A stretch of 64,000 nucleotides of DNA from Desulfoscipio geothermicus (lineage in GTDB: Bacteria; Bacillota; Desulfotomaculia; Desulfotomaculales; Desulfallaceae), in contig JAENZP010000001.1 of NCBI GenBank assembly GCA_016841205.1, positions 310,001-374,000 of the forward strand. Direction: 5' to 3'. This document shows positions 1 to 64,000 of the stretch, piece after piece; the first letter of the stretch is position 1, and each line of letters opens with the position of its first letter. The notes below the pieces were generated by a model that was not told where the DNA came from, did no database searches, and saw nothing but the letters and a program-made list of their open reading frames with translations. The translations under genes and the position numbers were made by a program.

Positions 1-43
1 TTCTCCCCCTGCTTCGCTATGACCTGCTGTAATGCTCGCAACA

Positions 44-1360
44 CTATTCAGCGGCGCCGCCATTATCCTTGGCGTCGGCAAGGACGGCTAATCTACACCG
101 CACGGATGCCGCGTGGGCGTCCAGTCCTTCCGTACCGGCTAACGTAAGAATATGCTCGCCGTCCCGGGTTAGTGCCCGGGGAGAATAACCGATTAAACTG
201 GTTTTTTTCATAAAGGTATCCACATTGAGGGGGGAGAAGAACCTGGCCGTTCCACCTGTGGGCAAAACATGATTGGGGCCGGCCAGGTAATCGCCCACCG
301 GCTCAGGTGAAAAATGTCCCAGGAAAACTGCCCCGGCGTTGTTCACCGATCCCAGCCAGCGATACGGGTCGTCTACCAGTAGTTCCATGTGCTCGGGAGC
401 AAATGAGCTGGCCACCTGTACGGCCTCGTCCAGGGTGGCAGTGATAATAATGGCCCCTCGTTCATTAATTGATTTTTCGGCTACATTACGCCGGTTTAGT
501 TGAGCCAGCTGCCTGGTAATTTGCTGCTGCACCTTTTCGGCCAGCTCTTCCACCGGCGTCACCAGTATTGATGAAGCCAACTCATCATGTTCGGCCTGAG
601 ACAACATATCTGCAGCCACAAATTCCGGCCTGGCCGAATCATCGGCAACAATCAGCACCTCGCTGGGACCAGCCAGCATATCGATATCCACCACGCCAAA
701 AACTTGCCGTTTGGCCGCCGTTACATAAATATTTCCCGGACCGACTATTTTATCCACCCTGGCCACTGTTTCAGTTCCATAAGCCAGTGCAGCCACAGCC
801 TGGGCCCCGCCCACGCGGTAAATCTCGGTTACCCCCGCCTCGGCGGCGGCCACCAGTGTATAGGGGTTCACTGAACCGCTACGGTCGGGTGGCGTAACCA
901 TTACTATCTGCTGCACCCCCGCCACTGCGGCTGGGATCGCGTTCATCAAAACCGAGGAAGGGTAGGCCGCCTTCCCTCCGGGCACATAGATACCAACTCT
1001 GCTCAGAGGCGTGATTAACTGCCCCAGCATGGTCCCGTCGGGCTGCGGGTCTATCCAGGAGTTATGCAGCTGGCGGCTGTGATAACGATAAATATTTTGA
1101 GCGGCCACACGAAGTGCTGCCAAAAAGCTATCACTTACCTTTTGGTAGGCAGCCTTTATTTCCGCTTCATTCACCACAAGGCCCGGTGGTGTCAAGTCTG
1201 TACCGTCGAAACGGGCAGTAATAGCGCATAATTGATCATCTCCGCCATCCCGGACGGAAATAATAATGTCTTTTACCACATTTTCAACTTTTTCCAAGTC
1301 CGCAGTTCTACCCTGCAAAAGCTCGGACAGGGCCTTATCTTCTGACTTGATTATGCGCAT
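44..1360 (-). CDS. hisD: Histidinol dehydrogenase
   Basis: Catalyses the last two steps of histidine synthesis, oxidising L-histidinol to L-histidine with two NAD+ in the cytoplasm. The 438-residue product has the family's usual length and conserved blocks: VGIYVPGGKAAYPSSVLMN near residue 125, the VGPGNIYVTAAKR stretch near 208, SEVLIVADD, the QAEHDE metal-binding motif near 257, and EHMELL and GPNHVLPTGG in the C-terminal half. The ATG at 1360 is preferred over the TTG at 1363 because a GGGGGAAG ribosome site lies about ten bases ahead. It follows the TrpR-like gene on the same strand with a 79-base gap. The rest of a his operon is not in the window. Assignment by family recognition is firm. 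Confidence 0.96.
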   Translation of the reverse strand: MRIIKSEDKALSELLQGRTADLEKVENVVKDIIISVRDGGDDQLCAITARFDGTDLTPPGLVVNEAEIKAAYQKVSDSFLAALRVAAQNIYRYHSRQLHNSWIDPQPDGTMLGQLITPLSRVGIYVPGGKAAYPSSVLMNAIPAAVAGVQQIVMVTPPDRSGSVNPYTLVAAAEAGVTEIYRVGGAQAVAALAYGTETVARVDKIVGPGNIYVTAAKRQVFGVVDIDMLAGPSEVLIVADDSARPEFVAADMLSQAEHDELASSILVTPVEELAEKVQQQITRQLAQLNRRNVAEKSINERGAIIITATLDEAVQVASSFAPEHMELLVDDPYRWLGSVNNAGAVFLGHFSPEPVGDYLAGPNHVLPTGGTARFFSPLNVDTFMKKTSLIGYSPRALTRDGEHILTLAGTEGLDAHAASVRCRLAVLADAKDNGGAAE

Positions 1361-1438
1361 CAAAAAGAACTTCCCCCTTTAATACATTAAAGCGATGATA
1401 CTATAAAATAGTAAAGCAGTATCACCTCTATGTCAACA

Positions 1439-1759
1439 TTAATTTTTATCATCACCTGCATCACCTGAGGTGTGCAGCCTGTCCAGTACCGTCTTATAAC
1501 CATCTGCGCCATAATTTAAAGATCTTTTTACTCTGCTGATGGTGGCTGTACTGGCCCCCGTACGTGAGGCAATTTCACCGTAGGTAAAGTTGCCCTGCAG
1601 CATTCTGGCTACCTCTAGCCGCTGCGCCATCGACTTTAGTTCGGTAACCGTGCATACATCCTCAAAAAATTGATAACACTCGTCGGTGTCATTAAGCTGT
1701 AAAATAGCTTCAAAAAGTTGATCCAATAGAGGTTCTCGTAATTTTCCGGTGTAAGCCAC
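1439..1759 (-). CDS. yerC: TrpR-related YerC/YecD family DNA-binding protein
   Basis: A 106-residue TrpR-like helix-turn-helix protein of the YerC/YecD family, which is widespread in Firmicutes and often sits beside histidine or amino-acid genes. The recognition region is visible at about residues 55-85 (EIASRTGASTATISRVKRSL). It starts at a GTG (1759) nine bases after a GGGAGG site. It lies directly upstream of hisD on the same strand, so regulation of histidine synthesis is a reasonable inference, but no effector or operator can be read from the sequence. Confidence 0.88.
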   Translation of the reverse strand: MAYTGKLREPLLDQLFEAILQLNDTDECYQFFEDVCTVTELKSMAQRLEVARMLQGNFTYGEIASRTGASTATISRVKRSLNYGADGYKTVLDRLHTSGDAGDDKN

Positions 1760-2010
1760 CTTAATATTCCTCCCGGGTTTTTTAATACATATTTAGGCTG
1801 TTATTTCAGATTAACTAATATGCATTTCGACAGCTTTAAAAAAAATCCTTTTTTTCGGTAAAGTATTAAAATGAAAAAGATAAGGTACCCGGGTAGTTAA
1901 TGGCTGGTTATCTTAGCATGTATGTACTATACTTAACGATAAAAAGAAATTGTATTATAAAAATTATGTATATACAAATGATGAAATAATGTTCGAAGGA
2001 GGGTGTATTG

Positions 2011-3018
2011 ATGTCTAACTTATTAAAATCATTAACCGCCGGCACGCTAACTCTGGCCAACCGTTTGGTTATGCCACCGATGGCCACGGCAAAAGCCGGC
2101 CCTGACGGAAAGATCAACCAGGAACTGCTTGACTATTATGCTGACAAATCTGCAGGCGGGTACATATCGCTTATCATCATTGAGCATAGTTACATTATGC
2201 CGGAAGGCAAAGCCAGTGCCCGCCAGCTTTCCGCTGCCGATGACGGTGTGGTAGAGGGATTAAAGGAATTAGCCGGGGGCATTCACCGTAATGGCAGCAA
2301 GACAGTGATGCAGATTAACCATGCGGGCAGCGGCACAAAACCAGAAATTACCGGCACCACCCCCGTTTCGTCCTCTGCCGTAGCCCACCCGCGTATCAAG
2401 AGTATGCCGCGAGAACTAAACCGTCAGGAAATTACTGATATTGTTAAAGCCTTTCAAAATGCCGCCCGACGAACTCAAGAAGCTGGTTTTGATGGAGTGG
2501 AAATCCACGCTGCCCACGGATTCCTGCTCAACCAATTCTTTTCACCGCTTACCAATAAGCGCACAGACGAGTACGGTGGCAGTGTTAACAACCGTATGCG
2601 AATCCACCTTGAGGTCATTGCAGCGGTACGTGAGGCCGTAGGTAATGGTTTTCCTATCCTGCTGCGCTTGGGCGCTTCGGATTTCAGGGAGGGCGGCGTT
2701 ACTATCGAAGACAGTCAAGCAGCCGCTCAGGCCTTTGAAAAAGCCGGGGTAAACATCCTTGATATTTCCGGTGGTTTCTCGGGGTTTATGGTACCCGGCC
2801 TTAACGGTCAGGGTTACTTTGCGACTTTTACTGAAGCTATTAAAAAGTTTGTGTCCATTCCGGTTATACTTACCGGTGGCATTACTGATGCCCGGGTGGC
2901 CGAGCAGCTGCTGTCTGAAAAGAAAGCGGACCTGATTGGTGTAGGCAGGGCGATATTAAACGATTCCCGGTGGGCTGAGCAAGCCATTGTGAAACTTGGA
3001 GGCGGTTCTCTTTCATAG
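2011..3018 (+). CDS. Old-yellow-enzyme family NADH:flavin oxidoreductase
   Basis: An FMN-dependent TIM-barrel oxidoreductase of the OYE family, 335 residues. Visible landmarks are the N-terminal NRLVMPPMATAKA block, the catalytic-region EIHAAHGFLLNQFFSP motif near residue 165, the NKRTDEYGGS stretch and a C-terminal phosphate-binding VILTGGI segment. The length matches single-domain members and lacks the C-terminal FeS/FAD domains of 2,4-dienoyl-CoA reductase types, so substrates are probably enones or similar electrophilic alkenes. The ATG at 2011 is chosen because a GAAGGAGGG site ends eight bases before it; a TTG at 2008 is too close. It is monocistronic, divergent from yerC and closed by a terminator. 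The physiological substrate cannot be inferred. Confidence 0.9.
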   Translation: MSNLLKSLTAGTLTLANRLVMPPMATAKAGPDGKINQELLDYYADKSAGGYISLIIIEHSYIMPEGKASARQLSAADDGVVEGLKELAGGIHRNGSKTVMQINHAGSGTKPEITGTTPVSSSAVAHPRIKSMPRELNRQEITDIVKAFQNAARRTQEAGFDGVEIHAAHGFLLNQFFSPLTNKRTDEYGGSVNNRMRIHLEVIAAVREAVGNGFPILLRLGASDFREGGVTIEDSQAAAQAFEKAGVNILDISGGFSGFMVPGLNGQGYFATFTEAIKKFVSIPVILTGGITDARVAEQLLSEKKADLIGVGRAILNDSRWAEQAIVKLGGGSLS

Positions 3019-3099
3019 GTTGACATCATAGGACCACCGAAAACAACTTACTTACCAAACGCACGGGACATTTTTGATACTGGTGTAACTGCATAAATA

Positions 3100-3140
3100 A
3101 AAGTCAGAATACCTTGCTATACAGGCATTCTGACTTTTTC
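3100..3140. terminator. Bidirectional intrinsic terminator
   Basis: Arms AAAGTCAGAAT (3100-3110) and ATTCTGACTTT (3127-3137) form a hairpin extended by a CCT/AGG pair. T-runs follow on the + strand and A-runs precede it, so it can end both the OYE gene and leftward transcripts from purD. Confidence 0.85.
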
Positions 3141-3215
3141 TTTCTTGGGATGGCTTAATGTACATAATCCAGCTGGGACTGGGAGCGGTACCCCTCAATA
3201 GCATGTACAAGCTGG

Positions 3216-4481
3216 CTACCGATTAATAGCCTTTTTACCTATATCCTTGCGGTAATGCATGCCATTGAACTTTACCCAATCCACACCTTGATAAGCCAGT
3301 TCAATTGCCTCCGGAATACTTCCTGCCCGGGCAGTCATGCCCAGCACCCGACCGCCTGCTGTAACCACCTGGCCATTCTTTAACGCCGTGCCCGCATGAA
3401 AAGCTACCACATTTTCGGGCAGATCAGCCAGACCGGTAATCACTTCGCCTTTGCTGTAAGAGCCGGGGTAACCACCGGAGGCCAGCACTACACAGACACT
3501 GGCGCCGTCATGCCAGCGCAGGTTCACCTTATTTAATTCCCCCGCTAAAAGCGCCTCCATCACGTCAACCAGGTCAGATTGCATCATCATTAACAAAGGC
3601 TGGGTTTCCGGATCACCGAAACGTGCGTTGAACTCCAATACCTGCGGCCCCTTGTCCGTCATCATCAGCCCGGCGTACAGTACCCCCCTGTAGGGGCGAT
3701 CCTCGGCGGCCATACCGCGTACTACGGGGATCATAATACTATCCAGCACCTGCTGCCTTAGCTCCTGGTTTAAAACAGGAGCCGGTGCATAGGCACCCAT
3801 TCCGCCGGTATTAGGGCCCATGTCATTATCGTACACCTGCTTATGGTCCTGGGCGGCCAGCATGGGCACTACGTGCTCACCATCAGTAAAGGCCAGCATA
3901 CTGACCTCTTCGCCCCGTAAAAGTTCCTCCACCACTACACGTTGACCAGCTGCGCCAAAAATCTGGTTTTCCATAATATCATTAACCGCAGCCAACGCGG
4001 TATGCTCATCCTCGGCCACTATTACACCTTTACCGGCCGCCAGTCCGTCAGCCTTGATGACGCAGGGGCCAGCAAGCTGTTTAATATAGTCTTTGGCCTG
4101 TTTTGCACTATCAAAAACATCGTACCGGGCAGTGGGTATACCATACTTATGCATGATTTCCTTGGCTAGCACTTTGCTGCCCTCTATTTCCGCCGCCCGC
4201 TGCCGCGGCCCGAAAACCGGGTAGCCTTCCTTTTCCAGCGCGTCTACCAGACCGGCCACCAAGGGTACCTCAGGCCCCACCACGGTTAAATCAATTTTCT
4301 CCCGCCTGACCAGGTCAATAATAGCCGGTATGTTGCTGTCCTGAATATCCACACATTCTGCCAGCTGTGCAATACCTGCATTACCCGGCCCGCAAAATAT
4401 TTTTTTTACCCGGGGACTCTGGCTGATTTTCCAGGCCAGCGCATGCTCTCTGCCGCCGCCCCCGACGATTAAAACCTTCAT
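3216..4481 (-). CDS. purD: Phosphoribosylamine-glycine ligase (GARS)
   Basis: Second step of de novo purine synthesis: joins glycine to 5-phosphoribosylamine with ATP to give GAR. The 421 residues match the usual length. It begins with the MKVLIVGGGGREHALAW nucleotide-fold motif and carries the ATP-grasp blocks KADGLAAGKGV near residue 145, EEVSMLAFTDG, PNTGGMGAYAPAP near 225, and EFNARFGDPETQP near 285. The ATG at 4481 follows a GGAGGG site. It is the last gene of the purine operon, 38 bases after purH, and ends 76 bases short of the shared terminator. Confidence 0.97.
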   Translation of the reverse strand: MKVLIVGGGGREHALAWKISQSPRVKKIFCGPGNAGIAQLAECVDIQDSNIPAIIDLVRREKIDLTVVGPEVPLVAGLVDALEKEGYPVFGPRQRAAEIEGSKVLAKEIMHKYGIPTARYDVFDSAKQAKDYIKQLAGPCVIKADGLAAGKGVIVAEDEHTALAAVNDIMENQIFGAAGQRVVVEELLRGEEVSMLAFTDGEHVVPMLAAQDHKQVYDNDMGPNTGGMGAYAPAPVLNQELRQQVLDSIMIPVVRGMAAEDRPYRGVLYAGLMMTDKGPQVLEFNARFGDPETQPLLMMMQSDLVDVMEALLAGELNKVNLRWHDGASVCVVLASGGYPGSYSKGEVITGLADLPENVVAFHAGTALKNGQVVTAGGRVLGMTARAGSIPEAIELAYQGVDWVKFNGMHYRKDIGKKAINR

Positions 4482-4519
4482 TGGCTTTTCCCTCCAAGCT
4501 AATTAAAGCCGGCACACTT

Positions 4520-6061
4520 TTAATGCCGGAAGTGACGCATGCCCGTAAATATCATCGCTACATCATGCTCATCAGCCACGGTAATGGATTCAGCATCGCG
4601 TATTGAACCGCCGGGCTGAATAACAGCACTGATGCCGGCTGCCACCGCTTCCTCCAGGGAATCTGAAAACGGGAAAAAGGCATCCGAGGCCAGCACTGCG
4701 CCACGGGCCGCGTCGCCGGCTTGTTCCAGAGCTAAACGGGTTGAAGTGACTCGGTTCATCTGCCCGGCCCCCGCGCCCAGTAATTTTTTATCCTTTACCA
4801 CCGCGATAGCGTTGGATTTAACGTATTTCACTACGGTCATGGCAAAAATTAAATCGTCCATCTCAGCCTGCGAAGGGGCCCGCCGGGTAACCACTTTGAT
4901 TTCCTCAGGAACCATCACGCCCCGGTCAAAGTCCTGCACCAGCAACCCTCCGTTTACTTTACGCACATCAAAACGATCACCGGTCGGACCGGACAGCGGG
5001 CCGGTTTTTAAAATACGCAAGTTGGCCTTTTGCTGCAAAATAGCCAGAGACTCGTCTGTGTAATCCGGCGCAATCACCGCTTCATAAAATATTGGTTTCA
5101 TTTCCCGGGCCGTATCCGCACCAACTACTGCGTTAAAAGCTACAATACCGCCGTATGCCGACACCGGATCGCCCTCGTAAGCTTTGGTATAGGCGTCCAC
5201 CAGATTGGCCGCGCTGGCTACCCCGCATGGGTTGTTGTGCTTTACCACGACAGCTGAAATATCATTGAATTCTTTAACCAATTCAAAAGCAGCATTGATA
5301 TCCAGGATATTGTTATAGGAAAGCTCTTTACCATGCAGCTGTACAGCGTTGGCAATGCAGGCCCCGGCTACTGACGGGTCGCGGTAAAATGCCGCCTGCT
5401 GGTGGGGATTTTCACCATAGCGCAATGTTTGCACCAGCTCATATTTTTTATCCCAAACGGCAGGAAATTCACTTGACGGCTGGTCAAGACCGGTCAGGTA
5501 AGCCGTTATAGCCGTGTCGTAAGAGGCGGTGTGGGCAAACGCTTCCCTGGCCAAGTCCAGGCGGAATTGCTCATCAATATTGCCCTTTTGCACAGCTTCC
5601 AACACCTCGGCATATCGCTGCGGGCTTACCACCACCAGCACATACCGATAGTTTTTAGCCGCCGAACGCACCATCGTGGGGCCGCCGATATCGATATTTT
5701 CAATGGCCTCTTCCAGAGTTACCCCGGGCTTGGCCACCGTTTCCCTGAATGGGTAAAGATTTACTACCACCAGGTCAATGGGGGTAATGTTATGCTCCTG
5801 TAACTGCTTTAAGTGGTCTGTAGTACGCATAGCCAAAATTCCCCCATGCACACTGGGGTGCAGGGTTTTGACCCGGCCGTCCAGTATTTCAGGAAAGCCT
5901 GTGACATCAGATATGTAAGTGACGGGTATTCCAGCCCCGCGCAGCGCTTGGGCGGTGCCGCCGGTGGAAACAATCTCCACGCCCGCCTGTACCAACCCCC
6001 GGGCAAATTCCTCCAGGCCGGACTTGTCCGAAACGCTGATTAAAGCACGTTTCACAGTCAT
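4520..6061 (-). CDS. purH: Bifunctional AICAR formyltransferase/IMP cyclohydrolase
   Basis: Carries out the last two steps to IMP. The 513-residue protein has the N-terminal MGS-like cyclohydrolase domain (residues 1 to about 150, starting RALISVSDKSGLEEFA and including the STGGT and DGRVKTLHP motifs). The C-terminal AICAR transformylase domain includes LRYGENPHQQAAFY near residue 197 and VKHNNPCGVA near 267. Its length is standard. The ATG follows TGAGGAGG with a short AT-rich spacer. It lies between purN and purD in the operon; the 116-base gap toward purN holds a truncated interspersed repeat. Confidence 0.97.
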   Translation of the reverse strand: MTVKRALISVSDKSGLEEFARGLVQAGVEIVSTGGTAQALRGAGIPVTYISDVTGFPEILDGRVKTLHPSVHGGILAMRTTDHLKQLQEHNITPIDLVVVNLYPFRETVAKPGVTLEEAIENIDIGGPTMVRSAAKNYRYVLVVVSPQRYAEVLEAVQKGNIDEQFRLDLAREAFAHTASYDTAITAYLTGLDQPSSEFPAVWDKKYELVQTLRYGENPHQQAAFYRDPSVAGACIANAVQLHGKELSYNNILDINAAFELVKEFNDISAVVVKHNNPCGVASAANLVDAYTKAYEGDPVSAYGGIVAFNAVVGADTAREMKPIFYEAVIAPDYTDESLAILQQKANLRILKTGPLSGPTGDRFDVRKVNGGLLVQDFDRGVMVPEEIKVVTRRAPSQAEMDDLIFAMTVVKYVKSNAIAVVKDKKLLGAGAGQMNRVTSTRLALEQAGDAARGAVLASDAFFPFSDSLEEAVAAGISAVIQPGGSIRDAESITVADEHDVAMIFTGMRHFRH

Positions 6062-6109
6062 TTTGTATACCTCCTCATATTACACAAGTAATTTCGGAAA
6101 CTCCAATGG

Positions 6110-6140
6110 ATTGTCATTGAGAGCACAGCGAAGCAATCTT
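6110..6140. repeat. Truncated copy of a GTCATTG-type interspersed repeat
   Basis: The stretch has the look of the short palindromic element built on GTCATTGCGAG and AGCGAAGCAATCT that I know to be dispersed in many Peptococcaceae and other genomes. Here GTCATTGAGAGCACAGCGAA is followed by GCAATCTT in the purH-purN gap. The GCTTCGCTATG stretch at 10-20 may be another fragment. Identification is by memory of the motif, not by a search. Confidence 0.5.
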
Positions 6141-6177
6141 TAACAAAGAAGCAAAAGAACCGTCCCCATGCTTTCAC

Positions 6178-6789
6178 CTATGTCCATATGCGCACTTTTC
6201 TTCCCTCAACTATCAGCTTGTCCTCACAATAAAGCCTTACGGCCTCGGGGTAAATCCGATGTTCCTGCTCCAGAATACGGTCGGCCAAGGTATCTGCGGT
6301 ATCATCATCATATACCGGCACCACTGCTTGCAGTATAATGGGTCCCGTATCCATGCCACCGTCCACAAAATGCACCGTGCAGCCGCTGTACTTAACCCCG
6401 TAACGCCAAGCCTGCTCCTGCCCGTGCAACCCGGGAAACGCCGGCAACAAGGCAGGATGAATATTCATGATCCGCCCGGTAAACGCATCCAGCAATGTCG
6501 CGCCTACCAGCCGCATGTAACCGGCCAGGCATACCAGATGCACACCGTGCTCTTGCAAAACCTGGACAATATATTGCTCATACGCCGCCTTGTCCGGATA
6601 ATCACTTGGGTTGACAGCTACGGCGGTAATACCCGACTGTCGTGCCCTTTCCAGGGCGTAAGCCTCACTATAATCACTTATCACTACCGCTACCCGGGCC
6701 GGTATTTTTCCTGCCGCACAGGCATCCATAATGGATTGCAGGTTTGAGCCCCGGCCCGAGACAAGCGCACCTAGATTTTTTTTCTCCAT
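6178..6789 (-). CDS. purN: Phosphoribosylglycinamide formyltransferase
   Basis: Transfers a formyl group from 10-formyl-THF to GAR. The chosen product has 203 residues. It contains GALVSGRGSNLQSIMDA at the N-terminus (PRPP-type phosphate contact), the LAGYMRLVG block near residue 90, the catalytic NIHPALLPAFPG near 110 and the HFVDGGMDTGPII block near 140. The ATG at 6789 is chosen because GCGAGGGAG lies just upstream; an in-frame ATG at 6813 would put this site inside the gene. It sits between purM and purH with about 33 bases to purM. Confidence 0.95.
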   Translation of the reverse strand: MEKKNLGALVSGRGSNLQSIMDACAAGKIPARVAVVISDYSEAYALERARQSGITAVAVNPSDYPDKAAYEQYIVQVLQEHGVHLVCLAGYMRLVGATLLDAFTGRIMNIHPALLPAFPGLHGQEQAWRYGVKYSGCTVHFVDGGMDTGPIILQAVVPVYDDDTADTLADRILEQEHRIYPEAVRLYCEDKLIVEGRKVRIWT

Positions 6790-6822
6790 GAGAACTCCCT
6801 CGCTAAAACCCATTACATAAAA

Positions 6823-7878
6823 TTAACACCTTTGCATAACTAACTGTACTTTTCTATCACCCTTGACAACCCTGCCGATCAAGCGAGCATCTTCTCCGCG
6901 TGATCTGAGTTCATCCAATATATCACCGATTTGTGCAATGGGTACTACCAGCACCATACCAATGCCCATATTAAACACCCGGTACATCTCATCGTTTTCC
7001 ACCGGCCCTTCCTGGGCGATAACTTTAAACACCTCCGGTACATCCCAGGCGTCGGTATTTATTAGCGCCGCCGTTCCCTTGGGCAGTATCCGGGGTACGT
7101 TTTCCACCAGGCCGCCGCCGGTAATATGAGCCATGCCTTTAATGTTAAACTTATCCAACAGCGGCAGTACACTGGAAACATATATCCTGGTGGGGCAAAG
7201 CATCTCCTCACCCACGGTGCGGTTAAACGAGGGGTGCACCTGATCTACTTGGTAACCGGCCTTATCCAGCAATACGCGGCGGGCCAGTGAATAACCGTTG
7301 CTGTGCAAACCCGAGGAGGCCAGGCCAACCAGCACGTCGCCCGGCACAATGGTACTGCCGTCGATGATCTTGTTCTTATCCACTACCCCTACCGCAAAGC
7401 CGGCAACATCATACTCACCGTCCCCGTAAAAATCAGGCATTTCGGCAGTTTCCCCGCCGATTAAGGCACAGCCCGCCTGGCGGCAACCCTCAGCTACTCC
7501 GGACACAATATCCGCCACCTGCTCCGGCTTTAGCTTGCCCACAGCCAGATAGTCTAGGAAAAAAAGCGGCTGGGCACCCATGGTGAGGATATCGTTAACG
7601 CACATAGCCACGGCATCAATACCAATGGTATCATGCTTACCCGTCAAAAAAGCCACTTTTAGTTTAGTTCCCACCCCATCTGTGCCGGAAACCAGCACAG
7701 GCTGGGAGTACTTTGCGGTATCCAGGGCAAACAACCCGCCAAAGCCCCCGATGCCGGTGAGCACCTCGGGACGAAAAGTGCTGTGCACTGATTTTTTCAT
7801 AAGAGCCACAGCCTGGTTACCGGCGTCAATATCCACACCTGTATCAGCATAAGTTATGGTGTTCTGTTTTTCTTCCAA
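6823..7878 (-). CDS. purM: Phosphoribosylformylglycinamidine cyclo-ligase (AIR synthetase)
   Basis: ATP-dependent ring closure of FGAM to AIR. Conserved blocks are [12 protein letters not shown] at the N-terminus, [38 protein letters not shown] near residue 95, [14 protein letters not shown] near 150, and [16 protein letters not shown] near 250. The start is taken as TTG at 7878, preceded by a GGGGGAG site. This gives 351 residues, the family length, and leaves a 28-base gap after purF. Longer in-frame starts would overlap purF, and an ATG in the spacer is out of frame. Confidence 0.95.
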
Positions 7879-7906
7879 ACATACTCTCCCCCAACGGATC
7901 AGAATG

Positions 7907-9343
7907 CTATTCCAAGCTATATTTACCGGCTTCATGGGGCTTGGCCACTTCCACCGGGTAATTACCATTAAAGCAAGCGGTACAAAACGTATCTCTTGAG
8001 GCGCCGAAAATATTTAACAGACCCTCAAGAGAAAGATAATGTAAACCGTCGGCGCCAATTTGACGGCGAATATCTTCCATAGACATTTGAGCGGCAATCA
8101 GCTCCTGTTCATCTGAGGTATCAATGCCGTAGTAACATGATCTGGTTATAGGGGGCGAGCTGAGACACATATGTATCTCCTGCACCCCACAGTCCCGCAA
8201 CAGAGCAACAATTTTATGGCTGGTGGTACCCCGTACAATGGAATCGTCCACCATTACCACCCGCTTGCCGGCAAGCACCTCCCGTACCGGGCTGAGCTTA
8301 AGGCGCACCGCTAGATCCCGCATGTCCTGGGTAGGCTGAATAAATGTCCGCCCGATATAACGGTTCTTCATCAAACCCTCTTCAAAGGGAATGCCGGACT
8401 TTTCGGCAAATCCCCGGGCCGCCGCAGTGCCCGAATCGGGCACCGGTATGACCATATCGGCCTCCACCGGGTACTCCTCGGCCAGCACCCGCCCCATTGC
8501 CCGGCGTACCTGGTTGACATTAAAGCCATCGATAGTGCTGTCCGGGCGGGCAAAATAAATGTATTCAAAAATGCAGTGGGACCGACGGCGCGGTTGCAAT
8601 ATTTGAAAGGATTCCAGACCGTTTTCGTCAATTATAACAATTTCCCCGGGCTGCACGTCACGGAGCAGGCTGGCGCCCACAGCACCCAGGGCGGCGGATT
8701 CAGAAGCCACCACATAGCCATCGTCCAGCTTACCCAGGCATAAAGGCCGGAACCCGTTGGGATCACGCATGGCAATTAGTTTATGCTCTGTAAGCATTAC
8801 CAGTGAATAAGCACCCTTGATATCAATCATGCATTTAGTTAGGGCATCCTTTAAATCGCCCCGGTTTGAGCGGGCAATGACGTTGACAATTACTTCACTG
8901 TCCGTTGAGGATTGGAATACCGCACCACCGGCCATTAACTGTGAACGCAATTCTGTTACGTTGGTTAAATTGCCATTGTGGGCCAATGCCAACATCCCTT
9001 CAGCATAGCGAAAGAGCAACGGCTGGGCATTTACCGCGTGGCTGGCCCCGGTAGTGGAGTAGCGCACGTGACCGATAGCCACATGTCCATTTAATTGGCT
9101 TAACTGATCACCGGAAAACACTTCCGGTACCAGACCCATGCCCTTATACAGCTGTACCCTTTCCCCATCGGCAACAGCTATCCCCGCGCTTTCCTGGCCA
9201 CGATGCTGCAGGGCGTAAAGCCCGTAATAGCTGAGCTTGGCGACATCGCGCCCTGGGGCATATATACCGAAAACACCGCACTCTTCTCTGGGTTTGTCTG
9301 GTATAATCATACCACCTGGCAATCCGGTACGAAAGCGTTCCAT
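7907..9343 (-). CDS. purF: Amidophosphoribosyltransferase
   Basis: First committed step of purine synthesis: makes 5-phosphoribosylamine from PRPP and glutamine. The 478-residue protein has an N-terminal propeptide of about 21 residues before the catalytic cysteine in EECGVFGIY, the glutaminase blocks [11 protein letters not shown] and GHVRYSTTG, and the PRPP motif [13 protein letters not shown] near residue 355. A C-terminal [11 protein letters not shown] cluster marks the oxygen-sensitive [4Fe-4S] Bacillus type. The ATG at 9343 follows GGGGGAG. The gene sits between purC and purM; purS, purQ and purL, which lie between purC and purF in Bacillus, are absent here. Confidence 0.97.
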
Positions 9344-9381
9344 TTTATCTCCCCCAGATTTTATATTTATTACTGCGACTA

Positions 9382-10086
9382 TTATTTCGTCAACCGTCTA
9401 TATACTTCCTGGTAAGCTTCCTCTACATTACCCAGATCCCGGCGAAAACGATCCTTGTCCAGTTTTTCCCGGGTATGCTTATCCCAGAACCGACAGGTAT
9501 CAGGTGATATTTCGTCACCCAACAGCACCTCATCTTTATGCAGCCCAAACTCCAATTTAAAATCTACTAATTCTATATCCCGTTCGGCCAGGTGCTCCAA
9601 CATCACATCATTAACCTTTAAAGCAATTTCCCTCATCTTAACCATCTGTTCAGGAGTGGCCAGTTTAATGGCCTGAATATGGTCGTCATTGATCAGCGGG
9701 TCGCCCAGTTCATCGCTCTTATAATAATATTCCACCACCGTTTTTGGCATCGGGGTGCCCTCTTCCAGACCCAGGCGCTTGGCCAAACTACCGGCGGCGA
9801 TATTCCGTACCACGACTTCCACCAGAATAATTTCCAGTGCCTTAACCACCATCTCCGTGTCGGATTTTTCTTCTACAAAGTGAGAATCAATACCATTTTG
9901 AGCCAGCATGCGGAAGAAGTACGATGAAATGCGGTTGTTCAAAGAGCCTTTACCGGTAATAGTACCCTTCTTCAAACCGTTAAACGCGGTAGCATCGTCC
10001 TTGTATTCCACCCAGTAATAGTCGGGGTTATCGGTGCGGTATACTTTTTTTGCTTTACCTTCATAGATCTGTTCCAATTTTTCCAC
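9382..10086 (-). CDS. purC: Phosphoribosylaminoimidazole-succinocarboxamide synthase (SAICAR synthetase)
   Basis: Adds aspartate to CAIR with ATP. The 234-residue product begins at GTG (10086), nine bases after AAGGAGG. Family blocks include [28 protein letters not shown] near residue 30, the [17 protein letters not shown] block near 95, LVDFKLEFG near 180 and [14 protein letters not shown] near 195. It lies between purB and purF, as in other Firmicutes, but here directly adjacent to purF. Confidence 0.96.
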
Positions 10087-10163
10087 TATAATAAACCTCC
10101 TTATCAAGTATTTAAACCATAAATACTCAAACCATTACCTGGCAATAATATTTTTTACTGAAA

Positions 10164-11459
10164 TTACAGACCAAACCTCTTATATATTTCATCAACATGC
10201 TTTAGATGGTAACTATAATCAAATATTCTATTTATTTCTTCTTTAGATATGATATTAGCCATTTCCGGATCACCCATCAGCAATCGCTGGAAATCTTCTC
10301 CTGTCTGCCAGCACTGCATGGCATTACGCTGTACCAGTTCGTAGGCTTTTTCCCGGGAGAGGCCGTGATCTTCCACCAGGGCCAGCAGCACCCGCTGTGA
10401 AAAAATGAGACCATGCGTCTTGGCAAGGTTCTTCTTCATGTTTTCGGGGTAAACCAGCAAATTCTCCATGATATTAACGAATTTATGCAACATATAGTCC
10501 AGAGTGATGGTGCTGTCGGGTATAATCACCCTTTCCACCGAAGAGTGCGAGATGTCACGTTCATGCCATAGGGCCACGTTTTCCATAGCTGCCAAGGCAT
10601 TACCACGTAGCAATCGGGCCATGCCGCTGATGCGCTCCACCGTAATTGGATTACGCTTGTGAGGCATAGCAGATGAACCCTTTTGGCCTTTTTTGAAATA
10701 TTCCTCGGCCTCTAAAATATCTGTGCGCTGGAGATTTCTAATCTCGGTGGCAAACTTGTCCAGCGAGCTGCCAATAACAGCCAGGGTGGTTAAAAATTCG
10801 GCATGCCGGTCCCTTTGCAGCACTTGAGTGGAAACTCGAGCCGGCTCGAGACCGAGCCGGGCACAAACATGTTGTTCCACCGCCGGGTCGATATTGGCGT
10901 AAGTACCTACAGCCCCGGATATTTTTCCCGCGCTAATGGTGGCAATGGCACTTTCCATGCGCTTAATGTTTCGCTCAGTTTCAGCCACCCACAGCAACAT
11001 TTTCAAACCAAAAGTGGTAGGCTCAGCGTGGACGCCGTGGGTGCGTCCGATCATCATAGTATAGCGGTGTTCTTTGGCCTTAGCCAATAGGACGTCCCGC
11101 AATTTCACAAGACGCTTAAGGATTAGTTCCCCCGCTTCCTTAATCTGGAGTGCCAGGGCTGTATCCAGCACGTCCGAGGAAGTCATGCCCAGGTGTATAT
11201 ACTTTGAAGCATCTCCCACATACTCACCTACGCAGGTAAGAAATGCAATTACATCATGGTTGGTAACTGCTTCAATTTCGTCAATGCGCTCCACTGTAAA
11301 ATTGGCTTTTTCTTTAATTTCCCGCAGTGCTTCGGCCGGCACCACGCCCATTTCGGCCAGCGCCTCACAAGCGCTTATTTCCACATCGAGCCATTTACGA
11401 TACTTGTTCTCCTGAGACCAAATGGCTTTCATTTCCGGTAAAGTATAACGATCAATCAA
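10164..11459 (-). CDS. purB: Adenylosuccinate lyase
   Basis: Cleaves SAICAR to AICAR and adenylosuccinate to AMP, acting in both the IMP and AMP branches. The 431-residue protein carries TSSDVLDTALALQ, the GRTHGVHAEPTTFG histidine block near residue 140, and the fumarase-superfamily signature GSSAMPHKRNP near 262. The start is TTG (11459), nine bases after GGGAGGG, and the purE stop lies only three bases upstream, implying translational coupling. Confidence 0.97.
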   Translation of the reverse strand: MIDRYTLPEMKAIWSQENKYRKWLDVEISACEALAEMGVVPAEALREIKEKANFTVERIDEIEAVTNHDVIAFLTCVGEYVGDASKYIHLGMTSSDVLDTALALQIKEAGELILKRLVKLRDVLLAKAKEHRYTMMIGRTHGVHAEPTTFGLKMLLWVAETERNIKRMESAIATISAGKISGAVGTYANIDPAVEQHVCARLGLEPARVSTQVLQRDRHAEFLTTLAVIGSSLDKFATEIRNLQRTDILEAEEYFKKGQKGSSAMPHKRNPITVERISGMARLLRGNALAAMENVALWHERDISHSSVERVIIPDSTITLDYMLHKFVNIMENLLVYPENMKKNLAKTHGLIFSQRVLLALVEDHGLSREKAYELVQRNAMQCWQTGEDFQRLLMGDPEMANIISKEEINRIFDYSYHLKHVDEIYKRFGL

Positions 11460-11462
11460 GCT

Positions 11463-11990
11463 TTACTTCCCTCCCTTAGCGTTTAGATACCCCTCTATGC
11501 CCAGCTCCTGCAGCCGGGTCGATTTCTCTTCCACCTGCCGGGCCATTTTCTCTTTATAGTCTATCAGTTTATCCCGCACTTCCGGTAGGCCCGCACCAAC
11601 TATCTGGGCCGCCAGAATACCGGCATTTTTGGCCCCATTTATCGCTACCGTGGCCACCGGTATGCCCGGGGGCATTTGTACGGTTGCATATAGGGCATCC
11701 ACACCATTTAATGCGCCTGATGCAATGGGCACGCCAATCACGGGCAGCGGCGTGTGCCCGGCAATAACACCGGCCAGGTGGGCCGCCCCCCCGGCGCCCG
11801 CAATAATTACAGCCAATCCCCGGTCAGCAACCTGACGGGCGTAATTAGCTGTTTTTTCCGGCGCCCTGTGTGCAGAAGATATCAGCATTTCCCAAGAGAC
11901 ACCAAGCTCGTCCAATATATCCGCCGCCTCGCGCATTACCGGCAAGTCGGAATCACTGCCCATTACTATACCTACCAGTGGTTTATTCAT
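11463..11990 (-). CDS. purE: 5-(carboxyamino)imidazole ribonucleotide mutase
   Basis: Converts N5-CAIR to CAIR (class I) or carboxylates AIR directly (class II). The 175-residue product shows [13 protein letters not shown], the SAHRAPEKT catalytic segment, [13 protein letters not shown] and [13 protein letters not shown]. These resemble class I enzymes, which normally need PurK, yet no purK lies in this cluster. The ATG at 11990 is chosen because AAGGAGG is placed correctly before it. It is the first gene of the operon and sits about 80 bases after the riboswitch terminator. Confidence 0.95.
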
Positions 11991-12071
11991 GGCCGTCCTC
12001 CTTATGGAATATATGTACTTAAATATCATGCCCCACCACATGGACAAGTTATATATCGAAAACTGCTACAA

Positions 12072-12127
12072 TAAAAAAGCCTAGGTGGGTAGGTTTACCG
12101 GAGTGAAACCTACCCGCCTGGGCTTTT
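12072..12127 (-). terminator. Attenuator hairpin of the purine leader
   Basis: Read leftward, a long stem pairs GGGTAGGTTT with AAACCTACCC, flanked by AAAAGCC/GGCTTTTTT, and ends in a run of U. It begins inside the 3' edge of the ykkC-type aptamer, so folding of the aptamer should compete with it. This fits a ligand-activated switch for purE. Confidence 0.88.
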
Positions 12128-12232
12128 ATCCCGACCGGTGTAGCCGCACGCAGAGTAACTCCCGTGACTGGCCTGTACCGCTTGGACCAAACCACCGCCA
12201 TTAACGGTGTGGAACCCTAGGTACACTTTCTC
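12108..12232 (-). promoter_or_regulatory. ykkC-type riboswitch, probably PRPP (subtype 2b)
   Basis: On the leftward transcript the leader shows the ykkC hallmarks: ACCUAGGGUUCC near its 5' end, UUUGGUCCAAGC after the first stem, and CGGGAUAAAAGCCC at the 3' edge running into the terminator. ykkC relatives sense guanidine (subtype 1), ppGpp (2a) or PRPP (2b). The 2b class controls purine genes, and this one precedes purE. Ligand choice therefore rests on genomic context and not on a read specificity base. PRPP should prevent terminator formation and allow transcription of the operon. Confidence 0.8.
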
Positions 12233-12268
12233 TCATAAGAATATTATTTAAAATAGCTTTCCAACATA

Positions 12269-12297
12269 ATATTACCCCGTGGTATTCAGACAGTCAA
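12269..12297 (-). promoter_or_regulatory. Promoter of the purine operon
   Basis: On the minus strand TTGACT (12292-12297) and TAATAT (12269-12274) are separated by 17 bases. Transcription would start near 12262, about 30 bases before the aptamer. Confidence 0.75.
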
Positions 12298-12343
12298 GTG
12301 TAACCATTTAAATATAACCCGAATTAGACGGATTACATTACAC

Positions 12344-12383
12344 AACCAATTTCCCGGTTGTAACAGCAACCGGGAAATTGGTT
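12344..12383 (-). terminator. Perfect 17-bp inverted repeat, probable displaced guaA terminator
   Basis: Arms AACCAATTTCCCGGTTG and its exact complement flank a 6-base loop. It lies just beyond the left insertion boundary at 12393. Before insertion it would have followed the guaA stop directly, so it is most simply the original end of the guaA transcript. No clear U-tract follows, so it is not a textbook terminator. Confidence 0.55.
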
Positions 12384-12392
12384 TCATGGCCA

Positions 12393-12404
12393 CTACTCCC
12401 ACTC
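12393..12404. repeat. Left att-like repeat (copy 3 of the guaA 3'-end sequence)
   Basis: CTACTCCCACTC matches 11 of 12 bases of the guaA 3' end at 32643. The following 80 bases resemble those after the 13994 copy (shared ACTTTATCTT, CTTGATT and TATTTCTATTA blocks). Read as the outer left junction of the tandem insertion. The roughly 150 bases between here and the Fic-partner promoter are AT-rich with no gene. Confidence 0.6.
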
Positions 12405-12557
12405 TATAACCTGACTTTATCTTAAATCTTCCCTCTTGATTGAGGTATTTCTATTACCATCTAATGTTTTTTTGTAAAGGATATCTTTTTTACCTATATT
12501 ACTTTAAAGGATTTCCTATATATTTTAAATTTATCATTTATTTTATCAATGTTATCT

Positions 12558-12586
12558 TTGATATTGCTCCGTAATAATGCTATAAC
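12558..12586 (+). promoter_or_regulatory. Promoter of the left HTH-Fic pair
   Basis: TTGATA (12558-12563) and TATAAC (12581-12586) with a 17-base spacer, 18 bases ahead of the HTH start. The paralogous pair at 18.9 kb has a matching TTGATT-17-TATAAT promoter. Confidence 0.7.
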
Positions 12587-12604
12587 TTATATTATGGGGT
12601 GATT

Positions 12605-12820
12605 ATGTTGACAAACGCACAAAAAATTAAAATGGCCCTTGCTTTCATTAACAAAAGCGAAGCATGGTTAGCAAAAGAAATCGGATCAACGCCGCAGGCC
12701 TTCAATCAAAGAATGAAAACAGACAAATTCTCAACAGTAGAACTTGATGGGATTGCTCGAGCGCTGGGTGCTGTATATTCTTCCTCTTTTGAGTTTCCTG
12801 ACGGGACAAAAATATTATAA
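12605..12820 (+). CDS. Small HTH protein paired with Fic (copy 1)
   Basis: A 71-residue, probably Cro/C1-like helix-turn-helix protein. The DNA-binding segment is visible as AWLAKEIGSTPQAFNQRMK around residues 19-37. It aligns over its length with the 71-residue protein at 18898 (shared PQAF-Q-MK, ELDGIA/ELKQIA and the F-PDG/MPSG ending). The ATG at 12605 gives equal length to that paralogue; a GTG at 12599 is possible. It precedes a Fic gene by 72 bases, and is likely the repressor or antitoxin-like partner, by inference from the conserved pairing. Confidence 0.75.
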   Translation: MLTNAQKIKMALAFINKSEAWLAKEIGSTPQAFNQRMKTDKFSTVELDGIARALGAVYSSSFEFPDGTKIL

Positions 12821-12892
12821 TACGCCTCCTTGCCGCTTTCGCGGCACAATGAAAAGTGTGATAAACTTATTCTAAGATAGAGAGATGATAAA

Positions 12893-13648
12893 ATGACTAT
12901 TTATGATAAAATAAATTTTTTCCACAAGGCAATCAGCGAGATTCGTCCCTTCGAAGGACATATGCTGCAGCAGTTGAAGGACTACTACCGCATCGGGCTC
13001 ACTTGGTCAAGTAACGCCATTGAGGGTAATACGCTTACGATCAGCGAGACAAAGGTAGTACTCGAGGATGGCCTGACCATTGGAGGCCGCCCGCTCCGTG
13101 ACTTTTACGAGACAGTAGGGCATGGTGCAGCGTATGACTTCATGTTCTCCCTGATTGGGGAGCGACGCATCACCGTAGGAGATATTAAGGTAATGCACCG
13201 CCTTTTTTACATAAACATCGACGAGGCAAACGCCGGCACATGGAGGAAGGAAAATGTTATCATCTCCGGCTCTGATTATGTGTTCCCCAGGCCACAGGAG
13301 ATTGAGGAGCAAATGCTTAAGTTGGAGGAATGGATCAAGGCCGAGCGAGATAGTTACCATCCCGTAATCTTTGCCGCACTTCTGCACCTAAAGTTCGTGT
13401 CGATCCACCCCTTCATCGACGGAAACGGCAGAACGAGCCGTCTTATCATGAATTTGGCGTTGATACAAGACGGCTACCAGTTGGCCATCATTCCACCGGT
13501 ACTCCGATCGGAATACAATGATACCATCCGACAGTATCAGAACAAGGGTAAGCCCGATCTGTTCTTTGATTTCATTGCCGAGCGGGTGTACGAAACGCAG
13601 AAGGAGATCATGCGGCTTCTACACATCAAATTCCCTAAACTTGGATAA
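12893..13648 (+). CDS. Fic family protein (copy 1)
   Basis: A 251-residue Fic-domain protein, predicted to transfer AMP (or another nucleotide part) to a protein hydroxyl. The active-site motif HPFIDGNGRTSR is complete near residue 165. The N-terminal SSNAIEGNTLT near residue 40 matches the (S/T)xxxE(G/N) inhibitory helix of self-inhibited Fic proteins, so activity is probably latent. It lies behind a small HTH gene and is strongly similar throughout to the Fic protein at 20201, including the near-identical C-terminus (IAERVYETQKEIMRLLHI). Target unknown. Confidence 0.92.
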   Translation: MTIYDKINFFHKAISEIRPFEGHMLQQLKDYYRIGLTWSSNAIEGNTLTISETKVVLEDGLTIGGRPLRDFYETVGHGAAYDFMFSLIGERRITVGDIKVMHRLFYINIDEANAGTWRKENVIISGSDYVFPRPQEIEEQMLKLEEWIKAERDSYHPVIFAALLHLKFVSIHPFIDGNGRTSRLIMNLALIQDGYQLAIIPPVLRSEYNDTIRQYQNKGKPDLFFDFIAERVYETQKEIMRLLHIKFPKLG

Positions 13649-14166
13649 GGCATCCCCTATTTCTCCGGTGTCCAAATTGAAGGTCATTAGTGATAATAGT
13701 TACAGGTTTATTTTGAGTATCTTCAGCTTCAATAAGTCTAAGAGGGTTTATCATCTGATTAATGCCTTTGTCTCCATGTAAATAGTTTGATGCTTTTTAA
13801 ATAGGCTTGCTGGATCTACCGGAAAATCTTTGATTACTTCTTACCTTAACGTTGCCCTTTAAATAATTTTTTAAAGCTAATCAGACGTAAAACGAGGTCT
13901 ATGATCTCCCAAGAAGTGTTGAGAAATCGTAGACCCCGAAAACATGTTCCTTGCATCAAAAATCCTTTAAACCGACTATTTCTGCCTTCTGCCCTACTCC
14001 CACTCAATCATTAAACTTTATCTTGAGGTTATTTTCCTTGATTTCAGCTATTTCTATTATCTCCTATTCTCAAATTATTGTCTTTTTTTGAGTTTAGAAA
14101 AATTTTTGATGCCATATTGCTGCCACGTTATAAGAGGATTTATATGCTTCTCTCTCCGGGAATTCC
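13649..14166. other. Gene-free stretch with the element junction
   Basis: About 500 bases of AT-rich sequence between the Fic gene and the HEPN-motif gene on the opposite strand. It contains the second att-like repeat at 13994. I see no convincing gene; the open frames here lack ribosome sites. Confidence 0.5.
13994..14008. repeat. att-like repeat (copy 2), left end of the 18.6-kb element
   Basis: CTACTCCCACTCAAT differs at one base from the guaA 3' end CTATTCCCACTCAAT at 32643. Together the two sites would be the attL and attR of the integrase-bearing element. Confidence 0.7.
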
Positions 14167-15636
14167 TTATTGGTTATCCTCTGTTTCACCGTCAGGTTCA
14201 GCAGTACTATTCTTTTCCTCTTTCAAGGCAGCCTTATCCTGATCAGGCTGCTCTATCTCCTCGTCAGGCTCATCTTCTTCAGTCTCCGACGTATGAATTA
14301 GTCCATTTGCAAATAATGTCTGCCTCTGAACCGCAGAAATCAGATTGCTCATTCGAGCTATCCGCTGGAGAAATTCATACTGTGGAAAAATGCCCCTCAT
14401 CATCTGGGCGGCTTGGTTGGCTGCCTGGATTTCTGCTTGCGATGGCAGCACGGCATGAAGGGCCTCATAATTCCTTTGGATTTCAGTCAGTGGCAAGGAC
14501 TGTACTGCCGAAATTACAGGCTGCAAAGATGCCATGTGCCTTAGTGCTTCTCTTTCCGCCGGCGATGGCATAATCTCCAAAACCCGATATGCCTCTTTTA
14601 AGGAATTACCGAGCTCCGACATCACGGGGGATATTTGTCGATTAAATTCAATCGCTTGTGATACCGCCGCTGTCCAAGCATCACCTAACCCAGCAAGGGT
14701 TCTGGCAGTTTCAGCACGATCATATTCTACAGCCGAAATATCGCATATTGCTTGTTCTATCTGGGGATTTATTTCCTGCAGGATGCTCTTGCATTTTATA
14801 AAGTCGGCGCACAAAAAAGGCTTTGCATGTGCCACTCGATTCCTGAGAATGCGAATCTGCTTTAAGGTTTCCTGTAGTCCGTCTATGGATACCCTCGCGG
14901 CAAATTGCCGTTCCCATAATGATTTCGGACGCGCCGCGCCGAGCCTGTCCTCGATTTGCTCCTTGGTCATGTGCTTCAGGTTTTCGGGTGACAAAACGAC
15001 ATCGACTACCTGCTCACAAGAAACATCACGCTGGGGAAGAAACAGGTAATTCTCGAGCTCCTTGATGTCCATCTCGTACAGGGCTGCCTCGATGAGCTTT
15101 TCATCCCGGAGTGTCTTTGGCCTTGTTTGTATGCTCGCCTTCAGGCCATTTTTCATTTCTTCCGTTGCGGTTTTATCCAGCCATTTCGCTCCGAATGCCT
15201 TCGTGACGATCCGAAACACCAGGTTGCGGATGCTGCGTTCGAATTCATTCAGATCAGGGTATGCTCGGTCGCAGTAATACTTGGACACTCCATCATAGGC
15301 AAGGATTATATTATATTGTTCCTTTCCCGCAGCGCTTAAAATCGATTGATTGGCCGAGGTGAGAATTTCCGCGCACTTATCTTTCCGCTGATCTTCTATC
15401 TCGATTGTTAAATAGTGCATGGGGCTTTTGGCGTCTGTCGACTCACTTTTGCAAGCGGTATGGTGATAAAATACGGCATAATCCTTCGATTTCAGTTTGA
15501 CTTTGAAAGAGTCATCTGAAACATCTTGAAACAGACTCTTTAAAAACGGCTTAAATGGAGGCTCCAACGTATATATTTTCTCTGCCACCTTCACGGGCTC
15601 ATTGCTTTTCCTGATGAATATGTACTCTATCCGCAT
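14167..15636 (-). CDS. HEPN-motif protein, possible defence RNase
   Basis: A 489-residue protein of uncertain family. A helical part near residues 125-160 (NEFERSIRNLVFRIVTKAFG) resembles Swt1/ApeA-type HEPN domains. A second helical region carries IRILRNRVAHA near residue 264, which fits the catalytic RxxxxH motif of HEPN ribonucleases. The C-terminus is acidic and low in complexity. The ATG at 15636 is taken; a GTG nine bases upstream is possible. It is the leftmost gene of the element, 13 bases after a small gene on the same strand. Accessory genes at element edges are often anti-phage systems, so a defence role is inferred but not shown. Confidence 0.6.
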   Translation of the reverse strand: MRIEYIFIRKSNEPVKVAEKIYTLEPPFKPFLKSLFQDVSDDSFKVKLKSKDYAVFYHHTACKSESTDAKSPMHYLTIEIEDQRKDKCAEILTSANQSILSAAGKEQYNIILAYDGVSKYYCDRAYPDLNEFERSIRNLVFRIVTKAFGAKWLDKTATEEMKNGLKASIQTRPKTLRDEKLIEAALYEMDIKELENYLFLPQRDVSCEQVVDVVLSPENLKHMTKEQIEDRLGAARPKSLWERQFAARVSIDGLQETLKQIRILRNRVAHAKPFLCADFIKCKSILQEINPQIEQAICDISAVEYDRAETARTLAGLGDAWTAAVSQAIEFNRQISPVMSELGNSLKEAYRVLEIMPSPAEREALRHMASLQPVISAVQSLPLTEIQRNYEALHAVLPSQAEIQAANQAAQMMRGIFPQYEFLQRIARMSNLISAVQRQTLFANGLIHTSETEEDEPDEEIEQPDQDKAALKEEKNSTAEPDGETEDNQ

Positions 15637-15649
15637 TGTTCTCACCCAC

Positions 15650-15982
15650 TCAAATTCCGAATTCCCGCCGGTACCACTGATGGAGGTCGTCAGTGTTCTT
15701 AATTACGGCCGTCAGTGCTTCTCCGCCCTCGACCTTCCTGTAATGATCGCGCCGGAACTCCTCGACCGTCAGCACATCGAAGCGCCATTCTCCTGGTCTG
15801 TACCCTGTGGATATAAAGCTGAACCCGTTCTCGTCCTCCGCCATAACCTCGCCGGGTATTTCATGGCCTCTAATGGTGTCGAAGAATCGAAGCGTCTCAC
15901 CGTGAATATGTACGTCAAGAGCCAGCCCGGCGCACACGGGCTCACCTGGGAGCGTATAAAAATAAACTGCTCGTCTGTCCAT
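15650..15982 (-). CDS. Hypothetical protein upstream of the HEPN-motif gene
   Basis: A 110-residue soluble protein of unrecognised family. It starts at ATG 15982, nine bases after AGGAGG; an earlier in-frame ATG lies upstream of this site and is rejected. It shows no membrane segment or cysteine motif. It is mixed in charge and ends in an aromatic-rich segment (LHQWYRREFG). Its stop lies 13 bases from the HEPN-motif gene start, so the two are co-transcribed and could be functional partners. Confidence 0.6.
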   Translation of the reverse strand: MDRRAVYFYTLPGEPVCAGLALDVHIHGETLRFFDTIRGHEIPGEVMAEDENGFSFISTGYRPGEWRFDVLTVEEFRRDHYRKVEGGEALTAVIKNTDDLHQWYRREFGI

Positions 15983-16004
15983 GATCTGGCTCCTCCTATC
16001 TCTC

Positions 16005-16055
16005 AAAATAAAAGCAAGGTACCGTGAAAAGCTCGTATGTTTACGGTACCCTTTT
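16005..16055 (-). terminator. Terminator-like hairpin
   Basis: GGTACCGT (16018-16025) pairs with ACGGTACC (16043-16050). Leftward it is followed by a U-rich stretch (TTGCTTTTATTTTG), which would end the small-gene operon starting near 18720. Confidence 0.6.
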
Positions 16056-16119
16056 GGTACCCTTTCAGTGCCCTAAACCGTGATCTTATTATACTGCAGC
16101 TTTGCTCGACTTTAAACAG

Positions 16120-16497
16120 TTATTGGAATTCCGGCGGTGGTATTTGGCTTTGCTTTCTAAGAATGATCGGATTCTTGTTTTTGCTGAAATCACTCACCTG
16201 GATGTAATTGCTGCCATTCGTGCTGTATCGCACGATAAAGCATTTATCGTGCAGGCTCTGCAGCATTTCATCAACATCGCCGGCGCTTAAATCGTCGTAG
16301 CCCACAATAACCTTCTTGAGCTTCCTAGGCTTGTCCTCTGTCCGACCTTTGTCGTCCACCAGGCACCAGAGGCCCGCGAATAACAGGCGGGTTAATGGCG
16401 GTAGCTCTCCCATGGCATCATTGTTGAATATGGTCCCCTGAATACTGCGCATTTGTTCCATCTGCTTTCTAAAGACTGGAGATAAACTGGTTTTCAT
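16120..16497 (-). CDS. Phage replisome-organiser-like N-terminal domain protein
   Basis: A 125-residue protein. The block LFAGLWCLVDDKGRTEDKP near residue 38 and the later YIQVSDFSKNKNPI match the N-terminal winged-helix domain of phage replication initiators and DnaD-like organisers. The usual C-terminal DnaD part is missing, so it is either a stand-alone domain or a truncated gene. ATG 16497 follows GGAGGAGG. It is the last gene of a leftward cluster of small genes. The element has a second, full-length replication protein at 29364. Confidence 0.65.
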   Translation of the reverse strand: MKTSLSPVFRKQMEQMRSIQGTIFNNDAMGELPPLTRLLFAGLWCLVDDKGRTEDKPRKLKKVIVGYDDLSAGDVDEMLQSLHDKCFIVRYSTNGSNYIQVSDFSKNKNPIILRKQSQIPPPEFQ

Positions 16498-16516
16498 TGT
16501 ATTTCCTCCTCCCTTA

Positions 16517-16792
16517 TTATTCTGTAACCTTAATGGTGTCAGCGTCCCCGTTAAGCAACCTCATCAGTTGAGCTCCCATCCGAAGTCCGTCGATATACCC
16601 TTGGTCATACATCGATGCAGTGAAAATGTTGAACCTGTCCTCTGCGGCGCATTTGCCGACTTTCTCGGTAAGCAAGTTTAGGATTTCCTCCTTCGCCAGT
16701 TCGGTGTCCTCCTTGAAGTCCTCCATGGATATGGCATGGGTGTTGTTCTCTTCCTGTAAAAAGCAGGCTAACTGGTAGATGGTCTTTTTCAT
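16517..16792 (-). CDS. Small hypothetical phage protein
   Basis: A 91-residue acidic protein, unrecognised. It is mostly helical by composition, with a conserved-looking YDQGYIDGLRMGAQLM segment near residue 62. The ATG at 16792 follows a GAGGAATGAAGG region. It sits between the DUF5131 gene and the replication-domain gene in the same operon. Function cannot be read. Confidence 0.6.
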   Translation of the reverse strand: MKKTIYQLACFLQEENNTHAISMEDFKEDTELAKEEILNLLTEKVGKCAAEDRFNIFTASMYDQGYIDGLRMGAQLMRLLNGDADTIKVTE

Positions 16793-16812
16793 CCTTCATT
16801 CCTCCTCATTAA

Positions 16813-17787
16813 TTATTTGCTCCGGAGCGGGCACCAAGGCGGCGACGTTCTCGCATATCGCCCTGGGACGCGCCGGAAGGCCTTGCCTTGCTCACATATG
16901 TGGTTCATCATCATAGTGCCCTTCACGCTGTCGTAGTGGTGCTCTGTTGCTTTGTGGTAGTCGCATTGCCTGCAGTGGGGGATTGGTTTATCCTCGGGCC
17001 GTATCAGGCCAGCGGGAAGCTCCTGTATTAAATCCATGCCCCAGGCTTCCTCCAGTTCCTCGCTGTGATTCATAAAGAGCGGAATTTCGGCGGCTCTGGC
17101 AGTCTGGACGATTGCCTCTATCCATCCCCGCTTCGGCTTTACCTTTCCCCGCCTGTTGCCGGTCTCGGCTCCGATGATGATCCAATCCATCAAGTCTATG
17201 TCGCTGATGTCTATATCCTCCAGGAGCGGCTCTATACTGATGAACTGGTTATGCTGGTTCCGGGGAAGGTATACTATCCGGTTAAGATCGGCGTTCCTGG
17301 TAGCGGTCGTCCCGTACCAGAAGTTTCTGGAGCGGGGAAGTTGTAACGTGGAGCTCATTAGCTCGTATCGCTGCGGGTACTTCGTCATAAAAAGGTAATT
17401 GTGCCATGGCGCTGTGTCGCAGGCTTTGAATACTTCCTCTATCCAGCTGTCCGGTACCCAGGATCCGAATAGGTCCGCTAAGCTGCAGACGAAAATATTC
17501 GCCGGTTTTTTCTTCTGTGCGGGCATGGTCAGGCGGTATTTATGCATGATTGGTTCAAAGCCTACCGGATCCGGGATAACCTTTCCGATCTGGTTCTTGA
17601 ATGGCTCTTCCAAGACATAAAGTCCGTTTTCGTCCTTCTTCAGCTGGTTTGATCCTTTGTTTATCCTCACGTCTCCGGAGAAGCGTTTCGCCTGTTTCGC
17701 TGCGTAGCAGTATTCGCAGCCTGTCCTGCACCCAGTGACCGGGTTAAATGTAAAATTGCAAAATTCCATCTTTGACTTGTTCATCAT
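16813..17787 (-). CDS. DUF5131 (phage Gp37/Gp68) family protein
   Basis: A 324-residue protein of the Gp37/Gp68 family, common in phages and islands. It opens with FNPVTGCRTGCEYCYA, a CxxxCxxC arrangement like radical-SAM iron-sulfur motifs. It also has the family blocks NIFVCSLADLFGSWVP near residue 110, the WLGTT-like WYGTTATRN and the IIGAETGNRRGKVKP region near 210. A radical-SAM-like activity is suspected for the family but the substrate is unknown. Start ATG 17787 overlaps the previous stop in ATGA and lies behind AGGAGG, fixing the start. Confidence 0.85.
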   Translation of the reverse strand: MMNKSKMEFCNFTFNPVTGCRTGCEYCYAAKQAKRFSGDVRINKGSNQLKKDENGLYVLEEPFKNQIGKVIPDPVGFEPIMHKYRLTMPAQKKKPANIFVCSLADLFGSWVPDSWIEEVFKACDTAPWHNYLFMTKYPQRYELMSSTLQLPRSRNFWYGTTATRNADLNRIVYLPRNQHNQFISIEPLLEDIDISDIDLMDWIIIGAETGNRRGKVKPKRGWIEAIVQTARAAEIPLFMNHSEELEEAWGMDLIQELPAGLIRPEDKPIPHCRQCDYHKATEHHYDSVKGTMMMNHICEQGKAFRRVPGRYARTSPPWCPLRSK

Positions 17788-18020
17788 CTCGCGGTTCCTC
17801 CTATATCCGTGAGCCACTGCTCTTGCTTTGCTATTGCGGTACTTTCCTTACGAAGCGATTCCGCTTCCTCCGGTGTCCTAGCTGTGATCATGATTGTAAT
17901 TACTCTGGGTTTTAGTTCTCGCGCTACATACGCCGGTGCATCGTCTTCATCTATCGTTATGATGTACTTCATCTTCAGCTGCCTTGCCATTGGTGGTTGA
18001 AAATCAACTATTTCCGCCAT
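17784..18020 (-). CDS. Small hypothetical protein coupled to DUF5131
   Basis: A 78-residue protein. ATG 18020 follows AAGGAGG with a nine-base spacer. It has alternating hydrophobic strands (KMKYIITIDEDD, RVITIMITARTPEEAE), suggesting a small alpha/beta fold. It is unrecognised. A 4-base overlap with the DUF5131 gene implies translational coupling. Confidence 0.6.
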   Translation of the reverse strand: MAEIVDFQPPMARQLKMKYIITIDEDDAPAYVARELKPRVITIMITARTPEEAESLRKESTAIAKQEQWLTDIGGTAR

Positions 18021-18137
18021 ACTCAATTTACCTCCTTGCATTTATTCTGCCTGCTCCTGGTTGGTTATCCACCCGCGCCGCGTGGAGGCGGCAGGCTGTA
18101 GCGGGCGTGGCGCCTGGTGACGCCAATTACTATTTGG

Positions 18138-18356
18138 CTACTTGTATTCCCCGCGCGCTGCTGCAAATGGGTTAAAGTTCTTTTCCCGCCAGGCCTCCTC
18201 CCTTTTCCTCATACTCTCCATCTCCCACCAGCTGTTGATTCCCATTGCCAGCAGGTCCTTAACTGCCTGTTCCTGGCTGATTCCATTGGCTTCCGCTCTG
18301 CTTTTGATTGCCTCCTGGGCAATTGCCAGCTCCTCCGGTGTTAGTTTAATTTCCAT
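18138..18356 (-). CDS. Small hypothetical protein
   Basis: A 72-residue, highly charged, helical protein (LTPEELAIAQEAIKSRAEA), unrecognised. It overlaps the preceding 68-residue gene by 16 bases, as is common in phage early operons. It may be DNA-associated by composition (ribbon-helix-helix-like), a weak guess. Confidence 0.5.
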   Translation of the reverse strand: MEIKLTPEELAIAQEAIKSRAEANGISQEQAVKDLLAMGINSWWEMESMRKREEAWREKNFNPFAAARGEYK

Positions 18357-18547
18357 GCTACGCTCTCCCTTCTTTTAATCCAGTTGTCTTTCGCCTGCTT
18401 ACATGCTCCCAGCGTTGGCTTTACGCAGGAGAATAACTCTCCGTCAGTGTGCCTGTAGTCGTACTGTACTGCTGTCTTCCTGGTTACGCTGCTTTTGAAT
18501 GCCTCGTGTTGCTCTTGGCCGTTGGCCAGGTTCTTTGGGTTTAACAT
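18341..18547 (-). CDS. Small hypothetical protein
   Basis: A 68-residue basic protein without recognisable domain; cysteines occur at SCVKPTLGACKQAK. Its ATG at 18547 lies just inside the end of the 59-residue gene upstream, behind a GGAGGGATAA site. Part of the leftward small-gene operon. Confidence 0.5.
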   Translation of the reverse strand: MLNPKNLANGQEQHEAFKSSVTRKTAVQYDYRHTDGELFSCVKPTLGACKQAKDNWIKRRESVAWKLN

Positions 18548-18720
18548 TGTTTATCCCTCCCGTGCTCTTGTATGAATTGTTGTGCTTCTTCCTCTGATTT
18601 GAATTCCTTACATATGCCGCTTTCGTTGATCGGGGTTTCGATAACCCAGTACCTGAAAGCTGGCGCCCCTGCTGCGGTCCTGTTAATACATCCGGTCAAA
18701 TCCTCTTTGACGATTCTCAT
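18541..18720 (-). CDS. First small gene of the leftward operon
   Basis: A 59-residue protein beginning MRIVKEDLTGCINR and ending in a Glu/Gln-rich helix. ATG 18720 follows TAGGAGGCGACAGGAA, a good ribosome site. The end overlaps the next start by seven bases. It has no recognised family. A consensus-like promoter lies about 55 bases upstream. Confidence 0.55.
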   Translation of the reverse strand: MRIVKEDLTGCINRTAAGAPAFRYWVIETPINESGICKEFKSEEEAQQFIQEHGRDKQC

Positions 18721-18774
18721 TTCCTGTCGCCTCCTACTATTTGCTTTGCACTATGGCGTTATGTTCTTGTTTAT

Positions 18775-18803
18775 AATATAAATATAAATGTTTATGTGGT
18801 CAA
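18775..18803 (-). promoter_or_regulatory. Leftward promoter of the small-gene operon
   Basis: TTGACC (18798-18803) and TATATT (18775-18780) on the minus strand with a 17-base spacer, driving the genes from 18720 leftward. It is back to back with the HTH-Fic promoter. Confidence 0.7.
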
Positions 18804-18844
18804 CTCATTTTTTAACGTTTCTCGATAAAAGAGAAATATCTAAG

Positions 18845-18873
18845 TTGATTATATAAATAAATTCGTTTATAAT
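18845..18873 (+). promoter_or_regulatory. Rightward promoter of the second HTH-Fic module
   Basis: TTGATT (18845-18850) and TATAAT (18868-18873) with a 17-base spacer, 24 bases before the HTH start. The 40 bases between the two divergent promoters are the likely operator zone. Confidence 0.75.
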
Positions 18874-18897
18874 GAGAATGTTGAAAGGAGTGGTGGT

Positions 18898-19113
18898 ATG
18901 TCAGTATCTGAACAGCTTAAAATCCTTTGCGTAAAGCTGAACATCAGCGTTTCTGAGCTTGCCCGGTTATCCGGGAAAAGCCCACAGGCCTTTAGCCAGA
19001 AAATGAAGCGTGAAAGCTTCACGGTTGATGAACTAAAGCAAATCGCCAAGGCGTCAGGCTGTGAATATATAGGATCCTTCGTCATGCCGAGCGGTGAGAA
19101 GGTGGAATACTAA
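18898..19113 (+). CDS. Small HTH protein (copy 2)
   Basis: A 71-residue probable Cro/C1-type helix-turn-helix protein (SELARLSGKSPQAFSQKMK at residues 19-37), preceded by GAAAGGAG. It is paralogous to the protein at 12605. It lies behind a strong promoter that diverges from the small-gene operon, so it may repress both. It is followed by a membrane protein gene and a Fic gene on the same strand. Confidence 0.75.
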   Translation: MSVSEQLKILCVKLNISVSELARLSGKSPQAFSQKMKRESFTVDELKQIAKASGCEYIGSFVMPSGEKVEY

Positions 19114-19271
19114 TTGAGGGTGGTTCTTATTTAGGTAATAGCAAAAATTCTTATAGATGTGCTGCATGCGGTCAAAGGTTTAGTCACAATATCTACGACA
19201 GTTATCCTAGAGGCAAAGTCCGCAAAAGTATAAAATACCCCTGGTGCGGTGCAGAAAACAGCAGCGAATGA
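19113..19271 (+). pseudogene. Possible zinc-ribbon remnant
   Basis: An open frame of about 52 codons reads SYRCAACGQRFSHN and later YPWCGAENSSE, like a zinc-ribbon with CxxC and a decayed CPxCG (WCGAE). It has no ATG, GTG or TTG start; it would need ATT or ATA. More likely a decayed gene than a working one. Confidence 0.3.
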
Positions 19272-19321
19272 CAAACAGCATTATAACAACCACTCACAAA
19301 TAATTGAGGGAGGTTGATGTT

Positions 19322-20137
19322 ATGTTTATGTTTCTTGGCTTGATGGGAATGGTGGGCTTTGCGGTCTGCTTAGTCGTCTTTGTAATTTCATTGGTGAGGA
19401 AGAAATCAAAAAAGCCCGGCGCCATCGGAATGGCGATGTGCCTCGTCCTATTCGTTGTCGGGCTGGCCATGACTCCTCCAGCTCCAGAGAGGTCAGTTGG
19501 CGAGAAGGTAACTCCATCTGTCGCTGAAAGCTCTGCCAATAAAGAAGAATCTTCTGCTTCGAACAGCGGGCCTGCCGAACCGGTCTCCACGACAGCCGAG
19601 GAGCAATCCGCAGGAGGTTCCGCTTCATCTGAGCCGGCAGAAGGTGTGCATTCCGAAGCCTCGGAACCCGTCCTCGCTTTGGGTGAGGATGTAATTCCTG
19701 GACTTATTGCGGCTGATATTAAGCTGAACCTGGTTAAATGGGGCTTGAAGGAGGCCTCTCCGAAACGGACAGATGGTTCCGACGAGATATCTTACAGTTC
19801 CTCCGCCGTCGATTCTGATACCGGGGCTGAATTGGCCTATTTCTTCGTGACGGACAACTCGCTTCACGCGAAATATGCGACCTTTTCCACCTTGAACCTG
19901 TCGGCAATATCTGAGGAGCGTTTCCAAAATGTAGCGGCCGGTTATCTTGGATACTGCGCTACGGTTCCCTTCGAGGGTGCTGAACCTAAAAAGTGCAAAC
20001 AGTGGATTGCCGACAATATTGCAAAATGCAGTGAAGCTGGAAAGACTGAAACTCTCAAAATCGGCAGTGTGGAATTTTCGCTCTATGGCACTGGCAACAG
20101 TGCGCGCTATCTCGATATAAAGGCTGTAAAAGAATAA
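19322..20137 (+). CDS. Membrane-anchored protein of unknown function
   Basis: A 271-residue protein with two N-terminal membrane helices (about residues 1-25 and 33-50), a Ser/Ala/Glu-rich linker to about residue 110, and a soluble C-terminal domain of about 150 residues. The ATG at 19322 is nine bases after GGGAGG; a TTG at 19304 lies ahead of this site. Similar Firmicute proteins are often annotated only as hypothetical. Its position between the HTH and Fic genes suggests membership in the same operon. It could alter the cell surface or sense the envelope; this is speculative. Confidence 0.65.
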   Translation: MFMFLGLMGMVGFAVCLVVFVISLVRKKSKKPGAIGMAMCLVLFVVGLAMTPPAPERSVGEKVTPSVAESSANKEESSASNSGPAEPVSTTAEEQSAGGSASSEPAEGVHSEASEPVLALGEDVIPGLIAADIKLNLVKWGLKEASPKRTDGSDEISYSSSAVDSDTGAELAYFFVTDNSLHAKYATFSTLNLSAISEERFQNVAAGYLGYCATVPFEGAEPKKCKQWIADNIAKCSEAGKTETLKIGSVEFSLYGTGNSARYLDIKAVKE

Positions 20138-20200
20138 CCCCCCCTGCGGGCTTCTGGGCTCTCTGGGAGCCTGAAATAATCAAAAAGGAGTTAATGTGCT

Positions 20201-20950
20201 ATGACGATATATGAAAAGGTCGACCGCTGCCATGCGGCTATCAGCGCCGTGCGCCCCTTCGAGGGTCACATGCTGAATGAAATCAAAGCCTATTATCGGG
20301 TCGGTCTGACGTGGTCTTCCAATGCTCTTGAAGGGAATACCCTAACTGAAACTGAAACAAAGGTATTGCTGGAGGATGGGCTGACCGCTGGCGGAAAGCC
20401 ACTCCGTGATACTTTCGAGGCGTTAGGGCATGCCCAGGCGTATGATTTTATGTTCTCGCTGCTCCGCTCCCGGCAAATCACCGAAGCCGACACGCTGACC
20501 ATGCACCGGATGTTCTATCGGGATATTGACGAAGCCTACGCTGGCAAATACCGCGACAAGCAGGTGTTCATCACCGGTTCAAAGTATCCGGTTTGCAAGA
20601 CGGAACGTGTCGCTGGCGAGATGGAGAAGCTCTTCGCCTGGGTTGCGTCCGACAGGGATAAATTCCACCCGGTGGAGTTCGCCACCCAGCTTCATAAGCG
20701 GTTCGTATTTATCCATCCCTTTATTGATGGAAATGGAAGACTCTCCCGGCTCCTGATGAACACCGCCCTGATTCAAGACGGGTATATGCTGGCGGTTATC
20801 CCGCCGGTTCTGCGTCAGGACTATATAAATGCGCTGGAGCTTGCTCATAAAGACGACCGCCCCTTTATGGACTTCATTGCCGAGCGGGTCTACGAAACGC
20901 AGAAGGAAATTATGCGCCTCCTGCATATCCCGTTCCCGGATATGAAATAA
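20201..20950 (+). CDS. Fic family protein (copy 2)
   Basis: A 249-residue Fic protein with a complete HPFIDGNGRLSR motif near residue 165 and the SSNALEGNTLT inhibitory-helix motif near residue 40. Strong similarity to the Fic at 12893 runs end to end, but the DNA is clearly diverged, so this is an old duplication or independent acquisition and not a recent copy. ATG follows AAAAAGGAG. A GC-rich terminator lies just after the stop. Confidence 0.92.
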   Translation: MTIYEKVDRCHAAISAVRPFEGHMLNEIKAYYRVGLTWSSNALEGNTLTETETKVLLEDGLTAGGKPLRDTFEALGHAQAYDFMFSLLRSRQITEADTLTMHRMFYRDIDEAYAGKYRDKQVFITGSKYPVCKTERVAGEMEKLFAWVASDRDKFHPVEFATQLHKRFVFIHPFIDGNGRLSRLLMNTALIQDGYMLAVIPPVLRQDYINALELAHKDDRPFMDFIAERVYETQKEIMRLLHIPFPDMK

Positions 20951-20990
20951 AACGGGCGGGTTCCCTGCGGAGGGTTCCCGCTCTTTATTC
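20951..20990 (+). terminator. Terminator after the second Fic gene
   Basis: GCGGG (20956-20960) and CCCGC (20977-20981) enclose a second pairing, CCCTGCGGAGGG, and are followed by TCTTTATTC. Confidence 0.7.
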
Positions 20991-21047
20991 ATGAAGCCGT
21001 CTCGGGCCTGCTTGGCTCGTGGCGGCTTTTGTTATGTCGCTATTCGC

Positions 21048-21317
21048 TTAATATTCGCTGGGGAATAGGATGGTGGTTGCGCTTCTGTCCCACTCTGTAA
21101 TGATCCATATCTTCCCCTTGCTGGTTCGGTAAGCTGCCAGGATTCGGTCGCCGGCTTCTACTGCTTGATCATTCAGCTCTTTGTCCTCCTGACAGAGATC
21201 GCCCCAATCGCGCCGCTGGTACCTGGTAAATGCTGCAGCAATCTCTCGGGCAAACGCCAGGTCGCTCTCCATCTCGTCTGCTATGCTGCAGGTTGCCACA
21301 AGTCTGCCGTATTTCAT
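21048..21317 (-). CDS. Small hypothetical protein
   Basis: An 89-residue protein with a good ribosome site (GAAAGGAG) before ATG 21317. The C-terminal part has a beta-strand pattern (KIWIITEWDRSATTILFPSEY). I recall similar small proteins in Firmicute plasmids and islands, without function. It lies alone between two rightward operons. Confidence 0.55.
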   Translation of the reverse strand: MKYGRLVATCSIADEMESDLAFAREIAAAFTRYQRRDWGDLCQEDKELNDQAVEAGDRILAAYRTSKGKIWIITEWDRSATTILFPSEY

Positions 21318-21474
21318 CTACTCGCTCCTTTCCGTTATGGTTTGGGTTTATGGTACCGCACCGGCTGCCGACAATTAAGGCATACCAGGTGGGTAATCTT
21401 CCGACTGTTGGGCTGCCGCTCCGAGAGCGTTTGGCGTTGTTATTGACGTTATGCGTTCACGGAGGATTTTGTTT

Positions 21475-21813
21475 ATGATTATTGCTACCCGTTACACCGT
21501 GGATTATGACGAAACCAAGGATGCTTATAAAATCCGGAATATGGAGATGCCGTCCTGTCCAGACTGTGGAATGCTGCTGTCTGGATATGATACGCGCCGC
21601 CGCCACGCGATCGACGAAATGGGAATAGTCCGCTGGTATCTCCTGCGACGCCTTCACTGTCCTGGCTGCCAGAAACTACACCTTGAACTTCCTGACTTCA
21701 TGCAGCCAAAGAAACACTACGAAGCCAAACTGATCAAGGGTGCATTGGATGGCAGCTCTGACACTTGCCCGGCAGACGACTCGACTATCCGGCGCTGGAA
21801 GCTGGAAAAGTGA
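21475..21813 (+). CDS. Zinc-ribbon protein (DUF6431-like)
   Basis: A 112-residue protein with two Cys pairs (CPDCG near residue 29 and CPGC near 60) and the block LPDFMQPKKHYEAKLIKGALDG, ending CPADDSTIRRWKLEK. This looks like the zinc-ribbon plus HTH-like region often found with transposases and annotated DUF6431. ATG 21475 is nine bases after GGAGG. Probably a DNA-associated protein of the element. Confidence 0.65.
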   Translation: MIIATRYTVDYDETKDAYKIRNMEMPSCPDCGMLLSGYDTRRRHAIDEMGIVRWYLLRRLHCPGCQKLHLELPDFMQPKKHYEAKLIKGALDGSSDTCPADDSTIRRWKLEK

Positions 21814-21893
21814 CCCACCCGGTTTGCCTTTATCCCTCCAGGCAAAACCGTTATGGTTATGTTTATACAAAGTAGGAAGGAGGGACAGGCTAT

Positions 21894-22373
21894 ATGAGAA
21901 GCAACATCATAACAATAGCGGCCGTGGCGGTCATTACAGCTATTGTCGTACTTGCCAGCGTCGCTATAGGTATCAGTCTTACAGACATTGACTCTGTACA
22001 AAGTGGCAATACCGGAAACGCTTTACCGGCTGTAGCTGAACCGATACCCGCTGAAGTTCCAAAGACGATAGCAATTCCGGGCTATGCCCAGCTGGTTATG
22101 AAGGCTGGGGATATCATGCAGGAGATCTCGTTGCATAACCCAGCAGAAAACCCCTGCTATTTCGTAATCTCTATAATCCTGCCTGATGGTACCGAAATCT
22201 ACCGCTCTGGCCTCATCAAGCCTGGGCAAAAAGCAGACGCCATTAGGCTGTCGCAATCGCTAAAATTGGGGGCATACAAGGACGCTGTACTGCGGTATTC
22301 CTGCTATTCCCTCAAAGACAAAGCACCAATGAACGGTGCCGACATGAAATTCACTTTGGAGGTGGTCGAATGA
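21894..22373 (+). CDS. Exported or membrane-anchored protein, partner of the next gene
   Basis: A 159-residue protein with one N-terminal hydrophobic helix (ITIAAVAVITAIVVLASVAI) and an extracytoplasmic beta-rich domain with NPAENPCYFVISIILPDG near residue 80 and a SGLIKPGQ turn. It starts 11-15 bases after AGGAGGG. Similar proteins are recalled from Firmicute integrative elements, usually next to a secreted protein. Its stop overlaps the next start (ATGA), so the two are coupled. Confidence 0.6.
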   Translation: MRSNIITIAAVAVITAIVVLASVAIGISLTDIDSVQSGNTGNALPAVAEPIPAEVPKTIAIPGYAQLVMKAGDIMQEISLHNPAENPCYFVISIILPDGTEIYRSGLIKPGQKADAIRLSQSLKLGAYKDAVLRYSCYSLKDKAPMNGADMKFTLEVVE

Positions 22374-22942
22374 AAAAGAGGATAATGGCATTTCTTTTGG
22401 TCGTGTCTATGCTGGCTCTGGCAGCACCAGCCCATGCCGAAGACGTGACCTCGGGCAGTGTAACGGTGAATTATGAATATACTGATCCTGAGACCGGGGG
22501 AGGTGGAGACGGTGGAGATACCTCTACCTACACTGTAAATATCCCGGCAACTGTAACTAATGAAAATATAGATCTTATCCCGATCACGGTTTCAAAAAAC
22601 GATATTCCTGCTGGAAAAATGCTGTTATTTACCGTGGACTGGGACAATTCGTATGACACGCAAGGTTACTTCAATCTGTACAAAAACAAGGGAGATGTAA
22701 ACGAGGAATCCATTAAGTGCCGTGTTATGGTATATACAGATAGCACTTTAAGCAGTATGGTGTATGTGGATTCTATGCAGGAGCTTCGCGGCAGACCGGT
22801 TGCCAAGTTTAATGCCGGAAGCACCAGCCCGTCTTATGGTGGCAATTTAAATATAGAACCATTAATTACGGGTTTGAATGTAAGCTCTGGCACCTACACA
22901 GGGACACTGTACTTCAACATCGAAGTGACAGACGCTTCGTAG
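22370..22942 (+). CDS. Secreted beta-rich protein, pilin- or adhesin-like
   Basis: A 190-residue protein with a clear signal peptide (KKRIMAFLLVVSMLALAAPAHA, cleavage near residue 24). A Gly-rich linker and a beta-sandwich-like domain follow, with TYTVNIPATVTNENID and a terminal GTYTGTLYFNIEV strand. This pattern resembles fimbrial or surface-layer proteins. Coupled to the preceding membrane-anchored gene and closed by its own terminator, it forms a two-gene secreted cassette within the mobile element. Confidence 0.65.
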   Translation: MKKRIMAFLLVVSMLALAAPAHAEDVTSGSVTVNYEYTDPETGGGGDGGDTSTYTVNIPATVTNENIDLIPITVSKNDIPAGKMLLFTVDWDNSYDTQGYFNLYKNKGDVNEESIKCRVMVYTDSTLSSMVYVDSMQELRGRPVAKFNAGSTSPSYGGNLNIEPLITGLNVSSGTYTGTLYFNIEVTDAS

Positions 22943-22977
22943 GACGACTTCCCTCTTTCCTGCCATAAAAGCTTATT

Positions 22978-23011
22978 GACACGGTCAGTTCTCCTGCCGT
23001 GTCTTTTATTT
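22978..23011 (+). terminator. Terminator of the secreted cassette
   Basis: GACACGG (22978-22984) pairs with CCGTGTC (22997-23003), followed by TTTTATTT. Confidence 0.85.
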
Positions 23012-23137
23012 GTCCCATTTTGCCCTTTTCGGACCTTGCCCCTGTCCATTACCCTACCGTGAGCCCTATCGTCTCACACGCGCCCAGCTGTTCGCTCACA
23101 GCGGGGCGTTTTTGCTTTTGCATGACCGGCGGGGCAT

Positions 23138-23177
23138 AAAAAACGAGAGGACAGAGGGTTTCTCTGCTCTCTCGTTA
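23138..23177 (-). terminator. Terminator of the tape-measure operon
   Basis: Leftward, AACGAGAG and CTCTCGTT (with inner CAGAG/CTCTG pairs) form a stem followed by TTTTTT. It lies 24 bases after the tape-measure stop. Confidence 0.85.
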
Positions 23178-23199
23178 GCTTTGGTTTCGCTGGCCGCTC

Positions 23200-26100
23200 T
23201 TATGCCTCCAATGCTCCCTTCATCGGCATATTTGCGAAAATTCGAGCCAGTCTCTCTGCAAGATTATCGCCGATTTCATCAGTAAACTCTTGCGTACGCG
23301 ATTTGATTACGGCTACAATCTCGTCTGGATCTGCACCCGCTCTGATTTCAAAGGTGAAGCTCGGCTCAATCTTATTATTCACAGTGAAATTGACGCCTTC
23401 ACTGCTCCTACTGGCTGTCCCTGTGGAAACTGCCATTGACGCATCTCGTTCTTGGCCGCCGTCTTCGTATGGCTGCACTCCGAGAATTTCTCCTGTTCTT
23501 TGCCATAAGTCAATGCCTCGGCTTCTTTTGCTTGGGCTTAATGGGATAATTCCTTCAGCTCCATCCTCGGCTACAATTCCCATGTGGGGTTTAGTGAGGA
23601 TGCCGCCTTTCGCATAGGCATTAACCGCCTGCTTTAGGTTCCGGTACCGCGTAATGTCTACTACATCAGCAAGACGCTTTGTGCTCTCTGCTATATCCTT
23701 TACATTGGCAAACCGTTTAGCGACCTCCGACACACTCGTCACCTGCTGCAGGTTTTCGCCAATAGCTTTGTTTTGTGTCTCAGTAAATCCCATGATATTG
23801 CCCACTTGCTGCCACAGCACTTGTGCACGCGACGGTTTTGTCAGCGGAATAATGGCCTCTGGTCCTGCTTCGGCCACGATTCCCATGTGCGGCTTGGTCA
23901 TTATTCCGCCCCATGCGTGTTTGAGCACGCTGCTTTTGTTTTGGCTTGTTTGTAGACCTGTCTCAGCGGATCCCTTCTGCCCCAATTCTCCGAGCCAGTC
24001 TTTGAAACTCGTCCATTTATCACCAATCCATTCGCCTATGCCGCCGAGTTTGTCTCCTACCCATTCCCAGGCCGCGCTTGCTCCGGATTTAATTGGTCCC
24101 CATACGTTAGTTTCAAACCATCCGGCTACCCCGCTCCAAGCATCGCTTACGGCGTTTTTCGCTGCCGTGAATTGGTTTCCCAGCCACGTGCCGGCTGTCT
24201 GTGCTGCGCCTTTCACCGGCTCCCAGACCGTCTCTGAAAACCATCCAGAAACAGTTCCCCAGGTTTCGCTTATCCAGGTTTTTGCCGCACTCCAACGCTC
24301 GCTTACCCAGGCACCTGCGGCCTGGGCTCCTGTCTTAACCGGTCCCCATATGCTTGCTTCGAACCATCCGTAAAAGTCTGACCAGCGTTCACTGATCCAT
24401 ACCCTGGCGTCGTTCCAGTGGTCACTTACTCGCTGACCAGCTGCCTGTGCTGCGCTACTCACAGGTTGCCATAATGTCGAATCAAACCAAGTGGAGAAGT
24501 CGCTCCATTTGTCGCTTATGACATCTCTTGCTCCGCTCCAAATGCCAGCGGCTATGTTGATTGCTGAAATGCCTACGTCCTTTACGGGTTTCCATACCGA
24601 AGTTCCGAACCAATCACTGAACCCGCTCCACTTGTCAGCGATCCACGAGCCAGCGTTAGAGGCTCCCATTTTAATGGCATCCCATGCGCTTCCAGCTACC
24701 GATGGCAGCGTGTTGCTAAAAAAAACCCCGATGGCGTCTTTCTGGTCGTATAGCCATTCGGCAAAGGCTTCCCCTCCGATCGCTCCGCCAATGCCGCCGG
24801 CAATGGCACCGGCTGCAGTTCCTATTGGCCCGCCTCCAATGGTACCCACCAAAGCGCCAGCTCCGGCTCCAGCGCCTATAGCACCTAACCAGCTTCCTGC
24901 TTCTCCTGCAGCTGCTCTACCTCTATTTTCTGGAGCCGCAGAAGCCACCACTGCTCCGCTTGCTGTTAATCCAAGAAGCGTACCTAATACAGGTATCCCC
25001 TTAATTCCTTTTCCTGCAGCTTGGCTTCCTGCTATTAAAGCATTGTCACTGTTTTTACCGAGCCATCCTGTTATTTTGCTGAATATGCCCGTATTACTGG
25101 CCGCGCCCCCTACCTGGTTTGTTGCTTTAGCTGTGTTTGCGACATCTCTTGCAATAGCAAAACCTTCTCTCGCGTTTGCATATTCTAATGCTTTAAAGCT
25201 TTTCATGTTTACCATGTCGTCAAGATGTGACGCTGCTTTTTTTACTTCGATTCTGCCTTTGGTGACTGCTTTATTAGCGGTCATAATCTTTCCAGACAAT
25301 CCTTTTGGTATATCGTCCCCGAATTTTGCCGCTTCTTTTTTCAGTTCCCTCAGTAACCTCGCGTTTTTTTCAAGGTCTGCCTGTTTAGCTGCCTTTAATA
25401 CCTCTGCTGCCTTAACAGCTTTCTCTGCTTCTTTTGAAGCATTGGCTGCGTTTCTGAACGAGCCGGCAGTATCTTTCAGATGCGCTGTTGCCTTTGCTAT
25501 GTCGGTAGCATTATCTAATGACCCTGTAGCTGCTCCAACCGCCTTGGTTGCTTGTACTGCAGCATCTGCGGCATTTGAGCCTTTAAATAATCCTTTGCCA
25601 TAGTTGTAAATGCCTTTGCCGCCCTTAAATATGGTTCCTATTGCCTTGGAACCTTTGATTCCCATGAGGGTCAATAGGCCAGCAGATATCCAGCTAGTCG
25701 AACTCGCTTCTTTCCCGCTGGGGAACAAGGTTCCTGCGTCCTTAAATACGCCCTTAATGGCGTTCAGGATCCCTTCCCCTACCTTCCTGCCATCAAAGCC
25801 TACCTTGAAGCCTTCTGCGAAAGAAGCACCGATGCTTGTTCCGTCGGCCGCGGCACCTTTAACGTCAACATCCAATAAAGCAAGAATACCAAAAGTGATG
25901 GCACTTCCTATCCCAGTTCCGATTTTGCTAGCTTTATCAGCAAGCCAGTCCTTCCCGGTTGAATTCCACCACTCATTGAATGGTTGCGCTATGACCTGGT
26001 CCCACGCTATCTTCATTTTGGCTCCGAATGTCTGAGCATCCTTCCATTCCTGGGAGTTTGTCATTATTCGTATGCTGTCCTGAAAACCTTCCACCTTTGA

Positions 26101-27150
26101 GGTAACCCATTTGGATATGTTTGCTCCGGCATTTTTCCAGGCTTCACCCCAGGCTGCTATGGTTTCTTGATTTTCGTCTATCCAGGTTGTAATCTTTTCA
26201 AGCCCTGGTTTTACTCCCCCCCATAGTCCCTGTCCCCATGGTCTCAAAAGTGAATTTTGGAGGGTGTCCTTGAGGGTTGACATCATCCCTTTGGCAGTCT
26301 TTGATTGGTTGCCCATCATGCCACCGAAGCGTTTGTCCATGCCTCGTAACAATGCATCGATTACCTTTGCAGCCTCGATGCTTTCCTTACCAATGTTTGC
26401 TACCCGTTCTCCAGTTAGGCCGAGTTCCTCCTGCAATATCTGGTTAGCTGGTACCCCCAACTCCTGAAGCTGCAGAAGCTCTTCCGCCTGTGCTCGTCCT
26501 TTAGCCTGCATTTGGCCGAGAGCCCTTGTAATCCTATCAATTCCATCCGAGCCAGCTCCCAGGCCGCTGGCTGTGTCGCCTACGGTTTTCAATATATCAA
26601 GTACACCCTCTGCTTCAAACCCAAATGCAAGAAGCAGTTTGCTGCTATTGATCAATTCCGGGAACTCAAACGGCGTCTTATTGGCAAACTCCGACGCGTT
26701 CTTAAGAAATTGCTCTGCCTTTTCAGCGCTCTTGAGCATGGTTTCAAACGCAATCTGTGTTTGCTCGTAGTCCCCGGCTATATCCATCGGTTTGTATATT
26801 CCCGCGAACGCTCCGGTTGCTCCGAGTATTGCGCCCTGAATGGAGGTAGCAAAATTCCATATCCCCCTAAGTGGCGCGGTTGCCATATCAACCACTTTCA
26901 TGGTGAAACTGAATGTCTTACCTGCTATGCTTCGTGCTTTGGATGATACCCTACCGATTATGCCCGATGCCCTATCCAGTGCATCAAGAACAACCTGGTA
27001 TTTGGTTCTGTTCATTTGGTTTAGTTTTTCCTGCGTCTTTTGGTTCACCCTATCAAAAGCATTCATCTTGCGAGTAGCATGGGAGACGCCGGGGTCTGTA
27101 TTGTCCTCGACGCTAATCGGGATCTCTATCCTAAAGGTTTCTGCCGCCAT
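23200..27150 (-). CDS. Phage tail tape-measure protein
   Basis: A 1316-residue protein that would set tail length. The N-terminal tape-measure domain (residues about 120-310) includes DYEQTQIAFETMLKSAEKAE and a LGQMQAKGRAQAEEL stretch. Long alanine-rich helices follow, with a Gly/Ala-rich hydrophobic segment near 750-800. Residues about 820-1050 hold six Trp-rich repeats of about 38 residues (W-x-DWF-x-VW-PVK-x-AG). Two copies of KPHMGIVAE-x-G near 1100 and 1190 are typical of tape-measure C-termini. ATG follows AAAGGAGG. It is the only tail structural gene in the element. Confidence 0.9.
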   Translation of the reverse strand: MAAETFRIEIPISVEDNTDPGVSHATRKMNAFDRVNQKTQEKLNQMNRTKYQVVLDALDRASGIIGRVSSKARSIAGKTFSFTMKVVDMATAPLRGIWNFATSIQGAILGATGAFAGIYKPMDIAGDYEQTQIAFETMLKSAEKAEQFLKNASEFANKTPFEFPELINSSKLLLAFGFEAEGVLDILKTVGDTASGLGAGSDGIDRITRALGQMQAKGRAQAEELLQLQELGVPANQILQEELGLTGERVANIGKESIEAAKVIDALLRGMDKRFGGMMGNQSKTAKGMMSTLKDTLQNSLLRPWGQGLWGGVKPGLEKITTWIDENQETIAAWGEAWKNAGANISKWVTSKVEGFQDSIRIMTNSQEWKDAQTFGAKMKIAWDQVIAQPFNEWWNSTGKDWLADKASKIGTGIGSAITFGILALLDVDVKGAAADGTSIGASFAEGFKVGFDGRKVGEGILNAIKGVFKDAGTLFPSGKEASSTSWISAGLLTLMGIKGSKAIGTIFKGGKGIYNYGKGLFKGSNAADAAVQATKAVGAATGSLDNATDIAKATAHLKDTAGSFRNAANASKEAEKAVKAAEVLKAAKQADLEKNARLLRELKKEAAKFGDDIPKGLSGKIMTANKAVTKGRIEVKKAASHLDDMVNMKSFKALEYANAREGFAIARDVANTAKATNQVGGAASNTGIFSKITGWLGKNSDNALIAGSQAAGKGIKGIPVLGTLLGLTASGAVVASAAPENRGRAAAGEAGSWLGAIGAGAGAGALVGTIGGGPIGTAAGAIAGGIGGAIGGEAFAEWLYDQKDAIGVFFSNTLPSVAGSAWDAIKMGASNAGSWIADKWSGFSDWFGTSVWKPVKDVGISAINIAAGIWSGARDVISDKWSDFSTWFDSTLWQPVSSAAQAAGQRVSDHWNDARVWISERWSDFYGWFEASIWGPVKTGAQAAGAWVSERWSAAKTWISETWGTVSGWFSETVWEPVKGAAQTAGTWLGNQFTAAKNAVSDAWSGVAGWFETNVWGPIKSGASAAWEWVGDKLGGIGEWIGDKWTSFKDWLGELGQKGSAETGLQTSQNKSSVLKHAWGGIMTKPHMGIVAEAGPEAIIPLTKPSRAQVLWQQVGNIMGFTETQNKAIGENLQQVTSVSEVAKRFANVKDIAESTKRLADVVDITRYRNLKQAVNAYAKGGILTKPHMGIVAEDGAEGIIPLSPSKRSRGIDLWQRTGEILGVQPYEDGGQERDASMAVSTGTASRSSEGVNFTVNNKIEPSFTFEIRAGADPDEIVAVIKSRTQEFTDEIGDNLAERLARIFANMPMKGALEA

Positions 27151-27311
27151 GTTGCACCTCCTTTCTTAATTATTTTAGTTATCATGAGAGCCTTAGGAGG
27201 GAGGTGCTCTGACGCAATAAATGTATTTATAAGCCAATACGCCTATATAACCGTTATTCTTTATGCTGTTGCTTTTCACGTCTTCCCTCCTTTCTGCTCA
27301 TTGCTCCTGGA

Positions 27312-27611
27312 TTATTCCTCCGGATTGCTCTCTGGCCTATTGTCTGTTAAACAAAAGTCCAAAATGTCGCATATTCGCTTTAAGGCTGCAGTTATATACT
27401 CTTCATTCCTTGGGCTGCCTACCTGGATGCCATTAACAAGCTGCTTTACCTCTTCCTGTTTGTCAAGAATCTTTTCGTATGGCGTCTTTTCTGCTGCCTT
27501 CATTGCTGCAGCTGCTCGTTCCTCTTCCTGCCGTTTGAGTTCCTGGCAGTGTTTTTGCTTCTCTATGTACTCAGCCCTTTCTTTATCTCTAAACTCTGCG
27601 GTTGGAAACAT
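27312..27611 (-). CDS. Small charged coiled-coil protein upstream of the tape measure
   Basis: A 99-residue protein rich in Lys and Glu with a long helix (HCQELKRQEEERAAAAMKAA) and a conserved-looking C-terminal CDILDFCL. ATG 27611 follows AAGGAGG. In tailed phages a small chaperone gene often precedes the tape measure, but no frameshift partner is seen, so that role is only positional inference. Confidence 0.55.
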   Translation of the reverse strand: MFPTAEFRDKERAEYIEKQKHCQELKRQEEERAAAAMKAAEKTPYEKILDKQEEVKQLVNGIQVGSPRNEEYITAALKRICDILDFCLTDNRPESNPEE

Positions 27612-27637
27612 TTTTTCACCTCCTTCCAATTCTTCAC

Positions 27638-28507
27638 TTAGCCACTTGAAAGATCACTTAAAATTGCATCGCTTTGGCCGTCAGCGTTAAGGCAAATTCC
27701 TCCAGGGCCATACATGATGTTGGCTAAATCCTCCACTCCTCTGGTTATGTACTTAAAAATGGTTCTCCCGTTAATTCGATATTTATCCGATATTTGAGCG
27801 GTTTTCAGAGGATGATCCATAAGGTAAAATGAGAACAATATGTTGTATGCTATATCCTGCTTTTCATTAACAGCAGTAGCCTTATATCTCTCCATTGCCT
27901 GCATTAAATCTTCCCGCTCCTCCGGTGCCGCATTGCCTTTTTTAACCCGCTTTAGTGCTTCCCTCACTCGCTTATGAGCGGCTTCTCTTTCGAGATTAGG
28001 ACTGTCTTCCGGTTCGATTATATTTGGTTGGTATTCTTTGAAAAAAGAGAGAAGCCCGTTTTTGATCTCTTCTCCGAGTTCCTCAGTCAACTGTTTTGTG
28101 ATCGACTCCTGGATCCTCTCTTTGATGAAAACTTGGCTTCTCTCTTTCGGCAGCAGGTCAAGTCCACCTACTCCATACAAAATGACGGTCAAGTCCTTTA
28201 CCCCTAAATCTATAAGCTTGTGTACCGTTCTCTTGTTTATATGTAATACCTTCTCTATTTGGCCCGGCTTTAAAGGGCGGCTTGCAAAATTATAATACAG
28301 CAGTGCATTATATCTTATGGCCTCTTTGCCCCCAAACGCCAAGCTTTCATAGCTCCTCATTGCTTTTTTAAGAAATTCCTTTTCTTCTGTCTTTGACATT
28401 CCATATCTATATCTATAAAGAGCACGTCTGATAACTCGATAACGCTTTTTTACTACAATTTCCGAACAATCCTCCAGCTCAATAAGTTCTTGAATACTAA
28501 TTTCCAT
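27638..28507 (-). CDS. Phage transcriptional regulator with an internally duplicated HTH
   Basis: A 289-residue protein made of two copies of the same roughly 90-residue unit, about residues 15-115 and 185-285. Both units share AI-YN-L, RPLKPGQI/HPLKTAQI, LHINKRTVHK/YRINGRTIFK and the ending L-x-VILYGVGGL/L-ANIMYGPGGI. The RTVHK segment looks like a recognition helix as in sigma region 4 or ArpU-type phage regulators. ATG 28507 follows AGGAGG. It lies 10 bases after the sigma-factor gene, suggesting late-gene control of the downstream tape measure. Confidence 0.65.
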   Translation of the reverse strand: MEISIQELIELEDCSEIVVKKRYRVIRRALYRYRYGMSKTEEKEFLKKAMRSYESLAFGGKEAIRYNALLYYNFASRPLKPGQIEKVLHINKRTVHKLIDLGVKDLTVILYGVGGLDLLPKERSQVFIKERIQESITKQLTEELGEEIKNGLLSFFKEYQPNIIEPEDSPNLEREAAHKRVREALKRVKKGNAAPEEREDLMQAMERYKATAVNEKQDIAYNILFSFYLMDHPLKTAQISDKYRINGRTIFKYITRGVEDLANIMYGPGGICLNADGQSDAILSDLSSG

Positions 28508-28517
28508 GTCGTACCTC

Positions 28518-29240
28518 CTAAATTGGTTTGAGCCCGCTATCATTAAAAAGATCATCAAAATGTGAGAGATTTAGGTATTCAGGGAAGGTGTCTTTTGATC
28601 TCCATGCATATGCCCTCCTTAATTCCTGTATAGCCTTTGATCGACGTAAGTGTCTATAAGCATAGTGCCTGGTTTTTCTTGTAAAATCATAATCCCATCC
28701 AAACTCCATGCCTATTTCCTCCTTTGTTTTGTTTTCATAAAATGCCGCATAGATCAATTGTTGCTCCTTCGACGGAAGCCTCTCTATTTCTCTTCTGACA
28801 ATAATTCTCATTTCATTTAGTTCACAATAATCGTATACATCCGCATCAGGGTCACTAATTATATCCTGCAAAGCAAAGTTTTCATCATTGTTAGATATGG
28901 GGGCTTCAAGTGAAATGGTCTCGACCTCCCGATTTACTGCCTTGTCTCCGGTCGGGAACGCTATACCCAGCTCCCTCCAGCATTCTCCCGCTATACAAAA
29001 ATCAAGATACGATGTGAATTTCAGTTCCTTCTCCGGCGAGTATTGCTTCAACGCGTTCAGGTATGCGAAGTATCCGCACTGTACCAAGTCCTCCGGCCTC
29101 ACGCCCTTCCTGTTGCCCTCGCAATGCTTGAAGTACCGGCTCGTAATTTTGTATATCAGCGGGGCCACTGCAAAATAGAGCTTGTGCAGGCTTTCGGTAT
29201 CACCCTGGGCCGCCATGATCGCCAGCTCTTCATTTGTCAC
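28518..29240 (-). CDS. Sigma-70 family RNA polymerase sigma factor
   Basis: A 240-residue sigma factor. The region-2 core is visible as RPEDLVQCGYFAYLNALKQY followed by FTSYLDFCIAGECWREL around residues 50-95. Region 4 is near residues 155-190 (LPSKEQQLIYAAFYENKTKEEIG). GTG 29240 follows GGAGGGGGG. It lies between the replication protein and the duplicated regulator, so it probably drives expression within the element. Confidence 0.85.
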   Translation of the reverse strand: MTNEELAIMAAQGDTESLHKLYFAVAPLIYKITSRYFKHCEGNRKGVRPEDLVQCGYFAYLNALKQYSPEKELKFTSYLDFCIAGECWRELGIAFPTGDKAVNREVETISLEAPISNNDENFALQDIISDPDADVYDYCELNEMRIIVRREIERLPSKEQQLIYAAFYENKTKEEIGMEFGWDYDFTRKTRHYAYRHLRRSKAIQELRRAYAWRSKDTFPEYLNLSHFDDLFNDSGLKPI

Positions 29241-29363
29241 TTGAACGCTCCCCCCCTCCGTGATAGAATGTGGTTGGGTGCTTGTTAATAAATGGTTAAA
29301 CCACGAAGCGGGAGCTATTTCAAAGGCTCTCGTTTTTATTTTTGTTTTTTGACAACCATAGCC

Positions 29364-30263
29364 TTATGCTTGTTTAAAGCCCGCGAGCGGGTCTTGTCTG
29401 GGTTTTGAATTTTGCTCCTTCCCTGGTTGGCTACTCCTCTCAAAATGCTTTGTATCGTCTCCACCTTGTATCCCTTCCTCGTATTCATCATCCCATCTTC
29501 CCTGGTTTAGCCAAGTGGCTGGGTTAGGTATAAATCGACCATATTCCTCCTTCCACTGCCATGTATCTGTTGCTACGGCCACGGCCTCCATGATTTTGGT
29601 ATGTAGATTAGCGTCTGGATTTTCGCGCTTCCATGACTTAAAGGCAGCCTTCTTACCTACCTTCTTCGGATATGCCGCCCAGAATTCATTAAACCGTTCC
29701 ACCATGACGGGCTCTTCGTCGCTGTCAGACTGTCTCTCTGATTCTTTAGTTGAATGATCAATAATAGATTGATTTAATAGATTGATATTTGTTGCGGCAT
29801 TTTCACCAGATGGGTGCGGTAATTCTGCCGTAGAGGGTGCGGCATTTTCACCAGATGGGTGTGGTATTTCCGCCGTACCCTCTGGTATTTCCGCCGTACC
29901 CTCTGGTAAATTTACCGTAGGGGGTTTGTCTCGAAAATATACCAAGGTCTCATAATTGACTGCATAGCCGTAATACGAGAAACTCCCGCCGCCTTTAATA
30001 TGCTTGTGGCAGAGTACCTGTGCATTACAAAGCGCCTTGAAATGCTTCCGGTATAATCTGTCCTTGCTTATTCGAAGGACAGGGAGATCATCAAGCACTG
30101 ACTGGTAGTTCACCCAGTAATAAATTCCGTCCGACTCGACGACACTCTGCATTTTCCCTGTACCACAAAAGTCTACAAACCAGCGCAGCACGAGAAGGTC
30201 GTCGTTGCTTAGCCCAAGCTCGACCGCCCGAGGTTGCGAAAATCCATGTATGCTATACTTCAC
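29364..30263 (-). CDS. Phage replication initiator/replisome organiser
   Basis: A 299-residue protein. The N-terminal winged-helix region (residues 1-115) reads like phage replication initiators. The C-terminal block FNEFWAAYPKKVGKKAAFKSW near residue 190 and RFIPNPATWLNQGRWDDE near 245 are typical of these proteins. The linker at about 120-155 is a run of short repeats (EIPEGTA, HPSGENAA) encoded by tandem DNA repeats near 29800-29905. Start is GTG 30263 behind GGTGGGGTGA. It likely recruits helicase for element replication. Confidence 0.75.
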   Translation of the reverse strand: MKYSIHGFSQPRAVELGLSNDDLLVLRWFVDFCGTGKMQSVVESDGIYYWVNYQSVLDDLPVLRISKDRLYRKHFKALCNAQVLCHKHIKGGGSFSYYGYAVNYETLVYFRDKPPTVNLPEGTAEIPEGTAEIPHPSGENAAPSTAELPHPSGENAATNINLLNQSIIDHSTKESERQSDSDEEPVMVERFNEFWAAYPKKVGKKAAFKSWKRENPDANLHTKIMEAVAVATDTWQWKEEYGRFIPNPATWLNQGRWDDEYEEGIQGGDDTKHFERSSQPGKEQNSKPRQDPLAGFKQA

Positions 30264-30359
30264 TCACCCCACCACCCTGCCCTGCACCCGGTGGATAATA
30301 CCGCGTTGCCCGGCAGGCACTCCCTCAGGTGGTTTTCATAGGGCTTCAAGTGGAGCGGA

Positions 30360-30587
30360 TCACATTCCAAATGCCTCACGCATGCTGCCATCGTTACCGC
30401 CTCCTCGCTTCATCGCACCAAGCTCCATTATGACTTGCCGGACCTTTGCCTTGTCTTCCGGAGATAGCTCGTCCCGTAATTTCCGGCAAAACGTTGATTC
30501 TGCACAGCCCAGACGCTTTGCAATCTGCCAATGGGCCACATTAGCCTGCTTGGCCTCTTTTCGGATATCATTGTTGGCGTTGCTCAT
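30360..30587 (-). CDS. Small phage HTH protein (Cro-like position)
   Basis: A 75-residue protein with a helix-turn-helix-like stretch (HWQIAKRLGCAESTFCRKLR) near residues 19-38. ATG 30587 follows AAGGGAGGG. It is the first gene of the leftward early operon, opposite the repressor, the place where Cro-like regulators lie. Confidence 0.7.
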   Translation of the reverse strand: MSNANNDIRKEAKQANVAHWQIAKRLGCAESTFCRKLRDELSPEDKAKVRQVIMELGAMKRGGGNDGSMREAFGM

Positions 30588-30660
30588 GTTGCACCCTCCC
30601 TTGCATATAATTGTTGTTGTTGCTATTGATTACTGAATAGTTATGTTGTATTATGTCTTC

Positions 30661-30689
30661 AGGATAATTCTTGTTGCTGTTGTTGTCAA
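30661..30689 (-). promoter_or_regulatory. Early leftward promoter
   Basis: TTGACA (30684-30689) and TATCCT (30661-30666) on the minus strand with a 17-base spacer. Nearby GTTGTTGTTGCT and TTGTTGCTGTTGTTG repeats (30610-30688) flank it and may be repressor sites. Confidence 0.6.
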
Positions 30690-30788
30690 TCTAGCATATG
30701 GCAATTCAACAATGTTATTCATTTTAAATATTTGCGGCTCTGGTACGCCGCTTATTTAATGATGTGTTAAACAAAAAGGAGGCATAAA

Positions 30789-31403
30789 ATGGGAGGAAGC
30801 AAAATCAACGAAACCGAGGGTCGGGTGCGGCAATGTTTTTCTGAACGCCTTCGGGGGTTACGCAAAGGGCGCAAGCTCTCTCAGGATGAATTTGGCACAG
30901 CTCTTGGCTTGTCTCGTGGCAGTATCAGCTATTATGAAAAGCAGAGCCGAACGGCTCCGATAGATGTCCTGTATACCGTTGCAGATTTTTTTAACGTGTC
31001 CGCCGATTTCCTACTGGGGTTGAAAGAGGAGCCTGATCCGTATATTGCTCATCTGAAACTCGGTCCTCGAGGGTCTTCTCTTTATCCTCCGCACATTGCA
31101 GGGGAAGCCACCTCCCTAATCTCTCAGCAGTCCGAATTATGGAGCGCCTTTGCTCGTGCTTCGCTCTCGCTTCCGACAGCATCCGGACTACGCGATAATC
31201 TGTTCAGTGACGTCATGGATACCGTGGGCGCTTATTTGGTCGTGGCGCAGTTCCTCCAAGCAGGGAAGCCTATAACGGAGTTGATTTCAGCCCTTCAGTC
31301 TGCCGGGGTATCTGCCGAGCTTTCCCTGTCTCTCCTTGCCCAAGTCGTTAAACTTCAGGAAGATGCCGGTGGGAACAATTCGGATGGTGAGAAACAAGCA
31401 TAA
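30789..31403 (+). CDS. Phage CI-like repressor (XRE family)
   Basis: A 204-residue protein with an N-terminal XRE helix-turn-helix (about residues 15-70, LRKGRKLSQDEFGTALGLSR) and a helical C-terminal region of unknown fold with no Ser-Lys LexA-type protease motif. ATG 30789 follows AAAGGAGG. It is divergent from the early leftward operon and upstream of the integrase, the standard lysogeny layout, so it most likely keeps the element silent. Confidence 0.85.
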   Translation: MGGSKINETEGRVRQCFSERLRGLRKGRKLSQDEFGTALGLSRGSISYYEKQSRTAPIDVLYTVADFFNVSADFLLGLKEEPDPYIAHLKLGPRGSSLYPPHIAGEATSLISQQSELWSAFARASLSLPTASGLRDNLFSDVMDTVGAYLVVAQFLQAGKPITELISALQSAGVSAELSLSLLAQVVKLQEDAGGNNSDGEKQA

Positions 31404-31408
31404 GGAAT

Positions 31409-31440
31409 AGCCCCTGGCCTTTTCCGGCTGGGGCTTTTAT
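31409..31440 (+). terminator. Terminator between repressor and integrase
   Basis: AGCCCC and GGGGCT arms with inner GGCC/GGCT pairing, followed by TTTTAT. Integrase would need partial read-through or its own weak promoter. Confidence 0.7.
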
Positions 31441-31456
31441 GAAAGGAGGCGCTGGC

Positions 31457-32563
31457 TTGCCTGTTTACAAAGACGAAAAAAGGAAGACCTGGTATTGTGC
31501 CTTCCGGTATAAGGATTGGACTGGGACTTCCTGCCAGCATAAGAAGAGGGGCTTTGCTAAAAAATCCGAGGCCCAGGAATACGAACGGGATTTCCTGAAA
31601 AAACAGAGCGGCAGCTGTGATATGGCCTTCGGATCCATGGTGGAACTCTACATGGAAGATTGCAAGTCGCGGCTCCGGCCCACGACCTACGAAGGTAAGA
31701 AATATCTCATTGATTCTAAAATTCTTCCGGCTTTTAAAGATTTACCTGTCAATGCTATAACAGCAGCGACGGTGCGTAAATGGCAGAATAAGCTCCTGGA
31801 TGATGAGGCCGAATATGCTCCTACGTACCTAAAAACGATAAATAATCAGCTGTCGGCCATTTTCAATTATGCCCGCCGGTACTATGGCTTGTCTGTTAAT
31901 CCTGCAGCTGTGGCCGGATCCATAGGTAAAAAGAACGCAGAGGCTATGCAGTTCTGGACAACTGATGAATTTCAGCTCTTTGCTGCAGCTGTTTCGGATA
32001 AGCCTGCAGCCTATGCTATTTTCAATACTTTATTCTGGACTGGCATGCGCTCCGGGGAGCTCCTGGCGCTTACCCTTAATGACGTGAATTTCGAGGCCAA
32101 AACCATAAGCATAACAAAAAGCTACGCCCGCATTAATAGTGAAGATGTCATTTCGCCTCCAAAGACACCCAAGAGCCGCCGGGTTATCACCGCTCCTGAT
32201 TTCCTTCTCGATATACTGAAAGATTACGCTGGCCGCCTGGTTGACTATGAACCTTCAGAGCGGTTGTTCGAATATACAAAGCATTTTCTTCAAAACGAGA
32301 TGGCTCGCGGCTGCAAGAAGTCAGGCGTAAAAAAAATACGTGTTCATGACGTCCGCCACTCCCACGCATCGTTACTGATTGAACTTGGCTTTTCTCCACT
32401 GCTTATATCAGAGCGTCTTGGCCATGAAAATATCGAGACCACTCTGGAAACATATGCCCATTTGTACCCTGACAAGCATGGCGAAGTTTCCGACAAGCTG
32501 GACGCTCTCTACGCTCCAAAGAATAACCCAAAAGCAGATAAAAATCCGGGAAATTCAGAATAA
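31457..32563 (+). CDS. int: Tyrosine site-specific integrase
   Basis: A 368-residue phage-type integrase. An N-terminal AP2-like arm-binding domain (about residues 1-55, YKDEKRKTWYCAFRYKDW) is followed by a SAM-like core-binding domain (about 60-160) and the catalytic domain. The active residues are all present: Arg in WTGMRSGELLAL, HDVRHSHASLL (HxxR), LGHENIETT and the nucleophile Tyr in LETYAHLYP. The TTG at 31457 is favoured, seven bases after AAAGGAGG. It lies next to the guaA junction, whose end sequence is its presumed attachment core. Confidence 0.93.
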   Translation: MPVYKDEKRKTWYCAFRYKDWTGTSCQHKKRGFAKKSEAQEYERDFLKKQSGSCDMAFGSMVELYMEDCKSRLRPTTYEGKKYLIDSKILPAFKDLPVNAITAATVRKWQNKLLDDEAEYAPTYLKTINNQLSAIFNYARRYYGLSVNPAAVAGSIGKKNAEAMQFWTTDEFQLFAAAVSDKPAAYAIFNTLFWTGMRSGELLALTLNDVNFEAKTISITKSYARINSEDVISPPKTPKSRRVITAPDFLLDILKDYAGRLVDYEPSERLFEYTKHFLQNEMARGCKKSGVKKIRVHDVRHSHASLLIELGFSPLLISERLGHENIETTLETYAHLYPDKHGEVSDKLDALYAPKNNPKADKNPGNSE

Positions 32564-32596
32564 TGCTGCCATTCTGCTGCCACAGGCAAAAATTAA

Positions 32597-32638
32597 GCCT
32601 CTGAAACCCTTTATCCTACTGGCTTCAGAGGCATTTTA
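32597..32638 (+). terminator. Terminator of the integrase gene
   Basis: GCCTCTGAA (32597-32605) pairs with TTCAGAGGC (32624-32632), followed by ATTTTAA. It ends just before the guaA stop codon. Confidence 0.75.
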
Positions 32639-32642
32639 ACGT

Positions 32643-32657
32643 CTATTCCCACTCAAT
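32643..32657. repeat. att site in the guaA 3' end (copy 1)
   Basis: CTATTCCCACTCAAT, which on the minus strand encodes the end of guaA (IEWE and the TAG stop). Insertion here leaves guaA intact. Variant copies lie at 13994 and 12393. Confidence 0.75.
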
Positions 32658-34184
32658 GGTCGCTGGAGGCTTGGAGGTGATGTCGTATACCACCCGGTTG
32701 ACACCGTTCACCTCATTGACAATACGATTTGATATACGCTCCAGCACATCATAAGGTATTTTGGCCCAGTCGGCAGTCATACCGTCATGAGAGTGAACTG
32801 CCCTGATGGCCACCGTATGGGCATAGCTACGCTCGTCACCCATCACACCAACGCTGTATAAATTAGGCAGCACGGCAAAGTACTGCCAAATTTCCCTGTC
32901 CAGCCCGGCCCTGGCGATTTCACCAGTCACAATAGCGTCAGCTTCCTGGAGCAAAGCTATTTTATCCGTGCTGACCTCACCCAGTATACGTACGGCCAAG
33001 CCGGGCCCGGGGAACGGCTGGCGCCAAACTATCTCGGCTGGCATACCCAGTTCCTCACCCACCTGGCGCACCTCGTCTTTAAAAAGCCAGCGCAACGGCT
33101 CAATCAGGGACATACGCATATCCTCCGGCAGGCCGCCCACATTATGGTGCGATTTAATCACCGCCGCTGTGGCCGTACCGCTTTCCACCACGTCCGGGTA
33201 CAAGGTACCCTGTACCAGGAAATCTATCTCGCCAAGCTTGGCGGCTTCTTCCTCAAATACTCGGATAAACTCCTCACCGATTATTTTACGCTTACGTTCC
33301 GGGTCGGAAACCCCCTGCAGTTTAGTTAAAAACCGCTGCGCTGCATCTACATATATTAGGTTTATGTTGAAGCCTTCACGGAAAAAATGCTGTACCGCTT
33401 CGGCTTCCCCTTTACGTAAAAGCCCGTGATTAACAAATACACAGGTCAGCTGATCTCCGATGGCCCGGTGTACCAGTACGGCGGCCACCGATGAGTCCAC
33501 ACCGCCGCTTAATGCGCAAAGCACCTGCCGGCTGCCCACCTCTTGCTTAATGTCCACCACGGTATGCTCGATAAAGGATTCCATCGTCCAGCTACCGCTG
33601 CAACCGCAAATATCATATAAGAAATAGTGTAATATATCCAGCCCTTTGGGGGTATGCACCACTTCGGGATGAAACTGCACCGCGTACAGCCCGCGCTCTT
33701 CATCTGCCATTGCGGCTACCGGAGCCTGCCCGGTACGGGCCAGGATACTAAAACCAGGCGGCGCTGCCTCCACCAGATCACCGTGACTCATCCAGCACTG
33801 ATCCCGCTCCCCCATACAACCAAGCAGGCCATCCCCGGGAATAACCTCAAGCTCTGTTTTACCATACTCCTTCTGATTGGCCCGGTTTACCTCACCACCC
33901 AGTTGCAGCGCCATTAACTGCATACCGTAACAAATACCAAAAATGGGTATGTTTAAATCGTATATCGCCTTATCCACCACCGGAGCGTCTTTTTGGTACA
34001 CACTGGAAGGACCTCCGGAAAATATAATGCCCCGCGGTTTTTTGGCCTCTAATTGAGCCAGCGGGGTGTTAAATGGCAGCATTTCACAAAAGACATTGCC
34101 CTCGCGAATACGGCGGGCAATCAGTTGGCTGTATTGCCCGCCAAAATCGAGGACTACAACCATCTCCCGTTCGGGTACAGACAT
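32643..34184 (-). CDS. guaA: GMP synthase (glutamine-hydrolysing)
   Basis: Converts XMP to GMP with ATP and glutamine. The 513-residue protein has the class I glutaminase domain (FGICYGMQ nucleophile near residue 80 and the FHPE histidine near 170), the ATP-pyrophosphatase P-loop [10 protein letters not shown] near 225 and the universal C-terminal [11 protein letters not shown] 34184 follows TTGGAGG. It is followed, through the inserted elements, by the purine operon on the same strand, which was its original neighbour. Its last codons serve as the element attachment site. Confidence 0.97.
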
Positions 34185-34274
34185 CTTTACTTTCCTCCAA
34201 TACGCAAACTATTTTCATGGTACAGGGTGTAAAAAGGTTGAAGATTGACTATTGCTCATGTATGCTAAAAAGTA

Positions 34275-34817
34275 CTACTTAACTTGATAGATCTCCTTTT
34301 TCAATACATAAATTTCGGGTAAATAACGGTATTTTTCATTATAATCAAGTCCGTAGCCGACCACAAATTGATCAAGTATAGTAAAGCCATTGTATTTTAC
34401 CGGCACTTCGGCTTGCCGTCGGGAGGGCTTGTCCAGCATGGTGCAAATACGCACGCTGGCCGGGTTACGTGCCTTTAAAATTTTCAGCAAATAGGTCATT
34501 GTAAGCCCGGTATCCACGATATCCTCAACAATGAGTATATGCCGGTTTTCAATACTTTTATCCAGATCCTTTAAGATGCGCACCACACCGGTTGATTTGC
34601 TGGAGGCCCCGTAACTGGACAAGGCCATAAAATCAATGCTCACGTCTATACTCATGGCTCTGATTAAATCGGCCATGAACACCGCGGCACCTTTCAAAAT
34701 ACCTACCATTAAAAGATCTTGGCCTGCGTAATCCCTGGAAATAATGTCCCCCAGTTCATGCACCTTGTTATCTATGTCCACTCTAGAAAATAAAATTTTT
34801 TCGACATCGGGGTGCAA
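34275..34817 (-). CDS. hpt: Hypoxanthine (guanine) phosphoribosyltransferase
   Basis: Salvages hypoxanthine and guanine with PRPP. The 180-residue enzyme contains DLLMVGILKGAAVFMADL, the FMALSSYGAS flexible-loop region and the PRPP-binding ILIVEDIVDTGLTM near residue 97. Start is TTG 34817, eight bases after AGGAGG. It is transcribed leftward toward guaA from its own promoter, so guanine salvage and guaA probably share transcription. Confidence 0.95.
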   Translation of the reverse strand: MHPDVEKILFSRVDIDNKVHELGDIISRDYAGQDLLMVGILKGAAVFMADLIRAMSIDVSIDFMALSSYGASSKSTGVVRILKDLDKSIENRHILIVEDIVDTGLTMTYLLKILKARNPASVRICTMLDKPSRRQAEVPVKYNGFTILDQFVVGYGLDYNEKYRYLPEIYVLKKEIYQVK

Positions 34818-34849
34818 AATAAATTCCTCCTAATATCTAAATCTGGATT

Positions 34850-34879
34850 ATTATAACAAGACTTTAAAAACATTGTCAA
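34850..34879 (-). promoter_or_regulatory. Promoter of hpt-guaA
   Basis: TTGACA (34874-34879) and TATAAT (34850-34855) on the minus strand, 18-base spacer. Confidence 0.75.
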
Positions 34880-34895
34880 TATACAGGGCCTTATG

Positions 34896-35591
34896 TTACA
34901 TTTCCGGTGGCATTACTTTGATCTGTTTGTCAAAATCCCACATCTGCATAGTTATCTCCAGTTTATCCTTTTTACCGTTTTTACCGGTGGCCTCGATATG
35001 CGCTTTTTTAATAACCTGTTCACCAGGATGCACCCAAACCCGGTATTTAAAATCATCATAACTTAATTCCATTAACTCATTTTGAACAATGGGTTGAAAT
35101 TCCAATACCCTGAATTTATCGTTATTGATTTTTTCCGCTTCCAGCTCCTGAATAAAAGGTACATCTTTGAAATTGAAATTCCCCAGCGGGTTAAATTCAG
35201 TAACAAAAAGCTCGGACTCGGCCATTTTATTGCCTTCCAGGCTGGTCCAATTATCAGACCAGTAACCCTTGAGAAAGGTTTGCTCACCGGTATGGATAAA
35301 TTCCACCGGCATATCCTGCATGGTACCGGTTATATGTATACTATCCGGGGCCACCCGCTCGCCTTTGACGTCAGAGATAACATTATCCCCTATTTTAACG
35401 AGCATACTAAAACGAAATGAGCTAGCATTAAGGGTTTTTTCCAAAGCAGAGGCAAAAAGTTCCTCCGGCGACACATGAACTTTAGCATAGTAAGTTCCAC
35501 CAATCCGGTAAATACCAAGCACTAGTAATATTGCAGCCAGTAAACCCAGCAGTATCTTTTTATCCAACACCAGCCAATGCGGCTTAGCCAA
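34896..35591 (-). CDS. Membrane-anchored LolA/LppX-like protein
   Basis: A 231-residue protein with a single N-terminal membrane helix (about residues 12-30) and an exterior domain with the half-barrel strand pattern of LolA/LppX-type lipid-binding proteins (SFRFSMLVKIGDNVISDVKG, DSIHITGTMQDMPVEF). It lacks a lipobox cysteine. Firmicutes have many such proteins of unknown role. ATG 35591 follows a GGAGTGAA site. Assignment to the fold is by pattern only. Confidence 0.6.
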   Translation of the reverse strand: MAKPHWLVLDKKILLGLLAAILLVLGIYRIGGTYYAKVHVSPEELFASALEKTLNASSFRFSMLVKIGDNVISDVKGERVAPDSIHITGTMQDMPVEFIHTGEQTFLKGYWSDNWTSLEGNKMAESELFVTEFNPLGNFNFKDVPFIQELEAEKINNDKFRVLEFQPIVQNELMELSYDDFKYRVWVHPGEQVIKKAHIEATGKNGKKDKLEITMQMWDFDKQIKVMPPEM

Positions 35592-35745
35592 ATTAATTCA
35601 CTCCTTTGTACCAAAAAAATATACATGTAAATTTATACGATATTCATCCCATAAATATTCCTTTTGGCAGTGCTATCCTGTTTTTTAAATATCAATTGTG
35701 GTAAAATATGAATGTTTTAAAAATAAATAGGGAGTGCTTGGCAAG

Positions 35746-37389
35746 TTGGACATACAGGAAATGCAAAGGGTAGTCGATCGCTGGATCGGTCAGTTTGAAG
35801 AAGGTTATTGGCCTCCGCTGGCCATGCTGGCCCGTCTTACCGAAGAAGTCGGAGAGCTGGCCCGGGAAGTCAACCACCGGTTCGGCACAAAGCCAAAAAA
35901 ACCGGAAGAGCCGGAAGGCGACCTGGACATGGAATTGGCGGATATTTTATTTATCATTATCTGTTACGCCAACTCACTAGGCATTAACCTAAATGAAGCA
36001 TTTGTTAAAATGATGGAAAAATATCAAACAAGGGACTCTTACAGATGGACCAGAAAAAAACATACAGGAGGGAAAAAAATGGCCACCATCACTCCCCTGC
36101 AAGGCCTGCGATATGATGAAAAAAAAGCCGGCAACATTATGAATCTGGTAACACCACCATATGACGTAATCGACGCCACCGCCCAGGAAGGATACTATCA
36201 GCTTAACCCGTACAATGTTATCCGCCTGGAATACGGCAAAACAACACCCTCCGATAATGATACGGACAACCGTTACACCCGGGCAGCAGATTTTTTCCGC
36301 CAGTGGCAGAGCGAGGGTATCTTAAAACCAGAGGATGAACCGGCTCTTTACTTATACCAGCAGCAGTTTGATGTTGATGGTAAAACAATGGTACGCACCG
36401 GTATAATTTGCGGTGTCAAGCTGGAACCGTATGAAAATGGGGTAGTCCTGCCGCACGAGGAAACCATGCCCAAGCATAAAGCCGACCGGCTGGCTTTGAT
36501 GCAGGCCTGCGGGGCTAATTTCAGTCCCATATTCGGGTTGTACAGCGACCCGGAGCGCCAGATTGATCATTTGCTGCTTAATGCAGTGCAAGATGCACCC
36601 GGCAGCATTAACTTTACCGATGAGATGGGACTAGGACACAGGCTTTGGGTCATCACAGATAAAGCGCTGGTCGAGCAAGTGCAGCAATTAATGCAGGAGC
36701 AGCGCATCTTTATAGCCGACGGCCACCACCGTTACGAAACCGCGCTAAATTATGCCCGTCAAAACCCAGACAAACCCGCAGCCTGTTATATCATGATGAC
36801 TTTGGTTAACTTATATGATCCTGGCCTGGTTATATTACCCACCCACAGGCTGGTTGTGGAAAGCAAAGTGGATAATCAACAGCTGCTGGCGAATTTACAG
36901 GAAGATTTTGTAGTAGAAAAAACCACCGCCGCAGACGTTAACCAAGTTACCGAATTAATGAATAGTATAGCGGAATTTCAGGGTAACGGCGGCACCGCGC
37001 ACCGGCAGGTTTTCGGGCTGTATGTTGGGAAAAACGTTTATTACACATTAACCTTGCGCAACAAAGATATAATCAACAATAAAATGCCCGCTGAACACTC
37101 AACTGCCTGGCGCAGGTTGGATGTATCAGTATTGCAAAAATTAATCATGGAGAACCAGCTGGGCATAGATATGCAAGCTGTAGCCGCCGGTGATGTGATT
37201 AAATACACCCGCAGTGCCCAAGAAGCAGTGCAAGTGGTGGATCAAGGCGAATGCCAGATGTCATTTTTAATGAATCCCACGCTGATCGCGGAAGTTACTG
37301 AAGTAGCCACTAACGGGGAAAAAATGCCGCAAAAATCCACTTTCTTTTATCCCAAGCTGATTACCGGGCTGGTTATTAATAAGTTCTAA
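35746..37389 (+). CDS. MazG-like domain read through into a DUF1015 protein
   Basis: One uninterrupted frame of 547 residues encodes two normally separate proteins. Residues about 1-105 are a MazG-type nucleotide pyrophosphohydrolase (LTEEVGELAREVNHRFG, the EExxE motif, then DLDMELADILFIIICYAN). After YRWTRKK, where MazG proteins usually stop, the frame continues through an ACAGGAGGG ribosome site into an ATG (about 36079) and ITPLQGLRYDEKKAG, the normal start of DUF1015. So both a fusion and a separate DUF1015 product are possible. TTG 35746 is taken as start after AGGGAG; GTG 35734 is an alternative. Confidence 0.8.
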   Translation: MDIQEMQRVVDRWIGQFEEGYWPPLAMLARLTEEVGELAREVNHRFGTKPKKPEEPEGDLDMELADILFIIICYANSLGINLNEAFVKMMEKYQTRDSYRWTRKKHTGGKKMATITPLQGLRYDEKKAGNIMNLVTPPYDVIDATAQEGYYQLNPYNVIRLEYGKTTPSDNDTDNRYTRAADFFRQWQSEGILKPEDEPALYLYQQQFDVDGKTMVRTGIICGVKLEPYENGVVLPHEETMPKHKADRLALMQACGANFSPIFGLYSDPERQIDHLLLNAVQDAPGSINFTDEMGLGHRLWVITDKALVEQVQQLMQEQRIFIADGHHRYETALNYARQNPDKPAACYIMMTLVNLYDPGLVILPTHRLVVESKVDNQQLLANLQEDFVVEKTTAADVNQVTELMNSIAEFQGNGGTAHRQVFGLYVGKNVYYTLTLRNKDIINNKMPAEHSTAWRRLDVSVLQKLIMENQLGIDMQAVAAGDVIKYTRSAQEAVQVVDQGECQMSFLMNPTLIAEVTEVATNGEKMPQKSTFFYPKLITGLVINKF

Positions 37390-37418
37390 ATACCCGTAAA
37401 CAATATTGTCTTTAAACA

Positions 37419-37460
37419 AAGGAAGGGACAGGCACCAAGACCTGTTCCTTCCTTTTATTC
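37419..37460 (+). terminator. Terminator after the DUF1015 gene
   Basis: AAGGAAGGGACAGG (37419-37432) pairs with CCTGTTCCTTCCTT (37441-37454), then TTATTC. The GGGACAGGCACC loop side resembles a hairpin repeated in Peptococcaceae genomes. From here to 37736 (about 275 bases) I see no gene. Confidence 0.8.
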
Positions 37461-37736
37461 TTTTTACTTATTTTATTTACATCACAATTGGATGGCTATT
37501 ATGTAAAGATTCCATTGGTAATTTATTAAAAATGCCAGAGATGATTGGCGCACCGCACAATAACAGTTAGTATTATGGAATTGGGCGATAGTTCTCGCAT
37601 AACGACCGGTCAGTCTGATTGTTTGGATAATTGCTCCGAAGTTTGAAAGATACCTTGGGTGCGTTACATTTCATGTTATTGTTAAAGCGGCATTCCTCGA
37701 TGAAACAATTGACCCTGCTCATAACAGTACCTTCCT

Positions 37737-39401
37737 TCAATAAAATTTAGACCTAATGATCATCAGCAGTAACCAGAATCCCAATACTCCGGAAAATACA
37801 AAACCCATCTCCGCCAGGGGGATTCCCCAGAAGGTAATCCGCTCCCTAATCAACCATGAAGAACTAATCACCATAGCCCCTACAATAACACTATATACCA
37901 GGCGGTTAACCATAGTATTTAGTTGAAACAGCGCCCGTCCCAAATCAGGGTTCTCGGTTTTAACTTTGATTTCCCCCCTGGTGAGCAGTTCAATAATCTG
38001 ACCTAATTGACCGGGCAGGCGGGTAAAAAGCATATGATAATCGTTAATATTATCCCAAAAGAACTTTCTTATACTTTCCGGGCTAAACCGGTGCCGCAAC
38101 AATTTCTGCCCCAGCGGCTCAACCACCTGCACGATGCTGATCCGGGGATCCAGCTGGATGGAGATACCTTCGGTAATAATCAAGGTTTTCATCACCATAT
38201 TGAATTCAATTGGCACCTTAATACGGTGACGGTAGGCCAAGTTCATAATGTCTCCCATTGACTCAGCCACAGTGACTTGTCCCAGGGGAACCTCGTAATA
38301 TTTTTCCCGTACCCGCTCGATATCCCTGCGCAGTTGATACATATTGACATGCGCAGGTACTACACCAAGACTCATTACCGCCCTTAAAATTTCCGCAGAA
38401 TCCTTGTTGATTAAACCAAATACCAGTTTAATAATTTTACCTTGCATTTCCTTTTCCAGGTATCCCATCATGCCAAAATCAAGAAAAGCCAATCGCTCTT
38501 CCGGGAGCGCCAGTAAATTTCCAGGGTGCGGGTCGGCGTGGAAGAAACCGTCCATAAGTATTTGCTGCAAAATGGTTTCCACCAGCAAGCGTGCTATTTT
38601 CGCCGGATCGTGGCCTTCTGCCACCAGCTTGTCTTTATCCGTTATTTTTATGCCGTTCAGAAACTCCAGGGTGAGCACTTTTTTAGTTGTGTAATCCCAG
38701 TATACGGCAGGGATAGCCACATGCTGCACGCCGGCAAAATTCCTGGCCAGCGTTTCGGCATGCCTGCCTTCCAGTATAAAATCCAGCTCTTCTTGGAGGA
38801 TATGTTCAAAATCTTCCACCATTTCGGTGAATTTATAAATTTCACCCCAGGAAGTGTGTCTTTCCGCCAGGCCGGCCAGGTCATACAGTATTTCCATGTC
38901 GACTTCCATATTTGCCCGGATGCCCGGCCGCTGCACCTTTACAGCTACCCGGCAGCCATTGACCAGCTGAGCCTCGTGTACTTGGCCAATGGACGCGGAG
39001 GCCAGCGCCGTAGGATTGAAATGACTAAATATTTGGGAAAGCGACTGGCCAAGTTCCAGTTCTAAAAGTTCCCGAATATCCGCAAAAGGTACCGGGGGTA
39101 CTTTATCCTGCAATTTTTCCAGCTCTTTAATATATAAAGGGGCAAATAAATCCGACCGAGTGGAAAACAGCTGGCCTAGTTTGATAAAGGTTGGCCCCAA
39201 CTCCTCCAGCACCATACGCAGGCGTATCGCCTTACTTTCTTCAGGAGCGTTATTTTCTTGCGCTGGCAAATGCCCCGGTGGAGAAAATTCCGCCAGCCCC
39301 AGGCTATTGAGTACGTAACCAAAGCCATGCTTAACCAGCACATTAGCTATTTCCCGGTAGCGCCGGAAATGCTTGTACCGCTTTTGCAGCTGCAAGCGCA
39401 A
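37737..39401 (-). CDS. UbiB/ABC1/AarF family atypical kinase
   Basis: A 554-residue protein of the UbiB family. It has the family KxGQ block (GPTFIKLGQLFSTRSDL near residue 70), the Ala-rich nucleotide loop ASASIGQVHEA near 135, the catalytic-loop region MDGFFHADPHPGN near 288 and FLDFGMMG near 310. Two membrane helices lie at the C-terminus (about 495-550). In other bacteria these kinases support isoprenoid quinone synthesis; in this organism the role is unknown. Start is TTG 39401 behind a GGGGGTGG site. Confidence 0.9.
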   Translation of the reverse strand: MRLQLQKRYKHFRRYREIANVLVKHGFGYVLNSLGLAEFSPPGHLPAQENNAPEESKAIRLRMVLEELGPTFIKLGQLFSTRSDLFAPLYIKELEKLQDKVPPVPFADIRELLELELGQSLSQIFSHFNPTALASASIGQVHEAQLVNGCRVAVKVQRPGIRANMEVDMEILYDLAGLAERHTSWGEIYKFTEMVEDFEHILQEELDFILEGRHAETLARNFAGVQHVAIPAVYWDYTTKKVLTLEFLNGIKITDKDKLVAEGHDPAKIARLLVETILQQILMDGFFHADPHPGNLLALPEERLAFLDFGMMGYLEKEMQGKIIKLVFGLINKDSAEILRAVMSLGVVPAHVNMYQLRRDIERVREKYYEVPLGQVTVAESMGDIMNLAYRHRIKVPIEFNMVMKTLIITEGISIQLDPRISIVQVVEPLGQKLLRHRFSPESIRKFFWDNINDYHMLFTRLPGQLGQIIELLTRGEIKVKTENPDLGRALFQLNTMVNRLVYSVIVGAMVISSSWLIRERITFWGIPLAEMGFVFSGVLGFWLLLMIIRSKFY

Positions 39402-39632
39402 AAAACCACCCCCTACCTACCACAGGCTTAGTTTATAGAATTCCTGCATTTACAAATTACATACTTTCTCATTAAGCATAACACAGATAAACTAAACCTG
39501 CTTAATAGGAATAAGATAAATATAAGATGCCCAAGGTATGCTAAATGAATATTGTTTAGCTAGAAACAGTACCAATCCTGCCTGCCAGTATAATACATTA
39601 GAATTCTGTTTGAAAAGAAAGGATGAAGCGTT

Positions 39633-40454
39633 TTGCAGGTTAGCTTAATACCTGTGGCCATCGCTGCTAACCCGGCTGTTTTGCCCGGAACCACAGCCAT
39701 TGTATTTGATGTACTGCGGGCCACCAGCACCATTGTAACAGCTCTGGCCTCGGGTTACCGGAGGGTATACCCGGTGGCAGATGCCGGTACAGCCTTGGCG
39801 CTGGCCAATGAGCACGGTTTTGTGCTGGCTGGTGAGCGGAAAGGAGATAAAATTGCCGGTTTTCCCCACGGTAATTCACCCCTGGAATTTATCGGCGGGC
39901 CGGATGCAGCATACCATATGTTGGAAATTAACAAAGGATCTAGCTTCAACAGCAATATATGGAAAACTAGCGATGAATTAGTTCTTACAACAACCAATGG
40001 CACGAAAGCCATCCGCTGGGCGCTGTCTGCCCATAAGGTATTCACGGGATCGCTGCTTAATGCCCGGGCTGTAGCGCAAGCCGCCTTGCAGGAAGGATTA
40101 GATATCAGTCTGGTGTGTGCGGGTACAGCGGGGCGCTTTTCACTGGAAGATTCGCTGGGAGCAGGGTTTGTTTTAGTGGAAATTATACGGCAACTCAGCG
40201 GGCCGGCTAGCGGACAACCGGCTGCAAGTATTAATATGGATGACCTAGCCATAGCGGCATATGGATTGGCCCGCTTTTATCACAACAACCCGCTGTCAGG
40301 GCTGTTTGCCGGGCAGCACGGCCAAAAATTGCTGCGCCGGGGCCGGGAGGAAGACCTGCAATGGTGCGCCCAGTTAAACCGATATGATATAGCACCGGTA
40401 TTTATGGAAGAATTTATTACCATTAGCGACGACCTTCCACTTGCCACGCACTAA
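39633..40454 (+). CDS. comB: 2-phosphosulfolactate phosphatase family protein
   Basis: Hydrolyses 2-phosphosulfolactate to sulfolactate, a step of coenzyme M synthesis in methanogens; many bacteria without coenzyme M also carry it, perhaps for sulfolactate production. The 273-residue protein shows IVFDVLRATSTIVTAL near residue 23, LAGERKGDKIAGFPHGNSPLE near 65 and LTTTNGTKAI near 118, all family blocks. Start is TTG 39633 after AAAGGATG. It stands alone. Confidence 0.88.
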   Translation: MQVSLIPVAIAANPAVLPGTTAIVFDVLRATSTIVTALASGYRRVYPVADAGTALALANEHGFVLAGERKGDKIAGFPHGNSPLEFIGGPDAAYHMLEINKGSSFNSNIWKTSDELVLTTTNGTKAIRWALSAHKVFTGSLLNARAVAQAALQEGLDISLVCAGTAGRFSLEDSLGAGFVLVEIIRQLSGPASGQPAASINMDDLAIAAYGLARFYHNNPLSGLFAGQHGQKLLRRGREEDLQWCAQLNRYDIAPVFMEEFITISDDLPLATH

Positions 40455-40488
40455 TGACTATTTGTAAAGCCTAAACAACTTTTACATC

Positions 40489-41622
40489 TTATTTGTTATA
40501 TATTGATAGTTGGTTTTGTCTATCGCTCATGCTGCTAGTTCCCGTTAATATTTCTTTTACCAAAGACTTGCTCTCCAGAAAGTCAGCAAAGGATAATTTT
40601 ATAAATCGCACATTATCGGTTAAAGCCAGGTAATTATATTTTAAGGTTTTGGATTTACTATTGTTAACTACTATTACTTGCTGACCACTGGATAAACTTT
40701 TTTTAAACAGAGCTTTAAAATGCACATCGGCATCAGGAAATGAATAACCTACAAATACCACTTTTTTACACGACCGGATTTCCCGCATAGCTTCGTTGAG
40801 TATTTGTGATATAACAGGGTGGGAAATTTTTTTAATATGCGACGGTGGTATAATCAGTGTTTCAAATTCCGAGGAGTCCATAGGACAAAAATATTTAGCC
40901 GAACTGCTGGGTTCTTCATCATTATGCTCCTCGAACAAATCTATCCTGGTATCCCAGGGAGTAAGTAAAACTTGCTTGCAACAATGGCAATATTTCCAGT
41001 TTAAACTACCGTGACCCTTCATTATTTTAATTGCGTTAGGGTTAAGCCTGAGAAAACCTGTCCGTATTTTTTCAGCAAGATCATAATTCATCAGGTGAAG
41101 GCAATAATCAATTGAACCCAGGCCAGCCTTGATAATGCTAAAGGCATCTTCCAGCAAAGTATCATAATTCAGGGTAAGGATGGCTATGTTGGGGTTATGT
41201 CGACATACGGCTTCCCAAAAGGCGCGGTATGTTTTTCCCCGCTCGTTTGATTTTACACTAATCACGTAATGGATAAGCTTGATCAGCCCTTCTTTGATAG
41301 CGCGAATCCGGGCATTGGGATATTGGGCGCTCAAATGCTCGTCTTGACTGATAAAGTAATCCAAAAAGCCGAATACAGTTTCCAGCGTAGGGTATATTTG
41401 GGCCTGTTCATCCCAAGCAAAGTTATCCGCAATAAATTCCGTGACGCTTTGCCCGGTTTTGGAGTTTCGGATATCCGGAAGCTCATTAGACATAATGATA
41501 GGTAATATGTCCGCCTGCAGGGGGGCCCCATCTGCATAGGAGGCCCCGGCGCCAAATACAAAAAATACATCCCGGCCGGTGAGTTGTCTGGTATACTTTT
41601 GACTGGTTGTTTGTATGTTCAT
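40489..41622 (-). CDS. Stand-alone SIR2-like domain protein
   Basis: A 377-residue protein with a SIR2-type NAD-binding fold: FVFGAGASYADGAPL near residue 21, TLNYDTLLEDAF near 155, KGHGSLNW near 203 and VVFVGYSFPDADVHFK near 292. Cysteines in KYCHCCK and YFCPM near 210-250 could bind zinc. Such SIR2-like proteins are either deacylases or, in defence systems, NAD+-degrading enzymes. No partner gene lies beside it, and the convergent comB gene seems unrelated. ATG 41622 has only a weak ribosome site. Confidence 0.75.
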   Translation of the reverse strand: MNIQTTSQKYTRQLTGRDVFFVFGAGASYADGAPLQADILPIIMSNELPDIRNSKTGQSVTEFIADNFAWDEQAQIYPTLETVFGFLDYFISQDEHLSAQYPNARIRAIKEGLIKLIHYVISVKSNERGKTYRAFWEAVCRHNPNIAILTLNYDTLLEDAFSIIKAGLGSIDYCLHLMNYDLAEKIRTGFLRLNPNAIKIMKGHGSLNWKYCHCCKQVLLTPWDTRIDLFEEHNDEEPSSSAKYFCPMDSSEFETLIIPPSHIKKISHPVISQILNEAMREIRSCKKVVFVGYSFPDADVHFKALFKKSLSSGQQVIVVNNSKSKTLKYNYLALTDNVRFIKLSFADFLESKSLVKEILTGTSSMSDRQNQLSIYNK

Positions 41623-41690
41623 GATAGAATCACCATATTAACCGGGCAATCGTCACGCTTAACCGGTTTATTTATATTTAATGTACCAAA

Positions 41691-41730
41691 CTAAAAAGGA
41701 CCACCTTGCTTTTGCCGGTTTGGTGGTTCT
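41691..41730 (-). terminator. Terminator of the mod operon
   Basis: Leftward, AGAACCACC pairs with GGTGGTCCT (41697-41705) and TTTTTAG follows. A second small hairpin, AAAAGGGTAT/ATACCCTTTT (41785-41807), lies between it and modD. Confidence 0.7.
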
Positions 41731-41875
41731 ATAAATCAGTTGTTTCAGTTTGTTAAATTATTTTATACCGATTATTTTTACCGTAAAAGGGTATTTAATA
41801 CCCTTTTTCTCTAAAGAGGGTTGTTATAAACCTTAATTGAGAAGAAGCCAAACGAAGGTTAAGGTCGGCCTTTTG

Positions 41876-42727
41876 TCACACAAGATCAGTTTTTAGTATC
41901 TTGACCCCCATATCCACAGGCTTGCCAAAATAGACAGAGGTGGTCACAATGGCATCAACGCCTGTGCCGGCATAATCTTCCACATTACTTTCATTGATGC
42001 CCCCGGCGGCCAGTAAAACTACTGTGGGATTAATACCCTTGATTTTTTCCACATATTCATTGAGGTCTTTATAGGGGACCTTATCAAACTGGATACCGTC
42101 CACCCCGGCCGCACAGAGTTTTAAGGCATCCGGCAAGTTATCTGTTTCAATAATTACCTTTTTTTCACATGCCTTGGCCTTAATTAAGTCCAACCCGGTA
42201 ATAAAATTATCCAGGCCACCAAGGAAATTAATATGCTGCTTGAATACTAGCACTGTTTCAGACAGGCCCAGTCTGTGGGGATAACCTCCTCCGGTCAGGA
42301 GAGCTTTAACGGCCAGCTCCTTGGTACCGGGAAAAATCTTCCTCGTAGCGACAAGATTAATCGAGTCATTCCTTGTCCTAGCCAGAATAAGCATCCGGCG
42401 GGTCCTGGTAGCTATCCCCGAACAGTTTTCCAGGATATTCAGGGAAACTTTCCAGGCCAAATGCAGGTTTTCAGCACTGCCTTCGGCTTCAAGAAAAATA
42501 CTGTCCGGCTCCAGCAGAGTGCCGGAAGGTAGATAATGGGTTACCTGTACATCCAACTTTTTAAATACTTTAAGCACTTCCTCGGTCCCGCACAAAACGG
42601 CCTGTTCCCGGCTGTAAAACTGCATTATTCCACTGCAGTTACCGATATCCAAAATGTGAGTAGTTAAATCCAGGTAAGGTACATCTTCCTTGATCAGCCT
42701 ATCTACAAATTCGTCGGTAATATACAA
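41876..42727 (-). CDS. modD: ModD, pyrophosphorylase-like molybdenum-associated protein
   Basis: A 283-residue protein related to quinolinate/nicotinate phosphoribosyltransferases (NadC fold). Visible blocks are YLDLTTHILDIG, NILENCSGIATRTRRM near residue 95, VATRKIFPGTKELAVKALLTGGG near 125 and the C-terminal barrel segment LLAAGGINESNVEDY. ModD proteins consistently sit in molybdate-transport operons but their reaction is unsettled. It is the last gene here, 148 bases after modC. Confidence 0.9.
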   Translation of the reverse strand: MYITDEFVDRLIKEDVPYLDLTTHILDIGNCSGIMQFYSREQAVLCGTEEVLKVFKKLDVQVTHYLPSGTLLEPDSIFLEAEGSAENLHLAWKVSLNILENCSGIATRTRRMLILARTRNDSINLVATRKIFPGTKELAVKALLTGGGYPHRLGLSETVLVFKQHINFLGGLDNFITGLDLIKAKACEKKVIIETDNLPDALKLCAAGVDGIQFDKVPYKDLNEYVEKIKGINPTVVLLAAGGINESNVEDYAGTGVDAIVTTSVYFGKPVDMGVKILKTDLV

Positions 42728-42875
42728 TGCCGAACCTCCCCGTAAAATTATTGGTTAAAACAACATGCAAGTTATCAGGTTTTATTGATAATATATCTTA
42801 TTTTATCGTCCACATTCAAGAAACAATTTTCATCGGTCTAGTTTTTAAAACTATTTTTTGCATGTCCGGAGAGTA

Positions 42876-43535
42876 TTACGCTATCGAACTTGTAACAGGT
42901 ACGCCCTTGTTCAGGGTGAATATCCGGTCTCCCAGAAAACCGGCGTCTTCTTCATCATGAGTAACCAGGATGAAGGGGATTTGCCAGCGTGTGTGGATAT
43001 CCTTAATTTCCTGCCTGAGTTTAATCTTAGAATTTTTATCCAAGGCGCTAAAAGGCTCATCCAATAACAATAGTTCCGGCTGTACCGCCAAGGCTCTTGC
43101 CAGAGCCACCCGCTGTTTCTCACCTCCGGAAAGCTGACTGGGGTAGCGATCCACCAGGTGGCCTACTCCAAAGGAGTTTAACAACTCCAGGGGGTTAACC
43201 GGGCTTTTAGTAAGGTGGAGATGCTTATAGTTTTTTAAACCGTACATGACGTTTTGTTTAACGGTCATATGAGGGAACAGGGCGTAATCCTGAAAGAGAT
43301 AGCCTATATTCCTCAGCCGGGTAGGTACGTTGACCTTTTCTACAGACGAATAAAGGGTCCTGTCATTCAGCAGGATAATTCCGGATGAAGGTTTGCACAG
43401 GCCGGCCAAACAATGCAAAAATGTAGTTTTACCGGCTCCGGAATGGCCCCAGAGCACCATGATACTGTTGTCCAACTCCAGCTCCAGTTCAACTGTAAAG
43501 TGCCATAATTTTTTAATAATCTTGGTTTTAAGCAT
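42876..43535 (-). CDS. modC: Molybdate ABC transporter ATP-binding protein, short form
   Basis: ATPase of the molybdate importer. Walker A is GHSGAGKTT near residue 31, the signature LSGGEKQRVALARAL near 135, and Walker B LLLLDEPFSALD near 155. At 219 residues it lacks the C-terminal TOBE (molybdate-binding) domains of classic ModC, so feedback by bound molybdate through this subunit is unlikely. It follows modB by 13 bases. Confidence 0.88.
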   Translation of the reverse strand: MLKTKIIKKLWHFTVELELELDNSIMVLWGHSGAGKTTFLHCLAGLCKPSSGIILLNDRTLYSSVEKVNVPTRLRNIGYLFQDYALFPHMTVKQNVMYGLKNYKHLHLTKSPVNPLELLNSFGVGHLVDRYPSQLSGGEKQRVALARALAVQPELLLLDEPFSALDKNSKIKLRQEIKDIHTRWQIPFILVTHDEEDAGFLGDRIFTLNKGVPVTSSIA

Positions 43536-43548
43536 TGTATCACCGCAT

Positions 43549-44220
43549 TTAATATTTTTGTTTCTTGGCCCAGCGGTTGACCCAAAAAATAACCACGAAG
43601 CTAAAAACGGTTATTATTGCCACAAGAGTCCGTGCTATGCCTTCCTTGCCTGATTCGACAGCAAAATAAATAGCTAAGGGGATGGTCTGGGTCTGGCCGG
43701 GAATATTCCCAGCCACCATCAAAGTCGCACCAAATTCACCCATCGCCCGGGCAAAAGAAAGAATCAACCCAGCCAGTATGCCTGGCCAGGCCAGTGGAAG
43801 AGTAACGGTAAAAAAAATCTTAATTTCGGTTGCACCGAGGGTGCGGGCGGCTTTTTCAAAATTTTCATTAACGCTCAGAAAAGCCGCCTTGGCACTTTGG
43901 TACATCAAGGGAAATGATACGACGGTAGAGGCAAGCACCGCCGCCCACCAGGTAAAAATAACGGAAAGACCCAGGTTGCCTAGAGTTTGGCCCAGCAGGC
44001 CGTTTTTACCGATGATCATCAACAGGCCGTAGCCAATGACCGAAGGTGGCAGCACCATCGGTAGGGTGATCGCCGCCTCCACCACATCTTTACCGGGAAA
44101 ATCCACTCGTGATAGCAACCTGGATAAAGGCAGGCCAGTTATTAAAACCACCGTGACGGCAATCAGTGCCACCTTGATTGAAAGTATCACCGGGTACCAG
44201 TCGGTTAGTTGAGCAAACAT
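43549..44220 (-). CDS. modB: Molybdate ABC transporter permease
   Basis: A 223-residue membrane protein with about five helices. It carries the inner-membrane permease (EAA-like) loop AAFLSVNENFEKAARTLGATEIKIF near residue 115, followed by LPLAWPGILAGLILSFARAMGEFG. Length and the FGATLMVAGNIPGQTQTIPLAIY block match ModB. It lies five bases after modA. Confidence 0.92.
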   Translation of the reverse strand: MFAQLTDWYPVILSIKVALIAVTVVLITGLPLSRLLSRVDFPGKDVVEAAITLPMVLPPSVIGYGLLMIIGKNGLLGQTLGNLGLSVIFTWWAAVLASTVVSFPLMYQSAKAAFLSVNENFEKAARTLGATEIKIFFTVTLPLAWPGILAGLILSFARAMGEFGATLMVAGNIPGQTQTIPLAIYFAVESGKEGIARTLVAIITVFSFVVIFWVNRWAKKQKY

Positions 44221-44225
44221 TAAAG

Positions 44226-45017
44226 TTAATTCTCCAATGTTTTAAAGCCGTATTTGGTAAAAACTTGACTTGCCTCCTGGCTAGAGAGGAAATTGACAAA
44301 TGCTTCAGTTGCCGCTTGATTTTTGGTGTCCTTAATAATAGCCATGGGGTATACAATGGGTTTGTGTGAATCCTCCGGAGCTGTCGCCAATTCCTTAATA
44401 TTTTTGCCAATCAGCGCATCCGAACGGTAAACAAGACCTGCGTCCACGTTTCCGGTTTCCACATAGGTCAAAACCTGGCGCACATCCTTGGCCAATACCA
44501 TCTTGGGCTGGAGAGCGTCCCACAGGCCCATGTTTGTCAAAGCCTCCTGGGCGTATTTTCCTGCAGGAACCGATTCCGGTGCACCTATGCTTATTTTACC
44601 AACTTTGTCACCGGTAAGTTCGTCAAATCCAGTCAATGAGCTATCTTTGCCGGCGATCAAGACTAAATCATTACCCACCAAGTCTTTTCTGGATTCCTCT
44701 ATAATAAGACCCTTTTCGGCCAGAGCATCCATTTGAGATTTACCGGCGGAAATAAACAGATCTGCAGGAGCCCCCTCCTCAATTTGTTTCTGTAGGGTAC
44801 CAGAGGAAGCAAAGTTATTAGTTATGGTGACATTTGGATTGTCCTTGGTATATATAGCCTTGAGTTCCTCTGCGGCATCCTGGAAACTAGCAGCAACGGA
44901 TATATTTAGTGGTACTGGCTCTGCTGCAGTCCCGGACTGTTCCCTATTATTCCCGCAACCGACCCCGGCAAGTACAATAAACACCATAAGGCTTAATAAA
45001 CATAGAAATCTTTTCAT
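44226..45017 (-). CDS. modA: Molybdate-binding lipoprotein
   Basis: Substrate-binding subunit, 263 residues. It has a lipoprotein signal ending in LAGVGCG (Cys21). The mature domain shows ISVAASFQDAAEELKAIY, FASSGTLQKQIEEGAPADLFISA and YVETGNVDAGLVYRSDA, typical of ModA. The first gene of the operon, it faces a 332-base AT-rich intergenic region shared with a divergent regulator. Tungstate preference cannot be excluded. Confidence 0.93.
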   Translation of the reverse strand: MKRFLCLLSLMVFIVLAGVGCGNNREQSGTAAEPVPLNISVAASFQDAAEELKAIYTKDNPNVTITNNFASSGTLQKQIEEGAPADLFISAGKSQMDALAEKGLIIEESRKDLVGNDLVLIAGKDSSLTGFDELTGDKVGKISIGAPESVPAGKYAQEALTNMGLWDALQPKMVLAKDVRQVLTYVETGNVDAGLVYRSDALIGKNIKELATAPEDSHKPIVYPMAIIKDTKNQAATEAFVNFLSSQEASQVFTKYGFKTLEN

Positions 45018-45349
45018 TGTTTTATTTCCTCCTTAAAATTACAAATTAGCACTATCCTTTTTCCTTACTCCATTTTAAAATTATTTATGTAAACATTATC
45101 CCCCCTTTTGAATATTTTTTTAAATAAAAATATTAGTATAAACAAATGGCCACCAACATAACAAGGCATAACTTAACATTAATTAACCCACCAATAGATA
45201 AACTAATTATAAGCCCTTGTCTTTTATATCAAAATATTTATAAATAGAAAAATACTTGTGCGAAAGATTATATAACATTACATAACACTACTATTAAATG
45301 ATAATAAATTAAGTTATAATAGTTGTCAAGATATTAGGAGGGAAAAACC
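45018..45349. promoter_or_regulatory. Divergent mod control region
   Basis: 332 bases, very AT-rich, with no gene. Repeated ATAAC/AACATT words (CATAACAAGGCATAAC near 45158, TATAACATTACATAAC near 45270, AAGTTATAAT near 45310) are candidate operator half-sites for the divergent HTH regulator. TATAAT at about 45315 may be the regulator's -10 box. Confidence 0.4.
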
Positions 45350-46318
45350 ATGAAGGCGGAGGAAACTTCTTTAACACCTCAAGAAGTAGCATACATTTTG
45401 AAAATCACCAAAAACACGGTTTATGAATTAATTAAGCGGGGAGAACTTCCGGCTTACCGAGTGGGCCGTAAAATCCGGGTTGATCTGCAGGATGTTGAAG
45501 CCTATAAAAAACATGGCAAAAGTTTTGAATTAGCGGATCAGGATACATCTTCCTTCCGTACCTCACCTATAAAACCGCAGAATTACCACCCGAAAGAAAA
45601 CGTAGCTTATCACCAGGGACTGGTAATCTGCGGTCAGGACATACTTCTGGATATTCTGACTCGACACCTTGAGCGGCACCAAAATGGAGTTCATGCCTTC
45701 CGCCTTTACGTGGGAAGCTTCACCGGTCTCCTGGCCCTATACCAGGACAAGGCCCATATGGCTGCCATCCACCTGTGGGACGGAGATACCGGTATATATA
45801 ACATCCCTTTCGTTCGCCGCCTTCTCCCTGGTGTTCCCACGATCATTGTGCACCTGGCCTCCCGCATGCAGGGATTTTATCTGGCTGCTGGTAATCCCAA
45901 GAACATTAAAGGGTGGAAAGATCTGACCCGGCCTGATGTGCGTTTAATCAACCGGGAGAAGGGTTGCGGCACCAGGGTTCTGCTGGACGAACAACTTCGA
46001 TGCCTGGGACTGGATAGACGGTCAATCAAGGGATACGAAAAAGAAGAGTTATCCCATCTGGGCGTGGCCAGCGCTGTGGCCAGGGGAGAGGCCGATGTTG
46101 GCCTGGGCAACGAAAAGGCAGGCCTGCAGGTACGGGGAGTTGATTTCCTCCCCCTGCATAAGGAGCACTACGAACTGGTTATTAAAAAAGAAGACTTGAA
46201 TAATCCTCATACCCGTGCCGTAATTGAAATTCTTCAATCTGAAGAGTTTAAAAAAGAAGTCAGGGGTCTGGGGGATTACGATTTAACCGAAACTGGTAGA
46301 ATCGTAGCCGAAGTGTAA
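45350..46318 (+). CDS. HTH regulator with a molybdate-type periplasmic-binding-like domain
   Basis: A 322-residue protein. The N-terminal MerR/excisionase-type HTH (residues about 8-55, LTPQEVAYILKITKNTVYEL) is joined to a PBP-like domain (about 90-315) with LYVGSFTGLLALYQ, HLWDGDTG, NREKGCGTRVLLDEQL and VARGEADVGLGNEKAG. Such one-component proteins usually sense molybdate or tungstate and control the adjacent transporter. Divergence from modABC-modD supports that. ATG follows AGGAGGG. Confidence 0.85.
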   Translation: MKAEETSLTPQEVAYILKITKNTVYELIKRGELPAYRVGRKIRVDLQDVEAYKKHGKSFELADQDTSSFRTSPIKPQNYHPKENVAYHQGLVICGQDILLDILTRHLERHQNGVHAFRLYVGSFTGLLALYQDKAHMAAIHLWDGDTGIYNIPFVRRLLPGVPTIIVHLASRMQGFYLAAGNPKNIKGWKDLTRPDVRLINREKGCGTRVLLDEQLRCLGLDRRSIKGYEKEELSHLGVASAVARGEADVGLGNEKAGLQVRGVDFLPLHKEHYELVIKKEDLNNPHTRAVIEILQSEEFKKEVRGLGDYDLTETGRIVAEV

Positions 46319-46331
46319 AAGGAGCTTATTT

Positions 46332-46368
46332 AAAATCAGCTGGAAGCTTTACCCGTGCTGATTTTTCC
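46332..46368 (+). terminator. Terminator of the mod regulator
   Basis: AAAATCAGC (46332-46340) pairs with GCTGATTTTT (46357-46366). Confidence 0.8.
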
Positions 46369-46400
46369 TTGGTAAGGCTAACTGGTTTCAAAAGAAAGCG

Positions 46401-46438
46401 ATAGGGGTAGGCATATTCTTTTTTCGGCCTACCCCTAT
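46401..46438. repeat. Perfect 12-bp inverted repeat
   Basis: ATAGGGGTAGGC (46401-46412) and GCCTACCCCTAT (46427-46438) flank a 14-base loop holding a T-run. It is not needed as a terminator, since one lies just before. The remaining bases to the tRNA promoter hold nothing recognisable. Confidence 0.6.
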
Positions 46439-46642
46439 GTGTGCCACAATAGCTAAATTTTCTATAATATAGGTAATCCACATTATTAATCTTGCATTCT
46501 TTTTGCTCAACGCATTGACATAACTATTTTACTGATAGCTTTTAATCCCCTTAGCCAACAAACTGGCTCCAACAAACAAACTATTTGCCGTTTTTACTAT
46601 CCAACAAAAGGGGTACGTGAAATCGTTTTTTCGGTTTCGATA

Positions 46643-46671
46643 TTGCATAAGTACTTAAGTTGTGGTATACT
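46643..46671 (+). promoter_or_regulatory. tRNA-Val promoter
   Basis: TTGCAT (46643-46648) and TATACT (46666-46671), 17-base spacer, 16 bases before the tRNA. Confidence 0.75.
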
Positions 46672-46687
46672 GATTTTCGTCAGTAAT

Positions 46688-46762
46688 GGGGTTATAGCTC
46701 AGCGGGAGAGCGCTTGACTCACATTCAAGAGGTCGCTGGTTCGAAACCAGCTAGCCCCACCA
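46688..46762 (+). tRNA. tRNA-Val (anticodon CAC)
   Basis: A full cloverleaf can be drawn. The acceptor stem is GGGGTTA/TAGCCCC, the D arm GCTC/GAGC and the anticodon stem CTTGA/TCAAG with loop CTCACAT, giving anticodon CAC for GUG valine codons. The T arm GCTGG/CCAGC has loop TTCGAAA, followed by discriminator A and an encoded CCA. Confidence 0.95.
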
Positions 46763-46828
46763 ATTTAGCAAGGGTCAGGATCGAAAATGACACACATTTG
46801 ATACACATTGACTCTTGTAAACAAATTT

Positions 46829-46858
46829 AAACCCGAGGGTGCCACCTCGGGTTTTATT
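46829..46858 (+). terminator. Terminator of tRNA-Val
   Basis: AAACCCGAGG (46829-46838) pairs with CCTCGGGTTT (46845-46854), then TATTT. Confidence 0.85.
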
Positions 46859-46885
46859 TAAAACAATATTCTCTATTATATTATT

Positions 46886-46930
46886 GAGGCTAACAAGCTG
46901 CCGATTTTTGCTTGTAGCCTCTTTCAGTTT
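46886..46930 (+). terminator. Second terminator-like hairpin
   Basis: GAGGCTAACAAGC pairs with GCTTGTAGCCTC (one bulge), followed by TTTCAGTTTT. The 450 bases after it, up to the transposase relic, are AT-rich and show no gene. Confidence 0.55.
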
Positions 46931-47387
46931 TAGGTCTTATTGAAAACTATATATTATGATTCCTTTTTTTAAACTTATATAAGAACATAGTTTTTTCTCA
47001 AGCAAGTAAAATATATACCCTGCACTTAAACAAATTAATAAATTAATGACTATATAAATGACTATATGTATATTTCTAAAAAGGTAATCCAAATAATATC
47101 TATATAATAATAGTAAACCATTTGTACAATAAAAATATGATAAGATGCTTTACTTAACTTAGTTATTAATTTTAAAATACCTGTTGCTTGCTCTGGAAGT
47201 ATTTTAATCCCTAGCATGACAACCATTAGCGACCATAAAAAATGTCGTGTTGGTTAGTTTGTATTCTTAATTTTGATAAACCAAGCTAAACACTGGCTGT
47301 AGCAGGCGTGGATTTCTCTATGTCGTTGTGTTTTCTTTAACCGTATATTAAACACACTCTAAAAGTTAAGAGCCCGAAGGCTCTTTA

Positions 47388-47618
47388 TTATAATCGTTTA
47401 CTATTCTTTTGGTAGATATTTTTATAAAGCACCGGCGTTAGATTCAATTTTTGTTTCATCCAAAAATAAATTCTCAAAATTGATATCTTAAATATGATTA
47501 CGGGTTCGACTGCAGGCTTTCTTCCGGTATAGGAGTATGCCTGGTATAGTTTTTGGTAGTTCAATCTTTCCAATATGTGGTTTAGCAGTCGAACTGAGTC
47601 ATCTTCCTGTATTAACAC
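47388..47618 (-). pseudogene. IS1182-like transposase remnant
   Basis: A 76-codon frame begins with IQEDDSVRLLNHILERLNYQ and GRKPAVEPVIIFKI, matching the N-terminus of IS1182-family transposases (full length several hundred residues). After FKI the match moves to another frame reading NLFLDETKIESNAGAL and then stops, followed by YKNIYQKNSK in the first frame. This is a relic with a large internal deletion and frameshifts. Confidence 0.7.
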
Positions 47619-47667
47619 TTCTAAATTAAATGGGAGTACTAATTGATAACTTCTATTGAGTTGTTAA

Positions 47668-48480
47668 TTAATACGTAAAGGTAAATGCATCCATGACCGT
47701 GCTTACCGGGCGTGACTGCAAGAATTTATTGGGTACCCACGACTCAAAAAAGTATAGAGCACCGTTGGTGGGATCCAAGCCGTTTAGTGCATCTCTGGCG
47801 GCCATTTTACCGGACTCACTGGCCGGATTATTAATCCAACCGTTAAGTACCGGCTCAAACTGGTACTTCCCAGCTTGGTCAACCTGGTAAACCACGCTCG
47901 GTATGGAGTCGGGAAATAGTGAGCTGTCCACCCGGTTTAATATGGTGGCACCAACGGCAACCTGGGTAGTATAAGATTCAGAATCAGACTCGGCAGTAAT
48001 GATTCGAGCCAGCAGATCAAAATTACTCATGCTTATGGGTGCATCGCCCCGGCTTACGGTATAGTTATTGTCTTGGGCACTTGCCCCCCAAGCCCAAGCT
48101 GTATAATTGTGGGATTTGTAAGGTATGTATAATACCTGCCCCGGATATATCGTGTCACTATTTAATTGATTAATACCTCTAATACCCCCAACATCAGCGC
48201 CAAACTTTTTACCGACAAGGTAGAGGTTGTCCCATTTTCGGACTGTATACTGAACCGGTATATCCAACTGTTGGCCAATATTTATAATATCAGTCCATAA
48301 ATTGTTGTTATAGCGCAAGGCGAATTGGTTAACATTATACCATTGACTAATCTTATATATAGTGTCACCTTTATTTACCGTATGTACCTGCGCTATACCA
48401 AATGTTGGGCATAACAGGAAAATCGGTAAAAATAATAAACAGATGAGCCTTCTGTTGGGTATTTTATAATTTTTTAGCAT
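47668..48480 (-). CDS. SleB/CwlJ-type spore cortex-lytic hydrolase with LysM domains
   Basis: A 270-residue exported protein. A signal peptide (residues 1-30) is followed by two LysM modules (HTVNKGDTIYKISQWYNV and YTVRKWDNLYLVGKKFG). The C-terminal hydrolase domain carries LLARIITAESDSESYTTQVAVGATILNR near residue 155 and DPTNGALYFFES near 235, as in SleB/CwlJ enzymes that degrade cortex peptidoglycan during germination. The order LysM-LysM-Hydrolase_2 is common in Firmicutes; vegetative cell-wall use is the alternative. Confidence 0.88.
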   Translation of the reverse strand: MLKNYKIPNRRLICLLFLPIFLLCPTFGIAQVHTVNKGDTIYKISQWYNVNQFALRYNNNLWTDIINIGQQLDIPVQYTVRKWDNLYLVGKKFGADVGGIRGINQLNSDTIYPGQVLYIPYKSHNYTAWAWGASAQDNNYTVSRGDAPISMSNFDLLARIITAESDSESYTTQVAVGATILNRVDSSLFPDSIPSVVYQVDQAGKYQFEPVLNGWINNPASESGKMAARDALNGLDPTNGALYFFESWVPNKFLQSRPVSTVMDAFTFTY

Positions 48481-48574
48481 ATGCCTGTAACTTTACCTCC
48501 TTATCCAAGTTGCTGGTCTTAATTATATTAGACCTACGCTTAAACGGACAAGAGGTAAATCGTGGTATAACGGG

Positions 48575-48910
48575 TTAGCTTAGCTCCTTGCCTCGATTCC
48601 CGTACATTTTTTCATTGATATGGTCCACCAGGAACATGGTTGAGAAAACGTGATAAATCCTGATCACTACGCTTTCTATGGCCCCATCCATAGCATAGAG
48701 ACGTTCTTCTATCACAGGACGGAAACCAAACCGGTTTTCCAATACTTGCATAAAAGACTTGATGATTTCATCGCGGATTTCCTCGCTGCCCACACCGGAC
48801 CAGGGCAGATAGGAATTATCATAATTATTTTTTGTACACCGCTGCACTTCATCCATAAACCATACTTTGAACTGGTTAAATGCAGGCCGCTTTTTACTAA
48901 AGCTTTCCAT
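48575..48910 (-). CDS. Hypothetical protein
   Basis: A 111-residue soluble protein, unrecognised. It is rich in aromatic residues, with a helical N-terminal part and a C-terminal strand-helix segment (SVVIRIYHVFSTMFLVDHINEKMYG). It lies 16 bases after sdpI on the same strand, so it may share that operon. No signal peptide or known motif. Confidence 0.55.
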   Translation of the reverse strand: MESFSKKRPAFNQFKVWFMDEVQRCTKNNYDNSYLPWSGVGSEEIRDEIIKSFMQVLENRFGFRPVIEERLYAMDGAIESVVIRIYHVFSTMFLVDHINEKMYGNRGKELS

Positions 48911-48926
48911 GTTTACACCTCAACAT

Positions 48927-49616
48927 TTAATTATCACTAACTCTTCGATACAGCAGATAAGAATAAATTGCCGGCACTACCACAGATACGGTAAGACCAC
49001 CAAACAATAATACCGCCGCTGCTTGCCCCCCAATGATCGCACCTACCACCCCGGCAAAGCCCGCCACCACCCAAAGGGGGCCTGCCATGCGGTGAGTCTT
49101 TTGCCAAACATCCTCATTGGCCAGGGTCCATGGTAATTTAATACCAACGAAATAGTTATGGCGTATTTTGCCCATAAAATTGCCGATCACTATAATAAGT
49201 AATGATACGCCTAGCGGCACCAAGCGGTCTACTGAAACATTATAACCCATTGCGGCTAAAACTGTAATCACATAGAGACCGGTAAGAAAACAAATAATCA
49301 TCAACTTGAGCACCTGATAGGTTTTGTTGAATTTAACATAATTGTCACGCCGGGGATCCACGAGCGGCAAAAGCAGCATTAACAGATAGATGCCCGCATT
49401 TAACAACGGTATGCCATAAGCACCCCAGAGGCGTGAGGAATAACCGTCCACCTGTCCACGAATATTCCAGTGTGATGGAACCTGATCGGGTAGATACGGG
49501 TAAACCAGTACGCCTGCCAATATAGCTGCTAAAACCAACAGTATAGCAGGCCAATCGGCCCGTAGCTGCCGACTGATCGTTAGGTATAATGTATCTTCAT
49601 TCTTATTTTTCAACAT
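48927..49616 (-). CDS. sdpI: SdpI-family immunity-like membrane protein
   Basis: A 229-residue membrane protein with about six helices. The N-terminal DUF1648 block (YPYLPDQVPSHWNIRGQVDGY) and the later SdpI block (NYFVGIKLPWTLANEDVWQKTHR) define the family. In Bacillus SdpI protects against the SdpC killing factor and helps lift SdpR repression. No sdpABC is near. ATG 49616 follows AGAGGTGATA and overlaps the regulator gene by 14 bases. Confidence 0.9.
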   Translation of the reverse strand: MLKNKNEDTLYLTISRQLRADWPAILLVLAAILAGVLVYPYLPDQVPSHWNIRGQVDGYSSRLWGAYGIPLLNAGIYLLMLLLPLVDPRRDNYVKFNKTYQVLKLMIICFLTGLYVITVLAAMGYNVSVDRLVPLGVSLLIIVIGNFMGKIRHNYFVGIKLPWTLANEDVWQKTHRMAGPLWVVAGFAGVVGAIIGGQAAAVLLFGGLTVSVVVPAIYSYLLYRRVSDN

Positions 49617-49890
49617 TATCACCTCTGTCTTTATTATTAACAATATTTACAAACCAGGCTAACACATCTTGAAACACTGAGGTATTCAGGGAATAGTTGA
49701 TATACTGGCCTTTTCTTTCGTCCAGCACCAAATCTGCCTGTTTTAATACGTTTAAGTGGTGAGACAAGCTGGGCTTGGAAATGTTAAAGTGTTCAGCGAT
49801 CTCACCCGCCGTCAGGTCACCCTGGCGCAGCATTCCGAGTATTTCTCGCCTGGTGGGATCGGATAGCGCTTTAAACAAGGCATCAAGCAT
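49603..49890 (-). CDS. sdpR: ArsR/SdpR-family repressor
   Basis: A 95-residue winged-helix repressor (LFKALSDPTRREILGML, then ISKPSLSHHLNVLKQADLV as recognition helix). It lacks metal-site cysteines, as expected for SdpR-type members. ATG 49890 follows TAGGTGATATT; longer starts would run through the promoter. It is translationally coupled to sdpI and probably represses its own operon through the inverted repeat just upstream. Confidence 0.88.
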   Translation of the reverse strand: MLDALFKALSDPTRREILGMLRQGDLTAGEIAEHFNISKPSLSHHLNVLKQADLVLDERKGQYINYSLNTSVFQDVLAWFVNIVNNKDRGDNVEK

Positions 49891-49910
49891 AATATCACCT
49901 AACCTAAGTA

Positions 49911-49934
49911 TTAGATATTTTGAAAAACATCTAA
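49911..49934 (-). promoter_or_regulatory. Probable SdpR operator
   Basis: TTAGAT (49911-49916) and ATCTAA (49929-49934) form an inverted repeat just downstream of the -10 box, over the expected transcription start. Confidence 0.55.
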
Positions 49935-49938
49935 ATAT

Positions 49939-49967
49939 ATTATAGCCTAATATAAGCTTTTTGGCAA
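49939..49967 (-). promoter_or_regulatory. sdpRI promoter
   Basis: TTGCCA (49962-49967) and TATAAT (49939-49944) on the minus strand with a 17-base spacer. Confidence 0.8.
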
Positions 49968-50040
49968 TCATCGAAAGTTATTCCATTCCCTAAGGTCTGC
50001 TGAGGGGCAAGCAATGGATTAATAATAATTAAAGTACAGA

Positions 50041-50946
50041 TCAGAACTGACAGTCAAAAAAGTTTAAATACATATCATCATCCCTGCTGCGCAGTTTGAT
50101 CAGCTCCCGGCGTTTCTCTGCCACATCACTGTATGTCAACCTCACTATTATTTCACCGAAACCGGACATTCCTTTATAATGGTCAATAATACGCCCTGCC
50201 CTCTCACTGTTAAAATGGAGTAGAGCCATCCGCAGACGGTTGTATATTACCTCCAGCACTGCCACATGATAGGGGTGACTTTTCCTGAATAAATGGTATA
50301 CCACTGCTTTAGGCTGCAAAACACAATTATATCCCATCAACCAGGTGCGCAGGCTTATCTCCAGGTCTTCGCTTCCCCACCTGGTCATACCACTATCGTA
50401 TCCACCAATACTTTCAAAAACTTGCCTTTTTACCACCTGGCAGCCGCCGGGAAGAATCGGAACCGGATAAGGATCGTCAAATTGTCGGGGCAGCCAATCC
50501 ATTTCAAGGCTGATGCCCCGCCAGGTACCGCCGAAACCCATCGGACCTTTGGTCTCGCTGAGACTGGCGAAAACCGGTCCAACCATCCCGGTTTGCAGGT
50601 CATTAAGCGGCTCAATTAAAGCATCTAACCATCCAGGGGGAGTATAAGTATGCCCATCAAGAAATACGAGTATTTTCCCCGTTGCCGCCTGAGCCCCGAA
50701 GTTTCTGCCCCCGGCGACACCTAAACCGGCAGTTCTTAGAAAAACAACCCGTTTTTCCTGTCCAAAACAAGCGGCAACATTGTTGCTACTGCCGTCAGTG
50801 GAACCATCATCCACTACTAATATTTCAAATTCGACACCCATAGTATTTGCAAGTATACAATTGACTGTATCAATGAGGTAATCGCCTTCATTACAGGCCG
50901 ATATAATAATGCTCACTTTTTCTTTTTTCATCCACATCCTGCTCAT
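50041..50946 (-). CDS. GT2 family glycosyltransferase
   Basis: A 301-residue GT-A fold enzyme. It begins VSIIISACNEGDYLIDT, has the DXD-region EILVVDDGSTDGS near residue 43, LVFLDGHTYTPPGWLDALI near 97, GGCQVVKRQVFESIGGYDSGM near 165 and the WGSEDLEISLRTWLMGY acceptor-site block near 190. This last block is typical of polypeptide GalNAc-transferase-like GT2 enzymes. Its start overlaps the stop of the fibre-like gene by one base (TAATG), so it is translated with the injection-system operon. The fibre-like protein's Pro-Thr stalk is an obvious candidate acceptor, by inference. Confidence 0.85.
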   Translation of the reverse strand: MSRMWMKKEKVSIIISACNEGDYLIDTVNCILANTMGVEFEILVVDDGSTDGSSNNVAACFGQEKRVVFLRTAGLGVAGGRNFGAQAATGKILVFLDGHTYTPPGWLDALIEPLNDLQTGMVGPVFASLSETKGPMGFGGTWRGISLEMDWLPRQFDDPYPVPILPGGCQVVKRQVFESIGGYDSGMTRWGSEDLEISLRTWLMGYNCVLQPKAVVYHLFRKSHPYHVAVLEVIYNRLRMALLHFNSERAGRIIDHYKGMSGFGEIIVRLTYSDVAEKRRELIKLRSRDDDMYLNFFDCQF

Positions 50947-52823
50947 TATCCCAGCAATCGCCTGGCCTCATCCACAAAAGCCATACCTTTGACTTCTGAA
51001 ATCCCCAATATTTCCGCAATTTTAGAAGGCTCCGCCTCTGCTAATTCCTTCACGCTGGAAATTCTATTTTCTTTGAGTCGTGTGACATAGTCGTCACCAA
51101 TGCCAGACACATCAGTTAATTGCCAATCTATTACAGGTCTCCCTGTCGGTTCTATAGTTGGTTCTATCGTTGGTCGCAGTGTCGGATCTAATGTTGGATT
51201 CAGAGTTGACTCTATTGTTGGCCAAATTGTCGGTTCTATTGTCGGCCTCAGAGTTGGTTCTATTGTTGGCCAAATTGTCGGTTCTATCGTCGGCCTCAGA
51301 GTTGGTTCTATTGTTGGCCAAATTGTCGGTTCTATCGTCGGCCTCAGAGTTGGTATTATATGTCCCCTGGCGGGTATAGCAAACCAGCACAAAGTTATTG
51401 ATTGGACTCCGATTTCCGGGGCATCGATAATAATGGCAAATTGTCCGACAGATGTTTCTGCCAAAGGTACCCGGGTCGGGCCTATGGTTGGTAGTTCAAC
51501 AACAGGCAAGCTGGTTCCATCATATACCCTAACTATCGGATTCAAAACATGACCGGCAAATTCCGTCGAGGGGCCGTATTCAATATAACCCTTATTAACC
51601 ACCCCTACCTGCACAAAAAACTGACTATTCTCAAAACCAGAATCTATGACGGCAGAACCCTGACCTTTTTCATTAGTCTCAATAGTGACCCGTCCTGTTC
51701 TAGCATAAGGAGTCGAAGCACCTCCTGAAGCATTGATCGTTACACTTTTACCTGTTGCATCGGGAACCAGGCCCACATTTTCCCCAGCCACCAGCTTAAC
51801 CGCTCCACCAGGGTTTTGCAGCACAGTCTCCCCGACCTGTATTCCGTTTAAGGCGCTGTTCCATCTCTGACCGTCGGCATTGGAAACGTGTTTATCCCTG
51901 GCACTGTCATCAGAAGCGGGGTCAATCGGAGCCGGACCGGTCTCAGCATGTGTGGTATTATGCGGGTTTCCTGTTGTTCCTGAATGGGTCTCACCAATTT
52001 GAATTATATTGGTATTGTTATCAGAATTTATTGTAATGCTGTTATTACCTGCTAAATCTACATTACCCCCAGGATTAGATACCCCGTCGATACTGACCAG
52101 AGCGCCAACCTGGGCAGCAGAGGTACTATGAGGGTTGTCTGTATCACTTAGATGGGAGTCAAGATTTTTTTTCAGGCATATAAACAGGTAATGCAGGAGG
52201 GGGTTGTGGTAGACAATATCCCTAAATTGCCTGGTTTCAGCATCAAGCACACTTAAAATATCTCCGTTTCTATTCAGCACAGCGAGCAGTACTTTTCCGT
52301 CTTGCTTGTCAAGATAAGGCCTCACCAATTCATCGCCGGGATCCCAGTTGATCTCATCTCCGCCTGTAGTCTCGGGGACACTCGGTCCAACCGTACTAAC
52401 CATTATTTTATAGCACTCCTTGATCCTGTTGCTGCAGCATGTTTCATGACCAGCTGAAGAATTAGACAAACATGGTACCGGTTCATTTTCACATTCATCA
52501 TACATGATATAAATATAATTATTTCCATCCTGACATTCTCCGATAGCGTTCACCCGGCCGGTGCGGCTAACAATGATCTCTCTGCCGCAGCAATCCAGAG
52601 CGGCACCCTTGGCCAATTCAATGGTGAGTTTACCGTCACTACCCAACTGTGGATTACTAATTTCCAATCCGTACGCAATGCCTATTCCATGAATCAGCTG
52701 GTTGATTAGTCGATCCTTATCCTTATAATAGGTCTGCTCAACCTCAAAATCCCTTACTGTAAGCAGTTTACCGTAAAAATACCGGTTTCTCTCAAATTGA
52801 TGAAGATTACAGTCTGACACCAT
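50946..52823 (-). CDS. Fibre-like injection-system protein with Pro-Thr stalk and C-terminal HhH domain
   Basis: A 625-residue protein. The N-terminal part (to about 235) begins NRYFYGKLLTVRDFEVEQ, a start seen in eCIS-associated proteins, and has several cysteine pairs. The middle has tail-fibre-like segments (NPHNTTHAETG, DNPHSTSAAQVGAL). A beta domain at about 370-490 is followed by a low-complexity stalk of PTIEPTIWPTIEPTLR repeats (about 490-560). The last 55 residues form a helix-hairpin-helix module (SGIGDDYVTRLKENRISSV). ATG 52823 follows AAGGGAGGG. It probably forms the outer fibre or a baseplate plug; the exact position is unknown. Confidence 0.7.
   Translation of the reverse strand: MVSDCNLHQFERNRYFYGKLLTVRDFEVEQTYYKDKDRLINQLIHGIGIAYGLEISNPQLGSDGKLTIELAKGAALDCCGREIIVSRTGRVNAIGECQDGNNYIYIMYDECENEPVPCLSNSSAGHETCCSNRIKECYKIMVSTVGPSVPETTGGDEINWDPGDELVRPYLDKQDGKVLLAVLNRNGDILSVLDAETRQFRDIVYHNPLLHYLFICLKKNLDSHLSDTDNPHSTSAAQVGALVSIDGVSNPGGNVDLAGNNSITINSDNNTNIIQIGETHSGTTGNPHNTTHAETGPAPIDPASDDSARDKHVSNADGQRWNSALNGIQVGETVLQNPGGAVKLVAGENVGLVPDATGKSVTINASGGASTPYARTGRVTIETNEKGQGSAVIDSGFENSQFFVQVGVVNKGYIEYGPSTEFAGHVLNPIVRVYDGTSLPVVELPTIGPTRVPLAETSVGQFAIIIDAPEIGVQSITLCWFAIPARGHIIPTLRPTIEPTIWPTIEPTLRPTIEPTIWPTIEPTLRPTIEPTIWPTIESTLNPTLDPTLRPTIEPTIEPTGRPVIDWQLTDVSGIGDDYVTRLKENRISSVKELAEAEPSKIAEILGISEVKGMAFVDEARRLLG
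51205..51348. repeat. Three tandem 48-bp coding repeats
   Basis: Copies at 51205, 51253 and 51301. The last two are identical and the first differs at three bases. Each encodes 16 residues of the Pro-Thr stalk. Degenerate half-units continue from about 51141 to 51204. Confidence 0.9.
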
Positions 52824-52854
52824 AAACCCTCCCTTATAAAAAGTTTAATCTCTT

Positions 52855-54993
52855 TTAAGTTAAACTTGTATCCCAACCAAGTTTGGAACGTCTTTCGATC
52901 TGGCCTGCTTCGTCGACATCTTCTAGAACCGTGTCCCTGGGCATTATTGAACCAATATCTAAGCGCAGGGCAGGCTTAGTAAGATAAGTGTTTACTCCTA
53001 AATAGGTATGCATGTCCAGGTAAATCCAGGGCTGTAAGGTTATAACATTAGACTTGGTATACGCCGGCTTTTCTGAATCAACAATCCTCCTCACCGCCCG
53101 GCCCTCGTTTTCTTTATTAACCTGAAACGGTTTTAACAGCACACAAAATGAATAAGGGTCATCACCATACAGCTTAACCAGCAATTCCCGGAATTCTTCC
53201 CCTGCCTCAGCACATTTAAGCTGAAACTGCTCCACAATGAACGGTTTATCTCCTGTGTAAATCTTAATCATAGCTTCTATTCCCCTACGAGTACCCCGTA
53301 TTTTAAATAAGCCGGGGGCTCTTTTGATTAACAGCTTGAGCTTATCTTCCGGCCAGTTTTCATCCACGGCAATCGCCAGCCATGCTCCAAGCCAACGTAG
53401 AAAATCGCCGCTGACAAAATCTGTGTCAAAAAACCTCTCGATACGCCCGATGTCCACCTCCATTTGAGAAAAGAAGGTTTCAAACAAGGAGAGAAACCGT
53501 TCCAAAAAGTCCCTGCTCTGCTCATTTTCCTGGTAAACAGCCGGCAAATACCTCATGTAGGATGTACGCGGCAAATATGCCCGGATGCTTTTAAGCAGTG
53601 GAGTTTTTCTCTTGCTGCCGGTGAGTTCAATCCTCACCCATAGATAGCGGCCCGGTTGAGCATGAATTAGGGTATCCTTAGGGTTAAGCAATGCAGCAGA
53701 CCAATTAAGCTTGTTCAAGATATCCGCCCTGGCTTCCCGATCACTGTCTGAGATATTTGCCGGAAAAGCAATAAGGTTATCTAAATTAATTTTGTTGCCG
53801 TTAATTATGAACTCCTTTTCATTACCAATCAGGTAAGACACTTTTAGTTGGGTATTATCGGGTATTTCAGCATCCAAGACCAGTTTGTGCCACCTTGTGT
53901 TGGAAGAAGTGGCTTCAAAGGCCCTGGAAAAATATATTCCGTTGGGCAGCGGGTTTTTCAGAGACCTGAAATATGCCCGCTCCGGCTTTAATACGGTTAT
54001 CTCTAGAGCATCTTGATCGCAAATATATACCCTTTCATCCTTATCTATTTGCAGTTTCCACGCATAACCCTGAAAAGAGGGGATTATGCCTAGAAATTCG
54101 CCTGTGGGGCTAAATTTATATATAAAATGCCTGTCCTCACTTTCTTCGGACTGTGGCCGGCCTTCACCAATGAACAAATTCCCTGAACCGTCAACCCCTA
54201 TCCCACAAGGCAGCTCAGGAAAGGTAGACCAATGTTCATTTTCCCAAACTTTACCACCTAAAGGTAGAAATTTTGAAATCTTTTTGCCGGCGGTTTCCAG
54301 TACGAAAATTGACCCATCCTGTGCCAGGTTAAAATCCACTGTCTCATTTAATCGGTCAATTCCTACAGCAGTAGATATTTCTACTTTTAGATCAAATTCT
54401 TTAACAAGCCTTCCTGATTTGTCAAATTTAACTATTGTAGCCCTGTCTCCAACCGGTACCGGCATTTTGCCTTTTACATTTCCACTGCCACTGTCCTGAA
54501 CATCGCAAGGTGTTAGTACATAAAGACTGCCATCTTGACCGGCTCTGACTTTTAATGGAATAAAATTGTCGCTTTCGAAATCGGCAATCCATCTTATTTG
54601 CCAGTTTATTTCCGCCAACGCCAATATTTTCTTTTGGGCTCTGTCTGCTATAAAAATTGTCCCGGGGGAATACGCTATGCTTCCCGGCCTGGAAAATAGG
54701 CTTCCAATGCATTCTATCGGCTGGGCCCGTTTCTGCAGCAAATCATATATCCATAATAAACCTGTGCTGTCAAGGATATATAGCAAGCAACAAGGTCCCA
54801 CCGTAAAATCCATAATCTCAAGCCGGCTGGAAACAAGCCCTTCTTTTGTCACCACTTCTTTGACATAATCCCTGGCCTCCTGGAGCATCAGGCCTTCTTC
54901 TGTTATATCAAGGTGCACCGGCAGGCCCTGCTTCCAGGTGGCTTCGGTGTTTAACACCTGAAACTGAAACTGATCCATTCCCGGTTTATTCAT
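52855..54993 (-). CDS. Tail protein I-like baseplate protein with an N-terminal beta-propeller
   Basis: A 712-residue protein. Residues about 55-330 have recurring NHL/propeller-like strands (GSIAYSPGTIFIADRAQKKIL, GIGVDGSGNLFIGEG, WKLQIDKDERVYICDQ). A middle beta domain follows. From about residue 480 comes the tail protein I module (YMRYLPAVYQENEQSRDFLERF, GDFLRWLGAWLAIAVDE, RGTRRGIEAMIKIYTG), which links fibres to the baseplate. ATG 54993 follows GGGAGG and overlaps the previous stop (ATGA). Propeller-bearing versions occur in eCIS loci. Confidence 0.82.
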   Translation of the reverse strand: MNKPGMDQFQFQVLNTEATWKQGLPVHLDITEEGLMLQEARDYVKEVVTKEGLVSSRLEIMDFTVGPCCLLYILDSTGLLWIYDLLQKRAQPIECIGSLFSRPGSIAYSPGTIFIADRAQKKILALAEINWQIRWIADFESDNFIPLKVRAGQDGSLYVLTPCDVQDSGSGNVKGKMPVPVGDRATIVKFDKSGRLVKEFDLKVEISTAVGIDRLNETVDFNLAQDGSIFVLETAGKKISKFLPLGGKVWENEHWSTFPELPCGIGVDGSGNLFIGEGRPQSEESEDRHFIYKFSPTGEFLGIIPSFQGYAWKLQIDKDERVYICDQDALEITVLKPERAYFRSLKNPLPNGIYFSRAFEATSSNTRWHKLVLDAEIPDNTQLKVSYLIGNEKEFIINGNKINLDNLIAFPANISDSDREARADILNKLNWSAALLNPKDTLIHAQPGRYLWVRIELTGSKRKTPLLKSIRAYLPRTSYMRYLPAVYQENEQSRDFLERFLSLFETFFSQMEVDIGRIERFFDTDFVSGDFLRWLGAWLAIAVDENWPEDKLKLLIKRAPGLFKIRGTRRGIEAMIKIYTGDKPFIVEQFQLKCAEAGEEFRELLVKLYGDDPYSFCVLLKPFQVNKENEGRAVRRIVDSEKPAYTKSNVITLQPWIYLDMHTYLGVNTYLTKPALRLDIGSIMPRDTVLEDVDEAGQIERRSKLGWDTSLT

Positions 54994-57251
54994 GATAAAC
55001 CTCCCTTTTCGCAGCACACCTGGCCGGAAGTGATTATCTCCACCTCATGTTCCCCTGAATAAACCAGGCTTTTGGGAGGTATTGAGTAGTTTCCTGCAGC
55101 ATCAGATTGAACTTCTACCCCTTGCGCATTTATAACTACTTCTTTGACATAGTCGACACCGTCAACTTTTTCAAGCAGCCCAAAGATTTCCGATATATAA
55201 ATACTGCGTCCAAATGGCCAGCCGCTACCGTCAGGCCCGCCTGTTAGCGGGTGTAAAAAAGTATTTAATGCTGCCTTAACCTTATCCAAAAGGTTTTCAG
55301 GATTAGACCTTGATTTGCTCACTACACTGACACTGACACTTACCTCTACATAATCAGGCGGTTTAACATCTAACTCCGTTGTGATTAGCCTGTGCTTATC
55401 CAGGTGACGACGGACATTCTGCATAAAGCCGCTGCTGGGTATGGGTTTGACGGCCTCACTGAAAGGTATAACCACTACCGTAACGGCTGCCGGAACCATC
55501 TCAGCAGGATAATTTGCCGGCCCCACTTTAAAAAGCGGGATGGCTTTGGCTCTGGCCACTCTGATTCCGGGGGTCGCACAGGCCAGACGCTCATAGTCCT
55601 GGGAGGTGACAGTCCTAAATACCTGCTGCCAGATTCTCCTGGCTCTAATTTTCGTTTCCTCCAGAGGCTCTTTGGAAAAACCACCTAAAGCCGGCTTCGC
55701 ATTTTCTACTTTAAGCCTTTCCTCTGTTCCTAACGGCCCGATTATCTCATTAACCGCACCCTGCAGCACATTACCTTCCTCACCCCCGCCGGTACAATAA
55801 GAAATCAAGCGAATATTTAACAGTTTGTCATTGGATGGCGCTGGTGGTATTGCTCCATTGATCCCATCCCCAAATATAATCTCCCCTTGCTCAGGGTCCA
55901 TAACAAAATGACGATCACCGGGACCTGAAGCATCGAAATCATCAACAGCCATCCAGTCCTCCCAGACTAACTTGCCGGGACTTCCTGCCTTTATTTCCCT
56001 TCCCACTTGCAGCACCAGGTGCTTAGCAATTACAGGGACAGGTTGCACAGTAAACTTCTGGTTCGGCTGCCCGTTACTAATTCCAATCAGGCTCTGATCT
56101 TGCCACTCCGGCTTATAAGAGATCAGACGTATATTTTTGCGGCCTTTCCGGGGAAAACCTTCAGCACTATTCTGAAATTTAATTGTGATGATGTTCTCGC
56201 TTATTCTTCTTTCAATTTGACATTCTGTCCAATCCATCCAGAAGCCATTGTCATCAATGACCTGAAGATAATTACTACCATGTAGTGAAAGGCTTGTGCC
56301 TTCAAAACTATATTTTTTGCAGCCTGCCCCGGAAAATGTAAAGACCTCACTAAAGGTCTCCTGCTGAAGGGCAGGTACCGTATTGAGCATAATCCTGTGC
56401 AGTCTAGGTGGCAGTTCGAATCCTTCCCGACAAACTGTTGCTCTGATCCAGCAGCAATTTTCCATAAATGGGTTGATGATCCGGGAAGCCATGTCGCCGG
56501 GTGCCCAAAAGTATATTTGGCCATTCCCATAAAGCATTCCGGTTTTATCTCTTGCTATTTTTAGGGGGACCCAGGAACCGGGGGTATTCCCACTTTTTTT
56601 GAAATACTCCCACTCAATGATCCCGGACGGAATATTTTTACGGTTCCGGCCGCTGGATGTAATCTGGTTCCCCTTTGCATCATGGTACTCATCAAAGACA
56701 TCAAAGGTAAGGCTAATCAAGCGGGAGGGAGGAAAAGGTTGATCACCACTAAACCCAATATACAGTGCACTCCCTTGCTCCGCTTCTTCTCCAAAAGCCA
56801 AGTAAGACAGCCCCTGCTGATTGTTGGCCTCAGTGTGATCGGTCCAGCCCTCTGCAGAAAAGCTGATTACTTTTTTTATTTGGGCTGTTACAAGTGTAAT
56901 TGATTCACTAGTTTCAAAAACCAACTGATCAGCTAAAAGCCGTGTGCCCTTGGGTACAATCAAACCAGGCTGCTGAACTAAAGAAAACGTCACGTCTGCC
57001 ACAGCTTGAGCAGCCTGTTTTTGCTTTACGCCAAGTAGTTTTAAAAATTTTAGGTAATTCTCATTCCTGATTCGGTTCAAATAATATTGCTGGGATTCAG
57101 CCAGCCAGGTAAAAAGTTCGATCAAGGTTATCCCCGGATCATGGGTATTATGATCTGTCCACTCCGGTGCAAAACGGGGAATTAACTTTTTAGCATCATC
57201 AAAGAGCTGAGCGTACGTCTTATCATCTAAATTTGATGAAAGCAGTGTCAT
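54990..57251 (-). CDS. Baseplate J-like wedge protein (smaller paralogue)
   Basis: A 753-residue putative baseplate assembly protein of the gpJ/Afp11-12 type. The N-terminus (FAPEWTDHNTHDPGITLIELFTWLAE) is typical. The core has DDFDASGPGDRHFVMDPEQGEIIFGDGINGAIPP near residue 430 and a CTGGGEEGNVLQGAVNEI loop. The C-terminal part has repeated TVVVIPFSE and LNTFLHPLTGGPDGSGWPFGR blocks shared with the next protein. It lies one base after the larger paralogue and overlaps the tail protein I gene by four bases. Confidence 0.88.
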   Translation of the reverse strand: MTLLSSNLDDKTYAQLFDDAKKLIPRFAPEWTDHNTHDPGITLIELFTWLAESQQYYLNRIRNENYLKFLKLLGVKQKQAAQAVADVTFSLVQQPGLIVPKGTRLLADQLVFETSESITLVTAQIKKVISFSAEGWTDHTEANNQQGLSYLAFGEEAEQGSALYIGFSGDQPFPPSRLISLTFDVFDEYHDAKGNQITSSGRNRKNIPSGIIEWEYFKKSGNTPGSWVPLKIARDKTGMLYGNGQIYFWAPGDMASRIINPFMENCCWIRATVCREGFELPPRLHRIMLNTVPALQQETFSEVFTFSGAGCKKYSFEGTSLSLHGSNYLQVIDDNGFWMDWTECQIERRISENIITIKFQNSAEGFPRKGRKNIRLISYKPEWQDQSLIGISNGQPNQKFTVQPVPVIAKHLVLQVGREIKAGSPGKLVWEDWMAVDDFDASGPGDRHFVMDPEQGEIIFGDGINGAIPPAPSNDKLLNIRLISYCTGGGEEGNVLQGAVNEIIGPLGTEERLKVENAKPALGGFSKEPLEETKIRARRIWQQVFRTVTSQDYERLACATPGIRVARAKAIPLFKVGPANYPAEMVPAAVTVVVIPFSEAVKPIPSSGFMQNVRRHLDKHRLITTELDVKPPDYVEVSVSVSVVSKSRSNPENLLDKVKAALNTFLHPLTGGPDGSGWPFGRSIYISEIFGLLEKVDGVDYVKEVVINAQGVEVQSDAAGNYSIPPKSLVYSGEHEVEIITSGQVCCEKGGLS

Positions 57252-57252
57252 G

Positions 57253-60200
57253 CTATCCCCCCATGTTCGCTTTTACTCTAATGGCATGCCTACCGCTGTA
57301 TATCAAAGCATTGGGCGCATACTCAATCAATGCCGGATCAAGAGTCTCTGATCCTGATTCGTTTGTGAGCGTGATGCTCAGAGTTTCAATATAATTAACC
57401 CCATCAATATCTTCCAGCGGGGCATACAAATCCGAAGGTTGGGGGAGTCGTCCAAACTCCCAGCCCTTTCCTTCCCACCCCCCCGTTAGAGGATGCAGAA
57501 CAGCATTTAGAACCTGCAAAACCCGGTTCTCAACTACCGGAACGATATCGATGGTTTCGGCGACAACTGTTGTACTAACACTGACTTCCAGGTAATTCGG
57601 ACCAATAACCCGAAGGTGCTGTGGAAAAGCGATTATATTGGCTGTTTGCTCCTTCAGCCGTTTTTCCACCTGCTTTTTCAGTCTTAAGGAAGGCTGGGGC
57701 TTAGCCGCCTTGCTTTCCGGAACAATTATTACGGTAACCCAGCCACTCTGCTGTTTCCCTTGATCATTGATATTCGGCAGGCATTTAACCCTTGAGATAT
57801 TACCGGAAGCCTCTCTGGCCAGCCATTCAAAGTCCTCCAGAGTCACAGCCCGGTTTTGGTGTCTCAGCATCTGCGGACCGCGCTCCAGGGCCTTTTGCAT
57901 TGTTTCGGTATCGGCGCCTCCATCTGCAGGTTCGGGATTGTTTACCCCGTCCACAAAGGCGATTGAAGTTTTTAACCCGGTAATCTCGCCTTGCCCAACG
58001 TTGCCCCTGGCACCTCCCCCGATCCTGTAACTAACCCTCAAATTATCCGCTCCCACAGGAGGTACAGCCCCATTGACACCATCACCAAACCTGATTAAGC
58101 CAAAAGCCCGGTCGATATGATAGTGTTTGTCAACAGGTCCTGACTCCAAAAAATCATCAACCGGGTCCCACTTTATCCAAAATTCAGTGGTGTTTCCTTT
58201 ATCATCGGCTACCTCTTTAACCTTCTGCGCTGCCGTCTCAACCAGTGTTCTCAGCTCACCGTCACTTAAGGCTTTTATTTCATTGACCCAAACCTCTTCG
58301 GAAATAATAGGGGATTTGCTGCATTTATATGCTTGCCGGGCCTCACCGTTACTTGATCCGAGTATTTCATCACTAATCGTTTCAGACTGGATTACCCAGG
58401 CAGTATTAAGATAAATTCCATTTAAAACAGGTAAAGTGACCGGATCGGCATGCTTGAATATATCTCCACCGTCCACAGCCCTGATCCAGTACAAATCCTT
58501 GCCAAATACCAGGCTGCGGGTCATGTCCGATGGTCCGATAAATTCTAAACAGCCGCTTTCGCTTAGACTGCTGGTCCCATCCAAAACCTCGAGTCTCGTC
58601 CATTTACCTGTTTCATTTTGTAGACGGTAATATTCCCACTGGAAACTGGGCCTACTGGCTTCCGGATAATCCTTTTCCAGCAAGGAAAAAAATATACTAA
58701 TCGGGCCTTTCAGTGGACGGTCCTGAAAGCCCAGGTAAAGGGCACAATGGTTATCTGCTACAGGTATAAAAGGCTTTATAGACTCGTTTAGGAGCTGGAT
58801 CGTTACATCGGCAACTGCCAGATTATTTACCTTAACAGCTTTTTCCGGATAAACCGGTTCGGTAGCATATTTTATTCGCAGTGCATGTATGATAGGAGGG
58901 TTGATGTCGCTGGTATCTATTTGCCAGGTACCATCGTCCAAAGGAACAAACCGCTCCTTACCATAATCTCCGCTGATGATCCGAACGCGAATCCACAGGT
59001 TTTCCTGACCGTTCACCACTGTGGCCGCAAGATCCGCGGGACATTTAATCTCTACCTTACCTGGCGTTTTTAAGCGGTATGTATCATCCCTTAGGACCGT
59101 TATAGCCTGCCACCCGGAACCATTCCAGTATTCCCAGGACAGCATAAGGTCATCTTGGTGAGCTGAACCCGCTTCCATTTCAATTGGGCGGTATTCTCCT
59201 GTTTTATCAAAGTATTTCTTACTGGCGGCTTCCAAAATATTTTTAGCTTGAATAAGACTGATTGGTTTTTCCGCACCCTCCTTGGTGGTAATCGTCAATA
59301 TACCGGCCAGCTCTTCAGGTGATTTTTGTAACAGTTTGTCCAATGTATCTGTATTATGATGTATCAGTTGACTAGCAAAGTCACTGCCGATTCCCTGGAC
59401 CCTGCCAACCGGTATTGAGGAGGCTCCCCCAGAGATATCAAACTCCATAGTTATTGTACTAGCTTTTTTTGACAGGGCTTCCAGGCTTGCCAGGTAAAAA
59501 GTATCAAATAATCTTGGCAACCTGCCAAAGGGGAAAAGAGGTTTATCAATATCTGGTAATTCTAAAGGAATATCGTTCTTATACATCAAGTCCGGCAGTA
59601 AATATGGACTTTTTTCCACGGAGATTTCCACGGTATGGATTTTATTCATCAGATAATTTACCGCTTCATCCCAAAACTCCCCGATAATTTGCTTGTCCTC
59701 AACAACGATTCTACCGTCATCCCCAATTAATATTTCATTAAAGGGTAAAAAACCCGGTTTTTCATGTTGCGGGAAGTCTTCAGGCTCCCTGCCGTTCTTC
59801 AATCGCGGTAATTCAATTTTCTTTAAATAGCTTTCCAGGTTGCGGATTCGTAAAGAAAGTCTTTTTAAATATTTATTCAAGAATTCCTCTAAATCCAAGA
59901 ACTCGATTATTTCATAAAGAGATGCTTTTTCACTGCCCTTAAGGAGACAGCGAAGCCAACAGTTGGGTTTATTTTTAACTTCGGTTATTATGAACCGGTC
60001 TGCATTATCTTTTTTTAAAACTACTTTTCCTGTTGTGCTACTCTCTAACGCCAGGTTATGCCAGCCCTTTTTCCCAGTCCCCTGTTGCTCGCCGTAATAC
60101 TGCCAGCAAAAATGGGTGGGGGTTGGAAGCTTAGGCTGCCAGCTGGAAAAAACAAGTTCAAACTTAACAGGTTGGTTTATGTCAAGCAGTCTATCATCCC

Positions 60201-61134
60201 CGAGATAAAAAGCCATGTCATCATTTTCATAAAAAGCCTCTTTAGTGGTGAAATTTATTACCGAGAGGGGGTTTACTGCCATTTTCACATTTCCCAGCAC
60301 AACATCTTTCATTTCATAAATCTTCAATGCATCAACAACACACCTAATCCAGCGGTTCTTAATCCCCCCATCGACTTCCTTTTCCTTTATTTCCCCCAAT
60401 TCCTTTTTCTTTAAAACAAGCTTTTCAGCATTTATATAAGTATCTATATCCAGCGGATACCAGTCATCTTTTTTAACTTTTATATCCCCGGCTAAAATCT
60501 CTTTTTCGCCAAAATACTCCCACCTGACCATTTCTTTATCTATAAATAACGAATTCCATTTTGTTGACTTCAACTCTATCTGAACCTGGTTCTCAACCTT
60601 TAATAGATCACTGTGCCCCAGATAAAGATAGTGTTTCTGCTTATCCACTCCGTCGAACAACTTAAACTGCTCTGAAACTTCCGCACTGAACAAATCAGTT
60701 GAAGCCTCAAAAATATGATCCGGTTTGACAGAAAAGAGACTAACCAGCTTGGCAGGAGTTGCTAAAAGGTTACGCTCTGTCTCAAAAATGACCGGTTCCC
60801 CGCCATCAGTCGGGTCTGCGGCTACTTGTGTGCCCGCGTTAATCAGCACCGGCTCGGAAGCACCGGAACTCAGCGCAAATACGACCGGAGCCCTGGCCTG
60901 CTGCGCCGGTAAAATTTTTACCCCGAGCATATTTAAGAACTCAACGAAATTCTTATCTGGTACCTGGTTCAGCCGTTTAATGATCCCATCAAACAGGCTG
61001 GCAAATATCCTGGTCAGTGCCCATCCAGCATCCTCAGTTGCGGGATTCCACTCCGGTGTATAAAAAGGAGCCATCTCCTGGATTTGCAGAAGTATATCTT
61101 GAATTTCCCTGTGGTCAATTTTGGGAGCCGACAT
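57253..61134 (-). CDS. Large baseplate J-like protein with an inserted HhH module
   Basis: A 1293-residue wedge protein, much longer than its paralogue. It begins with FYTPEWNPATEDAGWALTRIFASLFD. The J core is in the C-terminal third (DDFLESGPVDKHYHIDRAFG, FGDGVNGAVPPVGADN, RIGGGARGNVGQGEI), ending with HPLTGGWEGKGWEFGRLPQPSD. The first 900 residues hold several repeated beta domains (WQYYGEQQGTG, WEYYRLQNETG types). Around residue 575-640 lies a helix-hairpin-helix-like insert (VQGIGSDFASQLI, PEELAGILTI). ATG 61134 follows GGAGGTGA. Confidence 0.87.
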   Translation of the reverse strand: MSAPKIDHREIQDILLQIQEMAPFYTPEWNPATEDAGWALTRIFASLFDGIIKRLNQVPDKNFVEFLNMLGVKILPAQQARAPVVFALSSGASEPVLINAGTQVAADPTDGGEPVIFETERNLLATPAKLVSLFSVKPDHIFEASTDLFSAEVSEQFKLFDGVDKQKHYLYLGHSDLLKVENQVQIELKSTKWNSLFIDKEMVRWEYFGEKEILAGDIKVKKDDWYPLDIDTYINAEKLVLKKKELGEIKEKEVDGGIKNRWIRCVVDALKIYEMKDVVLGNVKMAVNPLSVINFTTKEAFYENDDMAFYLGDDRLLDINQPVKFELVFSSWQPKLPTPTHFCWQYYGEQQGTGKKGWHNLALESSTTGKVVLKKDNADRFIITEVKNKPNCWLRCLLKGSEKASLYEIIEFLDLEEFLNKYLKRLSLRIRNLESYLKKIELPRLKNGREPEDFPQHEKPGFLPFNEILIGDDGRIVVEDKQIIGEFWDEAVNYLMNKIHTVEISVEKSPYLLPDLMYKNDIPLELPDIDKPLFPFGRLPRLFDTFYLASLEALSKKASTITMEFDISGGASSIPVGRVQGIGSDFASQLIHHNTDTLDKLLQKSPEELAGILTITTKEGAEKPISLIQAKNILEAASKKYFDKTGEYRPIEMEAGSAHQDDLMLSWEYWNGSGWQAITVLRDDTYRLKTPGKVEIKCPADLAATVVNGQENLWIRVRIISGDYGKERFVPLDDGTWQIDTSDINPPIIHALRIKYATEPVYPEKAVKVNNLAVADVTIQLLNESIKPFIPVADNHCALYLGFQDRPLKGPISIFFSLLEKDYPEASRPSFQWEYYRLQNETGKWTRLEVLDGTSSLSESGCLEFIGPSDMTRSLVFGKDLYWIRAVDGGDIFKHADPVTLPVLNGIYLNTAWVIQSETISDEILGSSNGEARQAYKCSKSPIISEEVWVNEIKALSDGELRTLVETAAQKVKEVADDKGNTTEFWIKWDPVDDFLESGPVDKHYHIDRAFGLIRFGDGVNGAVPPVGADNLRVSYRIGGGARGNVGQGEITGLKTSIAFVDGVNNPEPADGGADTETMQKALERGPQMLRHQNRAVTLEDFEWLAREASGNISRVKCLPNINDQGKQQSGWVTVIIVPESKAAKPQPSLRLKKQVEKRLKEQTANIIAFPQHLRVIGPNYLEVSVSTTVVAETIDIVPVVENRVLQVLNAVLHPLTGGWEGKGWEFGRLPQPSDLYAPLEDIDGVNYIETLSITLTNESGSETLDPALIEYAPNALIYSGRHAIRVKANMGG

Positions 61135-61163
61135 CAGCTCACCTCCGCCTGTCAAAGGTTTGC

Positions 61164-61559
61164 TTACTTCTCTTTAAGATAAAAGGGGTAAACCAAATTA
61201 AATTCGTTGTTGGTGCTGCGTACAAGGTACCTTATATTAATCACCAGTTTGCCCAGATCAACCTGGTCAGGATCGGCTGCAACCTCTATGACCTCAATCC
61301 TGGGTTCCCACTGTTTTAAGGCTTCACGGACACTTGATTCCACCATGCTCAATGTAGTCATGTTCATGGCCGCGAAAACAAAGTCATGGATACCGCACCC
61401 AAAATCAGGCTGCATGACACGTTCGCCTTTGGCAGTGGAAAGAATAATCCAGATTGCTTCCTTGATATCATCTTCATATGCGGACATCAGGACTTTTCCG
61501 TTTGTTGCATCCACAGCTACGGGAAACCGCCAGCCCTTACCCAAAAAATCTCTGCTCAT
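61164..61559 (-). CDS. gp25/gpW-like baseplate wedge protein
   Basis: A 131-residue protein of the T4 gp25 family. It has the family blocks AIWIILSTAKGERVMQPDFGCGI near residue 35 and the C-terminal strand pair LVINIRYLVRSTNNEFNLVYPFYL. It corresponds to Afp9 and helps start sheath assembly on the baseplate. ATG follows CGGAGGTAG. It lies between PAAR and the large J protein. Confidence 0.92.
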   Translation of the reverse strand: MSRDFLGKGWRFPVAVDATNGKVLMSAYEDDIKEAIWIILSTAKGERVMQPDFGCGIHDFVFAAMNMTTLSMVESSVREALKQWEPRIEVIEVAADPDQVDLGKLVINIRYLVRSTNNEFNLVYPFYLKEK

Positions 61560-61573
61560 GGCTACCTCCGTTA

Positions 61574-61867
61574 CTACCCGATCATTACAGTTGGTTCTCC
61601 CATGCTTATTGAATTGGGAGGCCCGCTCTCCATAATCATGTCGCCCTGTCGCGCGGCCGGAAGATTATTGATAAATACCGTCGCGCTCCCCATTGCGACC
61701 ATTCCTCCCACATGAGGAACAGTCCCCGAAACCAACGGACAGGTATGAAAGTCCGCGGTAGCCCGCCAGGCCGGTTTACCCCCGATTAATACATCGACAC
61801 TGCCCGGGCCCGGACCTAGGGGTGTGCCATGACTTGTGATATCCCCAACTCTTGCTGCCGGCGGCAT
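61574..61867 (-). CDS. PAAR-type spike tip protein
   Basis: A 97-residue PAAR protein (ARVGDITSHGTPLGPG, VLIGGKPAWRATADFHTCPL, PHVGGMVAMGSATVFINNLPAAR), with the histidine and cysteine residues that bind the tip metal. It caps the gpV spike (Afp10 equivalent). It has no extension, so it carries no effector domain. Well-placed CAGGAGG ribosome site. Confidence 0.92.
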   Translation of the reverse strand: MPPAARVGDITSHGTPLGPGPGSVDVLIGGKPAWRATADFHTCPLVSGTVPHVGGMVAMGSATVFINNLPAARQGDMIMESGPPNSISMGEPTVMIG

Positions 61868-61883
61868 AGTGCTTCCTCCTGAT

Positions 61884-62543
61884 CTAATTAATTTGTACCA
61901 TAGATCCCTTGATAGTCATCGTGCCCGAGGATTTTAAGGTCATTGTGGCTCCAGCCTCGATCTCGATCGTCTGGGCTTTGATACTTAGTTTCATTCCGCT
62001 TTCCATAGTAATGCTGTTTTGGGCCGAATCAATGACAACCTTATTAGACCCTGTTTTGTCTTCAATCTGAATCTTTTCTGATCCAGACGCATCATCGAGA
62101 ATGATTTTGTGTCCGGCTTTGGTATGGATTTCCAACTTCTCTTTTTTTTGCTCGCTATTATCGTCAAATATTATTTCATGACCGCTCCGAGATTTTATTT
62201 TCCGAATATTATTTTTCCCGTCACTGTTGGTTTCAGGCGGCTTATCTTTTCCGTTCCAGAGCACTCCGATAACATAAGGATGAGTGATATCCTCCTGTTC
62301 AAAAGCAACCAGTACCTCATCCCCCACTTCCGGCAGAAAGAAACTTCCCCGGTCATTACCGGCCATCAGAGTGGCCACCCGGGCCCAGTAGCTTTCGTCC
62401 CCATTTTCCCGCCAGGAAAATTTCACTTTCACCCTGCCCATCCCGTCAGGGTCTTGATTGTTGGACACAATACCGGTAACAACTCCAGCCACTTTACCCC
62501 CGGTTTTTCCAACAGAGGTATTTAGCAAATCATAGAGGCTCAT
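61884..62543 (-). CDS. gpV/VgrG C-terminal-like spike protein
   Basis: A 219-residue spike protein. An N-terminal OB-fold (GVVTGIVSNNQDPDGMGRVKVKFSW and LPEVGDEVLVAFEQEDITHPYVIG) is followed by a repetitive beta-helix needle (SRSGHEIIFDD, TKAGHKIILDD, TGSNKVVID, ending TMTLKSSGTMTIKG). Its stop overlaps nothing, but its start overlaps the gpD gene by four bases. Together the two equal a split VgrG. Confidence 0.93.
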   Translation of the reverse strand: MSLYDLLNTSVGKTGGKVAGVVTGIVSNNQDPDGMGRVKVKFSWRENGDESYWARVATLMAGNDRGSFFLPEVGDEVLVAFEQEDITHPYVIGVLWNGKDKPPETNSDGKNNIRKIKSRSGHEIIFDDNSEQKKEKLEIHTKAGHKIILDDASGSEKIQIEDKTGSNKVVIDSAQNSITMESGMKLSIKAQTIEIEAGATMTLKSSGTMTIKGSMVQIN

Positions 62544-63619
62544 ATGGCATTCTCCTTGACACTAAAAGTTGTACTGTAGCCCGAGCCGCCGATGCTGTGA
62601 TTAACTCGCTCGACATAATAAATTTTGCTGAATTTTTTCCCCAAGTTGCCCAGCTTGATGTTTTTACCTGGCAGCAGTTCCGGGATCCCGATACTCTCCC
62701 CGTTACCCCGCACTAACCCTTCCGCACACCTGTTCAGGATCGCTTTGGCGAGTTGATCAGCCTCTTCCTGGGAATTAACCGGGAGGCGTAAACGCTCGGT
62801 GACGTTTTGCCGGTAGACACGGTTAACCAGCTCGCTACCGGTTTGGCCACTGCTGTCACGTCCCTGTTCATCACCAGCCCTGGCCCTGCCTATTATTTCT
62901 CTTTTAGACCTGGCATCCCAGCCCCTAACCTCAACCTCAGCCACCTGTCCACCAAGATTAATCTCCGGCGAAAAACTCACCAGTGTTTTCCCCCACTCCA
63001 AATTTAGCACAGGAGCTTCATCGCTTGCCGGAGCTCTAAAATACAATGTCTTGTCAAATACGAAAAATTCAAAGTAGTTTCTTTGAGCAAGCCTGGTCAA
63101 GAAATCGAAATCACTTTCCTGGTCCTGATTTACCTCCGGATGTTTTACCCTGGTATCCTCCACTACACTGCTCAAACTATACTTTGATGCTATCTTCTTA
63201 ACAATATCGCTGTCTTTGACAGCAGAAGGCCAGGGTGTAGACTGCCTTCCCTTCATCATCTGGTGTGAAAGATCGAACCCGCTGACGTCCAGATAGGGCA
63301 ATCCACCCGCGGGGTAATTCATCCTGACCGAGGTGATTAAACCGGTAAACAGCAATTCTAATTTGTCCGTATAGCCTATTTTAATTTCTACCCCGTTTCC
63401 CAGGGCCATCAGCCGGTCCACCCATTTCAACTCCCGTTTAACGGAATCAAAGGAGTTATTCACCGTAAAAGAAAAGGAGTCGGCGCCAGCGAGGGTGTTT
63501 TCCACATTCACATTAGCGATTTCAACACCGGCATAGAGCAAATCTTCACCTTCCACTTTTACCTGAAAAGCAGGGGCATAAAAATTCCGGTATTTTTTTT
63601 CTAAGTCGATAAGTTCCAT
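62540..63619 (-). CDS. gpD-like baseplate hub protein (VgrG N-terminal-like)
   Basis: A 359-residue late control D family protein. It includes FQVKVEGEDLLYAGVEIANVNV near the N-terminus, GLITSVRMNYPAGGLPYLDVSGFD near residue 95, QDQESDFDFLTRLAQRNYFEFF near 170 and the terminal IYYVERVNHSIGGSGYSTTFSVKE. These are typical hub features (Afp8 N-terminal part). ATG 63619 follows TTGGAGTG. It is five bases after the LysM gene. Confidence 0.92.
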   Translation of the reverse strand: MELIDLEKKYRNFYAPAFQVKVEGEDLLYAGVEIANVNVENTLAGADSFSFTVNNSFDSVKRELKWVDRLMALGNGVEIKIGYTDKLELLFTGLITSVRMNYPAGGLPYLDVSGFDLSHQMMKGRQSTPWPSAVKDSDIVKKIASKYSLSSVVEDTRVKHPEVNQDQESDFDFLTRLAQRNYFEFFVFDKTLYFRAPASDEAPVLNLEWGKTLVSFSPEINLGGQVAEVEVRGWDARSKREIIGRARAGDEQGRDSSGQTGSELVNRVYRQNVTERLRLPVNSQEEADQLAKAILNRCAEGLVRGNGESIGIPELLPGKNIKLGNLGKKFSKIYYVERVNHSIGGSGYSTTFSVKENAI

Positions 63620-63623
63620 ATTT

Positions 63624-64000
63624 TCACTCCAATGGGGGGATAATTATTTCCCGCCCCGCCTCGAGCAGCCTGGGGTTATTGATATTATTGGCCTCGGCGA
63701 TCATTCTCCACAAACCCGGATCACCGTATTCCCTGTCGGCAAGCAGCCAAAGGCTGTCCCCCTGCTTGACTACCCTGTGTTTAGTTCTGTCGGCAGATTG
63801 CCTGGGTGGGCTTTGCAGCTGTTCGGTTATGGTCTTGTACTCTCTGAAAGTCACACTTAAGGTCGCCCGGACCGGGATGCCGGAGTCCAAAAACATAGTA
63901 AAGCGCTGGTTTACCCGCTCCAACACCGCTTTAAATTCAAGTTTCCCCCAGATAAATTTACATACGGGCGGAGCATGCAAGCCCCTGTCTATATCCAGCA
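63624..64000 (-). CDS. LysM baseplate protein (5' end beyond the window)
   Basis: C-terminal part of the LysM-containing eCIS baseplate protein (gp53/Afp7 type). HAPPVCKFIWGKLEFKAVLERV and TMFLDSGIPVRATLSVTF are characteristic, followed by a C-terminal LysM (HRVVKQGDSLWLLADREYGD, NNINNPRLLEAGREIIIPP). The frame stays open to base 64000, and family members are about 220 residues, so the true start lies upstream outside the window. Confidence 0.9.
   Translation of the reverse strand, partial: LDIDRGLHAPPVCKFIWGKLEFKAVLERVNQRFTMFLDSGIPVRATLSVTFREYKTITEQLQSPPRQSADRTKHRVVKQGDSLWLLADREYGDPGLWRMIAEANNINNPRLLEAGREIIIPPLE

Follow-up and report, generated by a model that had tools for sequence, protein, structure and literature searches.

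An in-frame mazG-DUF1015 gene fusion that retains the former DUF1015 start site in Desulfoscipio geothermicus

Introduction

In a 64,000 nt stretch of the Desulfoscipio geothermicus genome (hereafter the window), a MazG domain runs without a stop codon into a DUF1015 domain. Does this frame represent a genuine fusion of two co-operonic genes from which both products could be made, or was the stop codon between them lost by sequence error? The original prediction, made from the letters of the window, named both possibilities and proposed that a house-cleaning pyrophosphohydrolase fused to DUF1015 could hint at the substrate of that family. The literature searched, in which no query directly paired both names, contained no report of a MazG-DUF1015 fusion, and none on DUF1015 function was found as judged by titles and the beginnings of abstracts. 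The two families themselves are known, and what is novel is their combination. Here we describe the fused gene, its counterparts in the genus, the class and the phylum, and the likely activities of its two halves.

Results

A single frame joins MazG and DUF1015

Translation of the window yielded a single frame of 547 codons on the forward strand (35746-37389), in which six linker codons connect a MazG domain to DUF1015 (Table 1), and both Pfam domains (PF03819 and PF06245) matched within this one protein, in agreement with the predicted read-through. The frame, whose stop codon ends at 37389, is open from GTG at 35734 (551 aa) or TTG at 35746 (547 aa); TTG is favoured as the start because the aligned homologues of two genomes (G013 and G014) have Met at this position. 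The junction reads AGA-AAA-AAA-CAT-ACA-GGA-GGG-AAA-AAA-ATG and includes two A7 runs, with ACAGGAGGG at 36064-36072 and a 7 nt spacer between AGGAGG and ATG. Both signals said to be kept at the junction, the AGGAGG and the ATG, are indeed there. Promoter-like sites (4 found versus 4.0 expected) and terminator-like sites (2 found versus a mean of 2.9 in shuffles) occur at chance level in the region.

Table 1. Features of the fused gene and its surroundings, in window coordinates
Feature	Position	Strand	Basis or remark
Likely Shine-Dalgarno GGGAG of the fused gene	35730..35734	+	Spacer of 11 to TTG; inference from sequence
MazG (YpjD-type), 105 codons, residues 1-105	35746..36060	+	Pfam PF03819; PDB 2gta (YpjD) match
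A7 run	36054..36060	+	A6 in split relatives G005 and G002
Linker HTGGKK, residues 106-111, once mazG 3′ end or intergenic	36061..36078	+
Retained internal Shine-Dalgarno AGGAGG	36066..36071	+	AGGAGG in 7/7 congeners
Retained internal ATG	36079..36081	+	Homologous to DUF1015 start of split relatives
DUF1015, SerK/SbnI-like fold, 436 aa, from residue 112	36079..37389	+	Pfam PF06245, AlphaFold model, PDB fold matches
Terminator-like stem-loop, 15 pairs, T tail, after the fused gene	37418..37455	+	Sequence scan

In the surrounding segment (32643-40454), the fused gene has as divergent neighbours guaA- and hpt-like genes, assigned by eye, and a gene at 34896-35591 without a Pfam match, and the same order is seen in loci L108 (Desulfallas sp. 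Bu1-1), L109 and L114. Downstream of the fused gene come an ABC1/AarF-like gene and a gene resembling that of 2-phosphosulpholactate phosphatase.

The fusion is present in four of seven species of the genus

The same open fused frame was found in 4/7 sequenced species of the genus (G000, which is the window genome, G001, G003 and G004), and a stop codon is located at the junction in the other three (G002, G005 and G006). The fused proteins of the three other species are 94, 88 and 80% identical to that of the window, and one of the fused genomes is a single contig of 4,855,529 bases. A search of relatives, proposed as a check on the original prediction, therefore recovered the same fusion in three congeners, and a stop codon is not present in all close relatives. 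The fused junctions are translated as RKK-HTGGKK-M (G000 and G003), RKK-CTGGKK-M (G001) and RKK-HTGGKN-M (G004). The split G005 and G002 carry A6 instead of A7, followed by a TAG that overlaps the Shine-Dalgarno sequence of DUF1015, and in G006 a TAA comes immediately after RKK. The read-through with its junction signals is more than a chance occurrence, given that three other species share it and that in the three split species DUF1015 begins at the homologous ATG, preceded by the homologous AGGAGG; the internal start of the fused gene is homologous to the DUF1015 start of the split relatives.

Divergence among the four fused species amounts to 6-20% of residues versus 23-46% of four-fold degenerate sites. 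The retention of the Shine-Dalgarno sequence at synonymous sites is a weak test, because 60/135 four-fold sites of DUF1015 are invariant among these species anyway.

One A more or less restores a 547-codon frame in all three split congeners. In G005 and G002 (loci L005 and L006), A-AAA-AAC or A-AAA-AAT precedes the TAG, and a -1 slip there would yield the fusion. However, a single base likewise opens the frame in 13/13 out-of-frame short-gap pairs outside the genus, so that the near-fusion in G005 and G002 is not above chance. The idea that the A run acts as a phase-variable or programmed switch was rejected on the same grounds.

The trees require at least two changes in the history of the fusion

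In the protein and DNA trees of the joined domains, the split G006 branches first, followed by the fused G004, G003, G000 and G001, and the split G005 and G002 are innermost. Two of these forks are weakly supported in the protein tree (82/87 and 82/77), and the forks of the DNA tree have support of 93/93 or better. L020 (G011) was left out of the domain tree, in which G112 and G072 represented the class outside the family. In a guaA tree without an outgroup, G005 and G002 stand beside G000 and G001, the four together with support of 98/98; G003 follows as their nearest neighbour, and the placement of G004 and G006 is weak (74/74). This tree also requires at least two changes, and as drawn it needs a third if the ancestor was split.

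Most simply, the domain trees would be explained by a fusion gained once and undone once. The clustering alone is not strongly shown, because shuffled labels needed as few changes in 29/500 (protein), 86/500 (DNA) and 213/500 (guaA) cases and the rows are few. The fusion appears to be tolerated rather than required, one sub-clade having apparently re-split the genes, and this one apparent reversal in seven species argues for little or no strong advantage from the fusion.

mazG and DUF1015 are neighbours in much of the class

We compared the DUF1015 loci in the class to which the genus belongs. Searches of the class and of the order gave an identical set of 113 genomes, of which 102 had a match and 91 gave a DUF1015 locus. 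Six second or truncated pieces (L008, L009, L010, L018, L019 and L021) were left out before loci were counted, and the truncated G008 was dropped. G098 and G050-G058 also fall outside the 91 loci, the latter because their strongest matches reach E-values of about 1e-42 to 1e-45, as expected from mazG without DUF1015. In G050-G058 (genus g27 of family f8), the matches listed, which come from 5/9 genomes, are mazG; these nine genomes may lack DUF1015.

In 62/91 loci, 4 fused and 58 split, DUF1015 is preceded on its own strand by mazG; L095 is not among the 62 although mazG lies upstream, since its DUF1015 start was not resolved. The split pairs have the same order and strand as the fused gene, from which they differ by the stop codon between the genes and by spacings that range from an overlap to a gap of 860 nt. 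Six pairs overlap, 5 have no gap, and 13, 28 and 5 have gaps of 1-25, 26-150 and 151-300 nt, respectively, with 1 above 300 nt; the distance is 25 nt or less in 24/58. All but three of the split pairs listed have a Shine-Dalgarno-like site before DUF1015. In the gap-0 pairs (L011-L014 and L023), the TAA of mazG directly abuts the in-frame ATG and the Shine-Dalgarno sequence lies inside the mazG end, so that these loci are one base change away from fusion.

Six-frame translation revealed no fusion among the 91 loci except the four of the genus. Long frames covering both domains had been considered for several genera of the class, and were rejected since the two domains are in separate frames in 87/91 loci. 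Likewise, no locus is fused among 80 named DUF1015 loci, the best of at least 573 that were confirmed, and mazG was found in 6 of the 80. In a sample of 149 genomes of the phylum, 79 of which matched at an E-value of 1e-20 or better, only the match of the window genome spans both domains without a stop, as judged from the match table rather than from translation of individual loci. Adjacent but separate pairs were seen in G159, G197 and G231 of this sample and in G037 of the order. These results support the prediction that stop loss joined two co-operonic genes, the pair being common in the class and the stop codon being absent in 4/7 and present in 3/7 congeners.

The MazG half resembles Bacillus subtilis YpjD

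The MazG half scored 59.8 bits against PF03819 (E-value 3.2e-16; curated cut-off 22). MazG proteins bind metal through an acidic EExxE...ExxD motif. The corresponding residues E33, E34, E37, E63 and D66 are present in 7/7 congeners, and since they are intact, pyrophosphohydrolase activity, which converts NTP to NMP and PPi, is likely for this domain. The best solved relative is YpjD of B. subtilis, a member of the MazG family (PDB 2gta; E-value 5e-39), which aligns with residues 4-106, through the RWTRK end. The YpjD chain comprises 119 residues; the fused frame instead continues into DUF1015. Two more frames of this kind lie elsewhere in the window genome, one a two-domain MazG of 494 aa and the other short and MazG-like. 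Given the separate two-domain frame, the fused domain, termed house-cleaning in the original prediction, is a YpjD-type paralogue. The MazG half of the AlphaFold model is poor (block pLDDT 47-70), which is probably owed to the few alignment rows.

The DUF1015 half has a free serine kinase-like fold

DUF1015 occurs once in the window genome and matched PF06245 over its full length (profile positions 1-325 of 325) with 322 bits (E-value 4.6e-96; cut-off 25.8). Its half of the AlphaFold model is confident, with pLDDT mostly 90 or higher. When this half was searched against PDB by Foldseek, ranks 1-9 (5x0b, 5x0e, 5x0g, 5x0j, 5x0k, 5ujd, 5uje, 6nr6 and 1vk1) all had a probability of 1.00. By their titles, five are free serine kinase entries, three are SbnI (5ujd, 5uje and 6nr6), and 1vk1 is a conserved hypothetical protein of Pyrococcus furiosus, presumably the SerK homologue PF0380. 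In VIA-align, these nine chains had Z-scores of 12.4-14.8 over 212-230 residues at 11-15% identity, followed by sulfiredoxin at 4.4. The model thus indicates that DUF1015 has the SerK-type ParB-like fold of free serine kinases. SerK (TK0378) and SbnI are accordingly the closest known systems in fold, and differ in size, the matched chains having 232-254 residues versus the 436 of DUF1015.

Sequence comparison gave a fainter signal. The DUF1015 profile had one match in PDB up to an E-value of 10, again 1vk1, whose E-value of 0.35 is not significant alone; this alignment pairs IADGHHRY with IVDGHHRW (the shared DGHHR piece contributing 2.1 bits) and a PQKST stretch with SPKTT. A single-sequence search of PDB returned two gyrase matches only (E-values 0.9-0.96). 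DGHHR is invariant in 36 aligned homologues. Glu30, the residue mutated in the titles of SerK PDB entries, is catalytic in SerK, and the invariant H126-E127 of DUF1015 would fall roughly at Glu30, as judged by aligned ranges. In locus L111 (196-1863), a DUF1015 protein of 556 aa has its match end at 443, and the approximately 110 extra C-terminal residues contain no Pfam domain.

SerK is described as an ADP-dependent free serine kinase, and in Desulfurococcales its gene has genes for 3-phosphoglycerate dehydrogenase and an aminotransferase in the vicinity (PMC5120207). The fold link of DUF1015 is partly in print already, because a 2025 survey of the ParB-CTPase fold names 'DU1015' among the 50 proteins selected for testing, and treats SerK and SbnI as enzymes having this fold (PMC12704722). 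The survey reports that members of the fold bind different NTPs and does not mention MazG (PMC12704722).

Some DUF1015 neighbours are of serine type

Among the 80 named loci, a class-V aminotransferase gene lies beside or near DUF1015 in at least 5 (L122, L132, L154, L171 and L187) and a 2-hydroxyacid dehydrogenase gene in at least 3 (L122, L132 and L135), giving a serine-type total of at least 6/80; these counts are lower bounds, as many flanks were truncated and names were given to just a part of the gene clusters. The dehydrogenase of L122 passes the phosphoglycerate dehydrogenase cut-off (718.8 versus 454 bits), that of L132 stays below it (322.2), and that of L135 scores best to D-lactate dehydrogenase models. 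None of these aminotransferases passes the serC cut-off, their best scores being to other class-V aminotransferases, also below cut-off. In L122 (948-5293), a T-box leader is followed in a row by the class-V aminotransferase, phosphoglycerate dehydrogenase and DUF1015 genes; read by eye, the specifier may be UCC (Ser).

In the genus, phosphoglycerate dehydrogenase is present in 7/7 genomes, on another contig in the window genome. A cysteine route was also considered, because a genus lacking serine acetyltransferase might depend on a serine kinase. The cysE cut-off is passed in 3/7, and in the remaining 4 an open frame of 315-319 aa encodes a relative with a lower score; given this mixed result, the idea was dropped. 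COG4198 is, we assume, the DUF1015 family. Glycine riboswitches are reported upstream of COG4198 genes (PMC2211319). At the gathering score, neither the window nor the 34/80 loci searched yielded a glycine riboswitch.

Taken together, the modelled fold, the neighbours and the literature favour serine as the substrate of DUF1015, without proof. As for the suggestion that the fusion hints at this substrate, the fusion alone says little; it is the fold that points to free serine. Work on a PPi-dependent serine kinase has reportedly been done in Thermotoga, no such paper was found in the literature searched, and T. maritima in our control list carries DUF1015. A PPi-dependent enzyme of the ribokinase family is described in another report (PMC5931981).

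Discussion

The fused gene, its presence in four species, its retained start site and the mazG-DUF1015 pair in much of the class are observations. They are best explained, with a probability of roughly 0.7, by a real, lineage-specific fusion that encodes a bifunctional pyrophosphohydrolase-serine kinase, also gives free DUF1015 from the retained start, and has been re-split in one sub-clade. The ancestor would have had a YpjD-type mazG followed by DUF1015, with the Shine-Dalgarno sequence of the latter in or beside the mazG 3′ end. Small changes at the A-rich junction would then have removed the mazG stop and joined the frames, leaving the Shine-Dalgarno sequence intact. Fusing was probably cheap, since the two genes were neighbours beforehand and the start site was not lost. 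The predicted product is a 547-aa protein combining an NTP pyrophosphohydrolase with a SerK-fold domain, whose substrate would be free L-serine or a closely related compound. The internal site would yield the 436-aa DUF1015 protein as well. We infer the use of this site in the cell from the sequence, and its conservation makes it plausible that both products are made. In-frame internal starts give two isoforms in infB, cheA and clpB, where a second Shine-Dalgarno sequence and ATG lie inside one frame as in the fused gene; the internal start of the fused gene differs in being the former start of a separate gene. In the re-split sub-clade, loss of one base in the A run together with a base change making TAG would have separated the genes again.

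The two A7 runs at the junction, and the one A fewer that the split G005 and G002 have in the first of them, invite the explanation that a homopolymer error in sequencing or assembly removed the stop codon and that the genes are really separate. Four assemblies, one of them a single contig, nevertheless agree on the frame. Moreover, deletion of one A from any of the four fused loci does not restore the TAG of the relatives, because the bases that would form it differ too, and the frame then ends 21-29 codons past RWTRKK. We consider such an error very improbable, and this half of the original prediction was discarded. The frame could alternatively be real and still give mainly separate proteins, if slippage at A7 ended MazG prematurely and internal initiation gave DUF1015, the fusion protein being minor and neutral. 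Ahead of the linker, frame 0 is A-AAA-AAA; an added A would bring a stop 18-37 codons beyond RWTRKK, a missing A would bring the stop mentioned above, and the internal start site is intact. A7 is, however, short for strong slippage, and the proximity of the other frame is typical of short gaps, as the pairs outside the genus illustrate, so that we regard this course as unlikely.

About equally doubtful is that the fusion is functional and selected, with tethering handing pyrophosphate or a nucleotide from MazG to a DUF1015 kinase. In the class, mazG and DUF1015 often occur as a pair, both domains are conserved, and the use of ADP by SerK (PMC5120207) and the different NTPs bound by members of its fold (PMC12704722) would fit such a transfer; the re-split sub-clade and the 58/62 class pairs that remain separate genes argue against it. 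Slightly less credible still is a Rosetta-stone reading, in which MazG breaks down excess NTPs and the tethered DUF1015 is a free serine kinase that works with it through pyrophosphate use or nucleotide sensing to make O-phosphoserine, the two forming a metabolic coupling unit that can be joined or split at a single A-rich site.

Under the preferred explanation of a real fusion in this lineage, this genus shows a gene fusion apparently caught both ways, the start of the former gene having been preserved inside the frame. The fusion links the uncharacterized DUF1015 to an NTP pyrophosphohydrolase, and the fold and some of its neighbours link DUF1015 to the phosphorylation of free serine.
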